The notes beneath the pieces are model-generated. The model searched no databases. It saw only the letters and a list, made by a program, of their open reading frames with translations, and was not told the DNA's origin. A program made the position numbers and the translations under genes. A stretch of DNA of 64,000 nucleotides. It comes from Pseudoflavitalea sp. G-6-1-2 (lineage in GTDB: Bacteria; Bacteroidota; Bacteroidia; Chitinophagales; Chitinophagaceae). Location of the stretch: the NCBI RefSeq assembly GCF_012927185.1, contig NZ_JABBGB010000001.1:744001-808000 (forward strand), read 5' to 3'. Shown in pieces: positions 1 to 64,000 of the stretch. The first letter of the stretch is position 1, and each line of letters opens with the position of its first letter.

Positions 1-85
1 CATCATCGCCTTTGTCTTTGCTGCTGCATTGCGCAAATGCGGTAATGGTGAGTAATCCAACAATGGCAATAAACAGTTTTTTCAT
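1..85 (-). CDS. N-terminus of a small secreted protein (partial)
   Basis: Only the first 28 residues are in the window; the gene runs off the left edge. Reading back from the ATG at 85 gives a Lys-Lys start, a hydrophobic stretch (FIAIVGLLTITAFA) and then QCSSKDKGDD, a classic signal peptide. Cleavage after AFA by signal peptidase I is the simplest reading; the Cys right behind it could make it a lipoprotein, but the residues before it are not a good lipobox. Function cannot be told from this fragment. Confidence 0.6.
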   Translation of the reverse strand, partial: MKKLFIAIVGLLTITAFAQCSSKDKGDD

Positions 86-167
86 ATCAGAAGATTAGGT
101 TTTTCAATAACGGTCAGGCAACTAAAATAATATTTATTACAACGCCTTAAAACAAATATTTATGATC

Positions 168-638
168 TTATGGCGTATATACCTGAACATTACGGCTGAA
201 CGACTCTTCGAGTGAGATGAAGGTCTCGGTTCTTTCAATACCCTTGATCTTCTGCAATTCATCGTGCAACACTGATCTCAGCTGATTGATGTCTTTACAG
301 ATGATCTCTGCAAACATGCTGTAGTTACCGGTTGTATAATTGAGCCGGATGATCTCCGGGATCTTCTGCAATTCTTTGGCAACGAAATCGTAGAGGGAGC
401 TTTTTTCGAGATAGATGCCGATGAAGGCGATCACATCGTAGCCAAGCGCCTTCATGTCCACATTTAATTTTGTACCTTTAACTATACCTGCTTCCTGCAA
501 TTTCTTAATGCGGACGTGAATCGTACCTCCGGATACAAATAGTTTCTTACCCAGATCAGCATACGAAATTTCAGCATTATCGATCATTTCATGAATGATC
601 TGAAGATCCAGTTTGTCAAGATTCAATTTAGCTCCCAT
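168..638 (-). CDS. Lrp/AsnC family transcriptional regulator
   Basis: A 156-residue protein with the family's usual length and layout. Residues about 8-55 form the winged helix-turn-helix (LDLQIIHEMI, then SYADLGKKLFVSGGTIHVRIKKLQEAGIV as pattern, split here by its parts: SYADLGKKL and RIKKLQEAGIV). Residues about 70-145 form the RAM effector and oligomerisation domain (DVIAFIGIYL and EIIRLNYTTGNYSMFAEIIC). Family members sense amino acids or related small molecules and form dimers to octamers. It stands alone, and the AT-rich stretch of about 150 bp upstream separates it from the divergent tRNA-like gene. The ligand and targets cannot be read from the sequence. The start with MGAKLNLDKLD matches the usual position just before the first helix. 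Confidence 0.93.
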   Translation of the reverse strand: MGAKLNLDKLDLQIIHEMIDNAEISYADLGKKLFVSGGTIHVRIKKLQEAGIVKGTKLNVDMKALGYDVIAFIGIYLEKSSLYDFVAKELQKIPEIIRLNYTTGNYSMFAEIICKDINQLRSVLHDELQKIKGIERTETFISLEESFSRNVQVYTP

Positions 639-747
639 TTTGCAATCAGATTTTTCGATTTATCAAACCAACAGTGCAAATATTTGTATAATATCTAAAT
701 ATTCCAAATTTGTATTGAATTATTTTCAAGTAATTGCCCATTTTCTT

Positions 748-755
748 TAAATTTG
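748..755 (+). promoter_or_regulatory. Bacteroidota -7 promoter element for the tRNA-like gene
   Basis: TAAATTTG matches the TAnnTTTG -7 consensus of the Bacteroidota housekeeping sigma factor exactly. Transcription would start near 761, about 28 nt before the tRNA-like gene. No well-spaced upstream TTG element was found (nearest at 734-736 and 715-717 are off-spacing), so the call rests on the -7 box and position. Confidence 0.55.
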
Positions 756-788
756 CATTGTAATCGTTCTTAACAAGTCAGCAAATAC

Positions 789-957
789 TGTGGAGTGATG
801 GAATTTTGGCAGACATGCCCTCTTGTCTCGAGGGTGGGGGTCACAGGATAAACTAAGTGTAATGCCGGACTGGTTCACGCCGGCCCGACTGGGGTTGACC
901 ACCGCAGGTTGCGCTTATGCTAACTGCCCCGTGGAGGTTCGAGTCCTCCCTCTACAG
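789..957 (+). tRNA. tRNA-like gene, class II (Leu-type) body with an oversized variable region
   Basis: The ends fold as a tRNA. Acceptor stem TGTGGAG (789-795) pairs with CTCTACA (950-956, one G-U), with G957 as discriminator and no encoded CCA. The D arm is ATG (798-800) / CAT (814-816) around a Leu-like loop GAATTTTGGCAGA. The anticodon stem is CCCTC (818-822) / GAGGG (830-834) with the 7-nt loop TTGTCTC. The T arm is GGAGG (933-937) / CCTCC (945-949) around TTCGAGT. The odd parts: loop position 34-36 reads GTC (an Asp anticodon) inside a Leu-type body, and 98 nt (835-932) lie where a class II variable arm of roughly 15-20 nt belongs. That insert closes with GGGG (837-840) / CCCC (927-930) and can hold further helices: 839-843/896-900 as an alternative, 864-868/880-884 and 904-907/924-927. 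It has its own -7 box and terminator. Whether it is a working tRNA, an intron-bearing tRNA or a tRNA-derived RNA is open. Confidence 0.6.
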
Positions 958-962
958 CAACA

Positions 963-992
963 GCCCGAAAGTAATCGCTTTCGGGCTTTTTT
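963..992 (+). terminator. Intrinsic terminator after the tRNA-like gene
   Basis: GCCCGAAAG (963-971) pairs perfectly with CTTTCGGGC (978-986) across a 6-nt loop and is followed by six T (987-992). It sits 5 nt after the tRNA-like 3' end. Confidence 0.92.
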
Positions 993-1182
993 ATGTCTGC
1001 ATTTTCAGGTGACTTTACTCAATTTCAATTCCGCAAGAGTCCTATCGCACAGCAACAAAGATGCCGGGAGCCTCATTTTTTACAACAATAATAGCTGGAT
1101 TGCATTTACCTGCAGACCCCGCACCTGCTGGTTCCGCAAGGGTTTTTCACCGGGGAAAATGTTTGCTTTACATTTGCGGGCA

Positions 1183-1896
1183 ATGGGACAGAAAAAATTA
1201 AAGCGATTTGCAGAGCTGCTCACTTTTCCGAATGTGTTGCAGAACCCTGAAGGGATGGCCGGAAACTGGCATCAGTTCTTCAAGAATCAACATCCTGTAA
1301 CACTGGAACTGGCCTGTGGTAAAGGTGAATACGCATTGGGGCTGGGACGAATTCATCCTCAAAGAAATTTTATCGGTGTGGACCTCAAAGGCAATCGTCT
1401 CTGGGTAGGCGCAAAGAAAGCACTGAACGAAGGACTCACCAATGTGGGATTCCTGCGCACACAGATCGACCGGATTGCAGAACATTTCGGAACTGCTGAA
1501 ATCAGCGAGATCTGGATCACATTCCCCGATCCGCAGCTCCGTACCTCCAGAGCAAAAAAACGCCTCACCCATCCCAAGTTTCTTAGACTGTATCAAAACA
1601 TTCTAAGTCCCGGAGGTGTAATTCACCTGAAAACAGATTCGCCTTCTCTATACAGATTCACCAAGTGGGTTATCGATCTTCATAAACTGGAAGTGCTCGA
1701 AGACAAAGACGATGTGTATGCCGAGGAAGAAGTAGACCAGGAACTTCAGATCAAAACCCATTATGAAAGCCTGGATATTGCAGGCAGCAACCGGGTGCAT
1801 TATCTGAGCTTCCGCTTGCCTGCCACTCCGCTGGAGGACAAGGATGATGTACTAAAAGAAATGCTCTGTGAAGAAGAGTCTGATAGAAGGCGTTGA
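1183..1896 (+). CDS. trmB: tRNA (guanine-N7-)-methyltransferase
   Basis: A 237-residue SAM-dependent enzyme that makes m7G46 in the variable loop of tRNAs. The Rossmann motif LELACGKGEYALGLG and NFIGVDLKG bind SAM; WITFPDPQ and KKRLTHPKFL are the TrmB signatures around the tRNA-binding site; IHLKTDS follows in strand 5 to 6. The open frame extends back to 823, but that extension crosses the tRNA-like gene and its terminator. The ATG at 1183 gives MGQKKLKRFAE, which is where family members begin, so I use it. The stop overlaps the next gene by 29 bp, which suggests coupled translation. An RNA-modifying enzyme beside a tRNA-like gene is suggestive but may be chance. Confidence 0.95.
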   Translation: MGQKKLKRFAELLTFPNVLQNPEGMAGNWHQFFKNQHPVTLELACGKGEYALGLGRIHPQRNFIGVDLKGNRLWVGAKKALNEGLTNVGFLRTQIDRIAEHFGTAEISEIWITFPDPQLRTSRAKKRLTHPKFLRLYQNILSPGGVIHLKTDSPSLYRFTKWVIDLHKLEVLEDKDDVYAEEEVDQELQIKTHYESLDIAGSNRVHYLSFRLPATPLEDKDDVLKEMLCEEESDRRR

Positions 1897-2068
1897 TTTT
1901 TATTACAACGAACAGGGTTATGTTGTACTGACAGAGAAGTTCCATCTGGAGCGCGGTCGTTGTTGCGGCAATGGATGTAAACACTGCCCTTACAACTACA
2001 TCAACGTTCCGGAACCCCGCCGAACCGAGTTACTGCAAAAACGTAACGATAATGGCCAAACGAATTAA
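1868..2068 (+). CDS. Small Cys-rich DUF5522-type protein
   Basis: A 66-residue protein with LIEGVDFYYNEQGYVVLTEKFH followed in parts by RGRCCGNGCKHCPYNY. The CC-x3-C-x2-C-P-Y cluster in a very short protein is the hallmark of DUF5522 and suggests metal binding (inference). It overlaps trmB by 29 bp and the downstream alkyltransferase-like gene by 17 bp, all in one direction, so the three are very probably one transcript. Function of the family is unknown to me. Confidence 0.8.
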   Translation: MKKSLIEGVDFYYNEQGYVVLTEKFHLERGRCCGNGCKHCPYNYINVPEPRRTELLQKRNDNGQTN

Positions 2069-2873
2069 TTCAGTTAGTTCCGGTAAATCCGGTAAAGAAG
2101 CAAAGCCTGCTCTACAGAAAAAAACTGCTGCAGCAAAGAGCCCATCAGCTGCTGACAGAAAAGCTGCTGCCATTTCAAAAGGCAGCACACAGGATAGCAA
2201 AAAGGGTAGCGCCAAAGGCATTGGTATTGCCGGCAAAGCAGAGCAATCTGCAGGGAAATCCAAAGGCGGAACAGCTACAGCCAGCAAGTCTGCAAAATCA
2301 GCCGCATCAACCAAACAAGCCACCCGCGCGGATAAGGGAGGCATCGGTACTTCAGCTGCAACTTCAGATAAAGCAGGGGCTTCTGCGAAAAAAAATCAGG
2401 CCACCAGCAGGAAGACTGTTGCAAAGCCTGCAGTGAAAAGTATTCGTTCAGAGAGAACCGGAGTTGAAAACAACGCTGCATCCCGCAAAAAGAAATCACC
2501 TGCACCTACAGAGAAACTTCGCTCTGTTACTCCTTCCGGGAAAAACGACCAGACATTTTTTGAACTGGTGTTTGAGGTAGCCAGACAAATACCCAAAGGG
2601 CGAGTTACTTCCTACGGAGCCATTGCCGCAAGCCTGGGTGCCAGATCTTCCTCAAGACTGGTCGGTTGGGCAATGAACTTAGCCGGTGGTGCTAAGCCAA
2701 AGGTTCCTGCACACCGCGTAGTGAACCGCAATGGCATGCTCAGTGGAAAGCATCATTTTGCTACATCTACACAAATGCAGGAGCTGCTCGAAAAAGAAGG
2801 CGTGAAAGTAAAAAATGATAAAGTCACCGACTTCAACAAACTCTTCTGGGACCCCATGGATATGGGAGAATAA
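2052..2873 (+). CDS. Alkyltransferase-like (ATL) protein with long Lys/Ala/Ser-rich N-terminal tail
   Basis: 273 residues from the ATG at 2052. Residues 1 to about 167 are low-complexity and strongly basic (Lys, Ala, Ser, Thr, like a histone H1 tail). From TFFELVFEVARQIPKGRV on, about 106 residues match the DNA-binding domain of O6-alkylguanine-DNA alkyltransferase: VTSYGAIAA, the Arg finger region SSSRLVGWAM, and PAHRVVNRNG. The reactive Cys of the PCHR motif is Ala here (A220). That makes it an ATL protein, which in other bacteria binds O6-alkylguanine without repairing it and hands it to nucleotide excision repair. The tail probably binds DNA non-specifically (inference). The open frame continues 27 codons upstream but that part lies over the preceding gene. 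Confidence 0.88.
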   Translation: MAKRINSVSSGKSGKEAKPALQKKTAAAKSPSAADRKAAAISKGSTQDSKKGSAKGIGIAGKAEQSAGKSKGGTATASKSAKSAASTKQATRADKGGIGTSAATSDKAGASAKKNQATSRKTVAKPAVKSIRSERTGVENNAASRKKKSPAPTEKLRSVTPSGKNDQTFFELVFEVARQIPKGRVTSYGAIAASLGARSSSRLVGWAMNLAGGAKPKVPAHRVVNRNGMLSGKHHFATSTQMQELLEKEGVKVKNDKVTDFNKLFWDPMDMGE

Positions 2874-2895
2874 ACCGCTAAAGCAATTATCCGTT

Positions 2896-3714
2896 CTACC
2901 AGTTGATATCGTAACCGATGGTTCCGATGAGCTCGAAGTAGCCAAATGAATGGCTGGCTTTGCCACCATCAACAGTAAGCGCATTGGTATAATTTGCCCA
3001 ACCTGTTTTGGCAGTAGCCTCTACGAAGAACTTTCTGAAGATATAGTATTTCGCACCACCTTCAACGCTGGCCATATAGCCGGCGAGGTGGAATTTGTTA
3101 TCCAGTCTCTTGCCGGAAATCATTACATCCGTTTTAGGGATCATGAAACCAGCTCCGAGTTTGATCATCGGTACAAAGTAGCCGGCCTTTCTGTTGGTTC
3201 TGTTCATTGGCCAGAACTGCACGTAGTTGATATGATAGAAGTTTGCGCCGTTGGTATGTTCAAAACGGAAGAGACCGTCGTGGCCAACTGTGGTATCCTG
3301 ATCGAAGGCTTTATCGCCAATGGTTCCTTTTATGCGCAGACGCTGGTTGTCTTTAACGATATACTTGGTGTGATCGAAATTCAGTTCAATGGCTTTGGTC
3401 TTTTCTTTATTCAGATAAAAACCAACCCGGTAGTTGTATTGCGGAATGCTGATCTGAAGCGGTTTCTTGAGAATCGCATCCAGGTCGTTCTGATCTACTC
3501 CCTTTGCATTATAGGCTTTGAAATCGTGAGGAACGCCGTTAACAGCGCCTTTAAAGTGAAGTGTGCTATTGGTATACCATTCAGTATTGTATCCCCACTG
3601 AAGATACATGCCATGCAGGCGGAACTGTGCCATTGCTCCTGAACCGAACATGAATAAAACGATCAGCAATACAGATAATCTCTTCACTGTTTTAACTCCA
3701 ATTCTATTGTTCAT
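2896..3714 (-). CDS. Predicted outer-membrane beta-barrel protein, unknown function
   Basis: 272 residues from the ATG at 3714, which places MNNRIGVKTVKRLSVLLIVL and GSGAMAQ as a signal peptide cleaved before Q. The mature part alternates aromatic and polar residues in short strands (LHGMYLQWGYNTEWY, YRVGFYLN, GYFVPMIKLGAGFMIP, AGYMASVEGGAKYYI) and ends in FGYFELIGTIGYDINW, typical of a barrel. An in-frame ATG at 3741 is an alternative start; the open frame reaches 3837. It converges with the ATL gene with only 22 bp between. I do not recognise a named family. Confidence 0.75.
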   Translation of the reverse strand: MNNRIGVKTVKRLSVLLIVLFMFGSGAMAQFRLHGMYLQWGYNTEWYTNSTLHFKGAVNGVPHDFKAYNAKGVDQNDLDAILKKPLQISIPQYNYRVGFYLNKEKTKAIELNFDHTKYIVKDNQRLRIKGTIGDKAFDQDTTVGHDGLFRFEHTNGANFYHINYVQFWPMNRTNRKAGYFVPMIKLGAGFMIPKTDVMISGKRLDNKFHLAGYMASVEGGAKYYIFRKFFVEATAKTGWANYTNALTVDGGKASHSFGYFELIGTIGYDINW

Positions 3715-3942
3715 TGTACTGAACTGTGATTTGTTTTGCATGGGCAATGGTTTAGCGGTTGTATCGGGGTACACAAAGCCGCCGCAAATTACGACGATAA
3801 TTTTTCTTATCCGCCCTATTAACGATTCACTAACCATTTTTTTGCTACAAATCAGGGCCTAACCTACTTGAACAATGGCTGATCATGAAAAGATCGCTCT
3901 TGATTTCGCATATAGTCCCCGGATATATGCGTACATATGTTA

Positions 3943-4368
3943 TTAATTGTGATTCATGCAAGCCTCTCTGAATGTCCATTTCAGCTCCTCATCGCCATTT
4001 TCCAGATAGTTCAGCACCATCGCGTATTGCACATCGTAGGGAATGTTCAGGGCAATCAGCTTGTTTGAGCTGCTGGCTTCCCAGGCGCAACCCATCTGCT
4101 CCAGCTCCTTCATGGACGGGATGATATCTTCTTCTTCACGAAATACCATTTGTACCGTGCTGTGGCCCGATGGTTCTATCAGTTGTTCAAAATGAAGAAC
4201 TCCATTTATCTCCTTCACCGACACAATATCTCCATAAGCGATACCCGGAGTGAAAAAGGGAATGTTTTCTATTCTGAAACAAGTGCCGTTTTGCGATGCC
4301 CAGAGGTTTTCGATGTGACGATCTCCATTGATATCGCTAAATGTAAAAACGATTTTGCTATTGCTCAT
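3943..4368 (-). CDS. DUF4265 domain protein
   Basis: 141 residues from the ATG at 4368 (the open frame continues to 4458). HIENLWASQNGTCFRIENIPFF followed by GIAYGDIVSVKE is the DUF4265 pattern: a short beta-rich protein of unknown role. The second half (FREEEDIIPSMKELEQMGCAWE, parts) resembles the family's alpha/beta tail. Soluble, no signal peptide. It stands alone between two outer-membrane protein genes. Confidence 0.75.
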   Translation of the reverse strand: MSNSKIVFTFSDINGDRHIENLWASQNGTCFRIENIPFFTPGIAYGDIVSVKEINGVLHFEQLIEPSGHSTVQMVFREEEDIIPSMKELEQMGCAWEASSSNKLIALNIPYDVQYAMVLNYLENGDEELKWTFREACMNHN

Positions 4369-4511
4369 GGCAACTATTTTAGGGTGATAAATGCTAAGGC
4401 AATACGGCTCCATTCCGAAACCAATCAGGTTTCCGGAGTATAGGCATGGGGGTAACATCAGCAGGCATGGCTACCGCTGTGATCAGCACTGTACATTCAT
4501 CCTGCGACTGA

Positions 4512-5954
4512 TCAGAAATTGTATCCTACTCTGAATTTGACAGGCTGGGCTTGAGGAACCTGTTGATAGCTCAGGAAGTCCCAGAATAACTGAAGCCTGG
4601 TTTTCTTGAAGAGTTTGCTTTTGAGTGACACTACTTTACTGATACCAATCAGTCCACTCTTCTGCCATGTATCGAGGTCTTTGATTTGTGATACAGAACT
4701 GAAAGGTTGCTGATAATTGTATTCGAATCCGCCGGAGGCGAAGAAGCTTCCTTTGATTTTATAATCTGCGAATGAACGGAAGCCGATACCCTGACTGGAT
4801 ACATTGATGTTCCGGATATCTTTTCCCCATCCAACTTTGTAGCTGGCTCCAACTCCCACTATGCTTTTATCGTTCAGGCGGTACCCTACAGATAAGCCCA
4901 GATCGGTGGTTGTAGGAAAGTAGTTATTGGATCGCTGGCTCTGCAGATTAGTGCCATATTCGAGCCTTTGGAGAAATGATTTCGTTTTCTGTCCGTTTGG
5001 TTTGAAGTCGGGCATTTCTCCATCACTACCCGACATGCCTCCGAGATTATTGAGTTTGTCTTTCAGCTTGCCCAGTTCAGCTTGTGCTGCCTGAACATTC
5101 TGCTGCAATGCAGCGGCGGCATTGGGGCCACCGGAAGAGATCCTGTCCTGTATCAGTGATTGTACGCTGGAACGTGTTTGCAGACCTGCAAGGCTTTCTG
5201 CAGAACCATAGTTATCGGGCAAGCGGAATAAACTGGCGAGCTCAGAATTGTTTTTGAAGAACTCCTGAAATGCGGGCAGCTTTTTGATCATCTCCACTGC
5301 TTTCTGCTGCAGCTTGTCAGGATCTTCGAGCATGGCTTTATATTCATTGATCTGTTCGCCGTAGTAGTAAGCCTGCTGATTGTATTTCTTAAATTCTTTC
5401 ATCAGCCCCAGTTTGTCCAGCTGCTCTTTCAGTTGCTGCCTGCGTTCTTTCAGGTAATTTCTTACCTCGGCGGCGTTGTTGAGTTTTCCTTCCAGCCCGT
5501 TAACACTGCCCAGGGCATCTTTCACTTTAGTTGTGACGCCTGCTGCATTCGGCAGTATGTTTTTGCCGGCATCGAGAAACTTCAGGGAGGTCTTCAGGGT
5601 GTCGAGGTTGGGAAGATATTGGGCGGATCTGCCTGCTAGTTTTGTGGGATTATTCAGTTTATCCTGCAACTGCTGGTATCGCTGTTCAACATTCCCGAAC
5701 AGCTGTTCAGCTTTCAGCGAATCTTTACGGGCCAGTTTCCTTTTCATTTTCTGCTCCTGCTTTTCGAGCCTTTTCAAAGCTTTTTCTGAACTGGCCATCA
5801 GCTTTTCTTCGAGCTCTGTAGATTTTTTTTTGATCTTATCCATAAAGCGGGAAGGAAAGCCAAGGATTTTACCGGACACACTGGTCTCATCCTGTGCCAT
5901 TGCAGGCAGGCATAACATTAAGCAGATAGCCCAAAGCATATAACGAAATCGCAT
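4512..5954 (-). CDS. Secreted coiled-coil protein with C-terminal beta-barrel-like domain
   Basis: 480 residues from the ATG at 5954 (an ATG at 5966 adds four). Signal peptide RYMLWAICLMLCLPAMAQ. Residues about 30-310 are Lys/Glu/Gln/Leu-rich and predicted coiled coil (KKKSTELEEKLMASSEKALK, LNNAAEVRNYLKERRQQLKE). The last 150 residues switch to short amphipathic strands (LGLSVGYRLNDKSIVGVGAS, GFRSFADYKIKGSFFASGGF) and end in VGYNF with a terminal Phe, as outer-membrane barrels do. The arrangement suggests a barrel anchor with a long periplasmic or external coiled coil. I do not recognise the family. Confidence 0.75.
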   Translation of the reverse strand: MRFRYMLWAICLMLCLPAMAQDETSVSGKILGFPSRFMDKIKKKSTELEEKLMASSEKALKRLEKQEQKMKRKLARKDSLKAEQLFGNVEQRYQQLQDKLNNPTKLAGRSAQYLPNLDTLKTSLKFLDAGKNILPNAAGVTTKVKDALGSVNGLEGKLNNAAEVRNYLKERRQQLKEQLDKLGLMKEFKKYNQQAYYYGEQINEYKAMLEDPDKLQQKAVEMIKKLPAFQEFFKNNSELASLFRLPDNYGSAESLAGLQTRSSVQSLIQDRISSGGPNAAAALQQNVQAAQAELGKLKDKLNNLGGMSGSDGEMPDFKPNGQKTKSFLQRLEYGTNLQSQRSNNYFPTTTDLGLSVGYRLNDKSIVGVGASYKVGWGKDIRNINVSSQGIGFRSFADYKIKGSFFASGGFEYNYQQPFSSVSQIKDLDTWQKSGLIGISKVVSLKSKLFKKTRLQLFWDFLSYQQVPQAQPVKFRVGYNF

Positions 5955-6077
5955 AAGACAGGTCATGAATAAAAGTTATTAAGCCGTTTAGGGGCGAGGT
6001 CTAAACGAATGACGAACAAAAAGTAATTCTTGTCAAAACTATGGTGGGCTGAGTAAGTAGCAGCGGGAAAAACAACC

Positions 6078-6097
6078 GGAAAAATCGTTTTTTTTCC
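6078..6097 (-). terminator. Possible A/T-stem terminator after the oxidase-assembly genes
   Basis: Read on the minus strand, GGAAAAA pairs with TTTTTCC around a short loop and is followed by GGTTGTTTTT. It sits 28-47 bp after the membrane-protein gene that ends at 6125. The stem is almost all A-T, so the call is weak. Confidence 0.35.
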
Positions 6098-6124
6098 CCT
6101 GTAAATATGCGGAAAAAAATGTAG

Positions 6125-6583
6125 TTAATCAAGAGATCCTGCACTGAGCCGAAGCAATACTGCAATATTATCTTTTCTCGGCATAAAGGCCAGTAATATC
6201 AGTAAATGTACAAAAGCCAGGGCAACAAATGAATAGTCGCCGGTTATGGCAAAAAATACAGCTGCCGCCAGTCCGGGAGAAAAGATCATTACCCACCAGA
6301 GCAGACAGGCACTGTGGTACATCCCCAACCGAAGCGCTTCACTCCCGTCGCTGTTGCGGGCCTGCATCAGCTTCTTTTTGAAGAGATTGAAACCGAGCAC
6401 CAATCCGGCGATAGTATCCACTACTGCCACTACCTGCAATATCCGGTTCAACTCTGCATTACTGCTTACAGCCCCGGCCATACTCACATATGCGATGCCG
6501 CCTGCAAGCACGAAAAACAATAACAGCAGAAGAATAGTATGCTGTTGTTTCAGTTTTTTGAATATGGCGGAATTGTTCTCCAT
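6125..6583 (-). CDS. Four-helix membrane protein, unknown function
   Basis: 152 residues with four hydrophobic segments: about 16-37 (TILLLLLFFVLAGGIAYVSM), 48-68, 90-110 and 116-133 (FVALAFVHLLILLAF). It follows the DUF420 gene by 18 bp in the same direction, at the end of the SCO1 group, so a role near cytochrome oxidase assembly is a guess from position only. No motif that I recognise. Confidence 0.75.
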   Translation of the reverse strand: MENNSAIFKKLKQQHTILLLLLFFVLAGGIAYVSMAGAVSSNAELNRILQVVAVVDTIAGLVLGFNLFKKKLMQARNSDGSEALRLGMYHSACLLWWVMIFSPGLAAAVFFAITGDYSFVALAFVHLLILLAFMPRKDNIAVLLRLSAGSLD

Positions 6584-6601
6584 AACCGGCTGGTGTATCT
6601 G

Positions 6602-7183
6602 TTAATAATAAGGACTAATCAGGAGATATACAAGCACGCCTGTAATGGCTACATACAGCCAGATAGGCCATGTAATGCGCGCCAGTTTCCTGTGTTTCGG
6701 AAACTCGGCTGTGAGGCCGCGATATGCAGTGAAGAGAATAAAGGGCAGAATGATGCCCGCCAGGGGAATATGCGTGATCAGTATAACGTAGTAGACCATG
6801 CGAAGACTTCCGGCAAGGGATTTCTCATCGTCGCTCACAATATTATCGTGGTTGAGATCGCCGTATTTGGTATCGCCTGCAAAGAGGTGATGGCAGATAT
6901 AGGAAACCAGGAAGAGCACACTCAGCACCATGGCCGTAATCATGATCTTCTTATGCAATTGATAATTCCCTTTCTTCACCGTTACGAAACCTGCAATCAG
7001 CAGGAGGGTTACTATGAAGTTGATCACAGCATTAGCAGTTGCAAACAAGTGCGGATCAAAGCCGAGATTTACATCGAGTGTAATTCTGTTCAGCAATACC
7101 ACTGCAGCAAATACCACAAATGAAACAGTGAGAATAAGCACTCTTGCTTTCTTGTCGTTTTTCTGTAAAACCGGAGGCAGCAT
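6602..7183 (-). CDS. DUF420 family membrane protein (CtaM-like, oxidase assembly)
   Basis: 193 residues with five predicted helices; the pattern HKKIMITAMVLSVLFLVSYI, then HIPLAGIILPFILFTAYRG and FPKHRKLARITWPIWLYVAITG, gives the conserved His residues and the W-P-x-W-x-Y-V-x-x-T-G signature of DUF420. Family members sit beside heme-copper oxidase assembly genes in many bacteria; a staphylococcal relative (CtaM) is needed for aa3 oxidase activity, as far as I recall. It starts 3 bp after SCO1, so it is translated from the same message. Confidence 0.85.
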   Translation of the reverse strand: MLPPVLQKNDKKARVLILTVSFVVFAAVVLLNRITLDVNLGFDPHLFATANAVINFIVTLLLIAGFVTVKKGNYQLHKKIMITAMVLSVLFLVSYICHHLFAGDTKYGDLNHDNIVSDDEKSLAGSLRMVYYVILITHIPLAGIILPFILFTAYRGLTAEFPKHRKLARITWPIWLYVAITGVLVYLLISPYY

Positions 7184-7186
7184 ATA

Positions 7187-8002
7187 TCAGGCGTTAGATT
7201 GTTTTTTGTTGGGTTTGCGCGTAATGCGAACGAAGACAGCCAGTATCACAATCGCAATCAGGTACACAGGCCAGAGGCCAAGCAGCTTGGCAAGTATGGG
7301 CGATTTCTCGCCTTTGTCTTTCTCCAGCATCAGCAGGGTGAGGTCTTCAGCGAGCTTGCTGAGTGAAGCATTGTCGAGGCCATTGTAGTAACCGCGGATC
7401 ACTCCTCTCTTATCGATCATGATGAACTTCTCGGTATGGATGAATGCTGAATCTACCTGGCCACCATCCTGCAATCCGAGTTTCAGTTCGTTGAGTGCAT
7501 AATCGTAGATGGTTTTCTTTGGACCGGTGAGCATCCACCACATATCGTGGTTCACTCCGTTGCGATCAGCATAGGCTTTCAGTACAGGAACTGAATCGCG
7601 TTCAGGATCTACACTGAACGAAAGCAGTTGCACAAAAGTGGTATCGATGCGTTTGGTGATGTCGCGGAGTTTGAGACCATCCTGGATCATCTTCATATTG
7701 CGGGTGAGCGCGGGACAGATGCTTGGGCAACGAGTAAAGAAGTAATTGGCGATGATGATCTTTCCGCGCATATCGTCCATTCTCACTTTCTGTCCGAGCT
7801 GATTGGTCAGTTCAAAATTCGCTACCTGATGCCAGATGGTATCGGAATGGAGTTTGCCGTTGATGAGTGTGTCTTTGGTATCTTCCGCATAGAAGTGTTT
7901 GGGCATGTGCAGGGTATCCGCACTGATGCCTTTTACCAGAAAGTAGCTCGCTACCGGAAGTATGAGCGCAACACACAATGCTAAGAGGGCTTTCTGACTC
8001 AC
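7187..8002 (-). CDS. SCO1/SenC copper chaperone for cytochrome oxidase CuA site
   Basis: Thioredoxin-fold copper chaperone that loads the CuA centre of oxidase subunit II. FTRCPSICP gives the CxxxC copper ligands (C92 and C96 from the start used here) and SAFIHTEKF gives the His (H189). There is an N-terminal membrane segment (LLALCVALILPVASYFL) and a second one at the C-terminus (WPVYLIAIVILAVFV), an addition to the usual single anchor. The open frame begins at 8047, but a -7 promoter box at 8022-8029 lies inside that extension, so I place the start at the in-frame GTG at 8002, which opens directly into the membrane anchor. Followed after 3 bp by the DUF420 gene. Confidence 0.9.
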   Translation of the reverse strand: MSQKALLALCVALILPVASYFLVKGISADTLHMPKHFYAEDTKDTLINGKLHSDTIWHQVANFELTNQLGQKVRMDDMRGKIIIANYFFTRCPSICPALTRNMKMIQDGLKLRDITKRIDTTFVQLLSFSVDPERDSVPVLKAYADRNGVNHDMWWMLTGPKKTIYDYALNELKLGLQDGGQVDSAFIHTEKFIMIDKRGVIRGYYNGLDNASLSKLAEDLTLLMLEKDKGEKSPILAKLLGLWPVYLIAIVILAVFVRITRKPNKKQSNA

Positions 8003-8021
8003 CTTATTTCTTTTAGTTGCG

Positions 8022-8029
8022 CAAAGGTA
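8022..8029 (-). promoter_or_regulatory. -7 promoter element for the SCO1 group
   Basis: On the minus strand TACCTTTG, an exact TAnnTTTG match. Transcription would begin near 8015, giving a leader of about a dozen nt before the GTG at 8002. It supports separate expression of SCO1-DUF420-membrane protein from the structural oxidase genes upstream. Confidence 0.6.
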
Positions 8030-8105
8030 CCACAGGATTGGATGCAATGCCTATTCCGCCGCATTTAATTACGTATTAAATCAGGCAATTGCGGCTGCAA
8101 AAAGC

Positions 8106-8136
8106 AAAGGGCCTACCCGTGTGAGGTAAGCCCTTT
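8106..8136 (-). terminator. Hairpin terminator at the end of the oxidase structural operon
   Basis: AAAGGGC (8106-8112) pairs with GCCCTTT (8130-8136) and TACC (8114-8117) with GGTA (8125-8128), one mismatch between. Read on the minus strand it is followed by GCTTTTTG. It lies between oxidase subunit IV and the SCO1 promoter. Confidence 0.7.
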
Positions 8137-8158
8137 TATTGAAATAAATTATGATCGG

Positions 8159-8614
8159 TTAGTGCAGAGCGCCTGGTTTCTCAGCCTCAGGAGCATGATT
8201 TGGTTTCAGGTGCTCACCGGGTTTGGTAACCTGTTTCATAGACTGCTCTTTGTAGAAAGGATCGTAGGTGTTCTTCAGGTTCTTGTAAGAGTTACCATCC
8301 CAGAGGAAGGCAGTGATGAACCAGATGAAGAGCAGGCAGGGAACCGCAATGGTCATCACCATGTTCTTGATCTCATGACCCAGGTGCATGAACTCTGCTA
8401 CGATGTAGAAAGCTTTCGCCAGGGTGAAGATGATGTACAGTACGTTGAACCACAGTTTCAGGCTATGAAAATGCGGAGCGATGAACATACCCACTACCAG
8501 TTCGAGCACGGTAATGATCAGCAGCACCCAGAAAGTGCGCATTACTGCTTTCTTATCGAATCCGTGTCCATCCCCTTCGGCGTGCTTAGCCTTTACGCTT
8601 TCAAAAGTTTCCAT
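8159..8614 (-). CDS. Cytochrome c oxidase subunit IV (prokaryotic type)
   Basis: 151 residues with three membrane helices: about 26-46 (TFWVLLIITVLELVVGMFIA), 54-74 (WFNVLYIIFTLAKAFYIVAE) and 83-104 (MVMTIAVPCLLFIWFITAFL). FMHLGHE between helices 2 and 3 is the family's conserved site. This accessory subunit is typical for aa3/caa3 oxidases. It is the last structural gene of the respiratory operon, 36 bp after subunit III, and is followed by a hairpin terminator. His/Pro-rich hydrophilic tail. Confidence 0.9.
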   Translation of the reverse strand: METFESVKAKHAEGDGHGFDKKAVMRTFWVLLIITVLELVVGMFIAPHFHSLKLWFNVLYIIFTLAKAFYIVAEFMHLGHEIKNMVMTIAVPCLLFIWFITAFLWDGNSYKNLKNTYDPFYKEQSMKQVTKPGEHLKPNHAPEAEKPGALH

Positions 8615-8650
8615 AATATCTTTTTACAGTTGTAGGTTGATCAATGTTGT

Positions 8651-9328
8651 TTAGAACAGGTAGAAGCAGGTGAATACGAATACCCAAACCAGATCTACGA
8701 AGTGCCAGTACAGACCAGCCTTTTCGATCATCAGGTAGCTTCCTCTTCTTTCGAATACTCCGCGAACGGTCATTATCAGCATCACGATATTGATCACAAC
8801 ACCACTCAATACGTGGAAACCGTGGAAACCTGTAATGGTAAAGAAGAAGTTGGTGAAGTTGGTAGAAGACTGAGTTCCGTCGAAGTTCATGAACGGATTT
8901 CTTCCCCACCATGCACCCTGCTCATGAAGGTGATGCCATTCCCATGCCTGACAGCCGAGGAACAGGATACCTCCGATGATGGTTGCGATCATGTAGTTGA
9001 TCACACCTTTTTTATTCTTGGCATGTCCTTCTCCTACCGCCAGTACCATCGTTACGGATGATGCGATGAGGATGAAAGTCATGATACTCACAAATACCAG
9101 GGGCAGATTAGCATGACCCATGAATGGCATTGAATTGAACACGTGGTTAGGGTCAGGCCATCCGTTGCTTGCAAAGCGAACGGTTCCGTAAGAGATCAGG
9201 AATGCACCGAATGTAAAAGCATCGCTCATCAAAAAGTACCACATCATCAGCTTTCCATACTCCACGTTGAAGGGACTTTTTCCCCCTTCCCACCATTTTT
9301 GCTTGCCTGCTACTGCTATTTGTGCCAT
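8651..9328 (-). CDS. Cytochrome c oxidase subunit III
   Basis: 225 residues with five predicted helices; ends in the family signature GLYWHFVDLVWVFVFTCFYL and contains FTITGFHGFHVLSGV and FLGCQAWEWHHL. Integral membrane subunit that stabilises the subunit I active site and proton uptake. It follows a second, shorter subunit III gene by 42 bp, so the operon carries two members of the family side by side. Confidence 0.95.
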   Translation of the reverse strand: MAQIAVAGKQKWWEGGKSPFNVEYGKLMMWYFLMSDAFTFGAFLISYGTVRFASNGWPDPNHVFNSMPFMGHANLPLVFVSIMTFILIASSVTMVLAVGEGHAKNKKGVINYMIATIIGGILFLGCQAWEWHHLHEQGAWWGRNPFMNFDGTQSSTNFTNFFFTITGFHGFHVLSGVVINIVMLIMTVRGVFERRGSYLMIEKAGLYWHFVDLVWVFVFTCFYLF

Positions 9329-9370
9329 GTTACTGTATTAGAAATGTTTAAGTGATATGCTTTCTTAAAA

Positions 9371-9937
9371 TTATCTTTTGATCAGGAAAAAAACAAACAG
9401 GTAGATCCAGAGGAAATCTACAAAATGCCAGTACGTGCTGATCACTTCCACGGGTACTGAATTGTAGTTCCTGAATTTGCGGCTGAATGCTTTGAAGAAC
9501 ATAATCAGCAGGGCGATTGCTCCACCGAGTACGTGCACAGCATGCAGTCCGAAAATAATGTAAAGGAACTGACCTGCTCCGGTGCTGCCATTGAGAAAAA
9601 CGCCACTTGCCTGCAGCTGCATAAATCCGATCACCTGCATTACGATGAACAGACAACCCAGTACTGCTGTTACAGTGAGTAATCTCCGGTAGCGGTTCAT
9701 GCTTCTTTCCTTGAAAGATTTCAGGGCCATCTGCATGGTGAAGCTGCTGAGCAGCATCACGCCGGTTGAATAATAAAAGATCTGCGGCATTTCTACGGTC
9801 GACCATCCAGGTAAGCTACCCTTTACGATATACGCACTGGTCAAACCGGCGAACATCATAATGATGCTGCCTATTGCAATCCACAAGGTAAACTTGTGAG
9901 GATGTACTTTCTGTCTCTGCGAACTCACCATCTCCAT
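9371..9937 (-). CDS. Second cytochrome oxidase subunit III family protein (short form)
   Basis: 188 residues with five helices, sharing FGLHAVHVLGGAIALLIMFF and the closing STYWHFVDFLWIYLFVFFLI with true subunit III but lacking the N-terminal region of the longer paralog next door. Either both are in the oxidase or one replaces part of the other; sequence alone does not say. Start is 11 bp after cyoE, consistent with coupled translation. ATGs at 9937 and 9931 are both possible. Confidence 0.92.
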   Translation of the reverse strand: MEMVSSQRQKVHPHKFTLWIAIGSIIMMFAGLTSAYIVKGSLPGWSTVEMPQIFYYSTGVMLLSSFTMQMALKSFKERSMNRYRRLLTVTAVLGCLFIVMQVIGFMQLQASGVFLNGSTGAGQFLYIIFGLHAVHVLGGAIALLIMFFKAFSRKFRNYNSVPVEVISTYWHFVDFLWIYLFVFFLIKR

Positions 9938-9948
9938 TATTTACTTTT

Positions 9949-10842
9949 TTACAGTTTGTCTGCCAGCATTGCCAGATAAACCACAGGCAGATAAATATAG
10001 CTGCTGAACATCACACGTCTTGCAGCTTTGGCTTCCATCTCACGATACAGTCTGATACTTTGCCATACCATAAAAAGATTGGCCGCAAAAATAATCCAGA
10101 GGCTCATCATTCCGCTGATCTTGGCCAGATACGGCAGTATGCCGATCGGGATCAGCACCAATGAATACACAATGGACTGAATGGCTGAAAACTTACCCGG
10201 GCCTTCGGTCGATGGCAGCAGTTTGAATCCTGCAGTACTGTAATCCTTATGCGAGATCCAGGCGATAGCCCAGAAATGCGGGAATTGCCAGAAGAACTGG
10301 ATTGCAAACAAAACCCATCCGCCGATGCCGAGGTTATCTGCACCTGCTGCCCAACCGATAAGGCAGGGAAGCGCTCCGGGTACGGCTCCCAGCAGAACAG
10401 CCATTGAACTGACTTTCTTCAGGGGAGTGTACATGAAAGCGTAGATAAACCAGCTTACGAGTGCCACTGCGGCCGACAAAATGTTAAAGAACGTAGCCAG
10501 CATTATCAGTCCGACAGACAAAGTAATGATGGCGAAAGCCCAACCTTCAGCTGCCGTCATACGGCCTGATGGTATCGGACGTTTGGCTGTGCGTTTCATC
10601 AACGCGTCGGTGTCTTTCTCCACAATCTGGTTCACTGCATTGGCGCTGCCTGTTACGAGCATGCCTGCAATAAAGAACTCCACTGCGCCCAGCCAGTACC
10701 ACGAATCGAGTGCGATCAGATAACTGATCACCGCAGAGAACACTACCATGAAGCTCAGGCTGAACTTAATCAGCGCCATGTAGTCCCGCACCTTTCCACC
10801 AATGGAAGAAGAGCTGTTTTGCTTCACGGTTTCCTGCGTCAT
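9949..10842 (-). CDS. cyoE: Protoheme IX farnesyltransferase (heme O synthase)
   Basis: 297-residue UbiA-family membrane enzyme that attaches a farnesyl group to heme b, giving heme O, the precursor of heme A for the oxidase encoded beside it. The first Asp-rich prenyl-diphosphate site is NQIVEKDTDALMKRTAKRPI, and the second region is AIAWISHKDYSTAGFKLLP. About nine helices. Lies between subunit I and the subunit III genes. A heme A synthase (CtaA) gene, needed for the next step, is not in the window. Confidence 0.95.
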   Translation of the reverse strand: MTQETVKQNSSSSIGGKVRDYMALIKFSLSFMVVFSAVISYLIALDSWYWLGAVEFFIAGMLVTGSANAVNQIVEKDTDALMKRTAKRPIPSGRMTAAEGWAFAIITLSVGLIMLATFFNILSAAVALVSWFIYAFMYTPLKKVSSMAVLLGAVPGALPCLIGWAAGADNLGIGGWVLFAIQFFWQFPHFWAIAWISHKDYSTAGFKLLPSTEGPGKFSAIQSIVYSLVLIPIGILPYLAKISGMMSLWIIFAANLFMVWQSIRLYREMEAKAARRVMFSSYIYLPVVYLAMLADKL

Positions 10843-10863
10843 CGGGTTATGAATATTTTTTGA

Positions 10864-10898
10864 TGATCACCGGAGAAGCGGAACTTATCCGGTGATCA
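10864..10898. repeat. Inverted repeat between subunit I and cyoE
   Basis: TGATCACCGG (10864-10873) and CCGGTGATCA (10889-10898) form a perfect 10-bp stem around 15 nt. On the minus (transcribed) strand it is followed by A-rich sequence, not a T run, so it is more likely an mRNA processing or stability hairpin at the 3' end of the subunit I message than an intrinsic terminator. Confidence 0.6.
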
Positions 10899-10907
10899 TT
10901 AATTGAC

Positions 10908-12731
10908 TTAGTGATGGTTGCTCTCATCAGGGCCGATAGGCTCTGTCTGAGGAATGAAATCTCTTCCATCTTTGCTGTAGTCATACGCCCAACGGTGTAC
11001 TTCAGGGATCTCACCAGGCCAGTTTCCGTGACCGGGGCGGATCGGAGTTGTCCACTCGAGGGTTGTAGCGCTCCATGGGTTGAGTGTGGTAACTTTTCTT
11101 CCCTTGAAAATAGAGTAGAAGAAGTTGAACACAAACATCAGCTGAACTGCGAATACGATGATAGCTACAGTAGAGATGAATTTATTGAGCTCAGAGAATT
11201 GTTTGAACGATTCCCAGATGCTGTAATCGAGATAACGGCGAGGCATACCCGCGAGGCCTTCGTAGTGCATTGGCCAGAAGATCAGGTAAGCGCCAACCAG
11301 GGTGATCCAGAAGTGGATGTACGCCATGGTGTTGTTCATGAAGCGGCCATACATTTTCGGGAACCAGTGGTAGATACCGGCGAACATTCCGAAGAAGGCA
11401 GACACACCCATTACAATGTGGAAGTGCGCGATCACGAAATAGCTGTCGTGCAGGTGAATATCCAGAGTAGAGTTACCAAGGAAGATACCTGTAAGACCAC
11501 CGGAGATGAAGAGGCTCACGAAACCGATAGCGAAGAGCATACCGGGGGTGAACCTGATATTCGCTTTCCACAGGGTGGTAAGCCAGTTGAACACTTTGAT
11601 GGCAGAAGGAACCGCAATCAGCAGGGTCAACAGTACGAATACCGATCCGAGGAAAGGATTGAGACCTGTTACAAACATATGGTGAGCCCATACGAGGAAC
11701 GCCAGGATAGTGATAGCGAACAGCGAAACCACCATGGCCATATAACCGAAGATTGGTTTGCGGGAGTTCACAGAAAGCACTTCCGATGCGATACCCATCG
11801 CCGGCAACAGGATGATATATACTTCGGGGTGACCCAGGAACCAGAACAAGTGCTGGTAGAGGATGGCACTACCGCCTTCGTTAGGCAGGGCACCTACACC
11901 CGTGATGTAAATGTCGGAGAGATAGAAGCTGGTTCCACCATGACGGTCGAACAGCAGCAGAACGAAACCAGACAACAGTACAGGGAACGACAGGATACCG
12001 AGTACGGCAGTGAAGAACAGCGCCCAGATAGTGAGCGGCAGTTTGGTCATGCTCATACCTTTGGTACGCATGTTCAGTACAGTTGATACGTAGTTAAGAC
12101 CACCGAGCAGTGAGCTCACTACGAACATAGCCATGGCAACGATCCACAGGTCCATACCCGTTTTGGAACCTGGTGATGCCGACCCCAGTGCACTGAGTGG
12201 CGGATAAGCCGTCCATCCACCGGAGAAAGGTCCGGTTTGAACAAACAGTGAGCTCATCATCACAACACTGCCACCGAAGAAGAACCAGTAGCTGAGCATG
12301 TTCATCATGGGAGATGCCATGTCTCTTGCACCGATCTGCAGAGGAATAAGGAAGTTGGCGAAAGTTCCGCTCAATCCACCGGTCAATACAAAGAATACCA
12401 GAACGGTTCCGTGCATTGTTACCAGTGCGTAATAATTTTCAGGAGAGATCTTTCCTCCTTTAGCCCATCTGCCCAGGATATCTTCGAGCCAGGGGAAAGC
12501 CTGGTCCGGATAACCTAACTGCAAACGGAACAATACTGACATCAGACCTCCGATCATTGCCCAGATCATACCAGTGATCAGGAACTGTTTCGCGATCATT
12601 TTGTGATCCTGACTGAAAACGTATTTGGTAATGAACGTTTCCTTATGGTGATGACCGTGATCATCTCCATGATGCACTTCATGAGAATGGGCTACCTCAG
12701 AATGGCCGTGCAGTGCTGCTTCGTTGCTCAT
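10908..12731 (-). CDS. ctaD: Cytochrome c oxidase subunit I
   Basis: 607-residue catalytic subunit of an A-type heme-copper oxidase. FWFLGHPEVYIILLP has the His and Tyr that bind CuB and form the His-Tyr cross-link, with the Glu of the A1-type GHPEV motif. LVWAHHMFVTG has the two other CuB His, and DSYFVIAHFHIVMG the heme ligands' region. Twelve or so helices. The N-terminus carries a His-rich stretch (HSHEVHHGDDHGHHHKE), which may bind copper or zinc (inference). The gene lies 38 bp after subunit II in the shared operon. Confidence 0.97.
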   Translation of the reverse strand: MSNEAALHGHSEVAHSHEVHHGDDHGHHHKETFITKYVFSQDHKMIAKQFLITGMIWAMIGGLMSVLFRLQLGYPDQAFPWLEDILGRWAKGGKISPENYYALVTMHGTVLVFFVLTGGLSGTFANFLIPLQIGARDMASPMMNMLSYWFFFGGSVVMMSSLFVQTGPFSGGWTAYPPLSALGSASPGSKTGMDLWIVAMAMFVVSSLLGGLNYVSTVLNMRTKGMSMTKLPLTIWALFFTAVLGILSFPVLLSGFVLLLFDRHGGTSFYLSDIYITGVGALPNEGGSAILYQHLFWFLGHPEVYIILLPAMGIASEVLSVNSRKPIFGYMAMVVSLFAITILAFLVWAHHMFVTGLNPFLGSVFVLLTLLIAVPSAIKVFNWLTTLWKANIRFTPGMLFAIGFVSLFISGGLTGIFLGNSTLDIHLHDSYFVIAHFHIVMGVSAFFGMFAGIYHWFPKMYGRFMNNTMAYIHFWITLVGAYLIFWPMHYEGLAGMPRRYLDYSIWESFKQFSELNKFISTVAIIVFAVQLMFVFNFFYSIFKGRKVTTLNPWSATTLEWTTPIRPGHGNWPGEIPEVHRWAYDYSKDGRDFIPQTEPIGPDESNHH

Positions 12732-12769
12732 GATAATTCTATTTTAAAAACGGGTATTAACTGGTTTCA

Positions 12770-13936
12770 TTAATTGTGGGCCGCTGCAATAGCTGGCTTC
12801 ACTTCTTTTACTGCAGCTGCTACTACCTTGGCTGTATCAGCGGTTGGTTGTGCAGGAGCTCCTGGTGTTGCAGCAGGCTCAGGTTTTGGAAAAGCAACTG
12901 CATATGCAGGCTTTTGTTTGGCTTTCCAGAGAATGAACTCTTCTTTGGTTACCACTTTGATCAGTCCCTTCATAGAGTAGTGACCGTTTCCGCACATCTG
13001 GTCGCAGGAGATTTCGTACTCAAATTTCGGATTTCCTGTGATCTTCTTCATCTCATCAGTAGTGTACTGCGGAGTGAACCACATGGTAGTGGGAGTTCCG
13101 GGTACGGCATCCATTTTGAGGCGGAAGTGAGTGAGACCTACGTCGTGTACTACGTCGCGGCTGTTGATAACCAGCTTAACCGGTTGACCAACCACCATGT
13201 ACATCGCATCGTTGGTTACGATATCGTCGAAAGTTGCAGGATCGGCTTTGATTTCAACAGAACCTGCAGGGTTACCGTTATTGTCGTGCTTAACGATGGT
13301 AGTATCCATCCAGGTCATACCGAGCTGGTTGTTCTTTCCTTCGTCGATCATGCGGAAATATTTTTTACCGAAAGTGTTATCAGCACCTGGGTAGCGGTAG
13401 ATCCATCCGAATTGTTTACCGGTGATCTCGATTACCAGAGAGTCTTTGGGAGCATCGCCGGTGATACGGAACCAGTAGAACAGACCAAAACCAACCAGAA
13501 TACAAAGTGTAATGGCAGGAACGGTAGTCCACACAATTTCCAGTTTGTTGTTATGCGGATAGAAGAACGCGCTTCTTTTAGAACTGTATTGGTATTTGAA
13601 TGCGAACCAGAACAGGAGAATCTGTGTTATAATGAACACGATACCAGTAATGGCGATGGTAATGTAGAGCATCGTATCGATGTTCTTACCATGCTCTGAT
13701 GCTGCGGGGTGCGCCATCAGGGTTTTGTCGAAAAGTAGGTGATTGCACCACCATACGCCGAGAAGCCCCAGTACCAGGAATACCACCATCAGGAATGCAT
13801 TGACCTTATTACTTTGCTCGAAAGCTTTCTTCTCGCCTTTCAGCACAGAAACATACTCGCTGGCCTTGGCAATCTGAAACGTAATCAGGAAGCCCAGTGC
13901 AAGGATCGTTAAAAGAAATATTCCGGTAGTTGTCAT
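12770..13936 (-). CDS. ctaC: Cytochrome c oxidase subunit II (CuA protein)
   Basis: 388 residues. CuA ligands: H264 (VVHDVGLTHF), C311, C315, H319 and M322 (CDQMCGNGHYSM). Three hydrophobic segments precede the cupredoxin domain: 5-22, 47-66 and 89-112, plus 139-157, one or two more than the usual two-helix hairpin; extra N-terminal helices are seen in Bacteroidota relatives. There is no CxxCH, so this is not a caa3-type subunit and the electron donor must be a separate heme domain, plausibly one in complex III upstream. The C-terminal 50 residues are Ala/Pro/Lys-rich and probably disordered. Confidence 0.96.
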   Translation of the reverse strand: MTTTGIFLLTILALGFLITFQIAKASEYVSVLKGEKKAFEQSNKVNAFLMVVFLVLGLLGVWWCNHLLFDKTLMAHPAASEHGKNIDTMLYITIAITGIVFIITQILLFWFAFKYQYSSKRSAFFYPHNNKLEIVWTTVPAITLCILVGFGLFYWFRITGDAPKDSLVIEITGKQFGWIYRYPGADNTFGKKYFRMIDEGKNNQLGMTWMDTTIVKHDNNGNPAGSVEIKADPATFDDIVTNDAMYMVVGQPVKLVINSRDVVHDVGLTHFRLKMDAVPGTPTTMWFTPQYTTDEMKKITGNPKFEYEISCDQMCGNGHYSMKGLIKVVTKEEFILWKAKQKPAYAVAFPKPEPAATPGAPAQPTADTAKVVAAAVKEVKPAIAAAHN

Positions 13937-14003
13937 GATCTATCAATAAATTTTATTCGAACAAACAAGTTTTACTTCTTGAACTATACACACAGTTTAC
14001 TGA

Positions 14004-15230
14004 TCAGGTATGGTGTATGATACTTTCTTTTATCAGTGGGTGATTCTTCGCAATCAAAGGTGTTTTGCTCAGCGCTCTTCCCACAGAGAAGATGATCAGA
14101 CCTACGAAGCCGGCTGCAACACCGAAGTCGAACAGGTTGAGAGGAACATGATCTTTTTCCACGCTTGCGAATACCATCTGATAGAAATCGAACCAGTGGC
14201 CTACCAGTATCACTATTGCCATCATAGCAATGGTTGTATAGTTTCTCTTGGATCCACGACGCATCAGAATGAGGAATGGAGCCAGGAAGTTGATCACAAA
14301 GCTGAACCAGAATACTCCGGTGTATGCACCGCTCTCATGGTCGGTAGTGATACGCGAACGGAAGTAAACAGTTTCTTCAGGAATGTTTGCGTACCAGATC
14401 AGCATGTACTGAGAGAACCACAGGTACGTCCAGAAGATAGAGAAGGCAAACATGAACTTACCAAGGTCATGCATATGCTCTTCGTTGGTGTATTCGAGGT
14501 AACCCTGATTTTTCAGGTATACCACGAAGAGTACGATTACTGCCATACCAGCAACGAATGTGCTTGCGAAAGTATACCAGCTGTACATAGTAGAGTACCA
14601 GTGAGCGTCGATGCTCATCAGCCAGAGCCAGGGTACAGTGCTCATTACAGTAAGAGCGAACCATACGATGAACACAGCTGCCCATACGGTATTCTTGAAA
14701 AGATATTTGCGTGCAGACTCAGTGCTTGAAGGAGGATTGTTTTCCAGCTCAAGATTCAGTTTGCGCATTTTAGCACCCAGAACAATCCATCCGATGAGGG
14801 TGAGGAGCGTCCAGATGATGAAAAAGCTCTTATTGAGGAATCCTGATTTTCCTTCCAGGATCTTATCTCCGTGAGGATGCAGCCAGTGGTAAATATGAAC
14901 GTCGGGAATAGTTACCAGGCAGATCAGGATGATCACAGTGATGATACCGATAGGAATCACTGCGGTTGAAATGGCCTGCGTTACTCTTCCGAAAGAAAGC
15001 TGCCAGCTGCCCCATGCGAGCGTAGTGGCACACATGAAGAACATAGACGCATTTACTACCAGTAAAAAGTAGACGCTATTTTGCAACAGAGCTGCCCAAA
15101 ACCTATTGGTGTGTTCCCCGGTTCCATAGAGCAGGAAGCCGATAATCACCGACAGCACACCTATTCCCATCAGGGCTAACGACCAGGTTCTGTATCGCTT
15201 CGGTATCTCAAAAAATTCTTTACTAGCCAT
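14004..15230 (-). CDS. actF: Alternative complex III subunit ActF (NrfD-like quinol-binding membrane protein)
   Basis: 408 residues with about ten membrane helices, from the ATG at 15230 (MASKEFFEIPKRYRTW). It is the second, shorter membrane subunit of alternative complex III, a paralog of ActC in the NrfD/PsrC family. The six act genes are consecutive, with this one last, and the oxidase subunit II gene starts 67 bp later. The complex oxidises menaquinol and passes electrons to c-type heme domains and then to the oxidase. Motif examples: RYLFKNTVWAAVFIVWF-like segment and GHWFDFYQMVF. Confidence 0.92.
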   Translation of the reverse strand: MASKEFFEIPKRYRTWSLALMGIGVLSVIIGFLLYGTGEHTNRFWAALLQNSVYFLLVVNASMFFMCATTLAWGSWQLSFGRVTQAISTAVIPIGIITVIILICLVTIPDVHIYHWLHPHGDKILEGKSGFLNKSFFIIWTLLTLIGWIVLGAKMRKLNLELENNPPSSTESARKYLFKNTVWAAVFIVWFALTVMSTVPWLWLMSIDAHWYSTMYSWYTFASTFVAGMAVIVLFVVYLKNQGYLEYTNEEHMHDLGKFMFAFSIFWTYLWFSQYMLIWYANIPEETVYFRSRITTDHESGAYTGVFWFSFVINFLAPFLILMRRGSKRNYTTIAMMAIVILVGHWFDFYQMVFASVEKDHVPLNLFDFGVAAGFVGLIIFSVGRALSKTPLIAKNHPLIKESIIHHT

Positions 15231-15267
15231 TGTCAACAGTTTATAATTTCAATGTGTCTCTTGTCAG

Positions 15268-15966
15268 TTATTTTTTAGCAGTTGAATCGGTTGCTGGTTT
15301 TGCAGCTACTGCGCCGGCAGCTGGCTTTGCAGCATCAGCAGCAGGTTTTGCTTCTGCAGCAGCGCCGCCATTGGCTTCAGCCTGCTTTCCCTTGATATAG
15401 CTGATCACCATCCAACGCTGTGTAGTGCTGAGTTGTGATGCATAGCTGCCCATCATGTTCTTTCCGTAAGTAACGGAGTACATCATCTGACCAGCAGGCA
15501 TGCCTGTGTAAGTTGCGTTGCTGATGAGGTTGGCAGGAGCAGCAATGTAAGGGCCGTCGGTGCCATCAGTTCTTTTGTGAAGAACGCCCTGACCATCGAG
15601 TTTAGCTCCATGGCAGATACCGCAGTTCACCAGATAGAGGCGCTCAGCTTCTTTATGCTGATCAGGTGTTAGGGCAGTGATTGGGTTGGCAACCGCTTTG
15701 GATGCTTCGTAATTCACTGTTTCTCCCTGTTTGTCTTTCGTGATTGCGAAAGGAAACAGTTCACCTCTTTTGATAGTACCGGGCACGGGTTTGGCATTGT
15801 AATTAATGCCGAGTGCCTTGAAGGTATCCAGCGGAGTATAAGATTCAATGGCCACGCTATACGCCATGTCTGGCATATAAGCTCTACCGGGCTCTCTGCG
15901 CACATCGCTACAACTCCAGGCTACAATTGCCAGTACTAAAACAGCTATGATCGATAATTTTTTCAT
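15268..15966 (-). CDS. actE: Alternative complex III subunit ActE (monoheme cytochrome c lipoprotein)
   Basis: 232 residues from the ATG at 15966. Lipoprotein signal peptide ends AWSC with Cys19 as the lipid site. VNCGICHG is the single heme c site (C115, C118, H119), and GMPAGQMMYSVTYG supplies Met for the second axial position (inference). The open frame extends 26 codons further but those overlap actD. It ends in about 40 residues of Ala/Lys/Pro low complexity, similar to the tail on oxidase subunit II. In known complexes this subunit is the exit heme towards the oxidase. Confidence 0.92.
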   Translation of the reverse strand: MKKLSIIAVLVLAIVAWSCSDVRREPGRAYMPDMAYSVAIESYTPLDTFKALGINYNAKPVPGTIKRGELFPFAITKDKQGETVNYEASKAVANPITALTPDQHKEAERLYLVNCGICHGAKLDGQGVLHKRTDGTDGPYIAAPANLISNATYTGMPAGQMMYSVTYGKNMMGSYASQLSTTQRWMVISYIKGKQAEANGGAAAEAKPAADAAKPAAGAVAAKPATDSTAKK

Positions 15967-15983
15967 CGTGCTCAATATTCGAA

Positions 15984-16571
15984 TTATGCTGAAACGGTTT
16001 CGTCTGAATATAACTTTTGTTCTCTGTCGTAGCGACCGAGCCACCAGCCCGTCTCTGCGATCTGAGTATTCACATCTTCTGCTTTGAGGGTGTTGAGGAA
16101 CCCGGTGATCTCTGATTCATCAGATTTTGGAGTAACCTCAATTACCATTACCATTTTGTCGTCGGTAGCTCTTGGGTGGAAGTGGTGCTTCCTTACGAAT
16201 GGAGCCAGCTGACAGAGGTAGCAGAATGTGAGTACCATACCTACGGCAGCACACAATACTGTGAACTCGAACATGATGGGGATCCACGCCGGCAGTGCGA
16301 AGTGGGGCTTACCACCGATGTTCAGCGGCCAGTCCTGAGTAAAGATCCAGGCGATGCAGCTCAGTGCGATAGTGGTACCGGTGATACCATAGATAAAACC
16401 GGCAGTGTGAATGCTTGTATCGCGGAGGCCCATTGCCTTATCGAGACCGTGAACCGGGAGCGGAGTGTATACATCGTGCAGTTTGTATCCGATCTTCCGC
16501 GCTTTCTTCACAGCGTCGAACACTTGCTCTTCTTCGTTAAAACAACCAACTACAAATTTTTTAACAGCCAT
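15984..16571 (-). CDS. actD: Alternative complex III subunit ActD (DUF3341)
   Basis: 195 residues: a soluble N-terminal part (KKFVVGCFNEEEQVFDAVKK), two membrane helices at about 56-78 and 95-120, and a soluble C-terminal part ending GWWLGRYDREQKLY. The DVYTPLPVHGLDKAMGLRDT stretch is the DUF3341 signature. Structural subunit of alternative complex III with no cofactor. Starts 27 bp after actC. Confidence 0.93.
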   Translation of the reverse strand: MAVKKFVVGCFNEEEQVFDAVKKARKIGYKLHDVYTPLPVHGLDKAMGLRDTSIHTAGFIYGITGTTIALSCIAWIFTQDWPLNIGGKPHFALPAWIPIMFEFTVLCAAVGMVLTFCYLCQLAPFVRKHHFHPRATDDKMVMVIEVTPKSDESEITGFLNTLKAEDVNTQIAETGWWLGRYDREQKLYSDETVSA

Positions 16572-16598
16572 ATAGCGACTTTGTATAAGTTAACCTAA

Positions 16599-18050
16599 TT
16601 AGTGATGTGCAGCGTGCACTTCGTGAAACAGTGAATCAGCGCTTTCTTTTTCTACGTGACCCATTTCTTTCTTATAGCTCTCACCTGATTTCTTCAGGAT
16701 ATGCTTGATCTCAGCGATCGCAATAACCGGGAAGAATTTAGAGAACAGGAAGTAACAGGTGAAGAACAATCCGAATGTTCCGAGATAGAATCCAACTTCC
16801 CAGATGGTTGGGCGGTAATAAACAGCCCAGCTGGATGGGATATAATCACGGTAGATAGATGTTACGATGATCACAAAGCGCTCGAACCACATACCAATGT
16901 TCACGATCACAGACATGAAGAAGGTAACTACGATGTTTCTTCTCAGTTTGCGGAACCAGAAGATCTGCGGAGAGATTACGTTACAGGCCATCATCAGCCA
17001 GTAGCTCCATCCGTAGGGGCTGAAAAGATCCAGCCTGTTCTTCATGAACGCATAACCTTCATATGGGTTTTGACCATACCATGCGATGAACAGCTCAGTG
17101 AGGTAAGCGATACCTACGATTGAACCCGTAAGTACGATTACTTTGTTCATCACCTCGATATGCTCCATAGTGATATAATCTTCCAGTGCCAGTACTTTTC
17201 TGGTAACGAGCAACAGGGTTTGTACCATCGCGAAACCAGAGAAGATCGCACCCGCTACGAAGTAGGGAGGGAAGATGGTAGTGTGCCATCCTGGAACCAC
17301 TGAGGTTGCGAAGTCGAAGGATACCACCGTGTGTACAGAAAGTACGAGTGGTGTACTCAAACCTGCCAGTACCAGAGAGAGGCTCTCATGACGTTGCCAG
17401 TGTTTGGTTGAACCGGTCCATCCGAAGGCGAGCAAACCGTAAGTGAGTTTTCTCCATTTCAGTTTGGCACGGTCACGGATTGTTGCGAAGTCAGGAATCA
17501 GACCTGAATACCAGAACAACAGTGATACGGTGAAGTAAGTAGAGATCGCGAATACGTCCCACAACAGCGGAGAGTTGAAGTTAACCCACAGCGGTCCGCG
17601 GGTGTTGGGGTAAGGCAGTACGAAGAAGGCCATCCATACACGACCCATGTGCCAGATCGGGAACTGACCCGCACACATTACGGCGAAGATGGTCATCGCT
17701 TCCGCAGCGCGGTTCACACCTGTTCTCCATCCCTGACGGAACAGCAGGAGGATCGCGGAGATCAGTGTACCGGCGTGACCGATACCTACCCACCATACGA
17801 AGTTGGTGATATCCCAACCCCATCCAATGGTTTTATGCAGGTTCCACTGGCCAACACCGTAAGTAACCTCACGGTAAATTGAATACACACCGAACAGCAG
17901 GAGTGCCACGGAGATCACGAAACCGATCCACCATGCACGGCTGGGGGGCGCTTCAATAGGACGCACAATATCTTCCGTTACCTGGTGATAATCTTTTGAA
18001 CCATCCACCAACGGGGCTCTTACTTGCGATTCGTACTTGAATGATGCCAT
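16599..18050 (-). CDS. actC: Alternative complex III subunit ActC (NrfD/PsrC-like membrane protein)
   Basis: 483 residues with about ten helices. It is the main membrane subunit with the quinol site; HTVVSFDFATSVVPGWHTTI followed by FPPYFVAGAIFSGFAM is the family's most conserved stretch. It anchors the iron-sulfur subunit ActB in the membrane. Long His/Glu-containing C-terminal tail. 62 bp after actB, 27 bp before actD. Confidence 0.95.
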   Translation of the reverse strand: MASFKYESQVRAPLVDGSKDYHQVTEDIVRPIEAPPSRAWWIGFVISVALLLFGVYSIYREVTYGVGQWNLHKTIGWGWDITNFVWWVGIGHAGTLISAILLLFRQGWRTGVNRAAEAMTIFAVMCAGQFPIWHMGRVWMAFFVLPYPNTRGPLWVNFNSPLLWDVFAISTYFTVSLLFWYSGLIPDFATIRDRAKLKWRKLTYGLLAFGWTGSTKHWQRHESLSLVLAGLSTPLVLSVHTVVSFDFATSVVPGWHTTIFPPYFVAGAIFSGFAMVQTLLLVTRKVLALEDYITMEHIEVMNKVIVLTGSIVGIAYLTELFIAWYGQNPYEGYAFMKNRLDLFSPYGWSYWLMMACNVISPQIFWFRKLRRNIVVTFFMSVIVNIGMWFERFVIIVTSIYRDYIPSSWAVYYRPTIWEVGFYLGTFGLFFTCYFLFSKFFPVIAIAEIKHILKKSGESYKKEMGHVEKESADSLFHEVHAAHH

Positions 18051-18112
18051 TTGATATAAGCTTTAAGCTATTAGCGTTTAGCTTGAAAAATTTTTATTCC
18101 TGTTCACTTCCC

Positions 18113-21100
18113 TTAGTGCGCTGGTGCTGTATGATGCTCAGCTGCAGGGGTTGCTTCTTCTTTTTTGAACACTTCGCCACTCAGGTGACCTTCGTTTGCG
18201 ATCTCGTGTGAGTTGCGCACTTTAGCCAGGTAGTTGATGTTTGGCATTACGTGGATCTGCTCCAGTGCATGGTACAGACGCAGGCCATTCTCTTTTCTAA
18301 CCTTGCTGATTTCGCTTTCAGGGTTGTTGGCGTTACCGAATACGATCGCATCGGCAGCACAAGCCTGCTGACAAGCAGTTTTGATATCACCATCTTCCAG
18401 AGGACGGCCGGCTTTCTTAGCTTTCAGCTTACCTTCCTGAAGACGTTGTACGCAGAATGAACATTTTTCGATCACACCACGGCTACGTACTGTAACGTCT
18501 GGGTTCAGTACCATGCGGGTGAGCTCATCGTTCATCATCAGCACCACATCATCCAGTTTGCCTTCTTCAACGAGTGGCTTCTGGTTGTTGGCAAAGCTGT
18601 CTGCTCCGGTGTAGTCGGCCCAGTTGAAGCGACGTACTTTGAACGGACAGTTGTTGGCGCAATATCTTGTACCGATACAACGGTTGTAGGTCATTTGGTT
18701 GAGACCTTCGCTGCTGTGGTTGGTAGCTGCAACCGGACAAACGTTCTCACATGGAGCGTTATCACAGTGCTGGCACAACATCGGCATGAATACGGTCTGT
18801 ACGCTATCCGGATCGTTGGGGTTACCGCTGAAGTAACGGTCGATACGCAACCAGTGCATATCGTGGAACCTTGCTACTTCGTATTTACCCACTACAGGGA
18901 TATTGTTCTCAGCGTTACAAGCTACCACGCAGGCGCCGCAACCGTAACAGCTGTTGAGGTCGATGCTCATTCCCCATTTGATGCCTGGGCGATCGTGAAC
19001 AGGGTAGAGTGTTCCTTCTTTCTCGTAGTTCTCCAGACCACCCCAAGGAGCCAGTTCTTTAGCTCTTGCATTGAGGATCTGCTTAGGATCTTTTTTGAAC
19101 TCGTCGAGTGTAACTTCTTTCACTACTTCGTGACGGCCTTCGTAGCTGTTGTGGTTCTGAACCTGAGCGATCTTGTAAGTTTTGTCGAGGTTCTTCACTT
19201 CTACTTTATCAGTAGCAGCCCACTCTACAGTGGTTCCGTTATATGACAGTAATGGATAAACGTTGGTACCGAGCGGTTTGCCTTCCATGTTCACCACTGC
19301 TCTTCCGATCTCAGATGCACGTCCGTAACCAACCGCTACTGCGATGGTGTTGGATTGCATACCTGGGATAACCATGATAGGCAGTTCAACTTTTTTGTTT
19401 CCGATGGTGAGTTCGAGTACAGGCTTCATTACTTCTACCTCGTACTTGTCTGCTCCATGGCTGGTGCTCAGGTCGATGCCGAACATCTCTTTCGCCATCG
19501 TTGTGCCGATCATGGCATAGTTGTCCCATGATACACGTGTGATAGGATCAGGCATTTCGAGCAACCATGGGTTGTTGCCTTGTTTACCATCACCGATAGC
19601 TACTTTCTGATAGATCACTACTTCTACTTTACCGGCTTTCTTCATTCCGGCAGCAGCAGTGAGTGCAGCTGCAACAGCAGCGCTGTTGAAGGCAGCAGCA
19701 GCAGGTGCGATAGCGGTTTCGATTACGCCATCCTGCAGTGCTTTATTGTAATTGTCTGCGCTTCCGAGTTTGGAAGTCCAGTAATTTTTGAAGTATACAT
19801 CATACGCAGTTGCGTTGCCTGCCCATTTCAGGAGTGAATCCTGCATTGGTCTGGTTTGGAACAGCGGATTGATGGTTGGCTGGATCATGCTGAACTGACC
19901 AGCTTTGAATTCTGCATCACCCCAGCTTTCGAGGAAGTGAGGAGCAGGCAGAACGTATTTGCAGCCCTTGGTAGATTCGTCCAGTTTCTCGTTGAAAGAA
20001 ATGGTAACCTTTACGTTGTTGAGGGCTTTTTTGAATTTCTCGCCATCGAAGTATTCGTAAGCGGGGTTCACTCCGGCAATGAGGAGAGCACCTACTTTAC
20101 CACCTTCCATGTCGGATACCAGTTGCGCCATTTCAGCGTCGAGGCCCTGATGTGTAAGGATGGGTGCAGCGAAGTTGATGGTGGTACCGTTAGCGCCGAT
20201 CGCTTCGTTGATGGCGTTTACGATGATCTGAATATTTACATTGTTGCTTCCTGCAACTACCAGGGCTTTGCCTTTGTTGGCAACCAGGTCAGCTGCTGCA
20301 GCTTCGATGCCTTTTTTCAGTTTGCCGTCTACACCGGCAGCGCCTTGTCCGTTGATAGCGCTGAGCAGCGCAGCTGCTACAACACCAGTTTCGGAAGGGC
20401 GGTGAGTATAACGTTCGTCGGCGTTTGAACCGGTGAGGCTCATCATGCTCTCGAACTGATAGTGTTTGCTGATGTCGGGATTCTTCTCGTTCACCTTTCT
20501 ACCGGCACTGTATCCACGCTGGAACTCAACAGGGCTGAGCCATGTAGCGAGGAAGTCGGCGCCAAGGCTAACGATCACTTTAGCATTTTCAAACTGATAA
20601 GAAGGAATGGCTTTCTTACCGTAAGTGGCTTCGTTGGCGAGGATCACACCGCTGTAAGAAGCAGCATCGAACTGCACCTGACGGCTACCTGGATACTTAG
20701 CGAGGAATTCGCCGATGATCTGTTTGGTAGAAGGTGAGTTGATGGTGCTGGTGAGCAGTACAATGGGAGCACCATTGAGTGCAGCCAGTTCGTCCATGAT
20801 CTGCTTGTCGATCACGTCGTATGCCACCGCGGTTCCTTTTGCTTCGGGATTACGCAGGCGGGCAGTATCGTACAGGTCGAGTACAGAAGCCTGCACTCTT
20901 GCAGTAGTAGCACCTTTTGTGTGAGTGCTCAAAGTATTTCCTTCGATCTTGATCGGACGACCGTCGCGAACTTTGGCAACTACGGGAATGGCTTCACCAC
21001 CGGAGATATAGGTGGTTGCATAGTAGTCAGCAACTCCGGGCACGATATCCTGCGGTCTGTTCACATAAGGAACAGCTTTTCTTACAGGAGTTTCGCAGCT

Positions 21101-21298
21101 TGCGGCAGCCATAGCAGCTGCGGTGCTGAACCCTAAATATTTAAGAAAGTCTCTGCGTGATGCATTGGCATTGGCTAGTCCTTTGTCTGCAGCACCTTCA
21201 ACCGGCAGGTCTTCGTTGAATTCGTTCTCTGCCAACTTTTGATGGGCCTCACTGTGATTGAGCTCTGTGAAACTCTGCCAGTACTTTTTTTTAGCCAT
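18113..21298 (-). CDS. actB: Alternative complex III subunit ActB (molybdopterin-like plus four [Fe-S] cluster subunit)
   Basis: 1061 residues. A twin-arginine signal, ASRRDFLKYLGFSTAAAMAA, sits at about residues 47-66, behind a conserved cytoplasmic lead, as in other ActB. Residues about 80-740 resemble a molybdopterin oxidoreductase but without cofactor ligands. From about residue 780 come four ferredoxin-type Cys groups: SCYGCGACVVAC, CQHCDNAPCENVCP, CIGTRYCANNCP, and CSFC with CQQACAADA. These bind three or four [Fe-S] clusters that carry electrons from quinol. Second gene of the operon. Confidence 0.95.
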   Translation of the reverse strand: MAKKKYWQSFTELNHSEAHQKLAENEFNEDLPVEGAADKGLANANASRRDFLKYLGFSTAAAMAAASCETPVRKAVPYVNRPQDIVPGVADYYATTYISGGEAIPVVAKVRDGRPIKIEGNTLSTHTKGATTARVQASVLDLYDTARLRNPEAKGTAVAYDVIDKQIMDELAALNGAPIVLLTSTINSPSTKQIIGEFLAKYPGSRQVQFDAASYSGVILANEATYGKKAIPSYQFENAKVIVSLGADFLATWLSPVEFQRGYSAGRKVNEKNPDISKHYQFESMMSLTGSNADERYTHRPSETGVVAAALLSAINGQGAAGVDGKLKKGIEAAAADLVANKGKALVVAGSNNVNIQIIVNAINEAIGANGTTINFAAPILTHQGLDAEMAQLVSDMEGGKVGALLIAGVNPAYEYFDGEKFKKALNNVKVTISFNEKLDESTKGCKYVLPAPHFLESWGDAEFKAGQFSMIQPTINPLFQTRPMQDSLLKWAGNATAYDVYFKNYWTSKLGSADNYNKALQDGVIETAIAPAAAAFNSAAVAAALTAAAGMKKAGKVEVVIYQKVAIGDGKQGNNPWLLEMPDPITRVSWDNYAMIGTTMAKEMFGIDLSTSHGADKYEVEVMKPVLELTIGNKKVELPIMVIPGMQSNTIAVAVGYGRASEIGRAVVNMEGKPLGTNVYPLLSYNGTTVEWAATDKVEVKNLDKTYKIAQVQNHNSYEGRHEVVKEVTLDEFKKDPKQILNARAKELAPWGGLENYEKEGTLYPVHDRPGIKWGMSIDLNSCYGCGACVVACNAENNIPVVGKYEVARFHDMHWLRIDRYFSGNPNDPDSVQTVFMPMLCQHCDNAPCENVCPVAATNHSSEGLNQMTYNRCIGTRYCANNCPFKVRRFNWADYTGADSFANNQKPLVEEGKLDDVVLMMNDELTRMVLNPDVTVRSRGVIEKCSFCVQRLQEGKLKAKKAGRPLEDGDIKTACQQACAADAIVFGNANNPESEISKVRKENGLRLYHALEQIHVMPNINYLAKVRNSHEIANEGHLSGEVFKKEEATPAAEHHTAPAH

Positions 21299-21360
21299 TT
21301 ATATTCAGTTTGAAAAATTTGGAAAAAGGGGCGTTAGCCGGTTCGCTATTTTTTAGCTGA

Positions 21361-22617
21361 TTAATAGTGACATTTCTGACACTCGGTACCGCCGATATCA
21401 CTTACGGTTACACTGTCTCTTGTCTTGTTCTTGATCTCGTTGTGATATTTCTCGTAAATGCTGTAAAACTTGTTGTCTACGAAATCAACTTTTGTTTCAC
21501 GGTGGCAGTTTACACACCATCCCATGCTCAGTTCAGCAACCTGCTTCACTTCGTGCATATTGTTGATTTCGCCGTGGCAGGTCTGACACTGCACTTTACC
21601 AGCTTTTACGTGTTGTGCGTGGCTGAAGAATACGTGGTCAGGCAGGTTGTGGATCTTAACCCATTCAACAGGTTTGCCTTCGCTGGTATATTCTTTCTTC
21701 GCTGCATCGTATCCTGCGGCAGCATGTACTTTCTTGATTTCTGCGGTAGCATCCAGCTCAGTACCATCTTCTTTGTAGATAGGAGCACCAGTGTACTCTG
21801 TGATGGTCATGTGGCAGTTCATACAAACATTCACGGAAGGAATGCTCGCCTGTTTGCTTTCCATTGCACCACCGTGGCAATACAGACAGTTGATCTGATT
21901 GGTTCCGGCATGCACTTTGTGAGAGTAGAAAATCGGTTGTACCGGCTCGTAGTTCTTTCTGCGGTCGAGACCGATCATTCCTTTGCTTACGAATACACCA
22001 CCAATCACAAAGAGAATAACTGTGATGAGTGCGATGTAAGTTTTATTTCTGTAGAAAGGGATTGGCTCGTGTGAAGGAAGACCGTCTTTATCGTCTGCGA
22101 GTTTTTTCAGATTGCTGTTAACACCCAGCATTACGAGTGCTACAACGGCGAGGATCAGGGTAAGAACACCATAAAGGATCATGTTGTCCGATTCACCCAT
22201 CTTACCATCGGCAGGAGTATTACCACCACCTGCAGCTGCTACCGGCGCTTTGTACTCGCGTACATATTTCAGAATCGCGTCGATCTCTTCATCTGTCAGG
22301 GAAGGGAACACGTTCATCGGCGTTTTACGCCAGTCGTTATACAGCTTGGTGAAGTATGGATCTCCTGAAGCCAGTACTGCCTGGTTGTTTCTAATCCATG
22401 CATGGAGCAGCTTCTTATCTTTTACGCGGTCTTCAACTCCTTTCAGCGCCGGACCGGTCAGATCTTTATCTACCTTATGACAGGTACCGCAGTTATCGTT
22501 GAACAATTTCTGCCCGTCTTGTGCAGAAAGTTTGTTTCCAAACGACAATAACGTAATCAATAAAACACTGAGAAGGGTCCCTCTGGCAATTGGTCTTTGT
22601 ACTCCTTGGTCAATCAT
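21361..22617 (-). CDS. actA: Alternative complex III subunit ActA, multiheme cytochrome c with extra N-terminal heme domain
   Basis: 418 residues. After a signal peptide (LLSVLLITLLSFGNKLSAQ) comes a class I cytochrome c domain with CGTCH (residues 43-47) and a Met region near TPMNVFPSLTDEEI, then one or two membrane helices (about 145-165 and 195-213), then five CxxCH sites: CLYCH, CMNCH, CQTCH, CVNCH and CQKCH, the last ending the protein. Six heme sites in all. The pentaheme part is the usual ActA. The fused monoheme domain gives the complex, with ActE, seven heme c sites. First gene of the act operon, with a -7 promoter box about 50 bp upstream. Confidence 0.94.
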   Translation of the reverse strand: MIDQGVQRPIARGTLLSVLLITLLSFGNKLSAQDGQKLFNDNCGTCHKVDKDLTGPALKGVEDRVKDKKLLHAWIRNNQAVLASGDPYFTKLYNDWRKTPMNVFPSLTDEEIDAILKYVREYKAPVAAAGGGNTPADGKMGESDNMILYGVLTLILAVVALVMLGVNSNLKKLADDKDGLPSHEPIPFYRNKTYIALITVILFVIGGVFVSKGMIGLDRRKNYEPVQPIFYSHKVHAGTNQINCLYCHGGAMESKQASIPSVNVCMNCHMTITEYTGAPIYKEDGTELDATAEIKKVHAAAGYDAAKKEYTSEGKPVEWVKIHNLPDHVFFSHAQHVKAGKVQCQTCHGEINNMHEVKQVAELSMGWCVNCHRETKVDFVDNKFYSIYEKYHNEIKNKTRDSVTVSDIGGTECQKCHY

Positions 22618-22666
22618 ATCAGTTGAATATGACGAGATTATGTGGAAAAATTTCCTGATTTGGCTG

Positions 22667-22674
22667 CAAAAATA
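22667..22674 (-). promoter_or_regulatory. -7 promoter element for the act/cta respiratory operon
   Basis: TATTTTTG on the minus strand, an exact TAnnTTTG match, with a TTG at 22697-22699 (22 bp spacing) as a possible -33 element. Transcription would begin near 22660, a leader of about 40 nt before the actA ATG at 22617. Tight spacing of the following genes suggests the message runs through to the hairpin at 8106-8136. Confidence 0.6.
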
Positions 22675-22770
22675 AGTCAGGATTCTAACAAAATATCAAC
22701 ATAGTTAAAATTTTTTTAAGCCAGTCCTGGCGCGGGTTTCAGCGGATTTTTTCCGCCTTGTTCAATGTGT

Positions 22771-22793
22771 CATGACAGAAATGTCATGTTTTT
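22771..22793 (+). terminator. Terminator-like hairpin with GNRA loop
   Basis: CATGACA (22771-22777), loop GAAA, TGTCATG (22782-22788), then five T. The T run follows only on the plus strand. No gene ends here on that strand, so it may close a short unannotated transcript or insulate the PurN gene. Confidence 0.5.
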
Positions 22794-22952
22794 GTCACCC
22801 CAATTTGGGGAGGGCCCCGTTGTGGAAAACCTCCGGTAGTTATATCTTAAAAATCATCATATTAGAGCATCTCTACCGGCATTTTGCCTCCATTCCCCGG
22901 ATTTTCCGCTTCGCGATTTCAAAATTGAGCAATTTGCTGCACTTTTGCCCTC

Positions 22953-23906
22953 ATGTTTCAAAGGCTTCAACAGAAATGGAAAGTCAACGGCTGGAGATTA
23001 CTCCTTATCCTCATCACCTTCGCTACCGGCGGAAGCCTTTGCGGCTATCTCGGTCGCTTGATTATCAGTCAGCTAAACATCGGTCAGCCCGTAATACGTA
23101 TTATTATATATATAGTGATCGTAACGATCCTCTGGCCTTTCTGCGTAATCCTGATCAGCATCCCCACCGGTCAGTTCAACTTCTTCAGGGCATATCTGAC
23201 GAAAATGGGACAACGAATGGTCGGGAAACAACCCGCCACCGCCGATCGCGCAGAAACCAGCAGCAATGAGGAGAATCAGAATAAACTTATCATGAGCCAA
23301 AAAGAAAATAACACTACTTCCACTCCATTCCGCATCGCCATCTTTGCGTCCGGAGCAGGATCCAATGCCGCTAAAATTATCGAGTACTTCAAAGGAAAAC
23401 CCGAAACCGAAGTTGCACTCGTTGTCTGCAACAAACCCGGTGCCGGCGTTCTCGGCATCGCCCAAAAGGCCGGAATCCCCACCCTGCTGATCGAAAAGGA
23501 GCAATTCTTCCGCGGTAATGGCTATGTAGATGAACTGCAACACGCCAATATCGGATTTGTAGTACTGGCTGGCTTCCTCTGGAAAGTTCCCACCTCACTC
23601 ATTCAGGCATACAGCGGAAGAATAGTGAACATCCACCCCGCCCTTCTTCCCAAATATGGTGGCAAAGGCATGTACGGAATGCATGTACACAATGCAGTGA
23701 TCGAAGCCAAAGAAAAAGAAAGCGGCATCTCCATTCATTTTGTGGATGAAGTGTACGATCATGGAGCTGTGATCTATCAGGCCATCTGTACCATCTCCGA
23801 TACCGATACGCCGGATATGCTCGCACAAAAAATTCATCAGCTCGAACATGCACACTACCCCAGAGTAATTGAAGAAGTGATTGCAGGTTTGCAAAAACGC
23901 AGTTAA
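22953..23906 (+). CDS. purN: Membrane domain (DUF6787-like) fused to phosphoribosylglycinamide formyltransferase
   Basis: A single 317-residue open frame. Residues 1 to about 85 are a small membrane domain with two helices (WRLLLILITFATGGSLCGYL and IRIIIYIVIVTILWPFCVIL), like the stand-alone DUF6787 proteins of Bacteroidota. Residues about 123-317 are PurN, which formylates GAR with 10-formyl-tetrahydrofolate in purine synthesis: ASGAGSNA binds phosphate, N226 and H228 (VNIHPALLPKYGGKG) and D269 (VYDHGAV) are the catalytic trio. The two parts are in one frame with no stop. An internal ATG at 23292 (MSQKENN) could start a free PurN, with GAGGAGAAT some 15 nt before it. So it may be a membrane-tethered enzyme, or one frame yielding two proteins. 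Confidence 0.88.
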   Translation: MFQRLQQKWKVNGWRLLLILITFATGGSLCGYLGRLIISQLNIGQPVIRIIIYIVIVTILWPFCVILISIPTGQFNFFRAYLTKMGQRMVGKQPATADRAETSSNEENQNKLIMSQKENNTTSTPFRIAIFASGAGSNAAKIIEYFKGKPETEVALVVCNKPGAGVLGIAQKAGIPTLLIEKEQFFRGNGYVDELQHANIGFVVLAGFLWKVPTSLIQAYSGRIVNIHPALLPKYGGKGMYGMHVHNAVIEAKEKESGISIHFVDEVYDHGAVIYQAICTISDTDTPDMLAQKIHQLEHAHYPRVIEEVIAGLQKRS

Positions 23907-23963
23907 ATACAACAATCCCCCGTTAAAGATCGCTATCTTGCTCCTGCACACAATCTAACAAAA

Positions 23964-24731
23964 TTGCTAAGGGCCGGACTGTTCATACTACTTACATTTA
24001 TCTGTACTATTAGTCTCAACCATGCCTGGGCGCAACAGCGGTTCAAGGTAACAGGAAGGGTTTTCGATGTAACCAAACTGGTACCACTACCCTCCGTAAC
24101 CGTGATGAGCACCAACGGCCTCGGAACTACTACCGATTCTCTCGGCCAGTATTCCATCGGTGTTTCTGAAACGGATTCCATCTGGTTCTCGTATCTGGGT
24201 AAACCCACACCAAAGTATCCGGTGAAGAGCATTCCGAATATCAATCAGTTTGAATTATCGTTGCACGTAAGCGTTACCAACCTTCCGGCAGTGATAGTTA
24301 AAAGTCCCAACTACAAGATGGACTCACTGCAGAACCGGCTCGAATATGCCAAAGCTTTCAACTTCAGAAAGCCCGGACTCAGCCCCAGCGTAAACCCCAA
24401 TGGCGGAGTGGGAGCCGATCTTACAGAAATCATTTCCATTTTCCAGTTCAGAAGAAACAAAAGAATGGCCGCTTTCCGCGACCGCCTTATCCGCGAAGAG
24501 CAGGACAAATATGTGGATCATAAGTTCAGTCGCCCGTTGATTGTAAAGCTCACCGGCCTCAAAGGAGAAGAACTGAACGCCTTCATAGAGCGATACCGCC
24601 CCGAACTCTGGTTTGTGAATACTGCTACCGATTACGAAATGGGCATGTATATCAAGAAGTGTTTCGAACGATACCAAACCAGCAAAAAGAGCGATATTCC
24701 TGTTCACACAGGAGAAGAACCATCAAACTAA
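23964..24731 (+). CDS. Secreted carboxypeptidase-regulatory-like domain protein
   Basis: 255 residues starting at a TTG codon (no in-frame ATG nearby): LRAGLFILLTFICTISLNHA then WAQ is a signal peptide. RFKVTGRVFDVTKLVPLPSV and LGTTTDSLGQYSIGVSETDS form a carboxypeptidase-D regulatory-like beta-sandwich, the fold used at the front of TonB receptors but here on its own. The C-terminal half is charged and helical (RNKRMAAFRDRLIREEQDKY). Conserved in Bacteroidota as far as I recall; function unknown. 9 bp before the next gene. Confidence 0.8.
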   Translation: MLRAGLFILLTFICTISLNHAWAQQRFKVTGRVFDVTKLVPLPSVTVMSTNGLGTTTDSLGQYSIGVSETDSIWFSYLGKPTPKYPVKSIPNINQFELSLHVSVTNLPAVIVKSPNYKMDSLQNRLEYAKAFNFRKPGLSPSVNPNGGVGADLTEIISIFQFRRNKRMAAFRDRLIREEQDKYVDHKFSRPLIVKLTGLKGEELNAFIERYRPELWFVNTATDYEMGMYIKKCFERYQTSKKSDIPVHTGEEPSN

Positions 24732-24740
24732 TTATACTTC

Positions 24741-25283
24741 ATGGACCAACTGAATCTCGGTACCGGCACCCGTTTGCAGCATACGCAATTCGGGCCCGGC
24801 GTAATCACCGGCGTTCGCTACGCCACGTATCTCATTACCTTCTTCAATCACGGAACAAAAGAAGTGGATAAGAATGATCCCAATCTCGACGAGATCATTC
24901 CCGATAACGTTACCGAAGAAATAGAAACGCATAGCGATGCAGAAAAATCATTGCTCAAAATTCTTCGCCTCTGGAATGGCTTCAGCGAAACCGTTCCACT
25001 TGGCGACAGATGGAAAGGAGGAACCATGTTGCTCCAACCCGCCGACAAAACCCAGAAACCCAAAGAAGTTCCGGTAGAGGTTTTCTTCCATAAGATTGTG
25101 ATGCTGCGCGACAGGCTCCGTGTGCTGGAGCAACAGATCAACGCACACAAGATCATGAGCGACGAAGACAAAGTAAATCTTCAGCAATACATCACGCGCA
25201 TCTACGGCACTCTCACCACTTTCAACGTATTGTTCAAAAACAAAGAACAATGGTTTATCGGAGAGAAAGGAAGCGCTGAGTAA
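24741..25283 (+). CDS. Conserved protein with UvrD-type C-terminal (tudor-like) N-terminus
   Basis: 180 residues, soluble. The start, NLGTGTRLQHTQFGPGVITG, matches the tudor-like C-terminal motif of UvrD/PcrA helicases (G-x-R-V-x-H-x-x-F-G-x-G-x-V), which binds RNA polymerase, but here opens a protein with no helicase. The rest is helical with Lys/Gln/Leu stretches (FFHKIVMLRDRLRVLEQQIN), likely coiled coil. Probably co-transcribed with the preceding gene (9 bp apart). Function unknown; nucleoprotein association is inference. Confidence 0.75.
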   Translation: MDQLNLGTGTRLQHTQFGPGVITGVRYATYLITFFNHGTKEVDKNDPNLDEIIPDNVTEEIETHSDAEKSLLKILRLWNGFSETVPLGDRWKGGTMLLQPADKTQKPKEVPVEVFFHKIVMLRDRLRVLEQQINAHKIMSDEDKVNLQQYITRIYGTLTTFNVLFKNKEQWFIGEKGSAE

Positions 25284-25306
25284 ACGACATCCGTTACAAA
25301 CGCATT

Positions 25307-25338
25307 TACCCCTGTTGCAAGAGTTTGCGGCAGGGGTA
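25307..25338 (+). terminator. Inverted repeat after the tudor-like gene
   Basis: TACCCCTG (25307-25314) and CAGGGGTA (25331-25338) form a perfect 8-bp stem 23 bp after the stop. No T run follows, so it is a weak terminator or an RNA-end hairpin. Confidence 0.5.
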
Positions 25339-25452
25339 TGATATTTCCGGGAACCGCGCGCCTGCTCCGTCTGCCTATTTTTTCCTCTGGTCACAATTGA
25401 GTAGTCTTTCTTGCAGCACTTGATTATATTGAATGACCAACAAGACCACGCT

Positions 25453-26634
25453 ATGAGAAAATCGTTCTTTTTCTTTTGGATACTTTTTGCATGCCACCAA
25501 CTTTCAGCACAGGGATGGAAAGATCTTCATTTCAAATCCATTGTGGTAGACACTCACAACGATATCCTTACCACTGCTTTTGAAAAGAATCTCAGCTTCG
25601 ATAACGATCTCAAAGGCAAAACGCATTCTGATCTAAAGCGATTTGCCAAAGGCGGCATCGATGTTCAGATATTCTCCGTTTGGTGCGATGGCAGTTTTGG
25701 AAAAGGAAAAGGGTTCGCACGAGCCAATCAGCAGATCGACACGCTCTATGCTGTTCAGCGCCGCAATCCCGGCAAAATGATGATTGTTACCAATTCCACC
25801 GAACTGCAACAGGCCGTAAAGTCCAACAAACTCGCAGCCATGATTGGCGTGGAAGGCGGCCATATGATCGAAGACCGCATCGATTATCTCGACAGTCTCT
25901 ACAAACGCGGCGCGCGCTATCTCACGCTCACCTGGAACAACTCCACCTCCTGGGCCAGCTCTGCTCACGATGAAAGCAAAGGCAAATCACCAAAAGGACT
26001 GAACGATTTCGGAAAGGAAGTAGTTCGTCATATGAATAAGATCGGCATGCTCGTAGATCTCAGCCATGTTGGCGAGCAAACATTCTGGGATGCCATCAAC
26101 ACCACCACACTACCCGTAATTGTTTCGCATAGCTGCGCACATGCGCTCTGCCCCGTATTCCGCAATCTCACAGACGATCAGATCAAAGCCGTTGGAAAGA
26201 ATGGTGGAGTGATCCACCTCAACTTCTTCAGCGGATTTGTAGACAGCAATTTCTTCAAAAAGATACGTGCATTTGAATCGCGCCATCGCGCAGAGAAGGA
26301 TTCATTGCAGGCTGCAGGCAACAGCGAAGAAGTTATATCAGACATGCTCGCCACAAAATACCCTTCGGAAGTGAATCAGATCCGTGCACCCTTTTCCTTA
26401 CTCTTCGATCACCTGGATCATATTGTGAAGCTGATCGGTACAGACCATGTTGGATTGGGTTCGGATTTCGACGGCGTTACATCTACGCCGCAAAAGCTGA
26501 ACGATGTAACAGACTTTCCGCTCATCACCAAAGAACTGATGAGACGCGGATACACCCATCAGCAGATCAGCAATATACTCGGAGGAAATTTCCTGCGCCT
26601 GCTTCAATCTGTTGAGCAGGGCGCCAAACCATAA
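25453..26634 (+). CDS. Membrane dipeptidase-family (M19) zinc peptidase, secreted
   Basis: 393 residues from the ATG at 25453, giving the signal peptide RKSFFFFWILFACHQLSAQ. Family M19 (renal dipeptidase) binuclear zinc motifs: VDTHNDIL (HxD), GVEGGHMI (the bridging Glu), VDLSHVGEQ and VSHSCAHALC (the later His), and GSDFDGV (the last Asp). These enzymes split dipeptides, including those with a D-residue at the C-terminal side. Secreted, with periplasmic or extracellular action. Two plus-strand genes follow closely, an acyltransferase-like membrane protein (10 bp) and a D-aminoacylase, which points to use of D-amino-acid peptides (inference). Confidence 0.93.
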   Translation: MRKSFFFFWILFACHQLSAQGWKDLHFKSIVVDTHNDILTTAFEKNLSFDNDLKGKTHSDLKRFAKGGIDVQIFSVWCDGSFGKGKGFARANQQIDTLYAVQRRNPGKMMIVTNSTELQQAVKSNKLAAMIGVEGGHMIEDRIDYLDSLYKRGARYLTLTWNNSTSWASSAHDESKGKSPKGLNDFGKEVVRHMNKIGMLVDLSHVGEQTFWDAINTTTLPVIVSHSCAHALCPVFRNLTDDQIKAVGKNGGVIHLNFFSGFVDSNFFKKIRAFESRHRAEKDSLQAAGNSEEVISDMLATKYPSEVNQIRAPFSLLFDHLDHIVKLIGTDHVGLGSDFDGVTSTPQKLNDVTDFPLITKELMRRGYTHQQISNILGGNFLRLLQSVEQGAKP

Positions 26635-26644
26635 ACCTGATCTT

Positions 26645-27808
26645 ATGCAACCCATAACACAATCACGCAGTCGCATTGCCAGCATCGATATTTTGCGCGG
26701 CATCATCATGGTGATCATGGCGCTTGATCATGTGCGCGACTACTTCACCATTGCACGGTTCGATCCCACAGATCTGAGCCAGACCACACCCGCCATGTTC
26801 TTCACGCGATGGATCACACATATCTGCGCACCTACTTTTATGTTCCTTGCAGGTACGGGTTCATTTCTGTATGGTGCGAAAAGAACGAAACCTGAATTAT
26901 CGCGCTTCCTTTTCACGCGCGGACTTTTTCTGGTGATCCTGGAATTTACACTGGTAACACTGGCCTTGCAGTTCAACTTTTCGTTCAATCTTCTCATTGC
27001 ATTGGTATTCTGGTCGATTGGCATGAGCATGATTTTTCTTGCCGCCATGATCTGGCTGCCGAACAAAATATTATTGGCCGTGAGCCTTCTCATGATCCTG
27101 CTGCATAACACAACAGATAATATTTCGCCGGAGTCATTCGGTTCTTTCAGCTGGCTTTGGAACGTGTTGCATGTAAGGGGATTTATTCCTTTCTCTGAAA
27201 CCAGTGGACTGGTGATCGGGTATCCTCTCATTCCATGGATCGGTGTGATTGGCGCGGGATATGCATTCGGACAATGCTTTCTGTGGGAACCGAAAAAAAG
27301 AAGCAGGTTCTTTGTTCAGCTGGGGCTTACGCTTATAGGTCTCTTCATTCTTGTACGCGGACTAAATGTGTATGGAGATCCAATGCCCTGGACCACACAA
27401 AAATCTTCACTCTACACATTGCTGTCGTTTCTCGATACCGCCAAATACCCGCCATCACTCAGCTTTCTGCTGATGACTATCGGGCCGGCCATCTTATTGC
27501 TTGGACTGTTGGAAAATGCAAAAGGAAGCTTTGCAAACTTCTTCAGTGTGTATGGCAAAGTGCCGCTGTTCTATTTTCTGCTGCACTTTTATCTCATACA
27601 CCTTATCTCGATCTTCGCCGGTATGGCACAGGGTTTCAAAGCAACCGACTTCCTTCATATTTCGGATTCGTATCCGAAAGAGTATGGGTTCGGACTGCCC
27701 GGCGTGTATCTTTTCTGGGCATTGATTGTACTGCTGTTGTACTATCCATGCAAGTGGTACGGCAATCTCAAAGCACGCAGTAAAAATCCATTATTGAGTT
27801 ATATTTGA
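26645..27808 (+). CDS. DUF1624 / heparan-alpha-glucosaminide N-acetyltransferase-like membrane protein
   Basis: 387 residues from the ATG at 26645, with about nine or ten helices. SRIASIDILRGIIMVIMALD followed by HVRDYF is the family signature, including the His thought to carry acetyl groups across the membrane in the human enzyme. GYPLIPWIGVIGAGYAFG is the second conserved segment. Likely moves an acyl group from cytoplasmic acyl-CoA to a substrate outside; the substrate is unknown. It lies between a dipeptidase and a D-aminoacylase, which suggests cell-wall or N-acyl amino-acid chemistry (inference). Confidence 0.88.
   Translation: MQPITQSRSRIASIDILRGIIMVIMALDHVRDYFTIARFDPTDLSQTTPAMFFTRWITHICAPTFMFLAGTGSFLYGAKRTKPELSRFLFTRGLFLVILEFTLVTLALQFNFSFNLLIALVFWSIGMSMIFLAAMIWLPNKILLAVSLLMILLHNTTDNISPESFGSFSWLWNVLHVRGFIPFSETSGLVIGYPLIPWIGVIGAGYAFGQCFLWEPKKRSRFFVQLGLTLIGLFILVRGLNVYGDPMPWTTQKSSLYTLLSFLDTAKYPPSLSFLLMTIGPAILLLGLLENAKGSFANFFSVYGKVPLFYFLLHFYLIHLISIFAGMAQGFKATDFLHISDSYPKEYGFGLPGVYLFWALIVLLLYYPCKWYGNLKARSKNPLLSYI
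27800..27807 (+). promoter_or_regulatory. -7 promoter element before the D-aminoacylase gene
   Basis: TATATTTG, an exact TAnnTTTG match, overlaps the stop codon of the preceding gene. A start near 27814 would leave about 14 nt before the ATG at 27828. No well-placed -33 TTG is seen. Confidence 0.45.
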
Positions 27809-27827
27809 TCAACACGTATTGCAGCTT

Positions 27828-29405
27828 ATGAAACTATCCGCCACTCTTATGATGCTGATGCTGGCACTCGTTGCGCATGCACAGCAGGTTTGTGATATCC
27901 TCATCAAAAACGGGAAGATCATCGACGGAACCGGCAACTCATGGTTCTACGGAGATATTGCAGTGAAGGATGGAAAGATCATTGCAGTTGGAAAACTTAC
28001 TCAATTCCAATCTGCCAATACCATCGATGCAAAACAGCAGGTGGTTGCACCTGGGTTCATCGATGTACATGGACATATCGAAGGAGGCATTTTTACCACA
28101 CCCACTGCCGACAACTATATTTACGATGGCGTAACCACCGTGATCACCGGCAATTGCGGCGGCTCTGCCACCGATCTGCGTCGTTTCTTCAGCAAGGTAG
28201 ACAGCACACATACTGCCATCAATGTAGCATCGCTGGTTGGTCACAACACAGTGCGCGAACAAATAATGCAACGCGATAACCGGCTCAGCAGTGCAGACGA
28301 ACAACAGCGCATGGATCAACTCGTGGAGCAGGCCATGAAAGACGGAGCCGTTGGTTTATCCACCGGTCTCATCTACATCCCCGGAACCTTCGCCAATACA
28401 GCCGAAGTTGTGAGTCTGGCCAAAGCAGCTGCCCGATACAACGGCGTTTACGCTTCACATATCCGCAACGAAGAGAACAGTGTGGTGGATGCCATCAACG
28501 AAGCCATTCAGGTGGGGAAAGAAGCAAATATCCCCGTGCAGATCTCCCACTTCAAAGTGAGTGGCAGAGCCAGCTGGGGCAAATCAACTACCACCATCGA
28601 ACTGATCAAAGAAGCAAGGAACTTAGGATGGGATGTAACCATCGATCAATATCCTTACACTGCCAGCAGCACCAATCTCGGTGTGCGCCTGCCCGACTGG
28701 GCGATGGCCGGTACGCAGGACAGTGTGAATGCGCGACTTCAAAATCCCATCATCCGTGCACAGATCAAAAAGGAAATGCTGGAGCAACTCGCAAAATACA
28801 AATACAAAAACTACAGTTATGCCGTAGTGGCCAACTATCCCGCAGACAGCAGTTACAATGGCAAGAGCATTTCCGAAATCAACAAATTGCTCGGACGAAA
28901 ACCGAAGCCGGCATGGGAAGCAGAAACCATCATGGAGATGATTGCCAAAGGCGGCGCGCAGATGGTGTATCATGGCATGCATGAAGATGATGTGAAGTAC
29001 ATCATGCAATATCCTTTCTGCATGGTGGGAGCCGATGCCGGCATCCCCGTCCCAGGAAAAGGAATGCCACATCCAAGAGGTTATGGTTCCAATGCGCGTA
29101 TCCTCGGAAGATATGTGCGCGAACTGCAGGTGCTCTCTCTCGAAGAAGCCATCCGCAGAATGACTTCACTGGCCGCCCAAAAATTCCAGCTGCAGGATCG
29201 TGGACTGCTCAAACCCGGACTGGCTGCGGATATCGTGATCTTCGATCCGGCTACAGTTACCGACCACGCAACTTTTGAACAACCTCACCAATATTCAACC
29301 GGTTTCAGCTACGTAATTGTAAACGGACAAATAACCATGCAGCAAGGCAAACATACCGGCGTTCGCAATGGGCATGCGCTCTATGGTCCGGCGAGAACTA
29401 ACTAA
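27828..29405 (+). CDS. N-acyl-D-amino-acid deacylase (D-aminoacylase) family amidohydrolase, secreted
   Basis: 525 residues from the ATG at 27828; signal peptide KLSATLMMLMLALVAHAQ. The composite amidohydrolase domain has DVHGHIEGG (HxH-type zinc ligands; here H-G-H), GNCGGSA, HIRNEENSV and QISHFKVSG (later His), and GADAGIPVPGKGMPHPRGYG near the active site. Such enzymes remove acyl groups from N-acyl-D-amino acids, or act on D-residue dipeptides. It ends in the usual beta-sandwich (LKPGLAADIVIFDPATV). Part of a gene run with a dipeptidase and an acyltransferase-like protein. Specificity cannot be told from sequence. Confidence 0.92.
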   Translation: MKLSATLMMLMLALVAHAQQVCDILIKNGKIIDGTGNSWFYGDIAVKDGKIIAVGKLTQFQSANTIDAKQQVVAPGFIDVHGHIEGGIFTTPTADNYIYDGVTTVITGNCGGSATDLRRFFSKVDSTHTAINVASLVGHNTVREQIMQRDNRLSSADEQQRMDQLVEQAMKDGAVGLSTGLIYIPGTFANTAEVVSLAKAAARYNGVYASHIRNEENSVVDAINEAIQVGKEANIPVQISHFKVSGRASWGKSTTTIELIKEARNLGWDVTIDQYPYTASSTNLGVRLPDWAMAGTQDSVNARLQNPIIRAQIKKEMLEQLAKYKYKNYSYAVVANYPADSSYNGKSISEINKLLGRKPKPAWEAETIMEMIAKGGAQMVYHGMHEDDVKYIMQYPFCMVGADAGIPVPGKGMPHPRGYGSNARILGRYVRELQVLSLEEAIRRMTSLAAQKFQLQDRGLLKPGLAADIVIFDPATVTDHATFEQPHQYSTGFSYVIVNGQITMQQGKHTGVRNGHALYGPARTN

Positions 29406-29410
29406 CATGC

Positions 29411-32400
29411 TTACCTGATATTTATTTTCTTCATTCCTTCTCTTCCGAAAAATACCGGGAAGTACATCGCACAGGCTTTTGCCGGATTGAGATTGTATTT
29501 ACCTGAATACCTCGGAAGCAGCGACACTGAGAATTCATACACACCAGGTTTGAGTTCGCTGCAGAACAACGATACTTTGTTAGTGAAATACTCTCTGTTC
29601 ACTTCGTTATTTCTCCAGGGTTGCTCTTTGCTTTGATAGCTGCATCCTGCAGGGATGTGGATCTCCAGCATCACATAACTGGCATCAGCTTTCACGCGCA
29701 CGCGTATGGAGAGCGATACCGGCTGTCCGGCTTTGAGTGTGGTAACCGTGTCGCGGCCCTGAATGAACACAGAGCTTACTTCAAAGCTGCTATCCACTTT
29801 TGCAGGATTGGGATTCCACTTTTCCTGATAGGCTGTAAAATACACCGGCGATAATCCTTCCTTGGTAATTTTCAGCGCTTCGCGATTGTTCAGTTTTGTG
29901 GTGAACGGGAATGATCGGGTGGTTTGTTCGCGGTCTCCCTGTTTTACAGTAAGGGAGGCAGGTTTGCCAGTGGCTTCATGTTTCAATATTTCGGGAAGGA
30001 TGGTTTCGAGTATCAAAATAGATTCGTAAGTGTTGCGCCAGTAACCGGTGCTTCTTTTTTCGAGGAAGTAACCACGGATCTTTTTCAGCCAATCTTCGTG
30101 TCCGCCTGCTTTGCGCAATATGCGATACATCAATACTGTGTTCTGAATAGAGTTGTCGAAGAACTTGTAGCCTTCTTCTCCCCAGTACATATTTCCGAAA
30201 AGCGTGCGACGATGTTTGTTCAGCAGACTATCCGGAATCTGTACCGTTCCGAGTTGCTGTTGCAATGAAATCAGCAACAGGTTATCGTGCAGGCTTGGAT
30301 ATTTGTTGTAACGATGTAATGAATCTATCCATTTGCCGTACTCTATTTTTGAGTCCAGCTGAAGCAGGGTTTTCATTACGGGTACTGCAGCAGGAATATC
30401 TTTTTTAGTGGATTCAAGACTATACACGAGATAGTCTTTTACCAGCTGTTTGTTGAAGCCGGAACTGAATCCTTCCTGCTCTGCAAGCAGCAGGGCTTCC
30501 ACCACATGCTGTGTGATCCATAGTTCGGGACGCATGCCTTTCCACCATCCCCATAACCCTTCAGAAGATTTTGCCTGATTGAGTTTTGAGATCAGTTCAT
30601 TGATTTGCTTGTTGTAATTGAATTTCATGCCCTGCATGGCATACACTTTCTTTCGCATCAGCAGCGCTTTCAGTTTTGAGGCAAGTTGTTCATTGCATCC
30701 GTACTGATACAGCCACACCTTTTCTATTTCATCGTCGAGGATGGGCAATGCAGAAGACTCAGCACGCACCGTTACTTCAGAGCCTGCAGCTGGTTGCCAG
30801 ATGAATGATGTATCGCTGTCTAGGCTGGCAAATATGCCATTGGCTTCGTTCACCCCCTGAACAAATACCGGGAGTTTTCTTTCTTCTCCATCGAAATAAC
30901 CATCCGGCGCAAGCACGGAGTAAGTGAGTTTCATGGTATCGCCGGAAGCCTTTACCATAAAGGAATCGATGCGATTGTTTGTTACATCGATATCTGCAAC
31001 TGAAACGGGCTGATCGTTCAGCAGAAAGCTGCGTTTCAGTTTTTTGCTCTGAGCTGTATAGTTGAGCGTTTTGCCGATCACCTGAATTTCATCGCCCGCA
31101 ACTGCGAAGTTGGGAAGATGTATGGTGCCACTGATGGCTTTGAATGCGTGAATATCTGCGCTTGCCAACCCGGAATGGCGATCGCCTGTTACAGCAATGG
31201 CCCATGTTTTCCATCGGGTGATGTCGTCGGGAAATGTTACGTCGGCTGATGCTTTCCCCTGATGATCTGTGCGAAGCTTTGGCAACCAGTACACATCGTC
31301 CCTGAATTTGGTGCGGAGTGAATTGCCGGGCCTTGCCTCGGCAACATCTCCGATGTTATCTTTCTGTACTTTCTTTGTGGTAATTAATATCACACCTTCA
31401 GCAGCTTTTGCTCCGTAGAGATTGGTAGCTTCAGCTCCTTTGAGGACCACTACATTTGCAATCATGGAAGGATCCATGTCTGCGAGTTTTTGTGATACAG
31501 GAATGCCATCTACAAGTACCAATGGACTTTTAGAATCAGTTGTCGCTGCAAATTCCATGATAGAGACCGATGAAGTCTGAACACCCGCTAATGCATAAAC
31601 TGCTTCTTTCTTCTTTGATATGCCGTAAGCAGTCACCACCACTTCATTCAGAGAAAGCTCACTTTCAGTCATTTTAATTTCATAGAATGCTTGTCCGGAG
31701 ATGGGTATTGTAGTTTGTTCAAACCCAAGAGCCGTAACCACCAATGTTCCTTTTGACGGCACACGCAAACTGAAATTGCCTTGTGCATCGGTTACTGTTC
31801 CAAAGGATGTATTCTGAACAGACACCGTTGCGCCAATAACAGGGCCATCATTGCTGTTGACCCTTCCGATAGCAAGCAGGCTTCCTTCATCGAGATTAAA
31901 GAACTGCCGGTTGAAAACCATTTTGATGGAATCCTCGTTCCGTGGGACTTCCAGGCCTTCGTAAGCAAGCGCCTGATTATCGATAAGACTTGTTACTGAT
32001 TCACTCAACTGACTTTTACTCAGTATCGTTGGCTTGCCTGTAAGGCAGTAATTGAATCCGTTTGCACGCACCAGAATATTCTCTTTTACGAACCACTGTC
32101 CTTTCTTCATAAGGCCCATAATGCGGTAGAGTCCGGGTTGCAGATAGCCAAGGTCTCTTTCTCCACCTTTGTAGACATTCATAAAATCGGGATCATCATT
32201 TCTGAACAGCAGGATATTTTTCAGAAACAGAGTGTCTGTATTTTCAGTTTCTCCGATGCGGATCAACAGTCTTCCATACTTATTCCCTGAAAGCGTTTTG
32301 TTTTTGAACAAAGACTCTTTGATGCTTCGTGCATCCAGAAAAGCTTCCCAGAGACTGTCGATGGTGGCGCCCGTTACAGCCCTGTCGCCGATAGAGTAAC

Positions 32401-35185
32401 GATGGCGCTCTTTCGTAAGAATATGGTTGTACATTTTCTGACGCGCTGATGCTTCCTTCATTTTTATCAGGCCGGGAGTGATGGTGTACACGTAATTTCC
32501 TTCCGGCGTGAAAGGCTGGCTGAATATGCCTTTTACGTTCATCGTTGCATTGGCGCCTGTAAGCGGACCAACGAATTGCTGCGAAGGCGACCTTGACCAT
32601 TCCGAAGTTTCGTAATTCATCAGGAGGTAACGACCGTTTTGCTGAATCCAGCTGAAGCGTCTGGTATTGGGGAGGTTCACCCACATCATGTATCGATCCC
32701 AGTAGAATTGTTCTTCAGGAGTGAGCGTCTCAGGCATCTTGCGGATCTTAACCAGTCTGTTGCTGGTATCGGCATTGATGCTGATGATGGTTTTCATTTT
32801 GGGTTGAACAAAAATGCTGTCTGTGCTGATGAGTTTATCTGCAGTTCTGATGCGGATGATATGGCTGCCCGGTGATACCTGAAAGCTGTACTGCTGCCAT
32901 TGACCTGCATCTTTGAAGAAGTAAGGTTCATCATCGATATAAAGCATCTGCACTTTCTGCAAAGCACCGTCGAGCACAACAAATGGTGCCACTTGCGTTA
33001 CTGAATCGGAAACGGATTCTCTGTTGATGTAAATATTTTTCGGGTAGAGGAATTTGTAATATTCGATACTGTCGAGGCCCAGACGACGGCTCCATTTTTC
33101 CCAGTTCAGCGGATGATGTCCGTAAAAAGATACCCGGTCTGTTACTTTGTAATTGTTTCCTTTTTTTCTTGCAGCGTATGGCTTGTTGTACGAAGGCACT
33201 TGCGGATCTTTCAGATCTTCGAACTTTGCAGTAACGCCATACAGGGTGAGATCCGCATCCGGTACGGGTTTGCCGGCAATATCCTTTACTTCCACATTAA
33301 TGGTAGCACGCTGTCCGGGGTAAATGAACTCCGGTTGATTTACCGCAATGCGCAGCGTCTTTGGCATGTAGGTTACAGTGTACTGCTCTTCGAGCAACCT
33401 ATTTCCGCTGATGTATTGAATGGATACATGGTAAGGTTTCGATGAATGTGTTTTCACTGCATATCGAAGTGCATCTGCTTTCCCCTGTGCTACCGCTTTG
33501 TTTCCCTCGAATATGGTATACCAGGCAGGAAGCTGCAACGGATTGTGCAGATCGATAAAAACACTGTCGCTGGTTCTGCGCGAAAAACACCTAATGGCTT
33601 TCTGATTCACCTCAGGAACGATCTGCTCTTCAAACCCCTCCGACCTGATGATGTATCGATTGGCAAATGGATGCACAGGAATTACAGCGGGTAACTGAAT
33701 AATGCGCTTCTCCGCTGTGTCTTTTCCACCGGTAGTCATTATCAGATCGGCTGTTGCGGCAACAATGCTGCCGCCTTCCATCATCTTAATGCGTATACTG
33801 TCCTGATCTTCTTCTGCAAACAGTACCCGCTTTCTGCCGTCGTAACTGAGATACAGGTTTTCAGTTTGCCGTTCATTGTTGCTGTTGTTGAAAACGCATT
33901 GGATTGAATAGTCGAATACGGCCTGGGGAAAGATGCTGTCTGGCAACATGATCTTTGTTTCGCCCACTGCATCGAGGGGTTGCTCCCATGTCCAGAGTGT
34001 ATCGCGAATGAACATCTCAGGCTGCAGGAATTTTCTGATCTGTCCGGAACGGATCACTGTCAGAGAAACCCTTCCATCCATTACGGCAAGATCATTTTCA
34101 TCTCTGGCTTTGCAGATCACAGACACCGGATTGCCGGGGTTGTGATTTTCCTTATCCGTTCTGGCATTGAAAGTGATGGCTTGTAATTCATATTCTTCAT
34201 ACACGATTTTTCCGCGCATGAGCACTTTGCGTTTCATGGCATATTCATCGTCGTCGAGATCGCCATCGTACTCATCCAGATTGTATTTGCGGCTGCTGAG
34301 TTCTTCGATGGTAATGAGGTAATCATCATCGAGGTCGAGATCGAGGGAGTCGTTCAGTACAAAACTGTATTCGAATCCGCCGGGGCGGTAAGGATGGATA
34401 GTGGCGATCACCGTATCAGTCGAAAAGCCGTCGTCACTGATGCGGACGATCATCGGGCGGTCTACAGGTTTGCCGCTGGCAGTAGTGATCCATGCTTTCA
34501 GTTTCACCGTATCGTTGATCTTGTACTTCGGTTTACTGAACACCATAAAGCCCCGGAATTTTTTCTCGTGTTTGGTGGGATCGTCAAAAAAGTATTGATT
34601 GCCTTTGTTGCTGTTTCTTCTGCCATAGCGGTGCTTCTTGCGAAAGAGTTTTTTCAGCCATGGCTGCTTCATGGGGTTTTGCAGATTGAAGAAATGCAGG
34701 GTATTCTGATGGTTGATCTCAACGATACCTTTTTTTGTTGCATGCGCGATCTTATACAAACCGGTTGCTGCATCGAGATTTATTTTCTTCTTATTGAGAA
34801 ACACCTGCGCATCTGTTACAGGCTCGCCCTTGCTGTTATGCAGAAAGATCAGCAGATCATGATAGTTGGGAATTATTTTCCATTGGAGGTCGTCGGAGTT
34901 GTACAACTGATACCAGAATTCATCGGCTAATGTTTTTACGAAAAGGTAATTGCCCGGAGGCAGTACCGGCTGAACGCCATTAACAGGAAATGAATCGACC
35001 AGCTTATGCAGCCATGATTCATTGAATTCGTTCATTTTTTTGGCAAAGAGTACACGCGAAGTGGAATTGTCGATCCGGTAAATATAGGTGTATGCGCTAT
35101 TGCGGCTACTGCCGGTTAGATTTTGTTGGGATTGCAGCTCACTGGTACAAATGAGTAGTAACAGAAACAGGTAGACCGGTCTCAT
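29411..35185 (-). CDS. Giant alpha-2-macroglobulin-like protein with embedded TonB-plug-like module
   Basis: 1924 residues, secreted (signal peptide RPVYLFLLLLICTSELQSQ). The first 1000 or so residues hold MG2-type macroglobulin domains (KPKYKINDTVKLKAWITTAS, IYPGQRATINVEVKDIAGKP). Residues about 1105-1185 are a carboxypeptidase-regulatory-like domain (GPVIGATVSVQNTSFGTVTD), followed to about 1270 by a TonB-receptor plug-like segment (SPLVLVDGIPVSQK, VVVLKGAEATNLYGAKAAEG, ILITTKK), with no barrel after it. The bait/alpha-2-macroglobulin core then follows, with the thioester-type motif YGCNEQ (Cys at 1497, CxEQ pattern) and a helical toroid (WGWWKGMRPELWITQHVVEA). Known relatives trap proteases or act as surface defence; here the function is unproven. 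Single-gene unit. Confidence 0.88.
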   Translation of the reverse strand: MRPVYLFLLLLICTSELQSQQNLTGSSRNSAYTYIYRIDNSTSRVLFAKKMNEFNESWLHKLVDSFPVNGVQPVLPPGNYLFVKTLADEFWYQLYNSDDLQWKIIPNYHDLLIFLHNSKGEPVTDAQVFLNKKKINLDAATGLYKIAHATKKGIVEINHQNTLHFFNLQNPMKQPWLKKLFRKKHRYGRRNSNKGNQYFFDDPTKHEKKFRGFMVFSKPKYKINDTVKLKAWITTASGKPVDRPMIVRISDDGFSTDTVIATIHPYRPGGFEYSFVLNDSLDLDLDDDYLITIEELSSRKYNLDEYDGDLDDDEYAMKRKVLMRGKIVYEEYELQAITFNARTDKENHNPGNPVSVICKARDENDLAVMDGRVSLTVIRSGQIRKFLQPEMFIRDTLWTWEQPLDAVGETKIMLPDSIFPQAVFDYSIQCVFNNSNNERQTENLYLSYDGRKRVLFAEEDQDSIRIKMMEGGSIVAATADLIMTTGGKDTAEKRIIQLPAVIPVHPFANRYIIRSEGFEEQIVPEVNQKAIRCFSRRTSDSVFIDLHNPLQLPAWYTIFEGNKAVAQGKADALRYAVKTHSSKPYHVSIQYISGNRLLEEQYTVTYMPKTLRIAVNQPEFIYPGQRATINVEVKDIAGKPVPDADLTLYGVTAKFEDLKDPQVPSYNKPYAARKKGNNYKVTDRVSFYGHHPLNWEKWSRRLGLDSIEYYKFLYPKNIYINRESVSDSVTQVAPFVVLDGALQKVQMLYIDDEPYFFKDAGQWQQYSFQVSPGSHIIRIRTADKLISTDSIFVQPKMKTIISINADTSNRLVKIRKMPETLTPEEQFYWDRYMMWVNLPNTRRFSWIQQNGRYLLMNYETSEWSRSPSQQFVGPLTGANATMNVKGIFSQPFTPEGNYVYTITPGLIKMKEASARQKMYNHILTKERHRYSIGDRAVTGATIDSLWEAFLDARSIKESLFKNKTLSGNKYGRLLIRIGETENTDTLFLKNILLFRNDDPDFMNVYKGGERDLGYLQPGLYRIMGLMKKGQWFVKENILVRANGFNYCLTGKPTILSKSQLSESVTSLIDNQALAYEGLEVPRNEDSIKMVFNRQFFNLDEGSLLAIGRVNSNDGPVIGATVSVQNTSFGTVTDAQGNFSLRVPSKGTLVVTALGFEQTTIPISGQAFYEIKMTESELSLNEVVVTAYGISKKKEAVYALAGVQTSSVSIMEFAATTDSKSPLVLVDGIPVSQKLADMDPSMIANVVVLKGAEATNLYGAKAAEGVILITTKKVQKDNIGDVAEARPGNSLRTKFRDDVYWLPKLRTDHQGKASADVTFPDDITRWKTWAIAVTGDRHSGLASADIHAFKAISGTIHLPNFAVAGDEIQVIGKTLNYTAQSKKLKRSFLLNDQPVSVADIDVTNNRIDSFMVKASGDTMKLTYSVLAPDGYFDGEERKLPVFVQGVNEANGIFASLDSDTSFIWQPAAGSEVTVRAESSALPILDDEIEKVWLYQYGCNEQLASKLKALLMRKKVYAMQGMKFNYNKQINELISKLNQAKSSEGLWGWWKGMRPELWITQHVVEALLLAEQEGFSSGFNKQLVKDYLVYSLESTKKDIPAAVPVMKTLLQLDSKIEYGKWIDSLHRYNKYPSLHDNLLLISLQQQLGTVQIPDSLLNKHRRTLFGNMYWGEEGYKFFDNSIQNTVLMYRILRKAGGHEDWLKKIRGYFLEKRSTGYWRNTYESILILETILPEILKHEATGKPASLTVKQGDREQTTRSFPFTTKLNNREALKITKEGLSPVYFTAYQEKWNPNPAKVDSSFEVSSVFIQGRDTVTTLKAGQPVSLSIRVRVKADASYVMLEIHIPAGCSYQSKEQPWRNNEVNREYFTNKVSLFCSELKPGVYEFSVSLLPRYSGKYNLNPAKACAMYFPVFFGREGMKKINIR

Positions 35186-35313
35186 ACAGCAGGTTTATTG
35201 TGGGATGCCTCCATTTCGGGGATTACACAAAGGCATTAAAAAAACCTTCACATAATTTTCCGACACAATGAGCATCAGCAATAACGGAAGCTGCATAAGA
35301 TAGTTTCACTCCA

Positions 35314-37305
35314 TCAATAAGCCAGTAACTTTTCGACGTATTGGTGTAGCCTTGATTTTGCGAGGAAATTATTTTCGAGTTCGATGCTGAATGGAATGGG
35401 TGTGTCGAGCGAAGCGCATCTCATTACCGGAGCATCCAGCGATTCGAAACAATGCTCAACGATCCATGCGCTGATCTCGCCTCCGATTCCGCCAATGAGC
35501 GTGTCTTCGTGCAGCAACAGCACTTTGCCTGTTCTGATCACCGACTGGCGGATGGCTTCGTAATCCAGCGGCAGCAAGGTACGCAGATCGAGTATGTCGA
35601 ATGATGTTTCGGGATGAGCCGCTGCATACTGGGTTGCCCAGTGCACGCCGCTTCCGTAAGTGATGATGCTTATCTCAGACCCCATCTGCACCTGACGTGC
35701 TTTGCCGATGGGCGTTTCGTAGTATGAATCCGGTACTTGTCCACTTACACTTCTGTACAATGCTTTGTGCTCGAAGAAGAGTACGGGATTGGGATCATTG
35801 ATAGCTGCAATCAGTAATCCTTTTGCATCTTCGGGTGTAGAAGGATACACAACTTTCAATCCGGGAGTATGCGTAAACCAGGCTTCATTGCTTTGTGAGT
35901 GGAATGGACCGGCGCCTACTCCGCCGCCTGTTGGCATTCTGATCACCACATCGGCTGCATGGCCCCAGCGGTAATGGATCTTGGCCAGGTTGTTCACGAT
36001 CTGATTGAACCCTACGGATACGAAATCGGCGAACTGCATTTCCACCATGCTCTTGAAGCCTTCGAGGCTCAGTCCCAGTGCGGTTCCGAGAATGGCGCTT
36101 TCGCAAAGTGGCGTATTGCGCACGCGGCTCCTTCCATATTTCTCCACAAAACCTTCGGTGATCTTGAAGGCACCGCCGTATTCTGCAATATCCTGCCCCA
36201 TGAGTATGAGGTTGGAATGATGCTGCATGCTCTGATCGAGTCCCTCTTTCACGGCGTCGATCAGCCGAAGTTCTTTTTTGTTTTCATCATCCACCAGACT
36301 CACATCGGGAACGTCAGAATCCGGAACGGGTGCATACACGTCCGCCAGTTCTGTTGCTGTGCTTACGTGCACCGGAGCTGCATTCTGTGCAATGGCCAAC
36401 TCCATTTCGATATAGTCCCTGATGTCCGACTTTATCTTATCTATTTTTTCCGGCGTGATATAGAACTGATCGAGCAACCACTGTTCGTAGTTCTTCAGCG
36501 GATCTTTCTTCTCCCATTGCTCGAAGAGATGTGGCGGAACATATTTGGTTCCGCTGGCTTCTTCATGCCCGCGCATGCGGAAGGTCATCGCCTCGATGAG
36601 ATATGGTTTCTGTTCGCGGATGCAATAATCACGAACGCCTCTGATGGTGTCGTAAACGGCAAGAATATTGTTGCCGTCGATCTGAACGCCTTCCATGCCG
36701 TAGCCTTTAGCGCGATCGACGAGGTTTTCGCATTTGTACTGTTCGCTCGCCGGGGTGCTGAGTCCGTAACCGTTGTTCTCGATCACGAATATCACGGGCA
36801 GACCCCATACAGCAGCAGTGTTGAGTGCTTCATGGAAATCCCCTTCGCTGGTGCCGCCTTCACCGGAGAAGGCGAGCGAGACTTTCTGTTCCTGTTTGAG
36901 TTTTGCGGCAAGCGCAACGCCGTCTGCGATGGCGAGTTGCGGACCCAGGTGGGAGATCATGCCACAGATATGATGGTCTTTTGTTCCGAAGTGAAAGCTG
37001 CGTTCGCGGCCATTGCTGTAGCCATCCTGATTGCCCTGCCACTGTTTGAACAGTTTGCTGAGTGGCATATTGCGCGAAGTAAAAACACCGAGGTTACGAT
37101 GCAGCGGCATTATCCATTCATCGGATTGCAGCGCCAGTGTGGCGCCTACGGCGATGGCTTCCTGCCCGATTCCGCTGAACCATTTGGAAATTTTACCCTG
37201 CCTCAGCAAAACCAGCATCTTTTCTTCGATCATGCGGGGGAGCAAGAGGCTTCTGTAGAATTGAATCAGTTGGTCATTGCCCAGGTCTTTGCGATCAAAT
37301 TGCAT
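35314..37305 (-). CDS. 2-oxoacid dehydrogenase E1 with alpha and beta parts fused
   Basis: 663 residues from the ATG at 37305. Residues to about 310 are E1 alpha (GIGQEAIAVGATLAL, then the thiamine site GEGGTSEGDFHEALN with ENNGYGLSTP). Residues about 345-663 are E1 beta (LIDAVKEGLDQSM, LMGQDIAEYGGAFKITEGF, RVRNTPLCESAILGTALGLS). The enzyme decarboxylates a branched-chain or related 2-oxoacid, feeding an E2 lipoyl transferase that is not in this window. The usual GDG of the thiamine motif is GEG here, a Glu at the Mg2+ position. Fused E1 is common in Bacteroidota. 35 bp before it is the small membrane-protein gene, in the same direction. Confidence 0.92.
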   Translation of the reverse strand: MQFDRKDLGNDQLIQFYRSLLLPRMIEEKMLVLLRQGKISKWFSGIGQEAIAVGATLALQSDEWIMPLHRNLGVFTSRNMPLSKLFKQWQGNQDGYSNGRERSFHFGTKDHHICGMISHLGPQLAIADGVALAAKLKQEQKVSLAFSGEGGTSEGDFHEALNTAAVWGLPVIFVIENNGYGLSTPASEQYKCENLVDRAKGYGMEGVQIDGNNILAVYDTIRGVRDYCIREQKPYLIEAMTFRMRGHEEASGTKYVPPHLFEQWEKKDPLKNYEQWLLDQFYITPEKIDKIKSDIRDYIEMELAIAQNAAPVHVSTATELADVYAPVPDSDVPDVSLVDDENKKELRLIDAVKEGLDQSMQHHSNLILMGQDIAEYGGAFKITEGFVEKYGRSRVRNTPLCESAILGTALGLSLEGFKSMVEMQFADFVSVGFNQIVNNLAKIHYRWGHAADVVIRMPTGGGVGAGPFHSQSNEAWFTHTPGLKVVYPSTPEDAKGLLIAAINDPNPVLFFEHKALYRSVSGQVPDSYYETPIGKARQVQMGSEISIITYGSGVHWATQYAAAHPETSFDILDLRTLLPLDYEAIRQSVIRTGKVLLLHEDTLIGGIGGEISAWIVEHCFESLDAPVMRCASLDTPIPFSIELENNFLAKSRLHQYVEKLLAY

Positions 37306-37340
37306 ACGGCGTACAAATAAGTCAGGTGAAAATGTAAGGA

Positions 37341-37703
37341 TCATTGGTCCCGTTCATTCCGCTGAACATTGTCTTCTTTGTACAACAGGGACGTTGCAAT
37401 CGACAAGAGCAGGGAGAAGAGAAGCGCCCACCAGAATCCATCCACTACAAATCCGGGAACCACTTTTTCTGCGAGCAATATCATACAGGCATTGATCACA
37501 AATAAAAACAAGCCGAATGTAACGAAGGTGATGGGTAATGTCAGCAATATGAGAATGGGTTTCAGAATGGCATTCAGTATTGCCAGAACAATGGCAACGA
37601 TGATGGCCGTCCAGAAATCTTTCATATGTACACCTGCTTTCAGGATATACGAAAGCCCAAACGCAATGATGGAGGTAACAACTACCCGCATGATAAATTT
37701 CAT
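37341..37703 (-). CDS. Phage-holin-4-2 family (YvlD-like) membrane protein
   Basis: 120 residues from the ATG at 37703 with four helices. AIIVAIVLAILNAILKPILI, then LLTLPITFVTFGLFLFVINA is the family signature (N-A-x-x-x-P and the L-P-x-T-x-x-T-x-G motif). In spite of the family name these are ordinary chromosomal membrane proteins, not phage genes; no other phage gene is near. It lies 35 bp before the E1 gene. Confidence 0.88.
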   Translation of the reverse strand: MKFIMRVVVTSIIAFGLSYILKAGVHMKDFWTAIIVAIVLAILNAILKPILILLTLPITFVTFGLFLFVINACMILLAEKVVPGFVVDGFWWALLFSLLLSIATSLLYKEDNVQRNERDQ

Positions 37704-37768
37704 AACTACCAATTTACATCCGGCAGTTAAGTTACCATTTATTCCGATACGCGCTATCGCTTCCTGAT

Positions 37769-39055
37769 TTAAATCACCACGAGTTCGTAGAAATCGTCGG
37801 GTTGCAGGTATTTGTTGGCCAGGTCCTGCAATTCGGCTGCGGTTACGCTTCGCACCGTCTGGAGGCTCTGGTAGAAATAAGCTTCATCCACACCGCTAAG
37901 GATCATATTTTTCCAGCGGCCGATCACCTGAAATGGTCCGTCGAGATCGCCGAGTACCGTTCCGATGATGAAGTTGCGGGTCATCATCAGCTCTTCGTCG
38001 TCGATAGGCTCTTCGCGGAGAAGGGCCAGCTCGTTGTACACTTCTTTGATGGTGTCTTCGGCTACATCGCGGCCGGCTTCGGTAGTGATCATCCAGCCAC
38101 TTTCGTGAACGAAGTTCAGCAGGTAACTGTAGATGCCATAGGTATACCCTTTGTCTTCGCGGATATTGCCCATCAGTCTCGATCCGAAAAATCCTCCCAG
38201 CACATTGTTCAGCACCTGCGCTTTCTGGAAATCGGGATGGTGACGGTTAGGGAATGGACGCAGCAAACGGATCGCTGCCTGCACGCCATTCTCGTCGTTG
38301 ATCACGCGATACTTCTTCTGAACCGCCGGCTCTATTTTGTGTTCGATGCCCACGATGGTTTCGCGGTGATTGCGCAGCGGCAGTGTTCCGAAATATTGTT
38401 CGAGTGTGGGGATCAGGTCTGCAGGAAGTTTGCCTGCGGCAAAGATCACACAACGGCCCTTGCGGTAGTACTCATCGTAGAAGGCTACGAGGTCTTCGCG
38501 TGTGAGCGCTTCATAATCTTCGGCATTGTTGTATTTGCCGTATGGATGTTTGTCTCCGAAGAGATAGGAGTCGATCAGCCGGCCCGCAACGAATTCTCCT
38601 TTCTGGAGATTCACTTTCAGGCGTTGCAGTGAATTCTGTTTGTAGATGGCCAGCTCTTCTTCGGGGAAGGTGGCATCGGTGATCATCTCTGCAATAACGG
38701 GTATCAGCGCATGCACGTGCTTGTTGAGGCAGTGCAAAGTGATTTCTGATGTTTCGCTGTAGCAGCTGCGGTTTACGTAAGCACCGTAATAATCGAAGTG
38801 CTCATTTATCTCAAATGCAGTTCTGCCGGAGGTTCCGTTCTTCATCAGAAAATTGGTGCTCGCGGCAAGGGCTTTCTTCTTTTCGTACCAGGCACCTGCA
38901 TAGAACACCCAGTTGAGTTGCAGGGTGTCTTCACTGCCCATGTTGAGATGATATATTTCCACGCCATTGCTCAGCACATGGTGATCGCAACGGGGCAATA
39001 CCAGTTCAAAGTCCACAGCATCTATTATTGGAGGAGCGATTGTTCTGTTCGGCAT
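37769..39055 (-). CDS. M16-family peptidase subunit, inactive partner
   Basis: 428 residues with the two-lobed insulinase/MPP fold: VLSNGVEIYHLNM near the start, GRCVIFAAGKLP and NNVLGGFFGSRLMGNIREDK in the second lobe (the R-Y-type motif DKGYTYGIYS follows). The zinc motif HxxEH is missing; the aligned place reads ASTNFLMKNGT. So it is the non-catalytic partner, as with the alpha subunit of mitochondrial processing peptidase. It starts 2 bp after the stop of the active partner, so the two are surely co-expressed. Confidence 0.9.
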   Translation of the reverse strand: MPNRTIAPPIIDAVDFELVLPRCDHHVLSNGVEIYHLNMGSEDTLQLNWVFYAGAWYEKKKALAASTNFLMKNGTSGRTAFEINEHFDYYGAYVNRSCYSETSEITLHCLNKHVHALIPVIAEMITDATFPEEELAIYKQNSLQRLKVNLQKGEFVAGRLIDSYLFGDKHPYGKYNNAEDYEALTREDLVAFYDEYYRKGRCVIFAAGKLPADLIPTLEQYFGTLPLRNHRETIVGIEHKIEPAVQKKYRVINDENGVQAAIRLLRPFPNRHHPDFQKAQVLNNVLGGFFGSRLMGNIREDKGYTYGIYSYLLNFVHESGWMITTEAGRDVAEDTIKEVYNELALLREEPIDDEELMMTRNFIIGTVLGDLDGPFQVIGRWKNMILSGVDEAYFYQSLQTVRSVTAAELQDLANKYLQPDDFYELVVI

Positions 39056-39057
39056 AA

Positions 39058-40296
39058 TTAGTGTTTACTGAAATAACAAAGGGTACTGCTGTTGTTCACA
39101 TCGAAATACTTGCGGCTGTAGTGGAGCACATCGTCGACGGTTACGGAGAAATATTTCTCGCGGTCGCTGTTGAAAAGTGATGGGTCGCCCAGCAGTTCGT
39201 AGAAGGCGAGGTTGTTGCAGCGCGTCATCACACTCATGTCTTCGAAGGCAAGCGCTGATTCCGTTTTGTTCTTTACCTTGGTCAGCTCTTTTTCGGTTAT
39301 GCCTTCGCGTTTGAGCAGATCGAGTTCTTCTTCGATGGCGCGTTCTGCGTCTTCCATCTTCACCCCTTTTACGAGTTTGCCTTCGATGGTAAGCAGGCCT
39401 TTATCTACCGTTCCGAAATGGTAGCATTCGATATTGCTGAATAGTTTTTTCTCTTTTACCAGTCGCTGAAAGAGACGCGAAGATCCGCCACCACCCAATA
39501 TTTCGGTGATGAGGTCGGCTACATAGTAACCATGGCTCAGGCGATTGTCCATATGCCATACTTTGTAAATGGCATCGAGCGGAACATCTGCATGAACCTC
39601 CATTCTGCGGGGTTCGGTCTGTTGCGGCTCTTCCGCAATCTGACGATCGTATTTCTGTCCGGAAGGAATATCGCCAAACCATTTCTCCGCGAGTTCGCGC
39701 ACCTGTGCAGTTTTTACTTTTCCTCCCACTACCATAATGGCGTTGGATGGATTGTAATGCTGCTTAAAGAATGCTTTCACATCTTTAAGAGTAGCGTCTT
39801 CGATATGGGATAATTCTTTTCCGATGGTCATCCAGCGGTAAGGATGTTTTGTGTAGGCCATTTCGCGGAGCTTGAACCATACATCGCCGTAAGGCTTGTT
39901 GATATAGTGCTCTTTGAATTCTTCACTCACCACTTTACGTTGCACATCCAGGCTTTTTTCGCTGAAGGCGAGCGAAAGCATGCGATCGCTTTCGAGCCAG
40001 AAAGCAGTTTCGATATTTTCGGCCGGAAGCTGAACGTAGTAGTTGGTAAGATCGTTGCTGGTATAGGCATTGTTTTCGCCGCCTGCCATCTGGAGGGGCG
40101 ATTCGTAATCTTCGATATTGATGGAGCCACCAAACATAAGGTGCTCGAAGAGGTGTGCAAATCCGGTCTTTTCGGGATTTTCGTCTTTCGCGCCAACATC
40201 GTACATAATGTTCACAACAGCCATTGGAGTGGTATCATCTTCGTGCACTATCACCCGCAGGCCATTGGACAGTGTGAACTTATCAAATTGTATCAT
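39058..40296 (-). CDS. M16-family zinc peptidase, catalytic subunit
   Basis: 412 residues with an intact inverted zinc motif: H48, E51 and H52 in GFAHLFEHLMFGG, with the third ligand Glu likely in RKVVSEEFKEH. YYVADLITEILGGGGSSRLF and KGLLTIEGKLVKGV are the second-lobe pattern. No clear signal peptide, so cytoplasmic or non-classically exported. It pairs with the inactive M16 protein immediately downstream. Likely degrades peptides; the substrate is unknown. Confidence 0.93.
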   Translation of the reverse strand: MIQFDKFTLSNGLRVIVHEDDTTPMAVVNIMYDVGAKDENPEKTGFAHLFEHLMFGGSINIEDYESPLQMAGGENNAYTSNDLTNYYVQLPAENIETAFWLESDRMLSLAFSEKSLDVQRKVVSEEFKEHYINKPYGDVWFKLREMAYTKHPYRWMTIGKELSHIEDATLKDVKAFFKQHYNPSNAIMVVGGKVKTAQVRELAEKWFGDIPSGQKYDRQIAEEPQQTEPRRMEVHADVPLDAIYKVWHMDNRLSHGYYVADLITEILGGGGSSRLFQRLVKEKKLFSNIECYHFGTVDKGLLTIEGKLVKGVKMEDAERAIEEELDLLKREGITEKELTKVKNKTESALAFEDMSVMTRCNNLAFYELLGDPSLFNSDREKYFSVTVDDVLHYSRKYFDVNNSSTLCYFSKH

Positions 40297-40380
40297 GAGT
40301 CGATTCTTCTTTTAGCTAAGGAGCAAATTAACGACACAAAGTACAAATTTGAAGAAGGGATTGTTCGAAAAGCTTCGATA

Positions 40381-41580
40381 TTAGCGTCCGGTAAGGATAT
40401 TTTTCACTTTAAGGGTGAGAACAACGGGTGCATTTCCTCTCATCACCAGCACTTTCAGCTTTTCTCCCGGCGATTGCAGCAGATTTTTGTAAGTCTGGAT
40501 ATTCTTGCTGAAGTTGTTGCCTACGGCCACTACCACATCACCGGGCAGAAATCCAGCGGCTTCTGCGGGCGACCCCGGCATGATGTCCACTATCTGGATC
40601 TCTCCATCCAGCAGATACATACCCAGTCCGGTATAGGAATAATCGAAGGCATCTTTGAAATGCGAGTTGGGCGTCATGAATATTTCGCGGCGCTCATAAT
40701 TGATGATGAGGTTGAACCGGCGAAGCAGATCGTTGCCCACCAGCCCGCCGAGATATGGGTAAGATGTTACGTTGTATTCATCTTCAAATATATAGGTAGG
40801 CACATTCCGGAATTTGAAAGGCCCCAGCTTCACCTGTTTGATAACGCCCTGGCGCATCGGCGCTTTTCCTCCCAAACCCTCTGCCTGCGTGGCATACCAG
40901 CGGCGGCGCGGTTTTACAACGGAGCTATCCTGCACAAAATCGGAACTGAGCAGCAGGCACATGCCGGCGCCGGTGTCGAAATAGAACCGGCTCAGCACAT
41001 CTCTGTCGTCTCTGATCTCCGTTTGCAGAATGGGGATGTTCACCAGCAATGTCTTCAGCAAAAACCCGCCCTTGGGATATTTGAGCGATCCCCTGGTGAG
41101 CACAAAAATCCTTGAACTGTCGTAATCGATTTTTACAATGTAGCGGTTGAAGAAGCTGTAGCCGATAATGCCATCGATCTTTTCTCCGTAGGCGCTGGTA
41201 AGTACCGTATAATCATTAACGTGGAAATTCAGGCTGTCTACTTTGAGGCCGGGCAGATGCAGGGCTTCGTTGTACACAAATTTCACCTGTCTTACGCCGG
41301 CGATGCCGCGAATGGTGCGGTCGCTCAGTGTAGAATTGATCTTCAGTTTGTCTGTAGTGGTTGAATCGAGCGAAATGCCTCCGCTTCCGGTATCGAGAAT
41401 AAAATTGAGTGTATCCGGATAATTTCCCACCTTGGCCTTGAGGGTGATAATGCCCCCGGTAAGGAGTTTGAAAGGAAATGAAGTGATCTCTTCTGCGGCT
41501 GGTGGCACAAAAATCTCCTGGGCAGGGAGGGTTGTCCTGATAAGGGTTAACAGCAACGCAACAGTCAATAGGCGTCTCAT
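40381..41580 (-). CDS. Secreted aspartyl protease-like protein with PDZ domain
   Basis: 399 residues with signal peptide RRLLTVALLLTLIRTTLPAQ. Two retropepsin-like repeats: FILDTGSGGISLD (D63) and FYFDTGAGMCLLL (D202), each with its downstream hydrophobic-Gly partner (DGIIGYSFFNRY and GGLVGNDLLRRF). A PDZ domain covers residues about 310-395 (IMPGSPAEAAGFLPGDVVVA). The two DTG halves in one chain give a pepsin-like pair, so it may be active as a monomer. Periplasmic or surface. Single gene, 84 bp before the M16 pair. Confidence 0.88.
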   Translation of the reverse strand: MRRLLTVALLLTLIRTTLPAQEIFVPPAAEEITSFPFKLLTGGIITLKAKVGNYPDTLNFILDTGSGGISLDSTTTDKLKINSTLSDRTIRGIAGVRQVKFVYNEALHLPGLKVDSLNFHVNDYTVLTSAYGEKIDGIIGYSFFNRYIVKIDYDSSRIFVLTRGSLKYPKGGFLLKTLLVNIPILQTEIRDDRDVLSRFYFDTGAGMCLLLSSDFVQDSSVVKPRRRWYATQAEGLGGKAPMRQGVIKQVKLGPFKFRNVPTYIFEDEYNVTSYPYLGGLVGNDLLRRFNLIINYERREIFMTPNSHFKDAFDYSYTGLGMYLLDGEIQIVDIMPGSPAEAAGFLPGDVVVAVGNNFSKNIQTYKNLLQSPGEKLKVLVMRGNAPVVLTLKVKNILTGR

Positions 41581-41753
41581 GCAGCTAGTTTAATGAATCT
41601 CTGTAACCCGGCGAACCAAAATCTATGAACAGCAGCTTGCGTCGTATACATAACATGCATGCTGGTATGGGATTACAGGCTTCCAAAGTAAGTTAATAGT
41701 TTTTACCGTAAAAAGCTATGGCGATGAAGTAAAAAAAATAAGGGCTGAATGCG

Positions 41754-41761
41754 TACTTTTG
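41754..41761 (+). promoter_or_regulatory. -7 promoter element for mqnC
   Basis: TACTTTTG, an exact TAnnTTTG match, 18 bp before the ATG at 41779. It overlaps the longer open frame beginning at 41749, which argues against that start. No TTG with good spacing upstream. Confidence 0.55.
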
Positions 41762-41778
41762 CAGGTACAATTGAACAT

Positions 41779-42903
41779 ATGCACCTACATGATTTGTATC
41801 AGAAGGCCCTGAATTTTGAATTCCTCAGCATCGAGGAAGGAATGATGGTTTTTGAAGAATCGCCTCTCTCTGAACTGATGTTCGTAGCCGATGAAATGCG
41901 CAAGAAGCAGGTTCCACACGGAAAGGTAACCTGGCAGATCGACCGCAATGTGAATACCACCAACGTATGTATCGCCAACTGCAAATTCTGTAATTTCTAT
42001 CGCATCCCCGGCCATGCCGATGCCTACATTACAGATATCGACACCTATAAAAAGAAGATCGAAGAAACCATCCGCTGGGGCGGAGACCAATTGCTGCTGC
42101 AAGGCGGCCATCACCCCGCACTGGGCCTTCAGTTCTATGTAGATCTCTTCAAACAACTGAAGCAGCTCTATCCAACAATCAAACTGCATACGCTCGGGCC
42201 ACCCGAAATTGCACATATCACCAAACTCGAAAAATCTACTCACCGCGAAGTGCTCACAGCACTCAAAGAAGCAGGGATGGACAGTCTTCCCGGCGCCGGT
42301 GCGGAGATTCTCGTAGATCGTGTTCGCCGCCTGATCTCCAAAGGAAAATGCGGATCGCAGGAATGGCTCGACATTATGGCCGAAGCACATCAGCTCGATA
42401 TCACCAGCTCGGCTACCATGATGTTCGGTCACGTTGAAACTGTTCGCGAAAGATTCGAACACCTGGTGAAGATCCGCGAAGTGCAGAGCCGTAAACCGGC
42501 CGATGCCAACGGATTCCTCGCCTTCATTCCATGGACCTTCCAGGATGTTGACACCCTGCTCACGCGCATCCGCGGTGTGCAGAACCTCACCACGCCTGAC
42601 GAATATATCCGCATGATCGCCATCAGCAGAATTATGCTGCCGAACGTGAAGAACATTCAGGCATCATGGCTCACTGTAGGCAAGAAAACTGCGCAGATCT
42701 GTCTGCATGCAGGCGCCAACGATTTCGGAAGCATCATGCTCGAAGAAAACGTGGTGAGTGCGGCAGGAGCGCCACACCGCTTCACCTACAAGAGCATTCA
42801 GGAAGCGATCAGAGAAGCAGGATTTGAACCTCAGCTCCGTACTCAAAAATACCAGTTCAGGGAACTGCCGACTGTGATCGAAGAACAAGTGATCGATTAC
42901 TAA
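41779..42903 (+). CDS. mqnC: Dehypoxanthine futalosine cyclase (menaquinone, futalosine route)
   Basis: 374-residue radical SAM enzyme that makes cyclic dehypoxanthinyl futalosine. Radical SAM Cys in NVCIANCKFC (C64, C68, C71) with CNFYRIPGHADAY after it; then PGAGAEILVDRVRRLISKGK, FGHVETVRERFEHL and FLAFIPWTFQD, and the closing GANDFGSIMLEENVVSAAGA, all typical for MqnC rather than MqnE. Start taken at the ATG at 41779, downstream of a -7 box. It implies menaquinone by the futalosine route, which suits the menaquinol-using complex III in this window. The other mqn genes are not here. Confidence 0.94.
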   Translation: MHLHDLYQKALNFEFLSIEEGMMVFEESPLSELMFVADEMRKKQVPHGKVTWQIDRNVNTTNVCIANCKFCNFYRIPGHADAYITDIDTYKKKIEETIRWGGDQLLLQGGHHPALGLQFYVDLFKQLKQLYPTIKLHTLGPPEIAHITKLEKSTHREVLTALKEAGMDSLPGAGAEILVDRVRRLISKGKCGSQEWLDIMAEAHQLDITSSATMMFGHVETVRERFEHLVKIREVQSRKPADANGFLAFIPWTFQDVDTLLTRIRGVQNLTTPDEYIRMIAISRIMLPNVKNIQASWLTVGKKTAQICLHAGANDFGSIMLEENVVSAAGAPHRFTYKSIQEAIREAGFEPQLRTQKYQFRELPTVIEEQVIDY

Positions 42904-42986
42904 AGCAGGTACGCAGTTTTCAAATTAAGCCGTTATATTTACGGACCGGTTAAGGCATGTTTGGTTGCACAATAAACCAATTTCTT

Positions 42987-45900
42987 ATGCCAGCACGCTT
43001 GCCTTCTTCCCCCTACCGTAAACCGCTGCGTGTTAGCCTGGCCGTATTGGCTTTGGCGTTTCTATGCATTTTTCTGTGGAGATCGCTGATCAATCCGCCC
43101 GATCACGGATACGGCTACCTGCTTTGGCTGGCCGGCGCACTCGCCTGCCTGATATTCATTATCGTAGATCTGATAGCAGTATATCGCCGTCAGCAATCTT
43201 CCGAGGCATTGCAGCAGAAATCCATCAACGCGCTTTCCTATGCCATGACCTTTGGATGGATGGGCAGCTGGAAAATGAATTTCCACACCCACGAAGTAAC
43301 CCTCAGCAAAGAGTTCATGCAGCTGCTCGGCGAAGACCCGAAAGAAGTGACCATGCCCTTCAGCAGCTATATGCAGCAATACATCTTCCCCGACAATCAT
43401 GAGAACATGAAATCGCTGCTGCTGCAGGCCATTCAGAACCGCGGGAATTCCGAATACGAAATGTCTTTCGATCACCCCGTTCGCAGAAAGGATGGCAAAA
43501 CCATGCACATCTTCGTTCGCGCCCGCGTAATGAACGAACACGAAGGCTTCGGCATCGCCAAAGACATTACCGATCTCAAACTCACAGAAACCCTGCTGGC
43601 GCTGAACGAAAAAAGATTCCGCCTGCTGGCAGAATACTCCGAAGACATTATCTCCGAACATAAGCCCAACAGCGAATTCGTGTACATCTCCCCTTCCGTT
43701 GAAAAGATCCTCGGCTACAGGCCGGATGAAATGGAAGGCAGGTCGGTACTGGAATTCCTTCATCCCGAAGACATTCACAAGTTTGCACCTACCACCCAAT
43801 ATGTAGATTCGCTTACCTCGCGGGGCAACCTCATTGTGCGCTACCGCATGCGTACTATCACCGGATCTTACACCTGGCTCGAAAGCATTGTGAAACCCAT
43901 CATCAAAGACGGCAGGGTAACCGGCGTTATCTCCACTTCGCGCGATATCACCGAAAGAAAAATACATGAAGATGAAGTGAAGCAGACCAAAGACCTGCTG
44001 CGAACTGTGATCGATTCCACCCCCGACTGGATCTTCATCAAAGACACCGAATTCAAATTCGAGCTGGTTAATTACGGATTCGCCAATGCCATCAATCGCG
44101 AACCCGACGATTTCATCGGCAAGACCGATATCGAGATGGGCTTCCCCGAAGAAGCCGTACTCGGCGATAAAGCCAAAGGCATTCACGGCTTCCAGCAGGA
44201 TGATGCGCAGGTGATGCTTACCGGCAAAAGCAAAATGGTGATCGAAGAATCTTATGTGATGAATGGAAGACGCATCACCATGAGCGTAGCCAAAGTGCCC
44301 ATCTTCGATGCCGACAGAAAAAAAGTTACCGGCGTACTCGGATACGCACACGATATTTCGCTGCTCAAAGATGCCAGCGAAAAACTGCAGCAGGACGAAA
44401 AGCTCCGCCAGTCGCTGGCCCATGCTTCGCATCTGCTGCTCAGCAATGCCAATCTCGAATCTGCCATCGGTGAAGCCATCAAACGCATGGGGCAGGATCT
44501 CGAAACAGATCATGTAGAAGTGTTCACCAATGAGCATCTCAAAGAAACCGGCGAATGGAGATGCACCCGCCTGCTCACCTGGAAACGCGTAGCCGACGAA
44601 GTAACACAACACCGCAATGCAGTAGAGGTCATTTCTTTACTGCCCGACTCCCCGGTGTTTTTGCACCTGAACAGCCGCAGGATTTTCCATGGCGAAGTAT
44701 CGCAGATACAAAGCGATTACATTCGGGAGTACTTCAAAAAAGAAGGCGTTCAGTCCGTTGCGGTGCTGCCCATCTTCAATCAGGATTTCTTCTGGGGACT
44801 GGCCGTATTCAGGAATATGAAGACCAAAAAGACCTGGACGGAGTCTGAGCTTTCCGCACTTCAATTTTTCAGCACCACACTAACAGCTGCGGTTGAGCGA
44901 AAACAAATGGAACAGTTGCTGGTAGAGGCCCGAAATCTCGCCGAATCGGCCAGTTTTGCCAAGAGCAATTTCATGGCCAATATGAGCCATGAGTTGCGTA
45001 CACCCATGAATGGCATCATCGGTTTCACGGATCTTGTGCTTACCACCAACCTGCATCCGGTGCAGCATGAGTATTTGCTGAATGTGAAGAAATCTGCCTA
45101 CGGTCTTTTGGAGATCATCAACGATATTCTTGAGTTCTCGCGCATCGAATCGGGCAAACTGCAGATCGATCACACACCGTTCCCGCTGGACGTGCTGGTG
45201 CAGGAGTCTGTTGACATCCTCACCGTGAAAGCGCACGAGAAAAAACTCGAAGTGATCTGCCATATCGATCCCGATCTTCCTTCGCAATTCATGGGCGATC
45301 CCACACGCATCCGGCAGATTCTGGTAAACCTGTTGGGCAATGCCATCAAGTTCACACCTTCGGGCGAGATCTTCATTTCGGTGATTGTGGGCAGAGGCAT
45401 TCATATGGAGAATGGCAAACGAGTGATGAACGTGGTGTTATCCGTGCAGGATACCGGCATCGGCATTTCACCAGAACAGCTGGCCCGCATTTTCGACAGT
45501 TTCACACAGGCCGATGTAGCCACCACCCGCAAGTATGGCGGAACGGGGCTTGGGCTCACCATATCGAAAAGTCTGGCAGAAATGATGGGTGGCGAACTCA
45601 CCGTTGCCAGCGAACTCGGCAAAGGCAGCACTTTCAATTTTCAGGTGCCGCTCGAAGTGGCCGACGAAATGCCGCATGCCGTAGGCGAAGAAAAACCTCC
45701 ATTGCGCAAAGTACTGGTGATCGACGACAACAACACCAACCTCTGGCTGCTGCAGGAAATACTCCGGCATTTCAATATCCCCTGCGAAACGGCGGATGGT
45801 CCGCGCGAAGCATTGAAAATTCTCGACCGCATTCAGGAGAGCGGCGAACAACTCGATCTCATCATCACCGATCATCATATGCCCGAAATGAATGGCATAG

Positions 45901-46511
45901 AGCTGGTGCAGGAAATGAGGAAACGTATCGAAGGGCTTTCTCAGCCCACCATTCTCATGCTCAGTTCCATCGAGAAGAACGAGCATCAGGAACGGGCCAC
46001 CGAACTGGGCATTCAACGCTTTCTCACCAAACCGGTGAAGATGCAGGAGCTCTACAACCTCATCTGCTCCATCTTCAACACATCGGCTGAGCAACCAATA
46101 CAGATTGTGAAACCCGATCAGAAAAAATACTACAGCAATGGAGCCGCCATCATGGTGGTGGAAGACGAACCCGTGAATATGATGCTGATCACCGAAGTAT
46201 TGGGAAGAATGGGTTTCAAAGTATTGCAGGCAAGCAACGGAAGGGAAGCCATCCATATGCTGGAGCGCGCTGCGCCTGCGCTGATCTTCATGGATGTGAA
46301 CATGCCCGAAATGGACGGATATACAACTACCAGGCATATACGAAATACGCCGGGCCCGAATCAGGAAGTGCCCATCATTGCACTTACGGCAGATGCCATG
46401 GATGGCGATAAAGAGAACTGTCTCCGCAATGGCATGAACGACTATCTCTCCAAGCCCTTCCAGCTCGAAGAGTTGGTGGAGTTGCTGAAAGGCCGGAGTC
46501 TGCTCTCCTGA
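42987..46511 (+). CDS. Hybrid sensor histidine kinase with three PAS, one GAF and two receiver domains
   Basis: 1174 residues from the ATG at 42987. Two membrane helices (residues about 18-35 and 44-62) are followed by cytoplasmic PAS domains (about 85-205, 210-335 and 350-480; [25 protein letters not shown]), a GAF-like domain (about 500-640), and the kinase core: [12 protein letters not shown] with H668, then [25 protein letters not shown] and [11 protein letters not shown]. Two receivers end it: [12 protein letters not shown] with D962 and [11 protein letters not shown] with D1103. Little periplasmic sensing surface, so the signal is probably cytoplasmic or in the membrane. No partner gene is adjacent. 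Confidence 0.95.
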
Positions 46512-46567
46512 TGGCATACAACGGATAGGTCAGCAAATGCGTCTTATGATCCAAAATCATTCAGCCA

Positions 46568-46855
46568 ATGAACAGATCCAACCAGCCTTCGCTCACTATC
46601 TGTCTGGTAATGGACCTTTTAGGTTATCTCTCTTACGCCATTCCTGTACTCGGTGAATTGGGTGATATTGTTTGGGCGCCGATTTCTGCACTTATCTTCT
46701 TCAGATTATTCGGAGGATGGAAAGGCGCCTTCGGCGGATTGTTCAACTTCATCGAAGAGCTGCTGCCCGGTCTCGATTTCATTCCAAGTTTTACATTGAT
46801 GTGGATGTGGCAGCGTTTCAACCTCCCACAGCAAACCGGTATCCAACGCCCTTGA
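46568..46855 (+). CDS. Small membrane protein, unknown function
   Basis: 95 residues with two or three hydrophobic stretches (CLVMDLLGYLSYAIPVLGEL, DIVWAPISALIFFRLF) and a Gly-rich turn (GGWKGAFGGLFNFIEELLPG). Its last 38 bp overlap tail to tail with the response regulator on the minus strand. It follows the hybrid kinase by 56 bp and could share its transcript. The length and pattern (W-A-P-I-S, F-x-E-E-x-L-P-x-x-D) look conserved, but I do not know the family name. Confidence 0.7.
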   Translation: MNRSNQPSLTICLVMDLLGYLSYAIPVLGELGDIVWAPISALIFFRLFGGWKGAFGGLFNFIEELLPGLDFIPSFTLMWMWQRFNLPQQTGIQRP

Positions 46856-47513
46856 TGGTGATGATACTTAACTGATCATCGTCTTTGAGATAACTTCTCA
46901 GCTTGGTGATGTACACATCGAGGTTGCGGGAGTTGAAGAAAGAATCGTTCCCCCAGAGCAGGTTGAGAATTTCTCTGCGATCGATAATGCGGTCTTTATG
47001 TGTGTAGAGCAGTCGAAGCAGTTCGCTTTCGCGGAAGCTGAGCTTTCGCTCTTCGCTGGCAGAACTCAGCGTCTGCCGCACAAAATGAAAACTGTATTTG
47101 CCGATGTTCACCGACTCCGATTGTTCGGGTGCGGGCTTTGCAGGCCTTCTCGATTTCAGCACATTTTCGATGCGCACAATCAGTTCTTCCATGCTGAAAG
47201 GCTTGCGGATATAGTCGTTGCCGCCAACGGAGAATCCTTTCACCAGATCGTTGGTCTGCGTTTTTGCCGTAAGAAAAATGATAGGGATTAAAGCATCGAT
47301 TTCGCGGATGGCAGTGGCGAGCGTAAAGCCGTCAACGCCGGGAAGCATCACATCCAGCACACAGACATCGGGCTGCAACAGGCGGAAAGCCTCCAGCACA
47401 TTGGCTCCGTCGCTTTCCATCACCACGTGATAACTCCTGCTCTCCAGGCTTTCTTTTACGATCTTGCCCAGAAACAATTCATCTTCTACATACAATATTT
47501 TGATGGCGTTCAT
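46818..47513 (-). CDS. OmpR/PhoB-family response regulator
   Basis: 231 residues. Receiver domain 1-120 with D54 as phosphorylation site (VCVLDVMLPGVDGF), acidic pair VEDE, and K in IRKPFSMEELIVRI. Winged-helix DNA-binding domain from about 137 (LSFRESELLRLLYTHKDRII, then LDVYITKLRSYLKDD). It overlaps the sensor kinase gene upstream by 4 bp (ATGA), so the pair is co-translated. Confidence 0.95.
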   Translation of the reverse strand: MNAIKILYVEDELFLGKIVKESLESRSYHVVMESDGANVLEAFRLLQPDVCVLDVMLPGVDGFTLATAIREIDALIPIIFLTAKTQTNDLVKGFSVGGNDYIRKPFSMEELIVRIENVLKSRRPAKPAPEQSESVNIGKYSFHFVRQTLSSASEERKLSFRESELLRLLYTHKDRIIDRREILNLLWGNDSFFNSRNLDVYITKLRSYLKDDDQLSIITIKGVGYRFAVGG

Positions 47514-49297
47514 ATGTTTCGGGGTAATTGAATGATGAATTCACTGCCCTTGCCTGGCGTACTCTCTACTTCTATCTTTCCTTTGTGGCGTTCCACTACG
47601 TAACTCACGTAACTGAGCCCAAGACCGTATCCTTTTACATTGTGCGTATCGCCTCCCGGCACTCTGAAGAATTTCTCGAACACTTTTTGCCGATATGCAG
47701 CAGGGATGCCGATACCGTTATCAGAAACTTTCAGTTCAATGATATCATTTATTCGGTTAATGCTTACTGTTATAGCAGGATCTTCCTTGCTGTACTTCAG
47801 TGCATTGTCGAGCAGATTGAAAATCACGCTGGTGATATGCATGCGGTCTGCATTGAGGGAGAGATCATCTTCACTGCAATGCAGATTCACCGTGGCATGG
47901 AATTTCTCGAATTGCAGTCGCATGCTCGAAATCACTTCCTCCGCAAGCTGAGGAAGATCGAATATTTCCATCCGGAGTTCCACCTGCTGTTTCTCGAACA
48001 TGGAGAGTCGCAGCACTTTGTCTACCAGCAACGAAAGCCTTTGCAGCTCGCTGCCGCTGATATCGAGGTATTCCTGTGTACGGCGGGGATCGTCCATGGC
48101 ATGAAAACTCTTGAGCGCTTCTATAGCCACACTTACTGTAGCGATAGGCGTTTTAAGTTCATGCGTGATATTGCTGATGAGATCGTTCTTCATTTGAGTG
48201 AGCCTGCGTTGTTTGATCAGACTGCGGTACAGCATTACAAAAGAAAGAATTGTGATGGCAATCAGCAATACCGATAATACAATCTGTGGTGCAAGTTTCT
48301 CGGAGATGTACTGAAATGCATTGGTGAGTCCAAACCGGAGATAGTATGGTTTGCTGTATCCCAGCGTTACTTCATTAGATCGTGTGGGGTCTGTTGGCTC
48401 GCCGGTTGCACGAATGCTCAGCGAATCTTTAACTACTTCAAACCGAAGCTTACCGAAATTCTCTTTGATCAGCGCCTGCCTGAAACCCGATTCCAGTTCG
48501 GCTACAGAAATGGTATCGGCAATGGAGTCTACGCGTTGCAGCAGGTTTTTGAAACTGCCGTCTTCCATCATTCTCGACAAGAGCAGGTACTCTTTGGGAG
48601 GGCCTTTCCGGGTCACTCTGATGGAGCCTGAATCTGTACGAACGAGCTGTTCTCTCATCACTTTACTAACATCAACGATGCTGCGAAAATGACTATCGGG
48701 AGTTCGTTGTTCCGGCATCCGGAACATCACATTATCGCCACGCGTAATGCTGACGGCCACAATAGAGTCTGGCCCTTTATCAACAGTAGTGAGTACCGCT
48801 TTGCCAGGGGCACTCAGGCTGATGGATCGGATTCTTTCGGGTTTGATGGAGTCCAGCGGCAAATCGCCACTCCACGAAAGTGAATCGAGATTGCCATCTG
48901 CATTTGCTTTCACTACAATCTGACGACCGGGTACAGGTCTAATGAAAATCTTTGGCTTTTCTGCCTGCTTCGCAGGAGCAGCAATAACAGCACTCTTTTT
49001 GGCGGGAAAACTTTTGCTGACAGTATCTACAACCACCGTTCTGAATGGTGAAGTACTCATCGGGGACATTTCTGCCAGCCTTGAAGTAGTTCCGAAAAAC
49101 TGCATATTCGTGTCAACCTTCAGCTTTTCTGCCTGCAGTTTGTAAGCGGCAGATCTGAAGATGGCATTGGTACGGATCTTCAGCGTCTGTTCTTCTTCAC
49201 GATAATTCTTGTACATCCAGAAACACTGAAACGTAACGATGGCAAGAATTGCCAGCACCATCAATACCGCCGCGATATGGATCCTTCTGCCTGTCAT
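47510..49297 (-). CDS. Sensor histidine kinase (HisKA type), partner of the adjacent regulator
   Basis: 595 residues. Two membrane helices (about 7-27 and 334-354, AILSVLLIAITILSFVMLY-like) enclose a periplasmic sensor domain of about 300 residues. The kinase core has H379 in NITHELKTPIAT, NLLDNALKYS, VSDNGIGIP, FRVPGGDTHNVKGYGLGLSY. The periplasmic domain is large and Ser/Pro/Lys-rich early on (KSFPAKKSAVIAAPAKQAEK). It diverges from the GLPGLI gene across 126 bp. Confidence 0.93.
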   Translation of the reverse strand: MTGRRIHIAAVLMVLAILAIVTFQCFWMYKNYREEEQTLKIRTNAIFRSAAYKLQAEKLKVDTNMQFFGTTSRLAEMSPMSTSPFRTVVVDTVSKSFPAKKSAVIAAPAKQAEKPKIFIRPVPGRQIVVKANADGNLDSLSWSGDLPLDSIKPERIRSISLSAPGKAVLTTVDKGPDSIVAVSITRGDNVMFRMPEQRTPDSHFRSIVDVSKVMREQLVRTDSGSIRVTRKGPPKEYLLLSRMMEDGSFKNLLQRVDSIADTISVAELESGFRQALIKENFGKLRFEVVKDSLSIRATGEPTDPTRSNEVTLGYSKPYYLRFGLTNAFQYISEKLAPQIVLSVLLIAITILSFVMLYRSLIKQRRLTQMKNDLISNITHELKTPIATVSVAIEALKSFHAMDDPRRTQEYLDISGSELQRLSLLVDKVLRLSMFEKQQVELRMEIFDLPQLAEEVISSMRLQFEKFHATVNLHCSEDDLSLNADRMHITSVIFNLLDNALKYSKEDPAITVSINRINDIIELKVSDNGIGIPAAYRQKVFEKFFRVPGGDTHNVKGYGLGLSYVSYVVERHKGKIEVESTPGKGSEFIIQLPRNI

Positions 49298-49378
49298 CTC
49301 TTACAAATGTAGCAGATTCGATCATCCGCAAAGAATTGCATTAACCTTAATTAACATTAATCCAAACTCCGTTAACCT

Positions 49379-49406
49379 TGGTCGCTGATGCGATGCTATA
49401 GCTTTG
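49379..49406 (+). promoter_or_regulatory. Full Bacteroidota promoter for the GLPGLI gene
   Basis: TTG at 49379-49381, 17 bp, then TAGCTTTG at 49399-49406, an exact TAnnTTTG -7. Transcription would start near 49412, about 12 nt before the ATG at 49424. It is the best-formed promoter seen in the window. Confidence 0.7.
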
Positions 49407-49423
49407 AATCAAATCTTTTTCAC

Positions 49424-50242
49424 ATGAACAGAATTTTCGCTTCTGTGCTTGCATTGGCAACGTTGATGATGATCCGCAGCGCACAGGCCCAGACCAATAC
49501 CCCACTTACCAAAGGCCGCATCGTGTACGAACAGCTGAACAAAGGAGGAAAAGCAAATGTGACCATCAATGGTGTTCAGCAAACCTTCGACCGTCCGGAC
49601 AGAACACAGAGAATGGAACTGCTCTTCAACAGCGATGAAAGCCTTCGGCGCATGCTCGAATCGGACGAGAGACCCGAAGCCGAAGTTTCTCAGCCCGGTG
49701 GCGCCTCTTTCAGAATGGTATCGGCTTCCGGTGCAGAAAATATAGTGTACAACAAATTCTCCACGCAAAAGAAAACAGAGCAGCGCGAAATGGTGGGCAA
49801 GAAGTGGCTGATCGAAGACAGCATCTCCAAAAACAACTGGAAACTCACGGGAGAATCCAAAACCATACTGGGCTATACCTGCCAGCAGGCCACCACACAG
49901 GCTGTCATCAAATCCATGCGCATGCAGCTGAACAATGGGCAGATGGAAAGAACAGAATTCCCGGACACCGTGAAAGTAGAAGTCTGGTTTGCCACAGCTA
50001 TCCCTGTTCCCGGCGGTCCCGAATATCAGGGACAACTGCCCGGCATGATTCTCGAAGCCAATATCCGCAACGGACAAACCGTTTACAAGGCCGTGGAAAT
50101 TTCTCCTAAAGTGAAGGAAGAAGACATCAAAGAGCCAAAGAGCGGCACCAAAGTAACACAGGCAGAGTTCAGAAAACAGGTGGACGATCAAATGAAAATG
50201 ATGATCGAAAGAGGCCGTCCCGCGCGAAATGCCGCTTTTTGA
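49424..50242 (+). CDS. GLPGLI family secreted protein
   Basis: 272 residues from the ATG at 49424; signal peptide NRIFASVLALATLMMIRSAQ. The family's motif appears as YQGQLPGMILEANI near residue 205; ahead of it KTILGYTCQQATTQA and VWFATAIPVPGGPE are the other conserved parts. GLPGLI proteins are beta-rich and exported, of unknown function, found throughout Bacteroidota, often beside TonB receptors. It has a strong promoter and lies divergent to a two-component pair, which may control it (inference). Confidence 0.9.
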   Translation: MNRIFASVLALATLMMIRSAQAQTNTPLTKGRIVYEQLNKGGKANVTINGVQQTFDRPDRTQRMELLFNSDESLRRMLESDERPEAEVSQPGGASFRMVSASGAENIVYNKFSTQKKTEQREMVGKKWLIEDSISKNNWKLTGESKTILGYTCQQATTQAVIKSMRMQLNNGQMERTEFPDTVKVEVWFATAIPVPGGPEYQGQLPGMILEANIRNGQTVYKAVEISPKVKEEDIKEPKSGTKVTQAEFRKQVDDQMKMMIERGRPARNAAF

Positions 50243-50321
50243 TGATGGTTGATTTTTATCCATTTAAAATATTTCTCATGGAGTAGTTATTGCTGTGCAC
50301 TATTTTAGCAAAAACTACTTC

Positions 50322-51071
50322 ATGAGATCCCTTCTCACCTTAACCCTTCTGATCGGCTGTGCATGCAGCGCTTTTGCACAGACAGACACCGTAAACGCTA
50401 ACACCCATAACCTCGCAATATCGCAGCTTCCCGAAGGAATATCCCGCTACCTTGTGTACAATGTAGACAGTATCAGCGGGCAAGCCACCAACTCAGATCT
50501 CTGGGAGCGATCCATCACATATGGTAAGATAACCAACACCAATCAGCCCGTTATTTTATTCGAGTGGAAATGGTTCCGCAACGAATCATTGCACCGTCAC
50601 ACCAAGGCCATCGCCGACAGAAGGAATCTTGCCCCCATTTCAGAAGTGGTGCTGTTTAAGAACTACGCGTACATGGGTTACAAATTCGCCAATGGATTGC
50701 TCACTACCGATACCACTGTTGCAGGAAATCGCGTGAACAAAAATTTCAGGGTAGCGCTGAATCCTCCGGTGCTCAACTGGGAGATGGACATGGAGACTTT
50801 CTCAACATTGCCCATCAAAGCGGTTGCACAAAAATTTGTGATCGCCTTTCTGGACCCGGCCAATCCTACACCTGGCTACTACACATATGAAGTTGCAGCA
50901 TCGGAAGAGCTGGCACTGAACAAAGAAGTAAAAGTAAAATGCTGGGTGTTGAAGATCCAGTACGGAAACGGAGCTTATGCACTCTTCTGGATCAGTGCGC
51001 AGTCTCACGAAGTATTGAAGATGAAAGAATATTTCAACGGCACGTACCGCTACAAGGTGAAGCTCTATTAA
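50322..51071 (+). CDS. Secreted protein of unknown function (DUF3108-like appearance)
   Basis: 249 residues from the ATG at 50322; signal peptide RSLLTLTLLIGCACSAFAQ. The C-terminal pattern, YTYEVAASEELALNKEVKVK followed by CWVLKIQYGNGAYALFWISA and EVLKMKEYFNG, resembles the DUF3108 fold in which a processed substrate value is read back, but I cannot confirm it. 80 bp after the GLPGLI gene in the same direction. Confidence 0.7.
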   Translation: MRSLLTLTLLIGCACSAFAQTDTVNANTHNLAISQLPEGISRYLVYNVDSISGQATNSDLWERSITYGKITNTNQPVILFEWKWFRNESLHRHTKAIADRRNLAPISEVVLFKNYAYMGYKFANGLLTTDTTVAGNRVNKNFRVALNPPVLNWEMDMETFSTLPIKAVAQKFVIAFLDPANPTPGYYTYEVAASEELALNKEVKVKCWVLKIQYGNGAYALFWISAQSHEVLKMKEYFNGTYRYKVKLY

Positions 51072-51191
51072 GCTACTTCACATATTATCATAACATGAAG
51101 CCTTCGTAATTGTTAAAAATATCTGAACCATTTCACAGGGAGGATGTTAAACCTTGCCGCGCCCTTAAAAAACCATCACGCGGCTTTGTTT

Positions 51192-52388
51192 ATGACTGGG
51201 AAAAGATACTACCTAACTATATTGATACTGGGGTCTTTAACGGCCATCGTGCCATTCTCCATAGATATGTACCTGCCGGGCTTCAAAGCCATTGCAGGTG
51301 AATTGAAAACAACAGTGCCCGATGTGGCGCTCAGTCTCAGCAGTTTCTTCATCGGCGTTTCTGTTTCACAATTGTTCTATGGCCCGCTGCTCGATCGCTT
51401 CGGCAGAAAGCGCCCGTTATATCTTGGCCTCACCATCTATATTCTCAGCTCCATTGCCTGCGTAATTGTAGGATCACTGGATGCTCTGATTGCACTCCGG
51501 TTTGTACAGGCCATCGGCGCCTGTGCCGCGCAGGTTGCTGCATTTGCCATGGTACGCGATATCTTTCCGGTGGAAGACAATGCAAAAGTATTCTCCTCAC
51601 TGATGCTGGTGCTGAGCGCATCCCCATTGATTGCACCAACAGCTGGCGGATACCTCATTGCTCATTTCGGATGGCATGCAGTATTCTTTGTGCTCGCTGC
51701 CATTTCGCTGATTGTGATGATTGCCGTTTGGAGAGGATTGCCCGAAAGCAGTAAACCCGATCCGAACTATTCCCTGAAACCCGCTTCCATTCTGGGCAAT
51801 TACTGGGAAGTGATCAGGAACCGGCAGTTCTTCACCTATGCTTTGTCTGGCGCCATCGGATTTTCGGGACTCTTCATTTATATATCCTGTTCTCCTTCTG
51901 TGTTTCTGGAATTCTACAAAGTATCCGAGCAAACCTATGGATGGATCTTTGCACTGCTTGCATCGGGCATCATTCTCGCAACACAGACAAACAGGCTGGT
52001 GCTTAAATATTTTTCGAGTGCACAGATCATTCAGGGAGCACTGATCACACAAACTATTTTCGGCGTGCTGCTCGTATTGGCCACGTACAATAATTGGATC
52101 GGATTACCCGGCATGCTGGTGTTGTTGTTCCTTTTCCTGGCCTGCGCCGGTTTTGTGCTGCCCAATTCGTCTGCGATGTGCATGCAGCCTTTCACGAGAA
52201 ATGCAGGCAGCGCTTCAGCCCTGATGGGTGCATTGCAGATGGGGATCGGATCGCTGGGATCGTTTCTGGTGAGCAGATTCCATGGCAACAGTCCACTTCC
52301 AATGGCAGCAGGGATGGCCATCTTCGCAGCGGTTGCATTAACCCTTCTCCTCACAACCAGCAAAAAGATACAGCCCGTTACCGCATAA
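51192..52388 (+). CDS. Bcr/CflA family multidrug exporter (MFS)
   Basis: 398 residues from the ATG at 51192 (an upstream ATG at 51144 would add 16). Twelve helices; motif A-like GPLLDRFGRKRPLYLGL, and the family's IDMYLPGFKAIAGEL and RFVQAIGACAAQVAAFAMVR with SPLIAPTAGGYL. Proton-driven exporter in the family of the bicyclomycin and chloramphenicol resistance proteins; the substrate cannot be predicted. 34 bp before a luciferase-like monooxygenase, probably co-transcribed. Confidence 0.92.
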   Translation: MTGKRYYLTILILGSLTAIVPFSIDMYLPGFKAIAGELKTTVPDVALSLSSFFIGVSVSQLFYGPLLDRFGRKRPLYLGLTIYILSSIACVIVGSLDALIALRFVQAIGACAAQVAAFAMVRDIFPVEDNAKVFSSLMLVLSASPLIAPTAGGYLIAHFGWHAVFFVLAAISLIVMIAVWRGLPESSKPDPNYSLKPASILGNYWEVIRNRQFFTYALSGAIGFSGLFIYISCSPSVFLEFYKVSEQTYGWIFALLASGIILATQTNRLVLKYFSSAQIIQGALITQTIFGVLLVLATYNNWIGLPGMLVLLFLFLACAGFVLPNSSAMCMQPFTRNAGSASALMGALQMGIGSLGSFLVSRFHGNSPLPMAAGMAIFAAVALTLLLTTSKKIQPVTA

Positions 52389-52421
52389 ACATTTCACTCA
52401 TTCACCTGTTATTGAAAAACT

Positions 52422-53447
52422 ATGCAGTTGAAATTAAGTGTACTGGACCAAACACCGGTCCGTAGTGGAAGCAATCCTGTAGAAGCGCTGCAGGAGTCGG
52501 TAGAGCTGGCAAAACTTACAGACCAGCTTGGTTATACGCGATACTGGTTATCCGAACATCATAATACAAATACCCTTGCGGGCTCTGCACCCGAAGTGTT
52601 GATTGCAAGGCTGGCCGCAGAAACAAAACGCATGCGTTTCGGATCTGGTGGCATCATGCTGCCCAATCACAGCACTTTGAAAGTGGCGGAGAATTTCAGA
52701 TTGCTCGAAGGATTGTTTCCGGAAAGGATCGATCTCGGCATCGGACGCGCTCCGGGTGGCGACCGCTTCACTTCCAATCTGCTCAATCCTGCCAACACGT
52801 TTGATCCGCAGGAGTACGTGCAGCAGATCAGAACATTGAAAGCCATGCTTTCAGACAAAGCAGTACCCGAAAATTATGAAGGGAAAGTAAGAGCTATGCC
52901 CTTTGTTGATACCAAACCAGAACTCTGGATGCTCACTTCGAGTGGCGAAAGCGCCTACCTCGCCGCACATTTCGGAATGGCCTTGTCGTTTGCGCAATTC
53001 ATCAATCCACTCGGTGGACCGCAGGCAATGGATGCTTATCGCAATCGCTTTGTGCCTTCAGAAGAATTGAAAGAGCCGCTGGGCAATGTGGGCATATTCG
53101 CTTTTGTTTCAGACGACGAACAAAAGGTAGAAGAAGTGCGCAGCATTATCGACTTCAGATTACTGAGCTTCGAAAAAGGGCGGTACGACATCAACCCTAC
53201 TTACGCGCTCGCGAAAGCATACAACTATTCTGTTGAAGAATGGCAACGCGTTCTCTTCAACCGCCAGCGCACCGTGGTGGGCAATCCCGATCAGGTGAAG
53301 CAGCAACTCGAAGAACTGGCCACCTCCTTCGGTGTGAACGAAATTGTGATCTCTACATTTACCGAGCATAAAGCAGACAGGTTCAGAAGTTATGAACTGC
53401 TGAGCAAGATGTTTGCATTGCAGCAACAGACGGCGCTGGTGCAATAA
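52422..53447 (+). CDS. Luciferase-like flavin monooxygenase
   Basis: 341-residue TIM-barrel oxidoreductase of the bacterial luciferase-like (LLM) family: LSVLDQTPVRSG at the start, TRYWLSEHHNTNTLAGSAPE, GSGGIMLPNHSTLKVAENFR and RIDLGIGRAPGGDRFT are diagnostic for the YhbW-type MsnO8 subfamily. Uses reduced FMN or F420-like flavin; substrate unknown. Ends 3 bp before the stop of the small CsbD-like gene on the other strand. Confidence 0.93.
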   Translation: MQLKLSVLDQTPVRSGSNPVEALQESVELAKLTDQLGYTRYWLSEHHNTNTLAGSAPEVLIARLAAETKRMRFGSGGIMLPNHSTLKVAENFRLLEGLFPERIDLGIGRAPGGDRFTSNLLNPANTFDPQEYVQQIRTLKAMLSDKAVPENYEGKVRAMPFVDTKPELWMLTSSGESAYLAAHFGMALSFAQFINPLGGPQAMDAYRNRFVPSEELKEPLGNVGIFAFVSDDEQKVEEVRSIIDFRLLSFEKGRYDINPTYALAKAYNYSVEEWQRVLFNRQRTVVGNPDQVKQQLEELATSFGVNEIVISTFTEHKADRFRSYELLSKMFALQQQTALVQ

Positions 53448-53450
53448 GCA

Positions 53451-53669
53451 TCAGCCTGCTGCTGCATCGTTGTTATGCGAAATGCTCTCGATATAATTCT
53501 TCACTTCTTCCACCGACCTGTGCATTTTTGCTGACAGCCTTTGCAGCAGAGCATCTTCTTTGCCCGGCTCATACTGCAGGTCTTCGTCGGTGAGCTGCAC
53601 ATTTCGTTCCTTGATCTTTTCTTTCACTTCCTCCCAGGATGCTCCTATGTTCAATTGAATGTTTGTCAT
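53451..53669 (-). CDS. CsbD-like stress protein
   Basis: 72 residues from the ATG at 53669 (the open frame continues to 53741). NIGASWEEVKEKIKERNVQL then TDEDLQYEPGKEDALLQRLS matches the CsbD pattern W-x-x-x-K-x-K-x-x-(x)-x-L-T-D-x-D-L-x-x-x-x-G-K-x-x. Small soluble helical protein tied to general stress response in other bacteria. Function unproven. Confidence 0.82.
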   Translation of the reverse strand: MTNIQLNIGASWEEVKEKIKERNVQLTDEDLQYEPGKEDALLQRLSAKMHRSVEEVKNYIESISHNNDAAAG

Positions 53670-53784
53670 ATCAATTGGTTTTAAGAATACACCGCAAAGC
53701 ATATGCCCGCCTCCCATTGTGAAGCATGCGCATAACTGCATGAGCGAGAACAGCTATTTTGGAGGATGAGAAAAACCGCCGCAG

Positions 53785-54351
53785 CTATTGCAGCTGGGCA
53801 AAGGAAAATGTGTGTTTGTAAACCGATAGCGGATGGACGAGTTCAAGAATATCTCCCGCCATTTTTTCTGTGTGCAGGCTTTGTATCACCACTGCCGAGA
53901 GCAGGCGTGTTGAAGCCGGACGAATATTCTCCACTTCGAGTTTCCCTTCGGGAAGCAGATAAACAACCGGAATAAAAAGACAGGAACGTTTTCTCTCCGG
54001 GTAAGGAAGTTTCATCAGTGGGCAGCCTTCTTTGTGCGTGCAGATGGAACAGTAATTGTGGGTTTTTGAAGAAAGAGTGGAGGCCGCCTGCGCGCCCCCA
54101 CCCCTTTGGAGCCGGTCTATAAAAAGTTCATGATCCAGGTTCACTAAATCTTCCACTGTGTGCAGGCTGTAAACAACCTGGTTGATCTCAAGATAGTATT
54201 GATCTTTCTTTTTACCCTTATGCTCTACGTATCTCCCATAGTACCGGCTGGTAACTTTATCTTCCCATTCATGCCTGTGCCAGAGCACCGATGCGGGCAT
54301 GATCTTTTGTACGAAACGACAGTAGCTGATCAGTCTGAATCTGATTTTCAT
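53785..54351 (-). CDS. Hypothetical protein with Cys cluster
   Basis: 188 residues, no signal peptide or membrane segment. The one notable feature is THNYCSICTHKEGCPL with a further Cys in RKRSCLF: C-x2-C-x5-C plus a fourth, a possible zinc or iron-sulfur site. A basic stretch (RYVEHKGKKKDQYYLEINQV) precedes it. No relative recognised. It fills an otherwise empty gap and lies 25 bp before the head-GIN gene in the same direction. Confidence 0.55.
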   Translation of the reverse strand: MKIRFRLISYCRFVQKIMPASVLWHRHEWEDKVTSRYYGRYVEHKGKKKDQYYLEINQVVYSLHTVEDLVNLDHELFIDRLQRGGGAQAASTLSSKTHNYCSICTHKEGCPLMKLPYPERKRSCLFIPVVYLLPEGKLEVENIRPASTRLLSAVVIQSLHTEKMAGDILELVHPLSVYKHTFSFAQLQ

Positions 54352-54376
54352 CTGAACAAAAGTTGAATGCTGAACC

Positions 54377-55102
54377 TCAAATCTTGCGCACCCTTCCAGA
54401 ACCCGTTACATGCGTTTTCACGGATGAGGGATTGCCATCATACTCAATATCTCCGCTGCCCGAAATGGATGCGTCCAGAGATTCCAGCGCTTTCGATTTG
54501 ATGTCTCCCGAGCCGCTCACGTTTGCTTTCAGCTTGTTCACGTTTACGGGGAACATATCGAGATCTCCACTTCCGTTGATAGAATAAAAGCCTTCCGGAG
54601 CAGAGCCGCCCAGGCAACGAATATCACCTGAACCGGATACTTCGGCGAATAACTGGCCAGTTGCCGACACACTTTTCACATGCAGGTTTCCCGATCCGCT
54701 CACTGCAAGTTTGATATTATCGCCATTGAGATTGCTGCTCATGTGCATATCTCCCGATCCGTCGAGCAGCAGCTCTCCGATGGTTGGAGCGCTTACGCGA
54801 ATGATGATCGGATCGTGATGTCCCACGCTCTTTCCTTTCTGGAACCGGAGGTTGAGGCGACCACCTTCAACCGGCGAATCGAGAATGTCGAGAATATTCT
54901 GCTGCGCCTCGATGGTGAGACGGTGCGGCCCCTCCTGCGTTACATACACGGTTCCGTCGATGCCCGAAGAAATGCCGTAGAATGCCGATACCACTCTTTC
55001 TTCCTTCACAATGGGACCGGAGCCCTTCACTTTCTTACAGGATATCGTTCCGTAACTGCATACTGCCAGCAGCAGGGTTAATAACAGATAGTTGCTTTTC
55101 AT
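54377..55102 (-). CDS. Head-GIN domain (DUF2807) lipoprotein
   Basis: 241 residues; lipoprotein signal peptide ending SYGTISC with Cys22. The mature part is a right-handed beta-helix-like fold of repeats built on S-G-S-G-D/N-[IL] (DGSGDMHMS, SGSGNLHVKS, SGSGDIRCLG, NGSGDLDMFP, SGSGDIKSKA, SGSGDIEYDG), the DUF2807 head-GIN pattern. Probably an outer-membrane or surface lipoprotein of unknown role. Confidence 0.92.
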   Translation of the reverse strand: MKSNYLLLTLLLAVCSYGTISCKKVKGSGPIVKEERVVSAFYGISSGIDGTVYVTQEGPHRLTIEAQQNILDILDSPVEGGRLNLRFQKGKSVGHHDPIIIRVSAPTIGELLLDGSGDMHMSSNLNGDNIKLAVSGSGNLHVKSVSATGQLFAEVSGSGDIRCLGGSAPEGFYSINGSGDLDMFPVNVNKLKANVSGSGDIKSKALESLDASISGSGDIEYDGNPSSVKTHVTGSGRVRKI

Positions 55103-55139
55103 AACTGATCAAAGGTTTAATGTAGTGTTTGAAAAATAC

Positions 55140-56009
55140 CTATTCGATAATTTCTGAAAGCTCTGTTTCCGACACCGTTCCAAACCATCCGAGAATCTTA
55201 TTCTTGCTGTCTGCTTTGTTCGACTTCATATTGTAAGGCACGTTCGCCAGCACTTTTGCAAAGAGTCCACCATTCGATAATTGCTCGGTGAGCATGTTGA
55301 TGAATTTGTGATCTTCTTTGCTGATGCCGCGCATCACCACTTTTACAACATCGCCTTTCTGGTAAGGTTTTTTGCCGGAAGTAATGCCTTCGCGAAGCGG
55401 AACGATGAAGTTGAATCCGTCGCTGTTGGCATCGTCATAATATGCGCCATCGATGCTCCACATTTCGTTCACGTTCTGATTAAGTGATCCGTTGAGGTAG
55501 GTGCGGATCCAGTAGTAATCGGTTTGTCCTCTCAGATCCACTGCATAGAACTTGGCGTAGTATCCTTTTTTCTCATCACCTTTTTCTTCTTTGTATTCGT
55601 AGGTGATGGAATCCACCGGCGCTACGCGGTTCAGCTTATCGGTTGCTTCAAAAACTTCGCCCTGCCAGTTTATGGTGAGCTTGTATTCGTGGCCGATTAC
55701 TCCGATAGCCACACCTGCACCGGGATTGTGACGGTAAGCGCCGTTGCTGAAATTGAAATTGTATGTTTTGTTGAGCGTGATATCGGTCAGCGTCATCTGT
55801 GCATCATCGATCACAGGAGGCGTTGAGTTATCGAGATATCCTACTGCACGCTGGAATTTGATCAGCTGCTCACCCGGTTTGTTGGTGATCCATGCATCGA
55901 TATAAGGAACAGGTTCTCCTGCAGGCACTTTCAGGTCAATCACTTTTTCGCAGCTCGCAAATAAACCTGCCGAGACAATCGCAATTATATATAGACTTAA
56001 TTTTTTCAT
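55140..56009 (-). CDS. DUF4249 lipoprotein, partner of the TonB-dependent receptor
   Basis: 289 residues; lipobox GLFASC with Cys20, then EKVIDLKVPAGEPVPYIDAW typical of DUF4249. It follows the TonB-dependent receptor by 11 bp on the same strand. This receptor-DUF4249 pairing is widespread in Bacteroidota, where the lipoprotein is thought to sit at the outer membrane next to the receptor, in a way like SusD with SusC. The ligand is unknown. Confidence 0.9.
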   Translation of the reverse strand: MKKLSLYIIAIVSAGLFASCEKVIDLKVPAGEPVPYIDAWITNKPGEQLIKFQRAVGYLDNSTPPVIDDAQMTLTDITLNKTYNFNFSNGAYRHNPGAGVAIGVIGHEYKLTINWQGEVFEATDKLNRVAPVDSITYEYKEEKGDEKKGYYAKFYAVDLRGQTDYYWIRTYLNGSLNQNVNEMWSIDGAYYDDANSDGFNFIVPLREGITSGKKPYQKGDVVKVVMRGISKEDHKFINMLTEQLSNGGLFAKVLANVPYNMKSNKADSKNKILGWFGTVSETELSEIIE

Positions 56010-56020
56010 TGCTGTAGATT

Positions 56021-58408
56021 TTAGAATTTGAAGTTCCAGGTAATGGAAGGAATGATCGATCCGAGAATGCTCAGACGTACTGCTTCTCTTTTTGCAGCAT
56101 CATCTTCATTCTGTCTGAAATAGATGGTGTATGCGTTCTGACGTGCGTACACGTTGTAGATACCGAATACCCATTCCTGCTTCATGCGTTTGCCCTGGCG
56201 ACCTTTCATGGTGGCAGCAATATCCAGTCTGTGATAAGCTGGCAATCTGAAATTATTACGTTTGCCGTCTGTGTTGTATGGGATGGGAATACCCTGGATA
56301 TCCAATTTCACATTCGGATAGGTAGCTGGTGTACCGGAACCGTAGTTGAAGTTGGCGCTCACGCTCCATTTTGTATTGAGCTCGCGAGTTACTGCAAGGT
56401 TCAGTACGTGAGTGCGGTCGTAGCGGTTGAGGAACCAGTCGTTGTTGCTGATGCCTTCTGTTTTGCGGTAAGAACGGCTCCATGTGTAGTTGATCCATCC
56501 CTGCCATTTGCCGGTTTCTTTCTTCACTTCCAATTCAACACCATAAGATTTGCCTTTGCCTGTAAGAAGGTCTGCTTCTACCTGCGGGTTGAGATCGAGT
56601 CTGGAGTTGTCGATATAATCGAGCACATTCGACATTCTCTTGTAGAATACTTCCGCAGACAATTCCACATTGAGGAATTCGGGAACCGATACCACACCTA
56701 CTGAAACCTGATCGGTTACAGACGGATTGATATTGTTGGTGCTGGGGAAATACAGATCCACCGGTGTTGGTGATGCTGTATTGCTCAGCAGGTGCATGAA
56801 CTGCGAAGAGCGTGCATAACCAGCTTTGAGGTAAGTATTCTTTTTCAGTTCATAGCGGATAGAAACGCGTGGCTCCAGATAAGTCCAGTCTGCAACTTTC
56901 TTTTTCTTGCCGCTGCCGTCTCCCACTATTTCTTCGTAAGCAAGCGGTTTGCGTGTATTGGCAACTGTATCTCTGAAATGATAAACAGATGAGTTGCTGA
57001 GGTATGCGTAGTAGTTCATACGAACACCGGCCTGAACGGTGAGGGCTTTGCTAACCTTCCAGGTATCTTCGAGGTAGGCTGCTGCTTCTGCTCCGTATCT
57101 GCGAACAAGATTGATCTGTGCTTTGTTGCCATCGTCGTCCATGATTCCTTTTCCGGGGAAAAAGTTATACATGGTGAAAGACAAACCTGTTTTCAGCTGG
57201 TGCTTGCTGCTCACATACCAGGTAAGTGATGGCTTGATGCCATAAGTTTGAATATCTGATTTCCAGCTGTACGACTGCTGCTTGGTGTCTTTCGCTTCTG
57301 TATTGAACTTAAGGCTATAGTCGTATTTAGAATAGTACACGCTGGTATTGAGGAACAACTTGGGAGTAAAGAGGTGGTTCCAGCGAAGCGTGGTGGTCAT
57401 ATTACCCCAATCCATATTCGCTTGTTTGGTTCCGAATACATCTCTTCCGTAGTAGCCGCTGAGATAAAGGGTGTTCTTATCGTCGAGCTGCCAGTTGCCT
57501 TTTGCAGTAAGGTCGTAGAAGTAGAACTTGTTGTCGCGCTCTTCTTTTTTACGAGCAGGTTTGCTGAGGATGTCGATATACGATCTGCGGCCTGCAATGA
57601 TGAATGATGATTTGTCTTTCTTTAATGGTCCTTCGATGCTGATGCGGCTGAAGATGCTGCTGATACCGCCATTCACCGACAACTTCTGGTTGTTACCGTC
57701 TTTCATGCGGATGTCGAGCACAGAAGAAGTTCTTCCGCCGAACTCCGAAGGGAATGCTCCTTTATATAAAGTAACATTCTTTACCGCATCGGGATTGAAC
57801 ACGGAGAAGAAGCCGAGCATGTGCGAAGAGTTGTATACCGGCGCTTCGTCCATAATGATGAGGTTCTCATCTACGTTACCGCCGCGCACGTTGAAACCAT
57901 TGGCGCCTTCACCTACCGATGTGATACCGGGCAGTGTGAGCATGGCTTTCAGTACATCGGGCTCTCCCAGAAATGCCGGGATCTTTTTGATCTGTCCGAT
58001 GCTCATCTGCTGAATGCCGAGTGCAACAGTATTGGTGCGGCGCAATCTTCTTTCGCCGGTTACCACTACTTCGTCCAGATTGCCAGCCGATGATTTCATC
58101 TGCAGATCAAGTGCCTGATTATCGTTAAGGTCTATTTCTTTTGTAATTACCGCGAAGCCTGCATAGGTGGTGGTTAAAGTGTATTTGCCTGCAGGCAGGG
58201 AGATGGAGAAGAATCCATATCCATTGGTTTGAACAGTGGCATTGCCAGGGTTTACATTGATAGTGGCATTGATCAGAACTTCACCATTGGATGCATCTTT
58301 CACATAGCCGCTGATGGTAAACTTCTTTGATGGTTGTGCAAAGCCGCCCAATACTGTGGTTAGCAGGATAAGTATAACCGAAAGTATCCGGATCGTCGAA
58401 CGTATCAT
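56021..58408 (-). CDS. TonB-dependent outer-membrane receptor
   Basis: 795 residues from the ATG at 58408 (the open frame continues to 58525). Signal peptide IRILSVILILLTTVLGGFAQ; carboxypeptidase-regulatory-like domain about 25-110 (ISGYVKDASNGEVLINATIN); plug domain about 115-245 (LDEVVVTGERR, GEGANGFNVRGGNVDENLII, NPDAVKNVTLYKGAFPSEFG, GRTSSVLDIRMK), and a 22-strand barrel ending SIIPSITWNFKF. Ligand cannot be read; the DUF4249 partner follows. A short GC-rich hairpin (CCCC TACAC GGGG) lies upstream at about 58454-58466. Confidence 0.93.
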   Translation of the reverse strand: MIRSTIRILSVILILLTTVLGGFAQPSKKFTISGYVKDASNGEVLINATINVNPGNATVQTNGYGFFSISLPAGKYTLTTTYAGFAVITKEIDLNDNQALDLQMKSSAGNLDEVVVTGERRLRRTNTVALGIQQMSIGQIKKIPAFLGEPDVLKAMLTLPGITSVGEGANGFNVRGGNVDENLIIMDEAPVYNSSHMLGFFSVFNPDAVKNVTLYKGAFPSEFGGRTSSVLDIRMKDGNNQKLSVNGGISSIFSRISIEGPLKKDKSSFIIAGRRSYIDILSKPARKKEERDNKFYFYDLTAKGNWQLDDKNTLYLSGYYGRDVFGTKQANMDWGNMTTTLRWNHLFTPKLFLNTSVYYSKYDYSLKFNTEAKDTKQQSYSWKSDIQTYGIKPSLTWYVSSKHQLKTGLSFTMYNFFPGKGIMDDDGNKAQINLVRRYGAEAAAYLEDTWKVSKALTVQAGVRMNYYAYLSNSSVYHFRDTVANTRKPLAYEEIVGDGSGKKKKVADWTYLEPRVSIRYELKKNTYLKAGYARSSQFMHLLSNTASPTPVDLYFPSTNNINPSVTDQVSVGVVSVPEFLNVELSAEVFYKRMSNVLDYIDNSRLDLNPQVEADLLTGKGKSYGVELEVKKETGKWQGWINYTWSRSYRKTEGISNNDWFLNRYDRTHVLNLAVTRELNTKWSVSANFNYGSGTPATYPNVKLDIQGIPIPYNTDGKRNNFRLPAYHRLDIAATMKGRQGKRMKQEWVFGIYNVYARQNAYTIYFRQNEDDAAKREAVRLSILGSIIPSITWNFKF

Positions 58409-58555
58409 AAATTGATTGTTTAGGTGAATATGACAACGAACAATTGGTTTTCCCCTACACGGGGTCCCCTGTTTTGAAAAAATTAACAAATATCGTTCAG
58501 GGTGAGGTAAACGGGATGCAATCACTACTTAATATAACATAGGTCGTATTTTATT

Positions 58556-58563
58556 TACTTTTG
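58556..58563 (+). promoter_or_regulatory. -7 promoter element for the EamA transporter
   Basis: TACTTTTG, an exact TAnnTTTG match, about 30 bp before the ATG at 58593. Divergent to the TonB receptor. Confidence 0.55.
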
Positions 58564-58592
58564 CATCCCCTTAGCGAACTAAACTGAAGAAA

Positions 58593-59498
58593 ATGACTAT
58601 GGAAGTGACGATGAAAAATGATAAATCGAGAGCCCTGCTCTTGTTTTCCGCGGGTGTTGCGTTCGCATTTCTCTGGGCTTCGGCAGCCGCTGCTACCAAG
58701 CTTGGACTGAAATCCGCACAACCGTTCGTTATATGTGTGGCGCGATTTTTCCTCGCGGGTGTGATAATGCTCTTTATTTCGCATGGTATTCTGCGCAAGC
58801 GGCTCCCTTCAGGTAAAGAATGGAAACAGCTGGCCATCTATGGCTTTCTCAATATTGCCTTGTATCTCGGATTATATGTAGTGGCCATGCAGAATGTTTC
58901 TGCCGGATTGAGTTCCATGAGCATCGCCACCAATCCCGTACTGATCAGTTTAATCAGTGCGCTGCTGTTCAGGCAACGCATCAAAGCTGCCACCTGGATA
59001 AGTCTGCTGCTTTGTTCACTGGGTGTATTGATTGCAGCATACCCTTTATTGCAATCGAGTTTTGCCACTCCAACCGGATTGATCATTCTCTTCTGCAGCA
59101 TGCTCAGCTATTCGATCGGTGTACTTTATTTTTCAAAACAACAATGGAATGATCTCGATGTAATCACCATCAACGGATGGCAGACCCTTCTTGGCGGTAT
59201 TTTCATTCTTCCATTTGCTGCATTCACCTACGACTCTTCGCTGAATCATTTCGATCTGCGATTTACCGGTTCCATATTATGGTTAGCCATTCCCGTTTCG
59301 ATTGTGGCCGTACAGATCTGGTTATTTCTGTTGCGCGATAACCCTGTAAAAGCATCGTTCTGGTTGTTTCTTTGTCCGGTGTTTGGGTATCTGATCGCCA
59401 ATGTGGTGATGCAGGAACCCATCAGTGTTTATACAGTAACCGGTCTGGCCCTTGTTATTGGTGGACTTTATCTGGTACAACGGGCAAAGAAGGGATGA
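58593..59498 (+). CDS. EamA-family (DMT) transporter
   Basis: 301 residues, ten helices as two five-helix EamA repeats: ASAAAATKLGLKSAQPFVIC to NVSAGLSSMSIATNPVLISL, and GLIILFCSMLSYSIGVLYFS to VKASFWLFLCPVFGYLIANV, ending GLALVIGGLYLVQRAKKG. Probable exporter of a metabolite or amino acid; substrate unknown. In-frame ATGs at 58599 and 58611 are also possible starts. Confidence 0.93.
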   Translation: MTMEVTMKNDKSRALLLFSAGVAFAFLWASAAAATKLGLKSAQPFVICVARFFLAGVIMLFISHGILRKRLPSGKEWKQLAIYGFLNIALYLGLYVVAMQNVSAGLSSMSIATNPVLISLISALLFRQRIKAATWISLLLCSLGVLIAAYPLLQSSFATPTGLIILFCSMLSYSIGVLYFSKQQWNDLDVITINGWQTLLGGIFILPFAAFTYDSSLNHFDLRFTGSILWLAIPVSIVAVQIWLFLLRDNPVKASFWLFLCPVFGYLIANVVMQEPISVYTVTGLALVIGGLYLVQRAKKG

Positions 59499-59588
59499 TC
59501 TGGATATTACATATTAATAGTACCGTATATACTTTTTTTACATCTTTTTTATACCGGTAAGCTTCTACCATAATCACAATATTTTGGG

Positions 59589-59596
59589 TATATTTG
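59589..59596 (+). promoter_or_regulatory. -7 promoter element upstream of the PAS kinase
   Basis: TATATTTG, an exact TAnnTTTG match. Start near 59602 would leave a leader of about 155 nt before the ATG at 59758. The rest of the gap 59499-59757 shows T-rich runs but no hairpin that I trust. Confidence 0.45.
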
Positions 59597-59757
59597 GAAA
59601 CAAGCTCTGATAGCAATTACTCCATACCAGCCCATCAGCTGAGACCTTTTTTTAAGCCCCGAACAATAGTTGTTCTGATTGTAGCATCAGGTTCCTGAAC
59701 TAAATCGTGTGCTGTCTCTGGCAGCAGCTAATCATTATTATTAACTACCAATTAATC

Positions 59758-62007
59758 ATGCGAACTGCGTTGATCAGCTCTGGCATTCCAGGGCAGGCCC
59801 GGCATTCATCGCGTACAGCCACTGCTGCGCAACAGCACCTGCTCGATCAGGCAGATAACCTGTTGGCATTGGTGGAGCATATAGAAGGTCTTGTATGGAG
59901 CATCGACCGCAATATGCGCTACGTGATTCTCAATGCGGCTCTCCGCAAAAAAATTCAGGAAGTGCTGGGCGTGGATGCCTCACCGGGAGACAGCATGATC
60001 GATCTGCTCGGCATGCTCGATCCTGCTAAAAAAGCCGAATGGGAAAGGATCTATCAGAATGCCTTTAAAGGCAAAGCCCATCGCATGATCCAGAAATTCA
60101 TCCTTCAGAACAAACCTACTTTCTACGATATCTCCATCAATCCCATCAGAAAGGGAAATACGGTTATTGGTCTCAGTTGCTATGCACACGACGTAACCGA
60201 AAAGATCACCTACGATGCCCGCCTCAAAGCCAGTGAAGCACATTTCAGGGCATTGATCGAAAACAGCACAGACATTATTGTTGTACTGAATAAAGAAGGG
60301 CAGATCATTTACGGAAGCCCGTCTCTTCAGAATCACTTTGGCATCTCTCCCGAAGAATACCTGCATACCATCGGCTTCGAATATGTTCACGAAGATTACC
60401 GGAATGAGGCCATGCAGAAGTTTCAGGAAGTGATGAAGAAATACAACAAGCAGGTATTTCTCCGAACCAAAATAGTTCGCAACGATGGCGCTACCATTAT
60501 TGTAGAAGGCGTTGCCACCAATCTGCTGAACAAAGATGAGATCAGTGGCATCGTATGCAATTTCAGAGATGTTACGGAAAGAATCGAAGCAGAAGAAGCC
60601 CAGAAAGCAATCGACCTCAAATTCAAAGCGCTGATCGAAAACAGTGCAGACCTCATTATGATGGCCAATGCTACCGGACAGTTCACTTATGGTTCTCCTT
60701 CCGTGAAGAAGTTGCTCGGATATGCTTCAAAGGATTACATCAATAAGCATGTGTTCACATTCATACATCCGGATAGCGTGCCCGATGCGCAGCAGCTCCT
60801 CGGAGGGCTGATGCAGAACCCCGGCAAATCGATGACCATCTACCTCACGCTGCTGCACAAGAACGGCAAGCCTGTTCAGGTGGAAGGCATTGCCAGCAAT
60901 TTTCTGCATGTTCCCGGCATCGAAGCGCTGGTGGCCAATTTCAGAGATATCACCGAACGAAAGAAAGCGCAGAAACGCATTCTCGAATCGGAAAATCTGT
61001 ATCGAAATCTGTTCAACAAAAGTCCGCTTCCCATCTGCGTTTGCGACGCAGACACGCTCGCTTTTCTCGAAGCGAATGAAGCAGCAGTAAAACATTATGG
61101 GTATTCGCGAAAAGAATTTCTGTCGATGACAGCTTTCAACATCGCTTCACCTGAAGATCATTCATCCCTGAAAACATTGTTGCAGTCTGGCAAAAAGCCC
61201 AGTGGCGACAGATTGCTGCGCAAGCATATCAGAAAGAACGGAGAGATCATGTATGCAGAAATCATCAGCCATGTTATTACGTATCGTGGCCGTGAAAGTT
61301 ATATGATCCTCGCCAACGACATCACCGAGAAAGTGAAGCTGCGGCAAGATCTGGTGGAAGAAAAGATCCATCGTCAGAAGGAGATCATGAAAGCCAGTAT
61401 CGATGCACAGGAAAAAGAACGGGAAGAGATCGGAAGAGAGATGCACGACAATGTAACGCAGATACTCACCACCGCAAGGCTCTGTCTCAGTCTGGTGGCA
61501 GATACCACCAATCCCGATCCGATGATCACGCGCAGCAGCGACATCATTGCCGTGGCTATCGAAGAGATCAGAAAACTATCCAAAGACCTTACACAAAGTT
61601 ATCATCGCGAAGTAGGATTGCAGCTTTCGCTCGAAGATCTTACAGACAGCATCCGAACAGCCGGACAACTGCAGGTAGATTTCAAATTCAATATTGCCAA
61701 CGAATACCAGATAGACGACAAACTGAAGATGACCATCTTCCGCATTGCACAGGAGCAACTGAACAATGTGCTGAAACATGCGAAAGCCAGGCGGGTAGCT
61801 ATTTCGGTTACACAAGAGAGTGACAGCATCCTGCTGAGCATCGATGATGATGGCAAAGGCTTCAACGTGCGCGAAAAAAGGAATGGCATTGGTTTGCAGA
61901 ACATCATCAACCGCGCCGACCTCTTCAATGGAAGAGTAAAAATAGAATCATCGCCAGGCAAAGGTTGCCAGATGAGCATTCATTTCAAATTACCTGAGCC
62001 GTTGTAA
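59758..62007 (+). CDS. PAS-rich sensor histidine kinase of the NarL/DegS (HisKA_3) type
   Basis: 749 residues from the ATG at 59758; no membrane segment. Four PAS domains at about 45-155, 165-280, 290-400 and 410-525 (YGSPSLQNHFGISPEEYLHT and FTYGSPSVKKLLGYASKDYI are clear repeats, each closing with a D-I/V-T-E-R/K tail). Kinase core: EEIGREMHDNVTQILTTARL with H563 in the HisKA_3 dimerisation domain, then FRIAQEQLNNVLKHAKARRV, DDGKGFNVREKRNGIGLQNI. It should pair with a LuxR-type regulator, but none is adjacent. Soluble PAS sensing points to an internal signal. Confidence 0.94.
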   Translation: MRTALISSGIPGQARHSSRTATAAQQHLLDQADNLLALVEHIEGLVWSIDRNMRYVILNAALRKKIQEVLGVDASPGDSMIDLLGMLDPAKKAEWERIYQNAFKGKAHRMIQKFILQNKPTFYDISINPIRKGNTVIGLSCYAHDVTEKITYDARLKASEAHFRALIENSTDIIVVLNKEGQIIYGSPSLQNHFGISPEEYLHTIGFEYVHEDYRNEAMQKFQEVMKKYNKQVFLRTKIVRNDGATIIVEGVATNLLNKDEISGIVCNFRDVTERIEAEEAQKAIDLKFKALIENSADLIMMANATGQFTYGSPSVKKLLGYASKDYINKHVFTFIHPDSVPDAQQLLGGLMQNPGKSMTIYLTLLHKNGKPVQVEGIASNFLHVPGIEALVANFRDITERKKAQKRILESENLYRNLFNKSPLPICVCDADTLAFLEANEAAVKHYGYSRKEFLSMTAFNIASPEDHSSLKTLLQSGKKPSGDRLLRKHIRKNGEIMYAEIISHVITYRGRESYMILANDITEKVKLRQDLVEEKIHRQKEIMKASIDAQEKEREEIGREMHDNVTQILTTARLCLSLVADTTNPDPMITRSSDIIAVAIEEIRKLSKDLTQSYHREVGLQLSLEDLTDSIRTAGQLQVDFKFNIANEYQIDDKLKMTIFRIAQEQLNNVLKHAKARRVAISVTQESDSILLSIDDDGKGFNVREKRNGIGLQNIINRADLFNGRVKIESSPGKGCQMSIHFKLPEPL

Positions 62008-62053
62008 CCAGCACCAGTCGGGCAGTTCCAATTCGTTTCGGAGTGCCCGGTCG

Positions 62054-62162
62054 CTCGCGTTTCGCGAGTAACTTATATTTCTTTGCCTCCGGCGAAGTAT
62101 TGTGCCTCACGGCGCGGAGTCGCCAGAGGCGACCTTCATATTCCTCACTCGCCAGAGGCGAG
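62054..62162. repeat. Cluster of four small tri-loop hairpins
   Basis: Four perfect or near-perfect 6-bp stems with 3-nt loops lie within 109 bp: CTCGCG-TTT-CGCGAG (62054-62068), TTTGCC-TCC-GGCGAA (62082-62096, one G-U), GTCGCC-AGA-GGCGAC (62119-62133), and CTCGCC-AGA-GGCGAG (62148-62162). The last two are near-identical copies. They lie between the convergent PAS kinase and thioesterase genes. Intergenic hairpin repeat of unknown family; it could stop transcription from both sides. Confidence 0.75.
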
Positions 62163-62207
62163 CGAGGGCGGCTCCCGAAGTAAATGTAACAGGCCTTCAG
62201 ACGCAGC

Positions 62208-62678
62208 TTAGGCAATGCTGCGCAGCTCTTTCACTCGCGCGCTCATCCCCGCTTCGATATTCACTTCCGTCATGCCCACTTTGGGAGCAAGTTCCATGAA
62301 CTCAGGAGTATGATCTTTTCTCTTTCCGGTTTTCGGATCGATACAGGCGAAGCGGGTCCACAGGATGGCTTTGAGATTGGTCTCCGACTCGTCGAACATC
62401 AGCATTTCAACAATCAGCATATTCGATGTTAAACCAATAATGGTGGAAGTAATGCACACTTTCTCTGTGTAGAATGCCGGGCGCAAGTATTGAATCTCAT
62501 GTTCTCTCACCACCCAGGTAATGCCCTGCTTCAGAAAATCAGGGAATAAGATGTTGAAGTTTTCTCTCAGATGATCTTCCCGCGCATTGATCATGTAATT
62601 GAGATAGCTGGCATTGTTCAGGTGCGCATTGGGATCACAGTCTGAGAACCGGATAATGTAATAACTCTTGAGTTCCAT
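62208..62678 (-). CDS. Acyl-CoA thioesterase (hotdog fold)
   Basis: 156 residues from the ATG at 62678 (in-frame ATGs at 62696 and 62711 are also possible). IIRFSDCDPNAHLNNASYLN is the 4HBT active-site pattern (D-x-D-x-x-x-H-x-N-N-x-x-Y). VREHEIQYLRPAFYTEKVCI and LWTRFACIDPKTGK complete the fold. Hydrolyses a fatty or hydroxybenzoyl-type acyl thioester; substrate unknown. Convergent with the PAS kinase across the hairpin cluster. Confidence 0.9.
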   Translation of the reverse strand: MELKSYYIIRFSDCDPNAHLNNASYLNYMINAREDHLRENFNILFPDFLKQGITWVVREHEIQYLRPAFYTEKVCITSTIIGLTSNMLIVEMLMFDESETNLKAILWTRFACIDPKTGKRKDHTPEFMELAPKVGMTEVNIEAGMSARVKELRSIA

Positions 62679-62711
62679 ATGATGTGAGTTGACCATCGGG
62701 TGAATTTCCAC

Positions 62712-63078
62712 TAACAGCCGGAGATTTCAGCTGTTCGTCCTTTTTCAGCGCCGAAGGGATGTCAAATAGTTTGATTATTGCATAAATGTAAGCATCGCAA
62801 AGCTGCATACATAACATCATTGTTCAATAAAAGATCGGTGAGCATAAAAAATTATCTGAGGTTACAGGCGAATGATTGGAGGCATCGATATGAAATGCTA
62901 TTTTTGGCATACACACTCCAGTTTATGAAGTACTAACATCGTTCCGCTGCTTGTTGCTATAACATTCCCGGAACATTCCAATTACTGCACATTTTTTTCT
63001 GCCCCATTGCGGGTGGAATTTCCGTGACCTCATTTATTGATCCTGATTCACTCATTGTAAATTTTACAAGGAAACCTT
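62712..63078. other. Gap between thioesterase and MATE gene
   Basis: About 367 bp. On the plus strand TATTTTTG at 62899-62906 is an exact -7 match; a transcript from it would have about 165 nt of leader before the MATE ATG at 63079. A three-codon frame (ATG AAG TAC TAA) lies at about 62925. No other gene or clear hairpin found. Confidence 0.4.
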
Positions 63079-64000
63079 ATGTCGTTTGAAACCAACCAGA
63101 CCACAACAACAGAGCTGCCTAAAAAACCGGGCATATTCGAAACCATAAAACATGCGCTCAGCAGCGAGAACAAAGATTTCACGCAGGGAAGCATCCGTAA
63201 AGGTGTGATACTGCTGGCCATTCCCATGATTCTTGAAATGGTGATGGAAAGCATTTTCGCACTGATAGACATTTATTTTGTCGGCCATATCGAAGGGCAG
63301 GAATCGCAGGCCGTGAGTACCGTGATGCTCACAGAATCTGTACTGATGGTACTCTATTCTGCAGCCATGGCGCTGAGCATGGGCGCCACGGCCATCGTAG
63401 CCCGCCGTGTTGGAGAGAAGAATATCGAAGCAGCTTCGCGAAGTGCCGCACAGGGTATCAACCTCGCATTGATCGTTGCAGCATTCATCAGCATACTCGG
63501 ATCCATCTTCGCAGATGATGTGCTTCGCATGATGGGCGGATCGCAGGCCGTTATCGAAGTTGGCACTACCTACACCCGCATCATGTTCGGCGGATCGGTG
63601 GTGATCACTTTGCTGTTCCTGATCAATGGTGTATTCCGCGGAGCGGGCAATGCCAACATCGCACTATGGGTGCTGGTGATCGCCAACGGAAGCAATATCA
63701 TTCTCTGTCCGCTGCTCATTCATTTCTTCGGATTGCCCGGCGCTGCCATTGCCACCACTACCGGCCGTGCAGTAGGCGTACTGATTCAATTGTATTTCCT
63801 CTTCAAATCGAAAAGCGGGTTACTGAAAATAAAACGATCCTACTTCAAAATCGACTGGGGCATTTTCAAATCAATCTACAGTCTCAGCTGGGTGGTGTTC
63901 GTGCAGTTTTTCATTGCATCTGCCAGCTGGATCTTCCTCAACAGAATCATCGCCAAATTCGGAGACGATGCCGTTGCCGGTTATGGTCTCGCCATCAGGG
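63079..64000 (+). CDS. MATE family efflux transporter (5' part)
   Basis: Starts at the ATG at 63079 and is open to the window end, 307 codons, so the C-terminus is missing. Sequence shows SIRKGVILLAIPMILEMVME, then FALIDIYFVGHIEG, ALSMGATAIVARRVGEKNIE, LFLINGVFRGAGNANIALWV, the N-lobe pattern of MATE Na+/H+-coupled drug exporters, with the second lobe beginning. The N-terminus has about 40 hydrophilic residues before the first helix. Promoter candidate at 62899-62906. Confidence 0.93.
   Translation, partial: MSFETNQTTTTELPKKPGIFETIKHALSSENKDFTQGSIRKGVILLAIPMILEMVMESIFALIDIYFVGHIEGQESQAVSTVMLTESVLMVLYSAAMALSMGATAIVARRVGEKNIEAASRSAAQGINLALIVAAFISILGSIFADDVLRMMGGSQAVIEVGTTYTRIMFGGSVVITLLFLINGVFRGAGNANIALWVLVIANGSNIILCPLLIHFFGLPGAAIATTTGRAVGVLIQLYFLFKSKSGLLKIKRSYFKIDWGIFKSIYSLSWVVFVQFFIASASWIFLNRIIAKFGDDAVAGYGLAIR

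Follow-up and report, generated by a model that had tools for sequence, protein, structure and literature searches.

In the indirect pathway of asparagine formation, tRNA-Asn is served by a non-discriminating aspartyl-tRNA synthetase (AspRS) and by GatCAB, and aspartate is turned into asparagine on the RNA. YrlA, a bacterial Y RNA, is a mimic of tRNA. In Escherichia coli, the genes asnC and asnA are arranged divergently. There, AsnC activates asnA, and L-asparagine abolishes this activation (PMC4482635). Two further papers name five strong determinants of aspartate identity, G73, G34, U35, C36 and C38 (PMC9976931), and describe U1-A72 as a determinant for amidation by GatCAB, from which tRNA-Asp is kept by G1-C72 and U20a (PMC9976931; PMC4206432). 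One of them reports 18 genera from clades including the Bacteroidetes that possess AsnRS, GlnRS and GatCAB but neither AsnA nor AsnB, and that have a single AspRS outside Deinococcus-Thermus; the presence of GatCAB in these genera was explained by a non-discriminating AspRS, which had been shown for a few species (PMC4206432).

Here we describe a tRNA-like RNA encoded in a 64,000-nt stretch of the Pseudoflavitalea sp. G-6-1-2 genome, the whole of which we refer to as the window. With the tRNA-Asn of the indirect pathway, this RNA has U1-A72 and G73 in common and, as we propose, the conversion of aspartate to asparagine on the RNA, but it differs in its GUC anticodon with C38, its class II variable arm and its non-decoding loop, and the tested genomes also have AsnRS. 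Given the GUC anticodon with C38, an ordinary discriminating AspRS should suffice for it. With tRNA-Asp, it shares G34 U35 C36, C38, G73 and G2-C71, whereas it carries U1-A72 instead of G1-C72, A10-U25 instead of G10, U37 where the host tRNA-Asp has A37, and a 98-nt variable arm. Its D arm, the base of its variable arm and its T arm are those of a tRNA-Leu, from which it is set apart by G73 (A73 in the host tRNA-Leu), the GUC anticodon, the acceptor bases UGU/ACA and the extended arm. Lastly, the locus resembles the E. coli AsnC-asnA pair in that an AsnC-type regulator lies beside a function that would form asparagine, but here the regulator would control the gene of an RNA and not that of an enzyme.

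We propose, with a probability of about 0.68, that this RNA is a tRNA set aside for tRNA-dependent asparagine formation and not for decoding, with steps of charging, amidation and release that we infer as follows. The ordinary AspRS of the host would aspartylate the RNA via G34 U35 C36, C38, G73 and G2-C71, and GatCAB would amidate the resulting Asp-RNA to Asn-RNA, accepting it because of U1-A72 in place of the G1-C72 of tRNA-Asp. The RNA would be kept off the ribosome by pyrimidine 37, by its long variable arm and, in some lineages, by having lost U33; asparagine would be freed from it for AsnRS and metabolism, a release to which we give an even chance. The AsnC-like regulator would switch the RNA on when asparagine is scarce, by analogy with AsnC and asnA of E. 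coli. AspRS, GatCAB and the RNA would thus together make up an asparagine synthetase. The wider formulation, on which we are evenly divided, is that the RNA acts as a cofactor outside translation and forms with AspRS and GatCAB an RNA-dependent asparagine synthetase; it would stand under an AsnC-type regulator, in the place that asnA or asnB occupies in other lineages, and GlnRS-bearing Bacteroidia would retain GatCAB for this RNA alone. If true, this would provide another, directly testable answer to the question of GatCAB retention in Bacteroidota. It would also reveal a large RNA family in which a tRNA has been recruited wholly to metabolism, for which we found no earlier description among open-licence PMC papers, and may add an RNA component to an amino-acid pathway.

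A tRNA-like RNA family of the Bacteroidia

An earlier note on this DNA had read the locus as a tRNA-like gene whose variable region spans 98 nt and whose anticodon is GUC, and the complete cloverleaf in the window (Table 1) indeed covaries in 70 homologues. In their alignment, 98.5% of the 2342 pair cells hold standard pairs, compared with 89.7% in shuffles and 44.9-55.5% with slid partners, and 18 of the 34 pairs have changed on both sides. The alignment supports the acceptor, D, anticodon and T helices together with three helices of the variable arm; the additional pair C788:G957 is kept in part, with A there in 3 of the 70 rows. The cloverleaf assignment rests on this alignment, as minimum-energy folding of the sequence by itself gives another structure; the fold energy has a z of -3.15 relative to shuffles. 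Such structure and conservation speak for the proposal. The likeness of the D loop and T arm to tRNA-Leu, also pointed out in the note, holds on inspection by eye; R1, our covariance model of the family based on 20 of the 70 aligned copies, also picks up the host tRNA-Leu(UAG), at 51.1 bits. By contrast, we reject the suggestion of a tRNA with an unusual intron, since the base of the variable arm is conserved and covaries, and short forms lack only the distal part.

Table 1. Features of the tRNA-like RNA and its surroundings, in positions of the window.
Feature	Position	Strand	Basis or remark
AsnC-like Lrp/AsnC regulator gene, 156 aa	168..638	-	divergent from tRNA-like RNA
-7-like promoter box TAAATTTG	748..755	+	read from sequence; motif enriched upstream of homologues
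tRNA-like RNA, mature body	788..958	+	alignment of homologues and covariance model
Acceptor stem	789-795/950-956	+	optional extra pair C788:G957
Acceptor 5' strand U1 G2 U3 G4 G5 A6 G7	789..795	+	U1, G2 in 129/129
D arm, tRNA-Leu-like, G18 G19 at 808-809	798..816	+	stem 798-800/814-816
Anticodon arm	818..834	+	stem 818-822/830-834; loop 823-829 UUGUCUC
Anticodon G34 U35 C36; U37; C38	825-827; 828; 829	+	
98-nt variable arm	835..932	+	stems 836-839/927-930, 844-846/924-926, 855-859/912-916; covariation
Internal-loop strand GATAAAC, conserved	847..853	+	partner GCTAA at 919-923; alignment
Distal variable-arm motif GGGTTGACCAC	892..902	+	present in long forms, absent from many short ones; alignment
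T arm, T-loop TTCGAGT	933..949	+	stem 933-937/945-949
Acceptor 3' strand up to A72, then G73 (957), encoded C74 (958)	950..958	+	C71 A72 G73 C74 in 129/129
Intrinsic terminator	962..992	+	stem 962-987; terminators enriched after homologues

The view that the RNA is a transcription unit of its own and not debris holds up at the sequence level. The box upstream of it, of the TAAATTTG type, is what we take to be the Bacteroidota -7 box; of 69 homologues, 27 have TAnnTTTG in the 70 nt upstream, where base shuffles predict 3.4, and 42 are followed by a terminator within 110 nt, against an expectation of 3.0. The RNA escapes standard annotation: ARAGORN called no genes in the window, Rfam gave no match there at the gathering score, and the RNA is absent from the 41 RF00005 matches of the host (150 of 237 candidates scored). 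Weak Rfam matches to SdsR, suhB, SraC and NsiR1 were discarded as they fall below the cut-off, and three of the four overlap the terminator on the same strand. Likewise, a phage relationship was dismissed, given that a phage search returned eight records with 24% coverage that matched via the T arms of tRNA-Asn.

By blastn, the host genome contains one copy, and the RNA is present in 65 of 119 relatives. A covariance search of related genomes, suggested in the note, retrieved a family: R1 members of at least 70 bits are present in 50 of 295 genomes sampled across the Bacteroidia, a count that, like all family and co-occurrence counts given here, is inflated by shared ancestry, and that may miss members, as these searches used stricter filters with 10-12 candidates scored per genome. 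We set the membership cut ourselves, at E <= 1e-18, as no match lies between the 70.5 bits of G447 and the 63.7 bits of G348; tRNA-Leu-sized matches reach up to 62.7 bits in this sample, and a cut of E <= 0.01 (220/248 and 254/295 genomes), which mixes in ordinary tRNA-Leu, was not used for membership. In a pattern scan of named genomes, all 80 loci among the matches listed belong to Bacteroidota, including Chitinophaga, Niabella, Terrimonas, Dyadobacter, Cyclobacterium, Algoriphagus, Fulvivirga, Marivirga, Neolewinella and Portibacter; some of these genera we assume to belong to this phylum, and others are Bacteroidota by record title. The tRNA-like RNA is therefore a real family, spread over the Bacteroidia and with strong covariation.

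Some loci (L174-L178, L180 and L146) carry tandem arrays of three to five RNA copies, which adjoin an AsnC-like gene in L146 and lie away from it in the others. The 63.7-bit match in G348 (L232, 438-515, minus strand) is 78 nt long and has U1, A72, G73, the loop CUAUCUC and a short variable loop; it is probably a reduced relative that was left out by the membership cut.

The distal part of the variable arm bears a UUGACC-like motif, in which we see a presumed resemblance to Y RNAs and which would favour a Y RNA-like partner of a Ro60/TROVE protein. We dropped this reading, which now seems scarcely credible to us. YrlA is likewise a tRNA-like noncoding RNA, but its layout differs and it needs Ro60, and TROVE was found in only 7 of the 119 relatives, the host among them, as opposed to 65 with the RNA; moreover, many short forms lack the UUGACC-like motif. 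Separately, the TROVE/Ro60 gene of the host (G000:C3:1653736-1654485; also L072) is followed by repeated tRNA-mimic stretches that by eye look like YrlA-type Y RNAs, with an RF00005 match of 29.6 bits at G000:C3:1655364-1655422.

Identity bases and the anticodon loop

Identity bases were tallied over 129 matches, which came from 86 searched sources and were fitted to the family model. U1, G2 and C71-A72-G73-C74 are invariant, while U35 and C36 are each found in 128 matches, C38 in 127 and G34 in 126; base 34 is C in one exception and U in another, base 38 is A in two, and the loop is partly missing in one. Positions 32, 33 and 37 vary. The RNA thus has all five strong AspRS determinants, G73, G34, U35, C36 and C38, along with the GatCAB determinant U1-A72 in 129/129, and these bases support the proposal. 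In the earlier note, the anticodon appeared as mismatched; GUC is there as described, but it is a conserved feature that goes along with C38, G73 and U1-A72 rather than a mismatch. In the host, tRNA-Asp has G1-C72 and tRNA-Asn has U1-A72, so the tRNA-like RNA joins the AspRS marks of the one to the GatCAB mark of the other. Only 3 of 37 host tRNAs start with U (Asn, Gln and Ile).

Two observations count against the proposal here. The bacterial tRNA-Asp features G1-C72 and G10 are missing, the RNA having U1-A72 and A10-U25 instead, and in family f70 base 34 is changed, to C34 in L163 and to A34 in the 78-nt relative in L232. At position 20a, the RNA has A, but U20a is also found in the host tRNA-Asn.

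All 37 distinct host tRNAs have U33 and a purine at position 37. The copy in the window retains U33 and has U37, and across the family, 120 of 129 matches have pyrimidine 37 and 21 have G33 or C33. It is therefore unlikely, judging from the loop, that the RNA decodes codons. Its complete cloverleaf, its T and D loops and the U33 of the window copy would fit a working minor tRNA for Asp, or of the Leu or Ser class, that takes part in decoding despite an unusual variable arm; given the loop bases, we consider this very improbable, and the host already has tRNA-Asp(GUC) and five tRNA-Leu anticodons among its ordinary tRNAs, so that the RNA is a variant on top of an ordinary set. A Leu identity is further opposed by G73, a base that in tRNA-Ser of E. 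coli acts as an antideterminant for LeuRS (PMC9976931).

GatB, GlnRS and the aspartate and asparagine enzymes of the hosts

The presence of GatCAB in the hosts was judged from gatB only, which exceeds the cut-off in 216 of the 295 genomes: in 50/50 genomes with the element (i.e. the tRNA-like RNA) versus 166/245 others. In genomes that lack GlnRS, GatCAB is required for Gln-tRNA as well. We therefore examined glnS in 80 genomes: all 50 that carry the element, and 30 that do not, which were hand-picked with knowledge of their GatB status and took in 16 of the 166 GatB genomes without the RNA. Among the 40 tested genomes with GlnRS over the cut-off, GatB is found in 26/26 with the element and in 0/14 without it, three of the latter having weak gatB matches below the cut-off (E about 1e-21 to 1e-23). 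All 16 tested genomes with GatB and without the element lack GlnRS, so GatB has another job there; by the same token, GatB would be kept anyway in the 24 element genomes without GlnRS over the cut-off. G348, with its 63.7-bit match, is without GlnRS, and moving it would leave the 26/14 table the same and turn the 16 into 15. Furthermore, the element and gatB were both lost in members of family f1 (G035 and G148) and of family f61 (G330, G432 and G540), whereas other members keep both. This co-occurrence also speaks for the proposal.

AsnRS is present in 34/34 genomes tested (in G347 as two pieces), each of which has a single AspRS; the types were assigned by score and length, and checked on the host proteins. 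At one site compared across AspRSs, Phe in the host enzyme corresponds to His in the enzyme labelled Asp/Asn in the PDB (4rmf) and in its near-twin 4o2d, and to Leu in the Asp-only enzyme of T. thermophilus (6hhv). His, which we take to be a signature of the non-discriminating type, occurs at this site in none of 14 other Bacteroidia AspRSs, from eight genomes with the element and six without. This comparison suggests that the host AspRS is discriminating and uses tRNA-Asn poorly, which would explain the usefulness of a GUC-bearing carrier. Conversely, the long variable arm might hinder AspRS.

The host also encodes a 617-aa AsnB-family protein (L354:8523-10376; G000:C1), which matches TIGR01536 with 480 bits and PRK09431 with 271 against a cut-off of 499, and which may or may not make asparagine. 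It counts against the proposal, and the tRNA-like RNA need not be the sole route to asparagine in its presence. TIGR01536 matches 294/295 genomes and is thus uninformative on the absence of asparagine synthetases. Another point against is G475, in which the RNA coexists with an AsnA-type protein. The AsnB-family gene of the host adjoins two DUF2911 genes, and no sugar-polymer genes were seen among the scanned neighbours.

The AsnC-like regulator and the genes that face it

The earlier note had remarked that the gene next to the RNA is trmB. This is correct, but a functional link is not supported. In a screen of 71 copies, TrmB turned up next to 15 of them; the true number may be higher, since the flanks were short and no more than three frames per side, the longest ones, entered the screen. 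Conservation is wider for the neighbour on the side opposite to trmB, which is the AsnC-like gene. Its protein matches PRK11179 (AsnC) best in NCBIfam, with 161.6 bits relative to a curated cut-off of 227 and 68.1 for the next family, and its best PDB match is 2cg4, 'regulatory protein AsnC' (3.9e-32). Among loci whose upstream sequence is long enough, the gene lies divergently next to the RNA in 92 of 125 when duplicates are removed by element sequence, or in 93 of 126 when recounted by place, with one genome (L018/L073) in twice. In the 295-genome sample, the regulator is present in 49/50 genomes with the element, G447 being the exception, versus 19/245 others; these 68 genomes were counted by hand with a cut (E <= 1e-43) that was read off a gap. 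An AsnC-like neighbour of this constancy argues for the proposal.

It is also compatible with other roles. Asn-RNA might be formed in the same way, with its asparagine donated to a peptide, a lipid or a cell-wall component instead of being freed. The same identity bases, GatB co-occurrence and non-decoding loop would suit such a donor; yet no transferase stands out among the neighbours in clustered loci, where the AsnC-like gene is the only widely shared one, and we regard donation as improbable. Alternatively, the RNA could be a non-acylated regulator that binds AspRS, GatCAB or both as a decoy or sensor, or that serves as the scaffold of an Asn-transamidosome, and could help the AsnC-like regulator to read the aspartate/asparagine status. 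This would agree with the AsnC-like neighbour, the identity bases for both enzymes and the extended, structured variable arm, and tRNA-requiring transamidosomes are known (PMC8406222). Against it, the invariant G73 and the encoded C74 give the RNA an acceptor end like those of the ordinary host tRNAs, and GatB follows the RNA in the tested GlnRS genomes, a pattern more in keeping with a substrate than with a regulator; a purely regulatory role therefore seems rather unlikely to us.

Returning to asparagine formation as the proposed role of the RNA, we looked at the 19 genomes that have the regulator without the RNA. In five of them, in favour of the proposal, an asparagine synthetase gene faces the regulator, encoding asparagine synthetase A in G506 and G460 and asparagine synthase B in G539, G389 and G562; these genes are partial, and their scores therefore lie under the whole-protein cut-offs. 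In the other 14, the regulator is faced by other protein genes, short terminator-bearing units or tRNA-like scraps, and that these 14 of 19 loci face no asparagine synthetase counts against the proposal. R1 searches of the upstream stretches of all 19 genomes yielded a sole match, a reduced relative of 30.3 bits beside the AsnC-like gene in G417 (L194, 569-683, minus strand), in which the acceptor and T arm are kept and the anticodon arm is seemingly lost. A tRNA-like scrap is visible by eye upstream of the regulator in L206, where the RNA is missing. Finally, in L202, L203, L204, L214 and L216, the AsnC-like gene is faced by a short sequence that, by eye, has a strong terminator-like hairpin and no tRNA-like fold; it may be a further small RNA controlled by this regulator.
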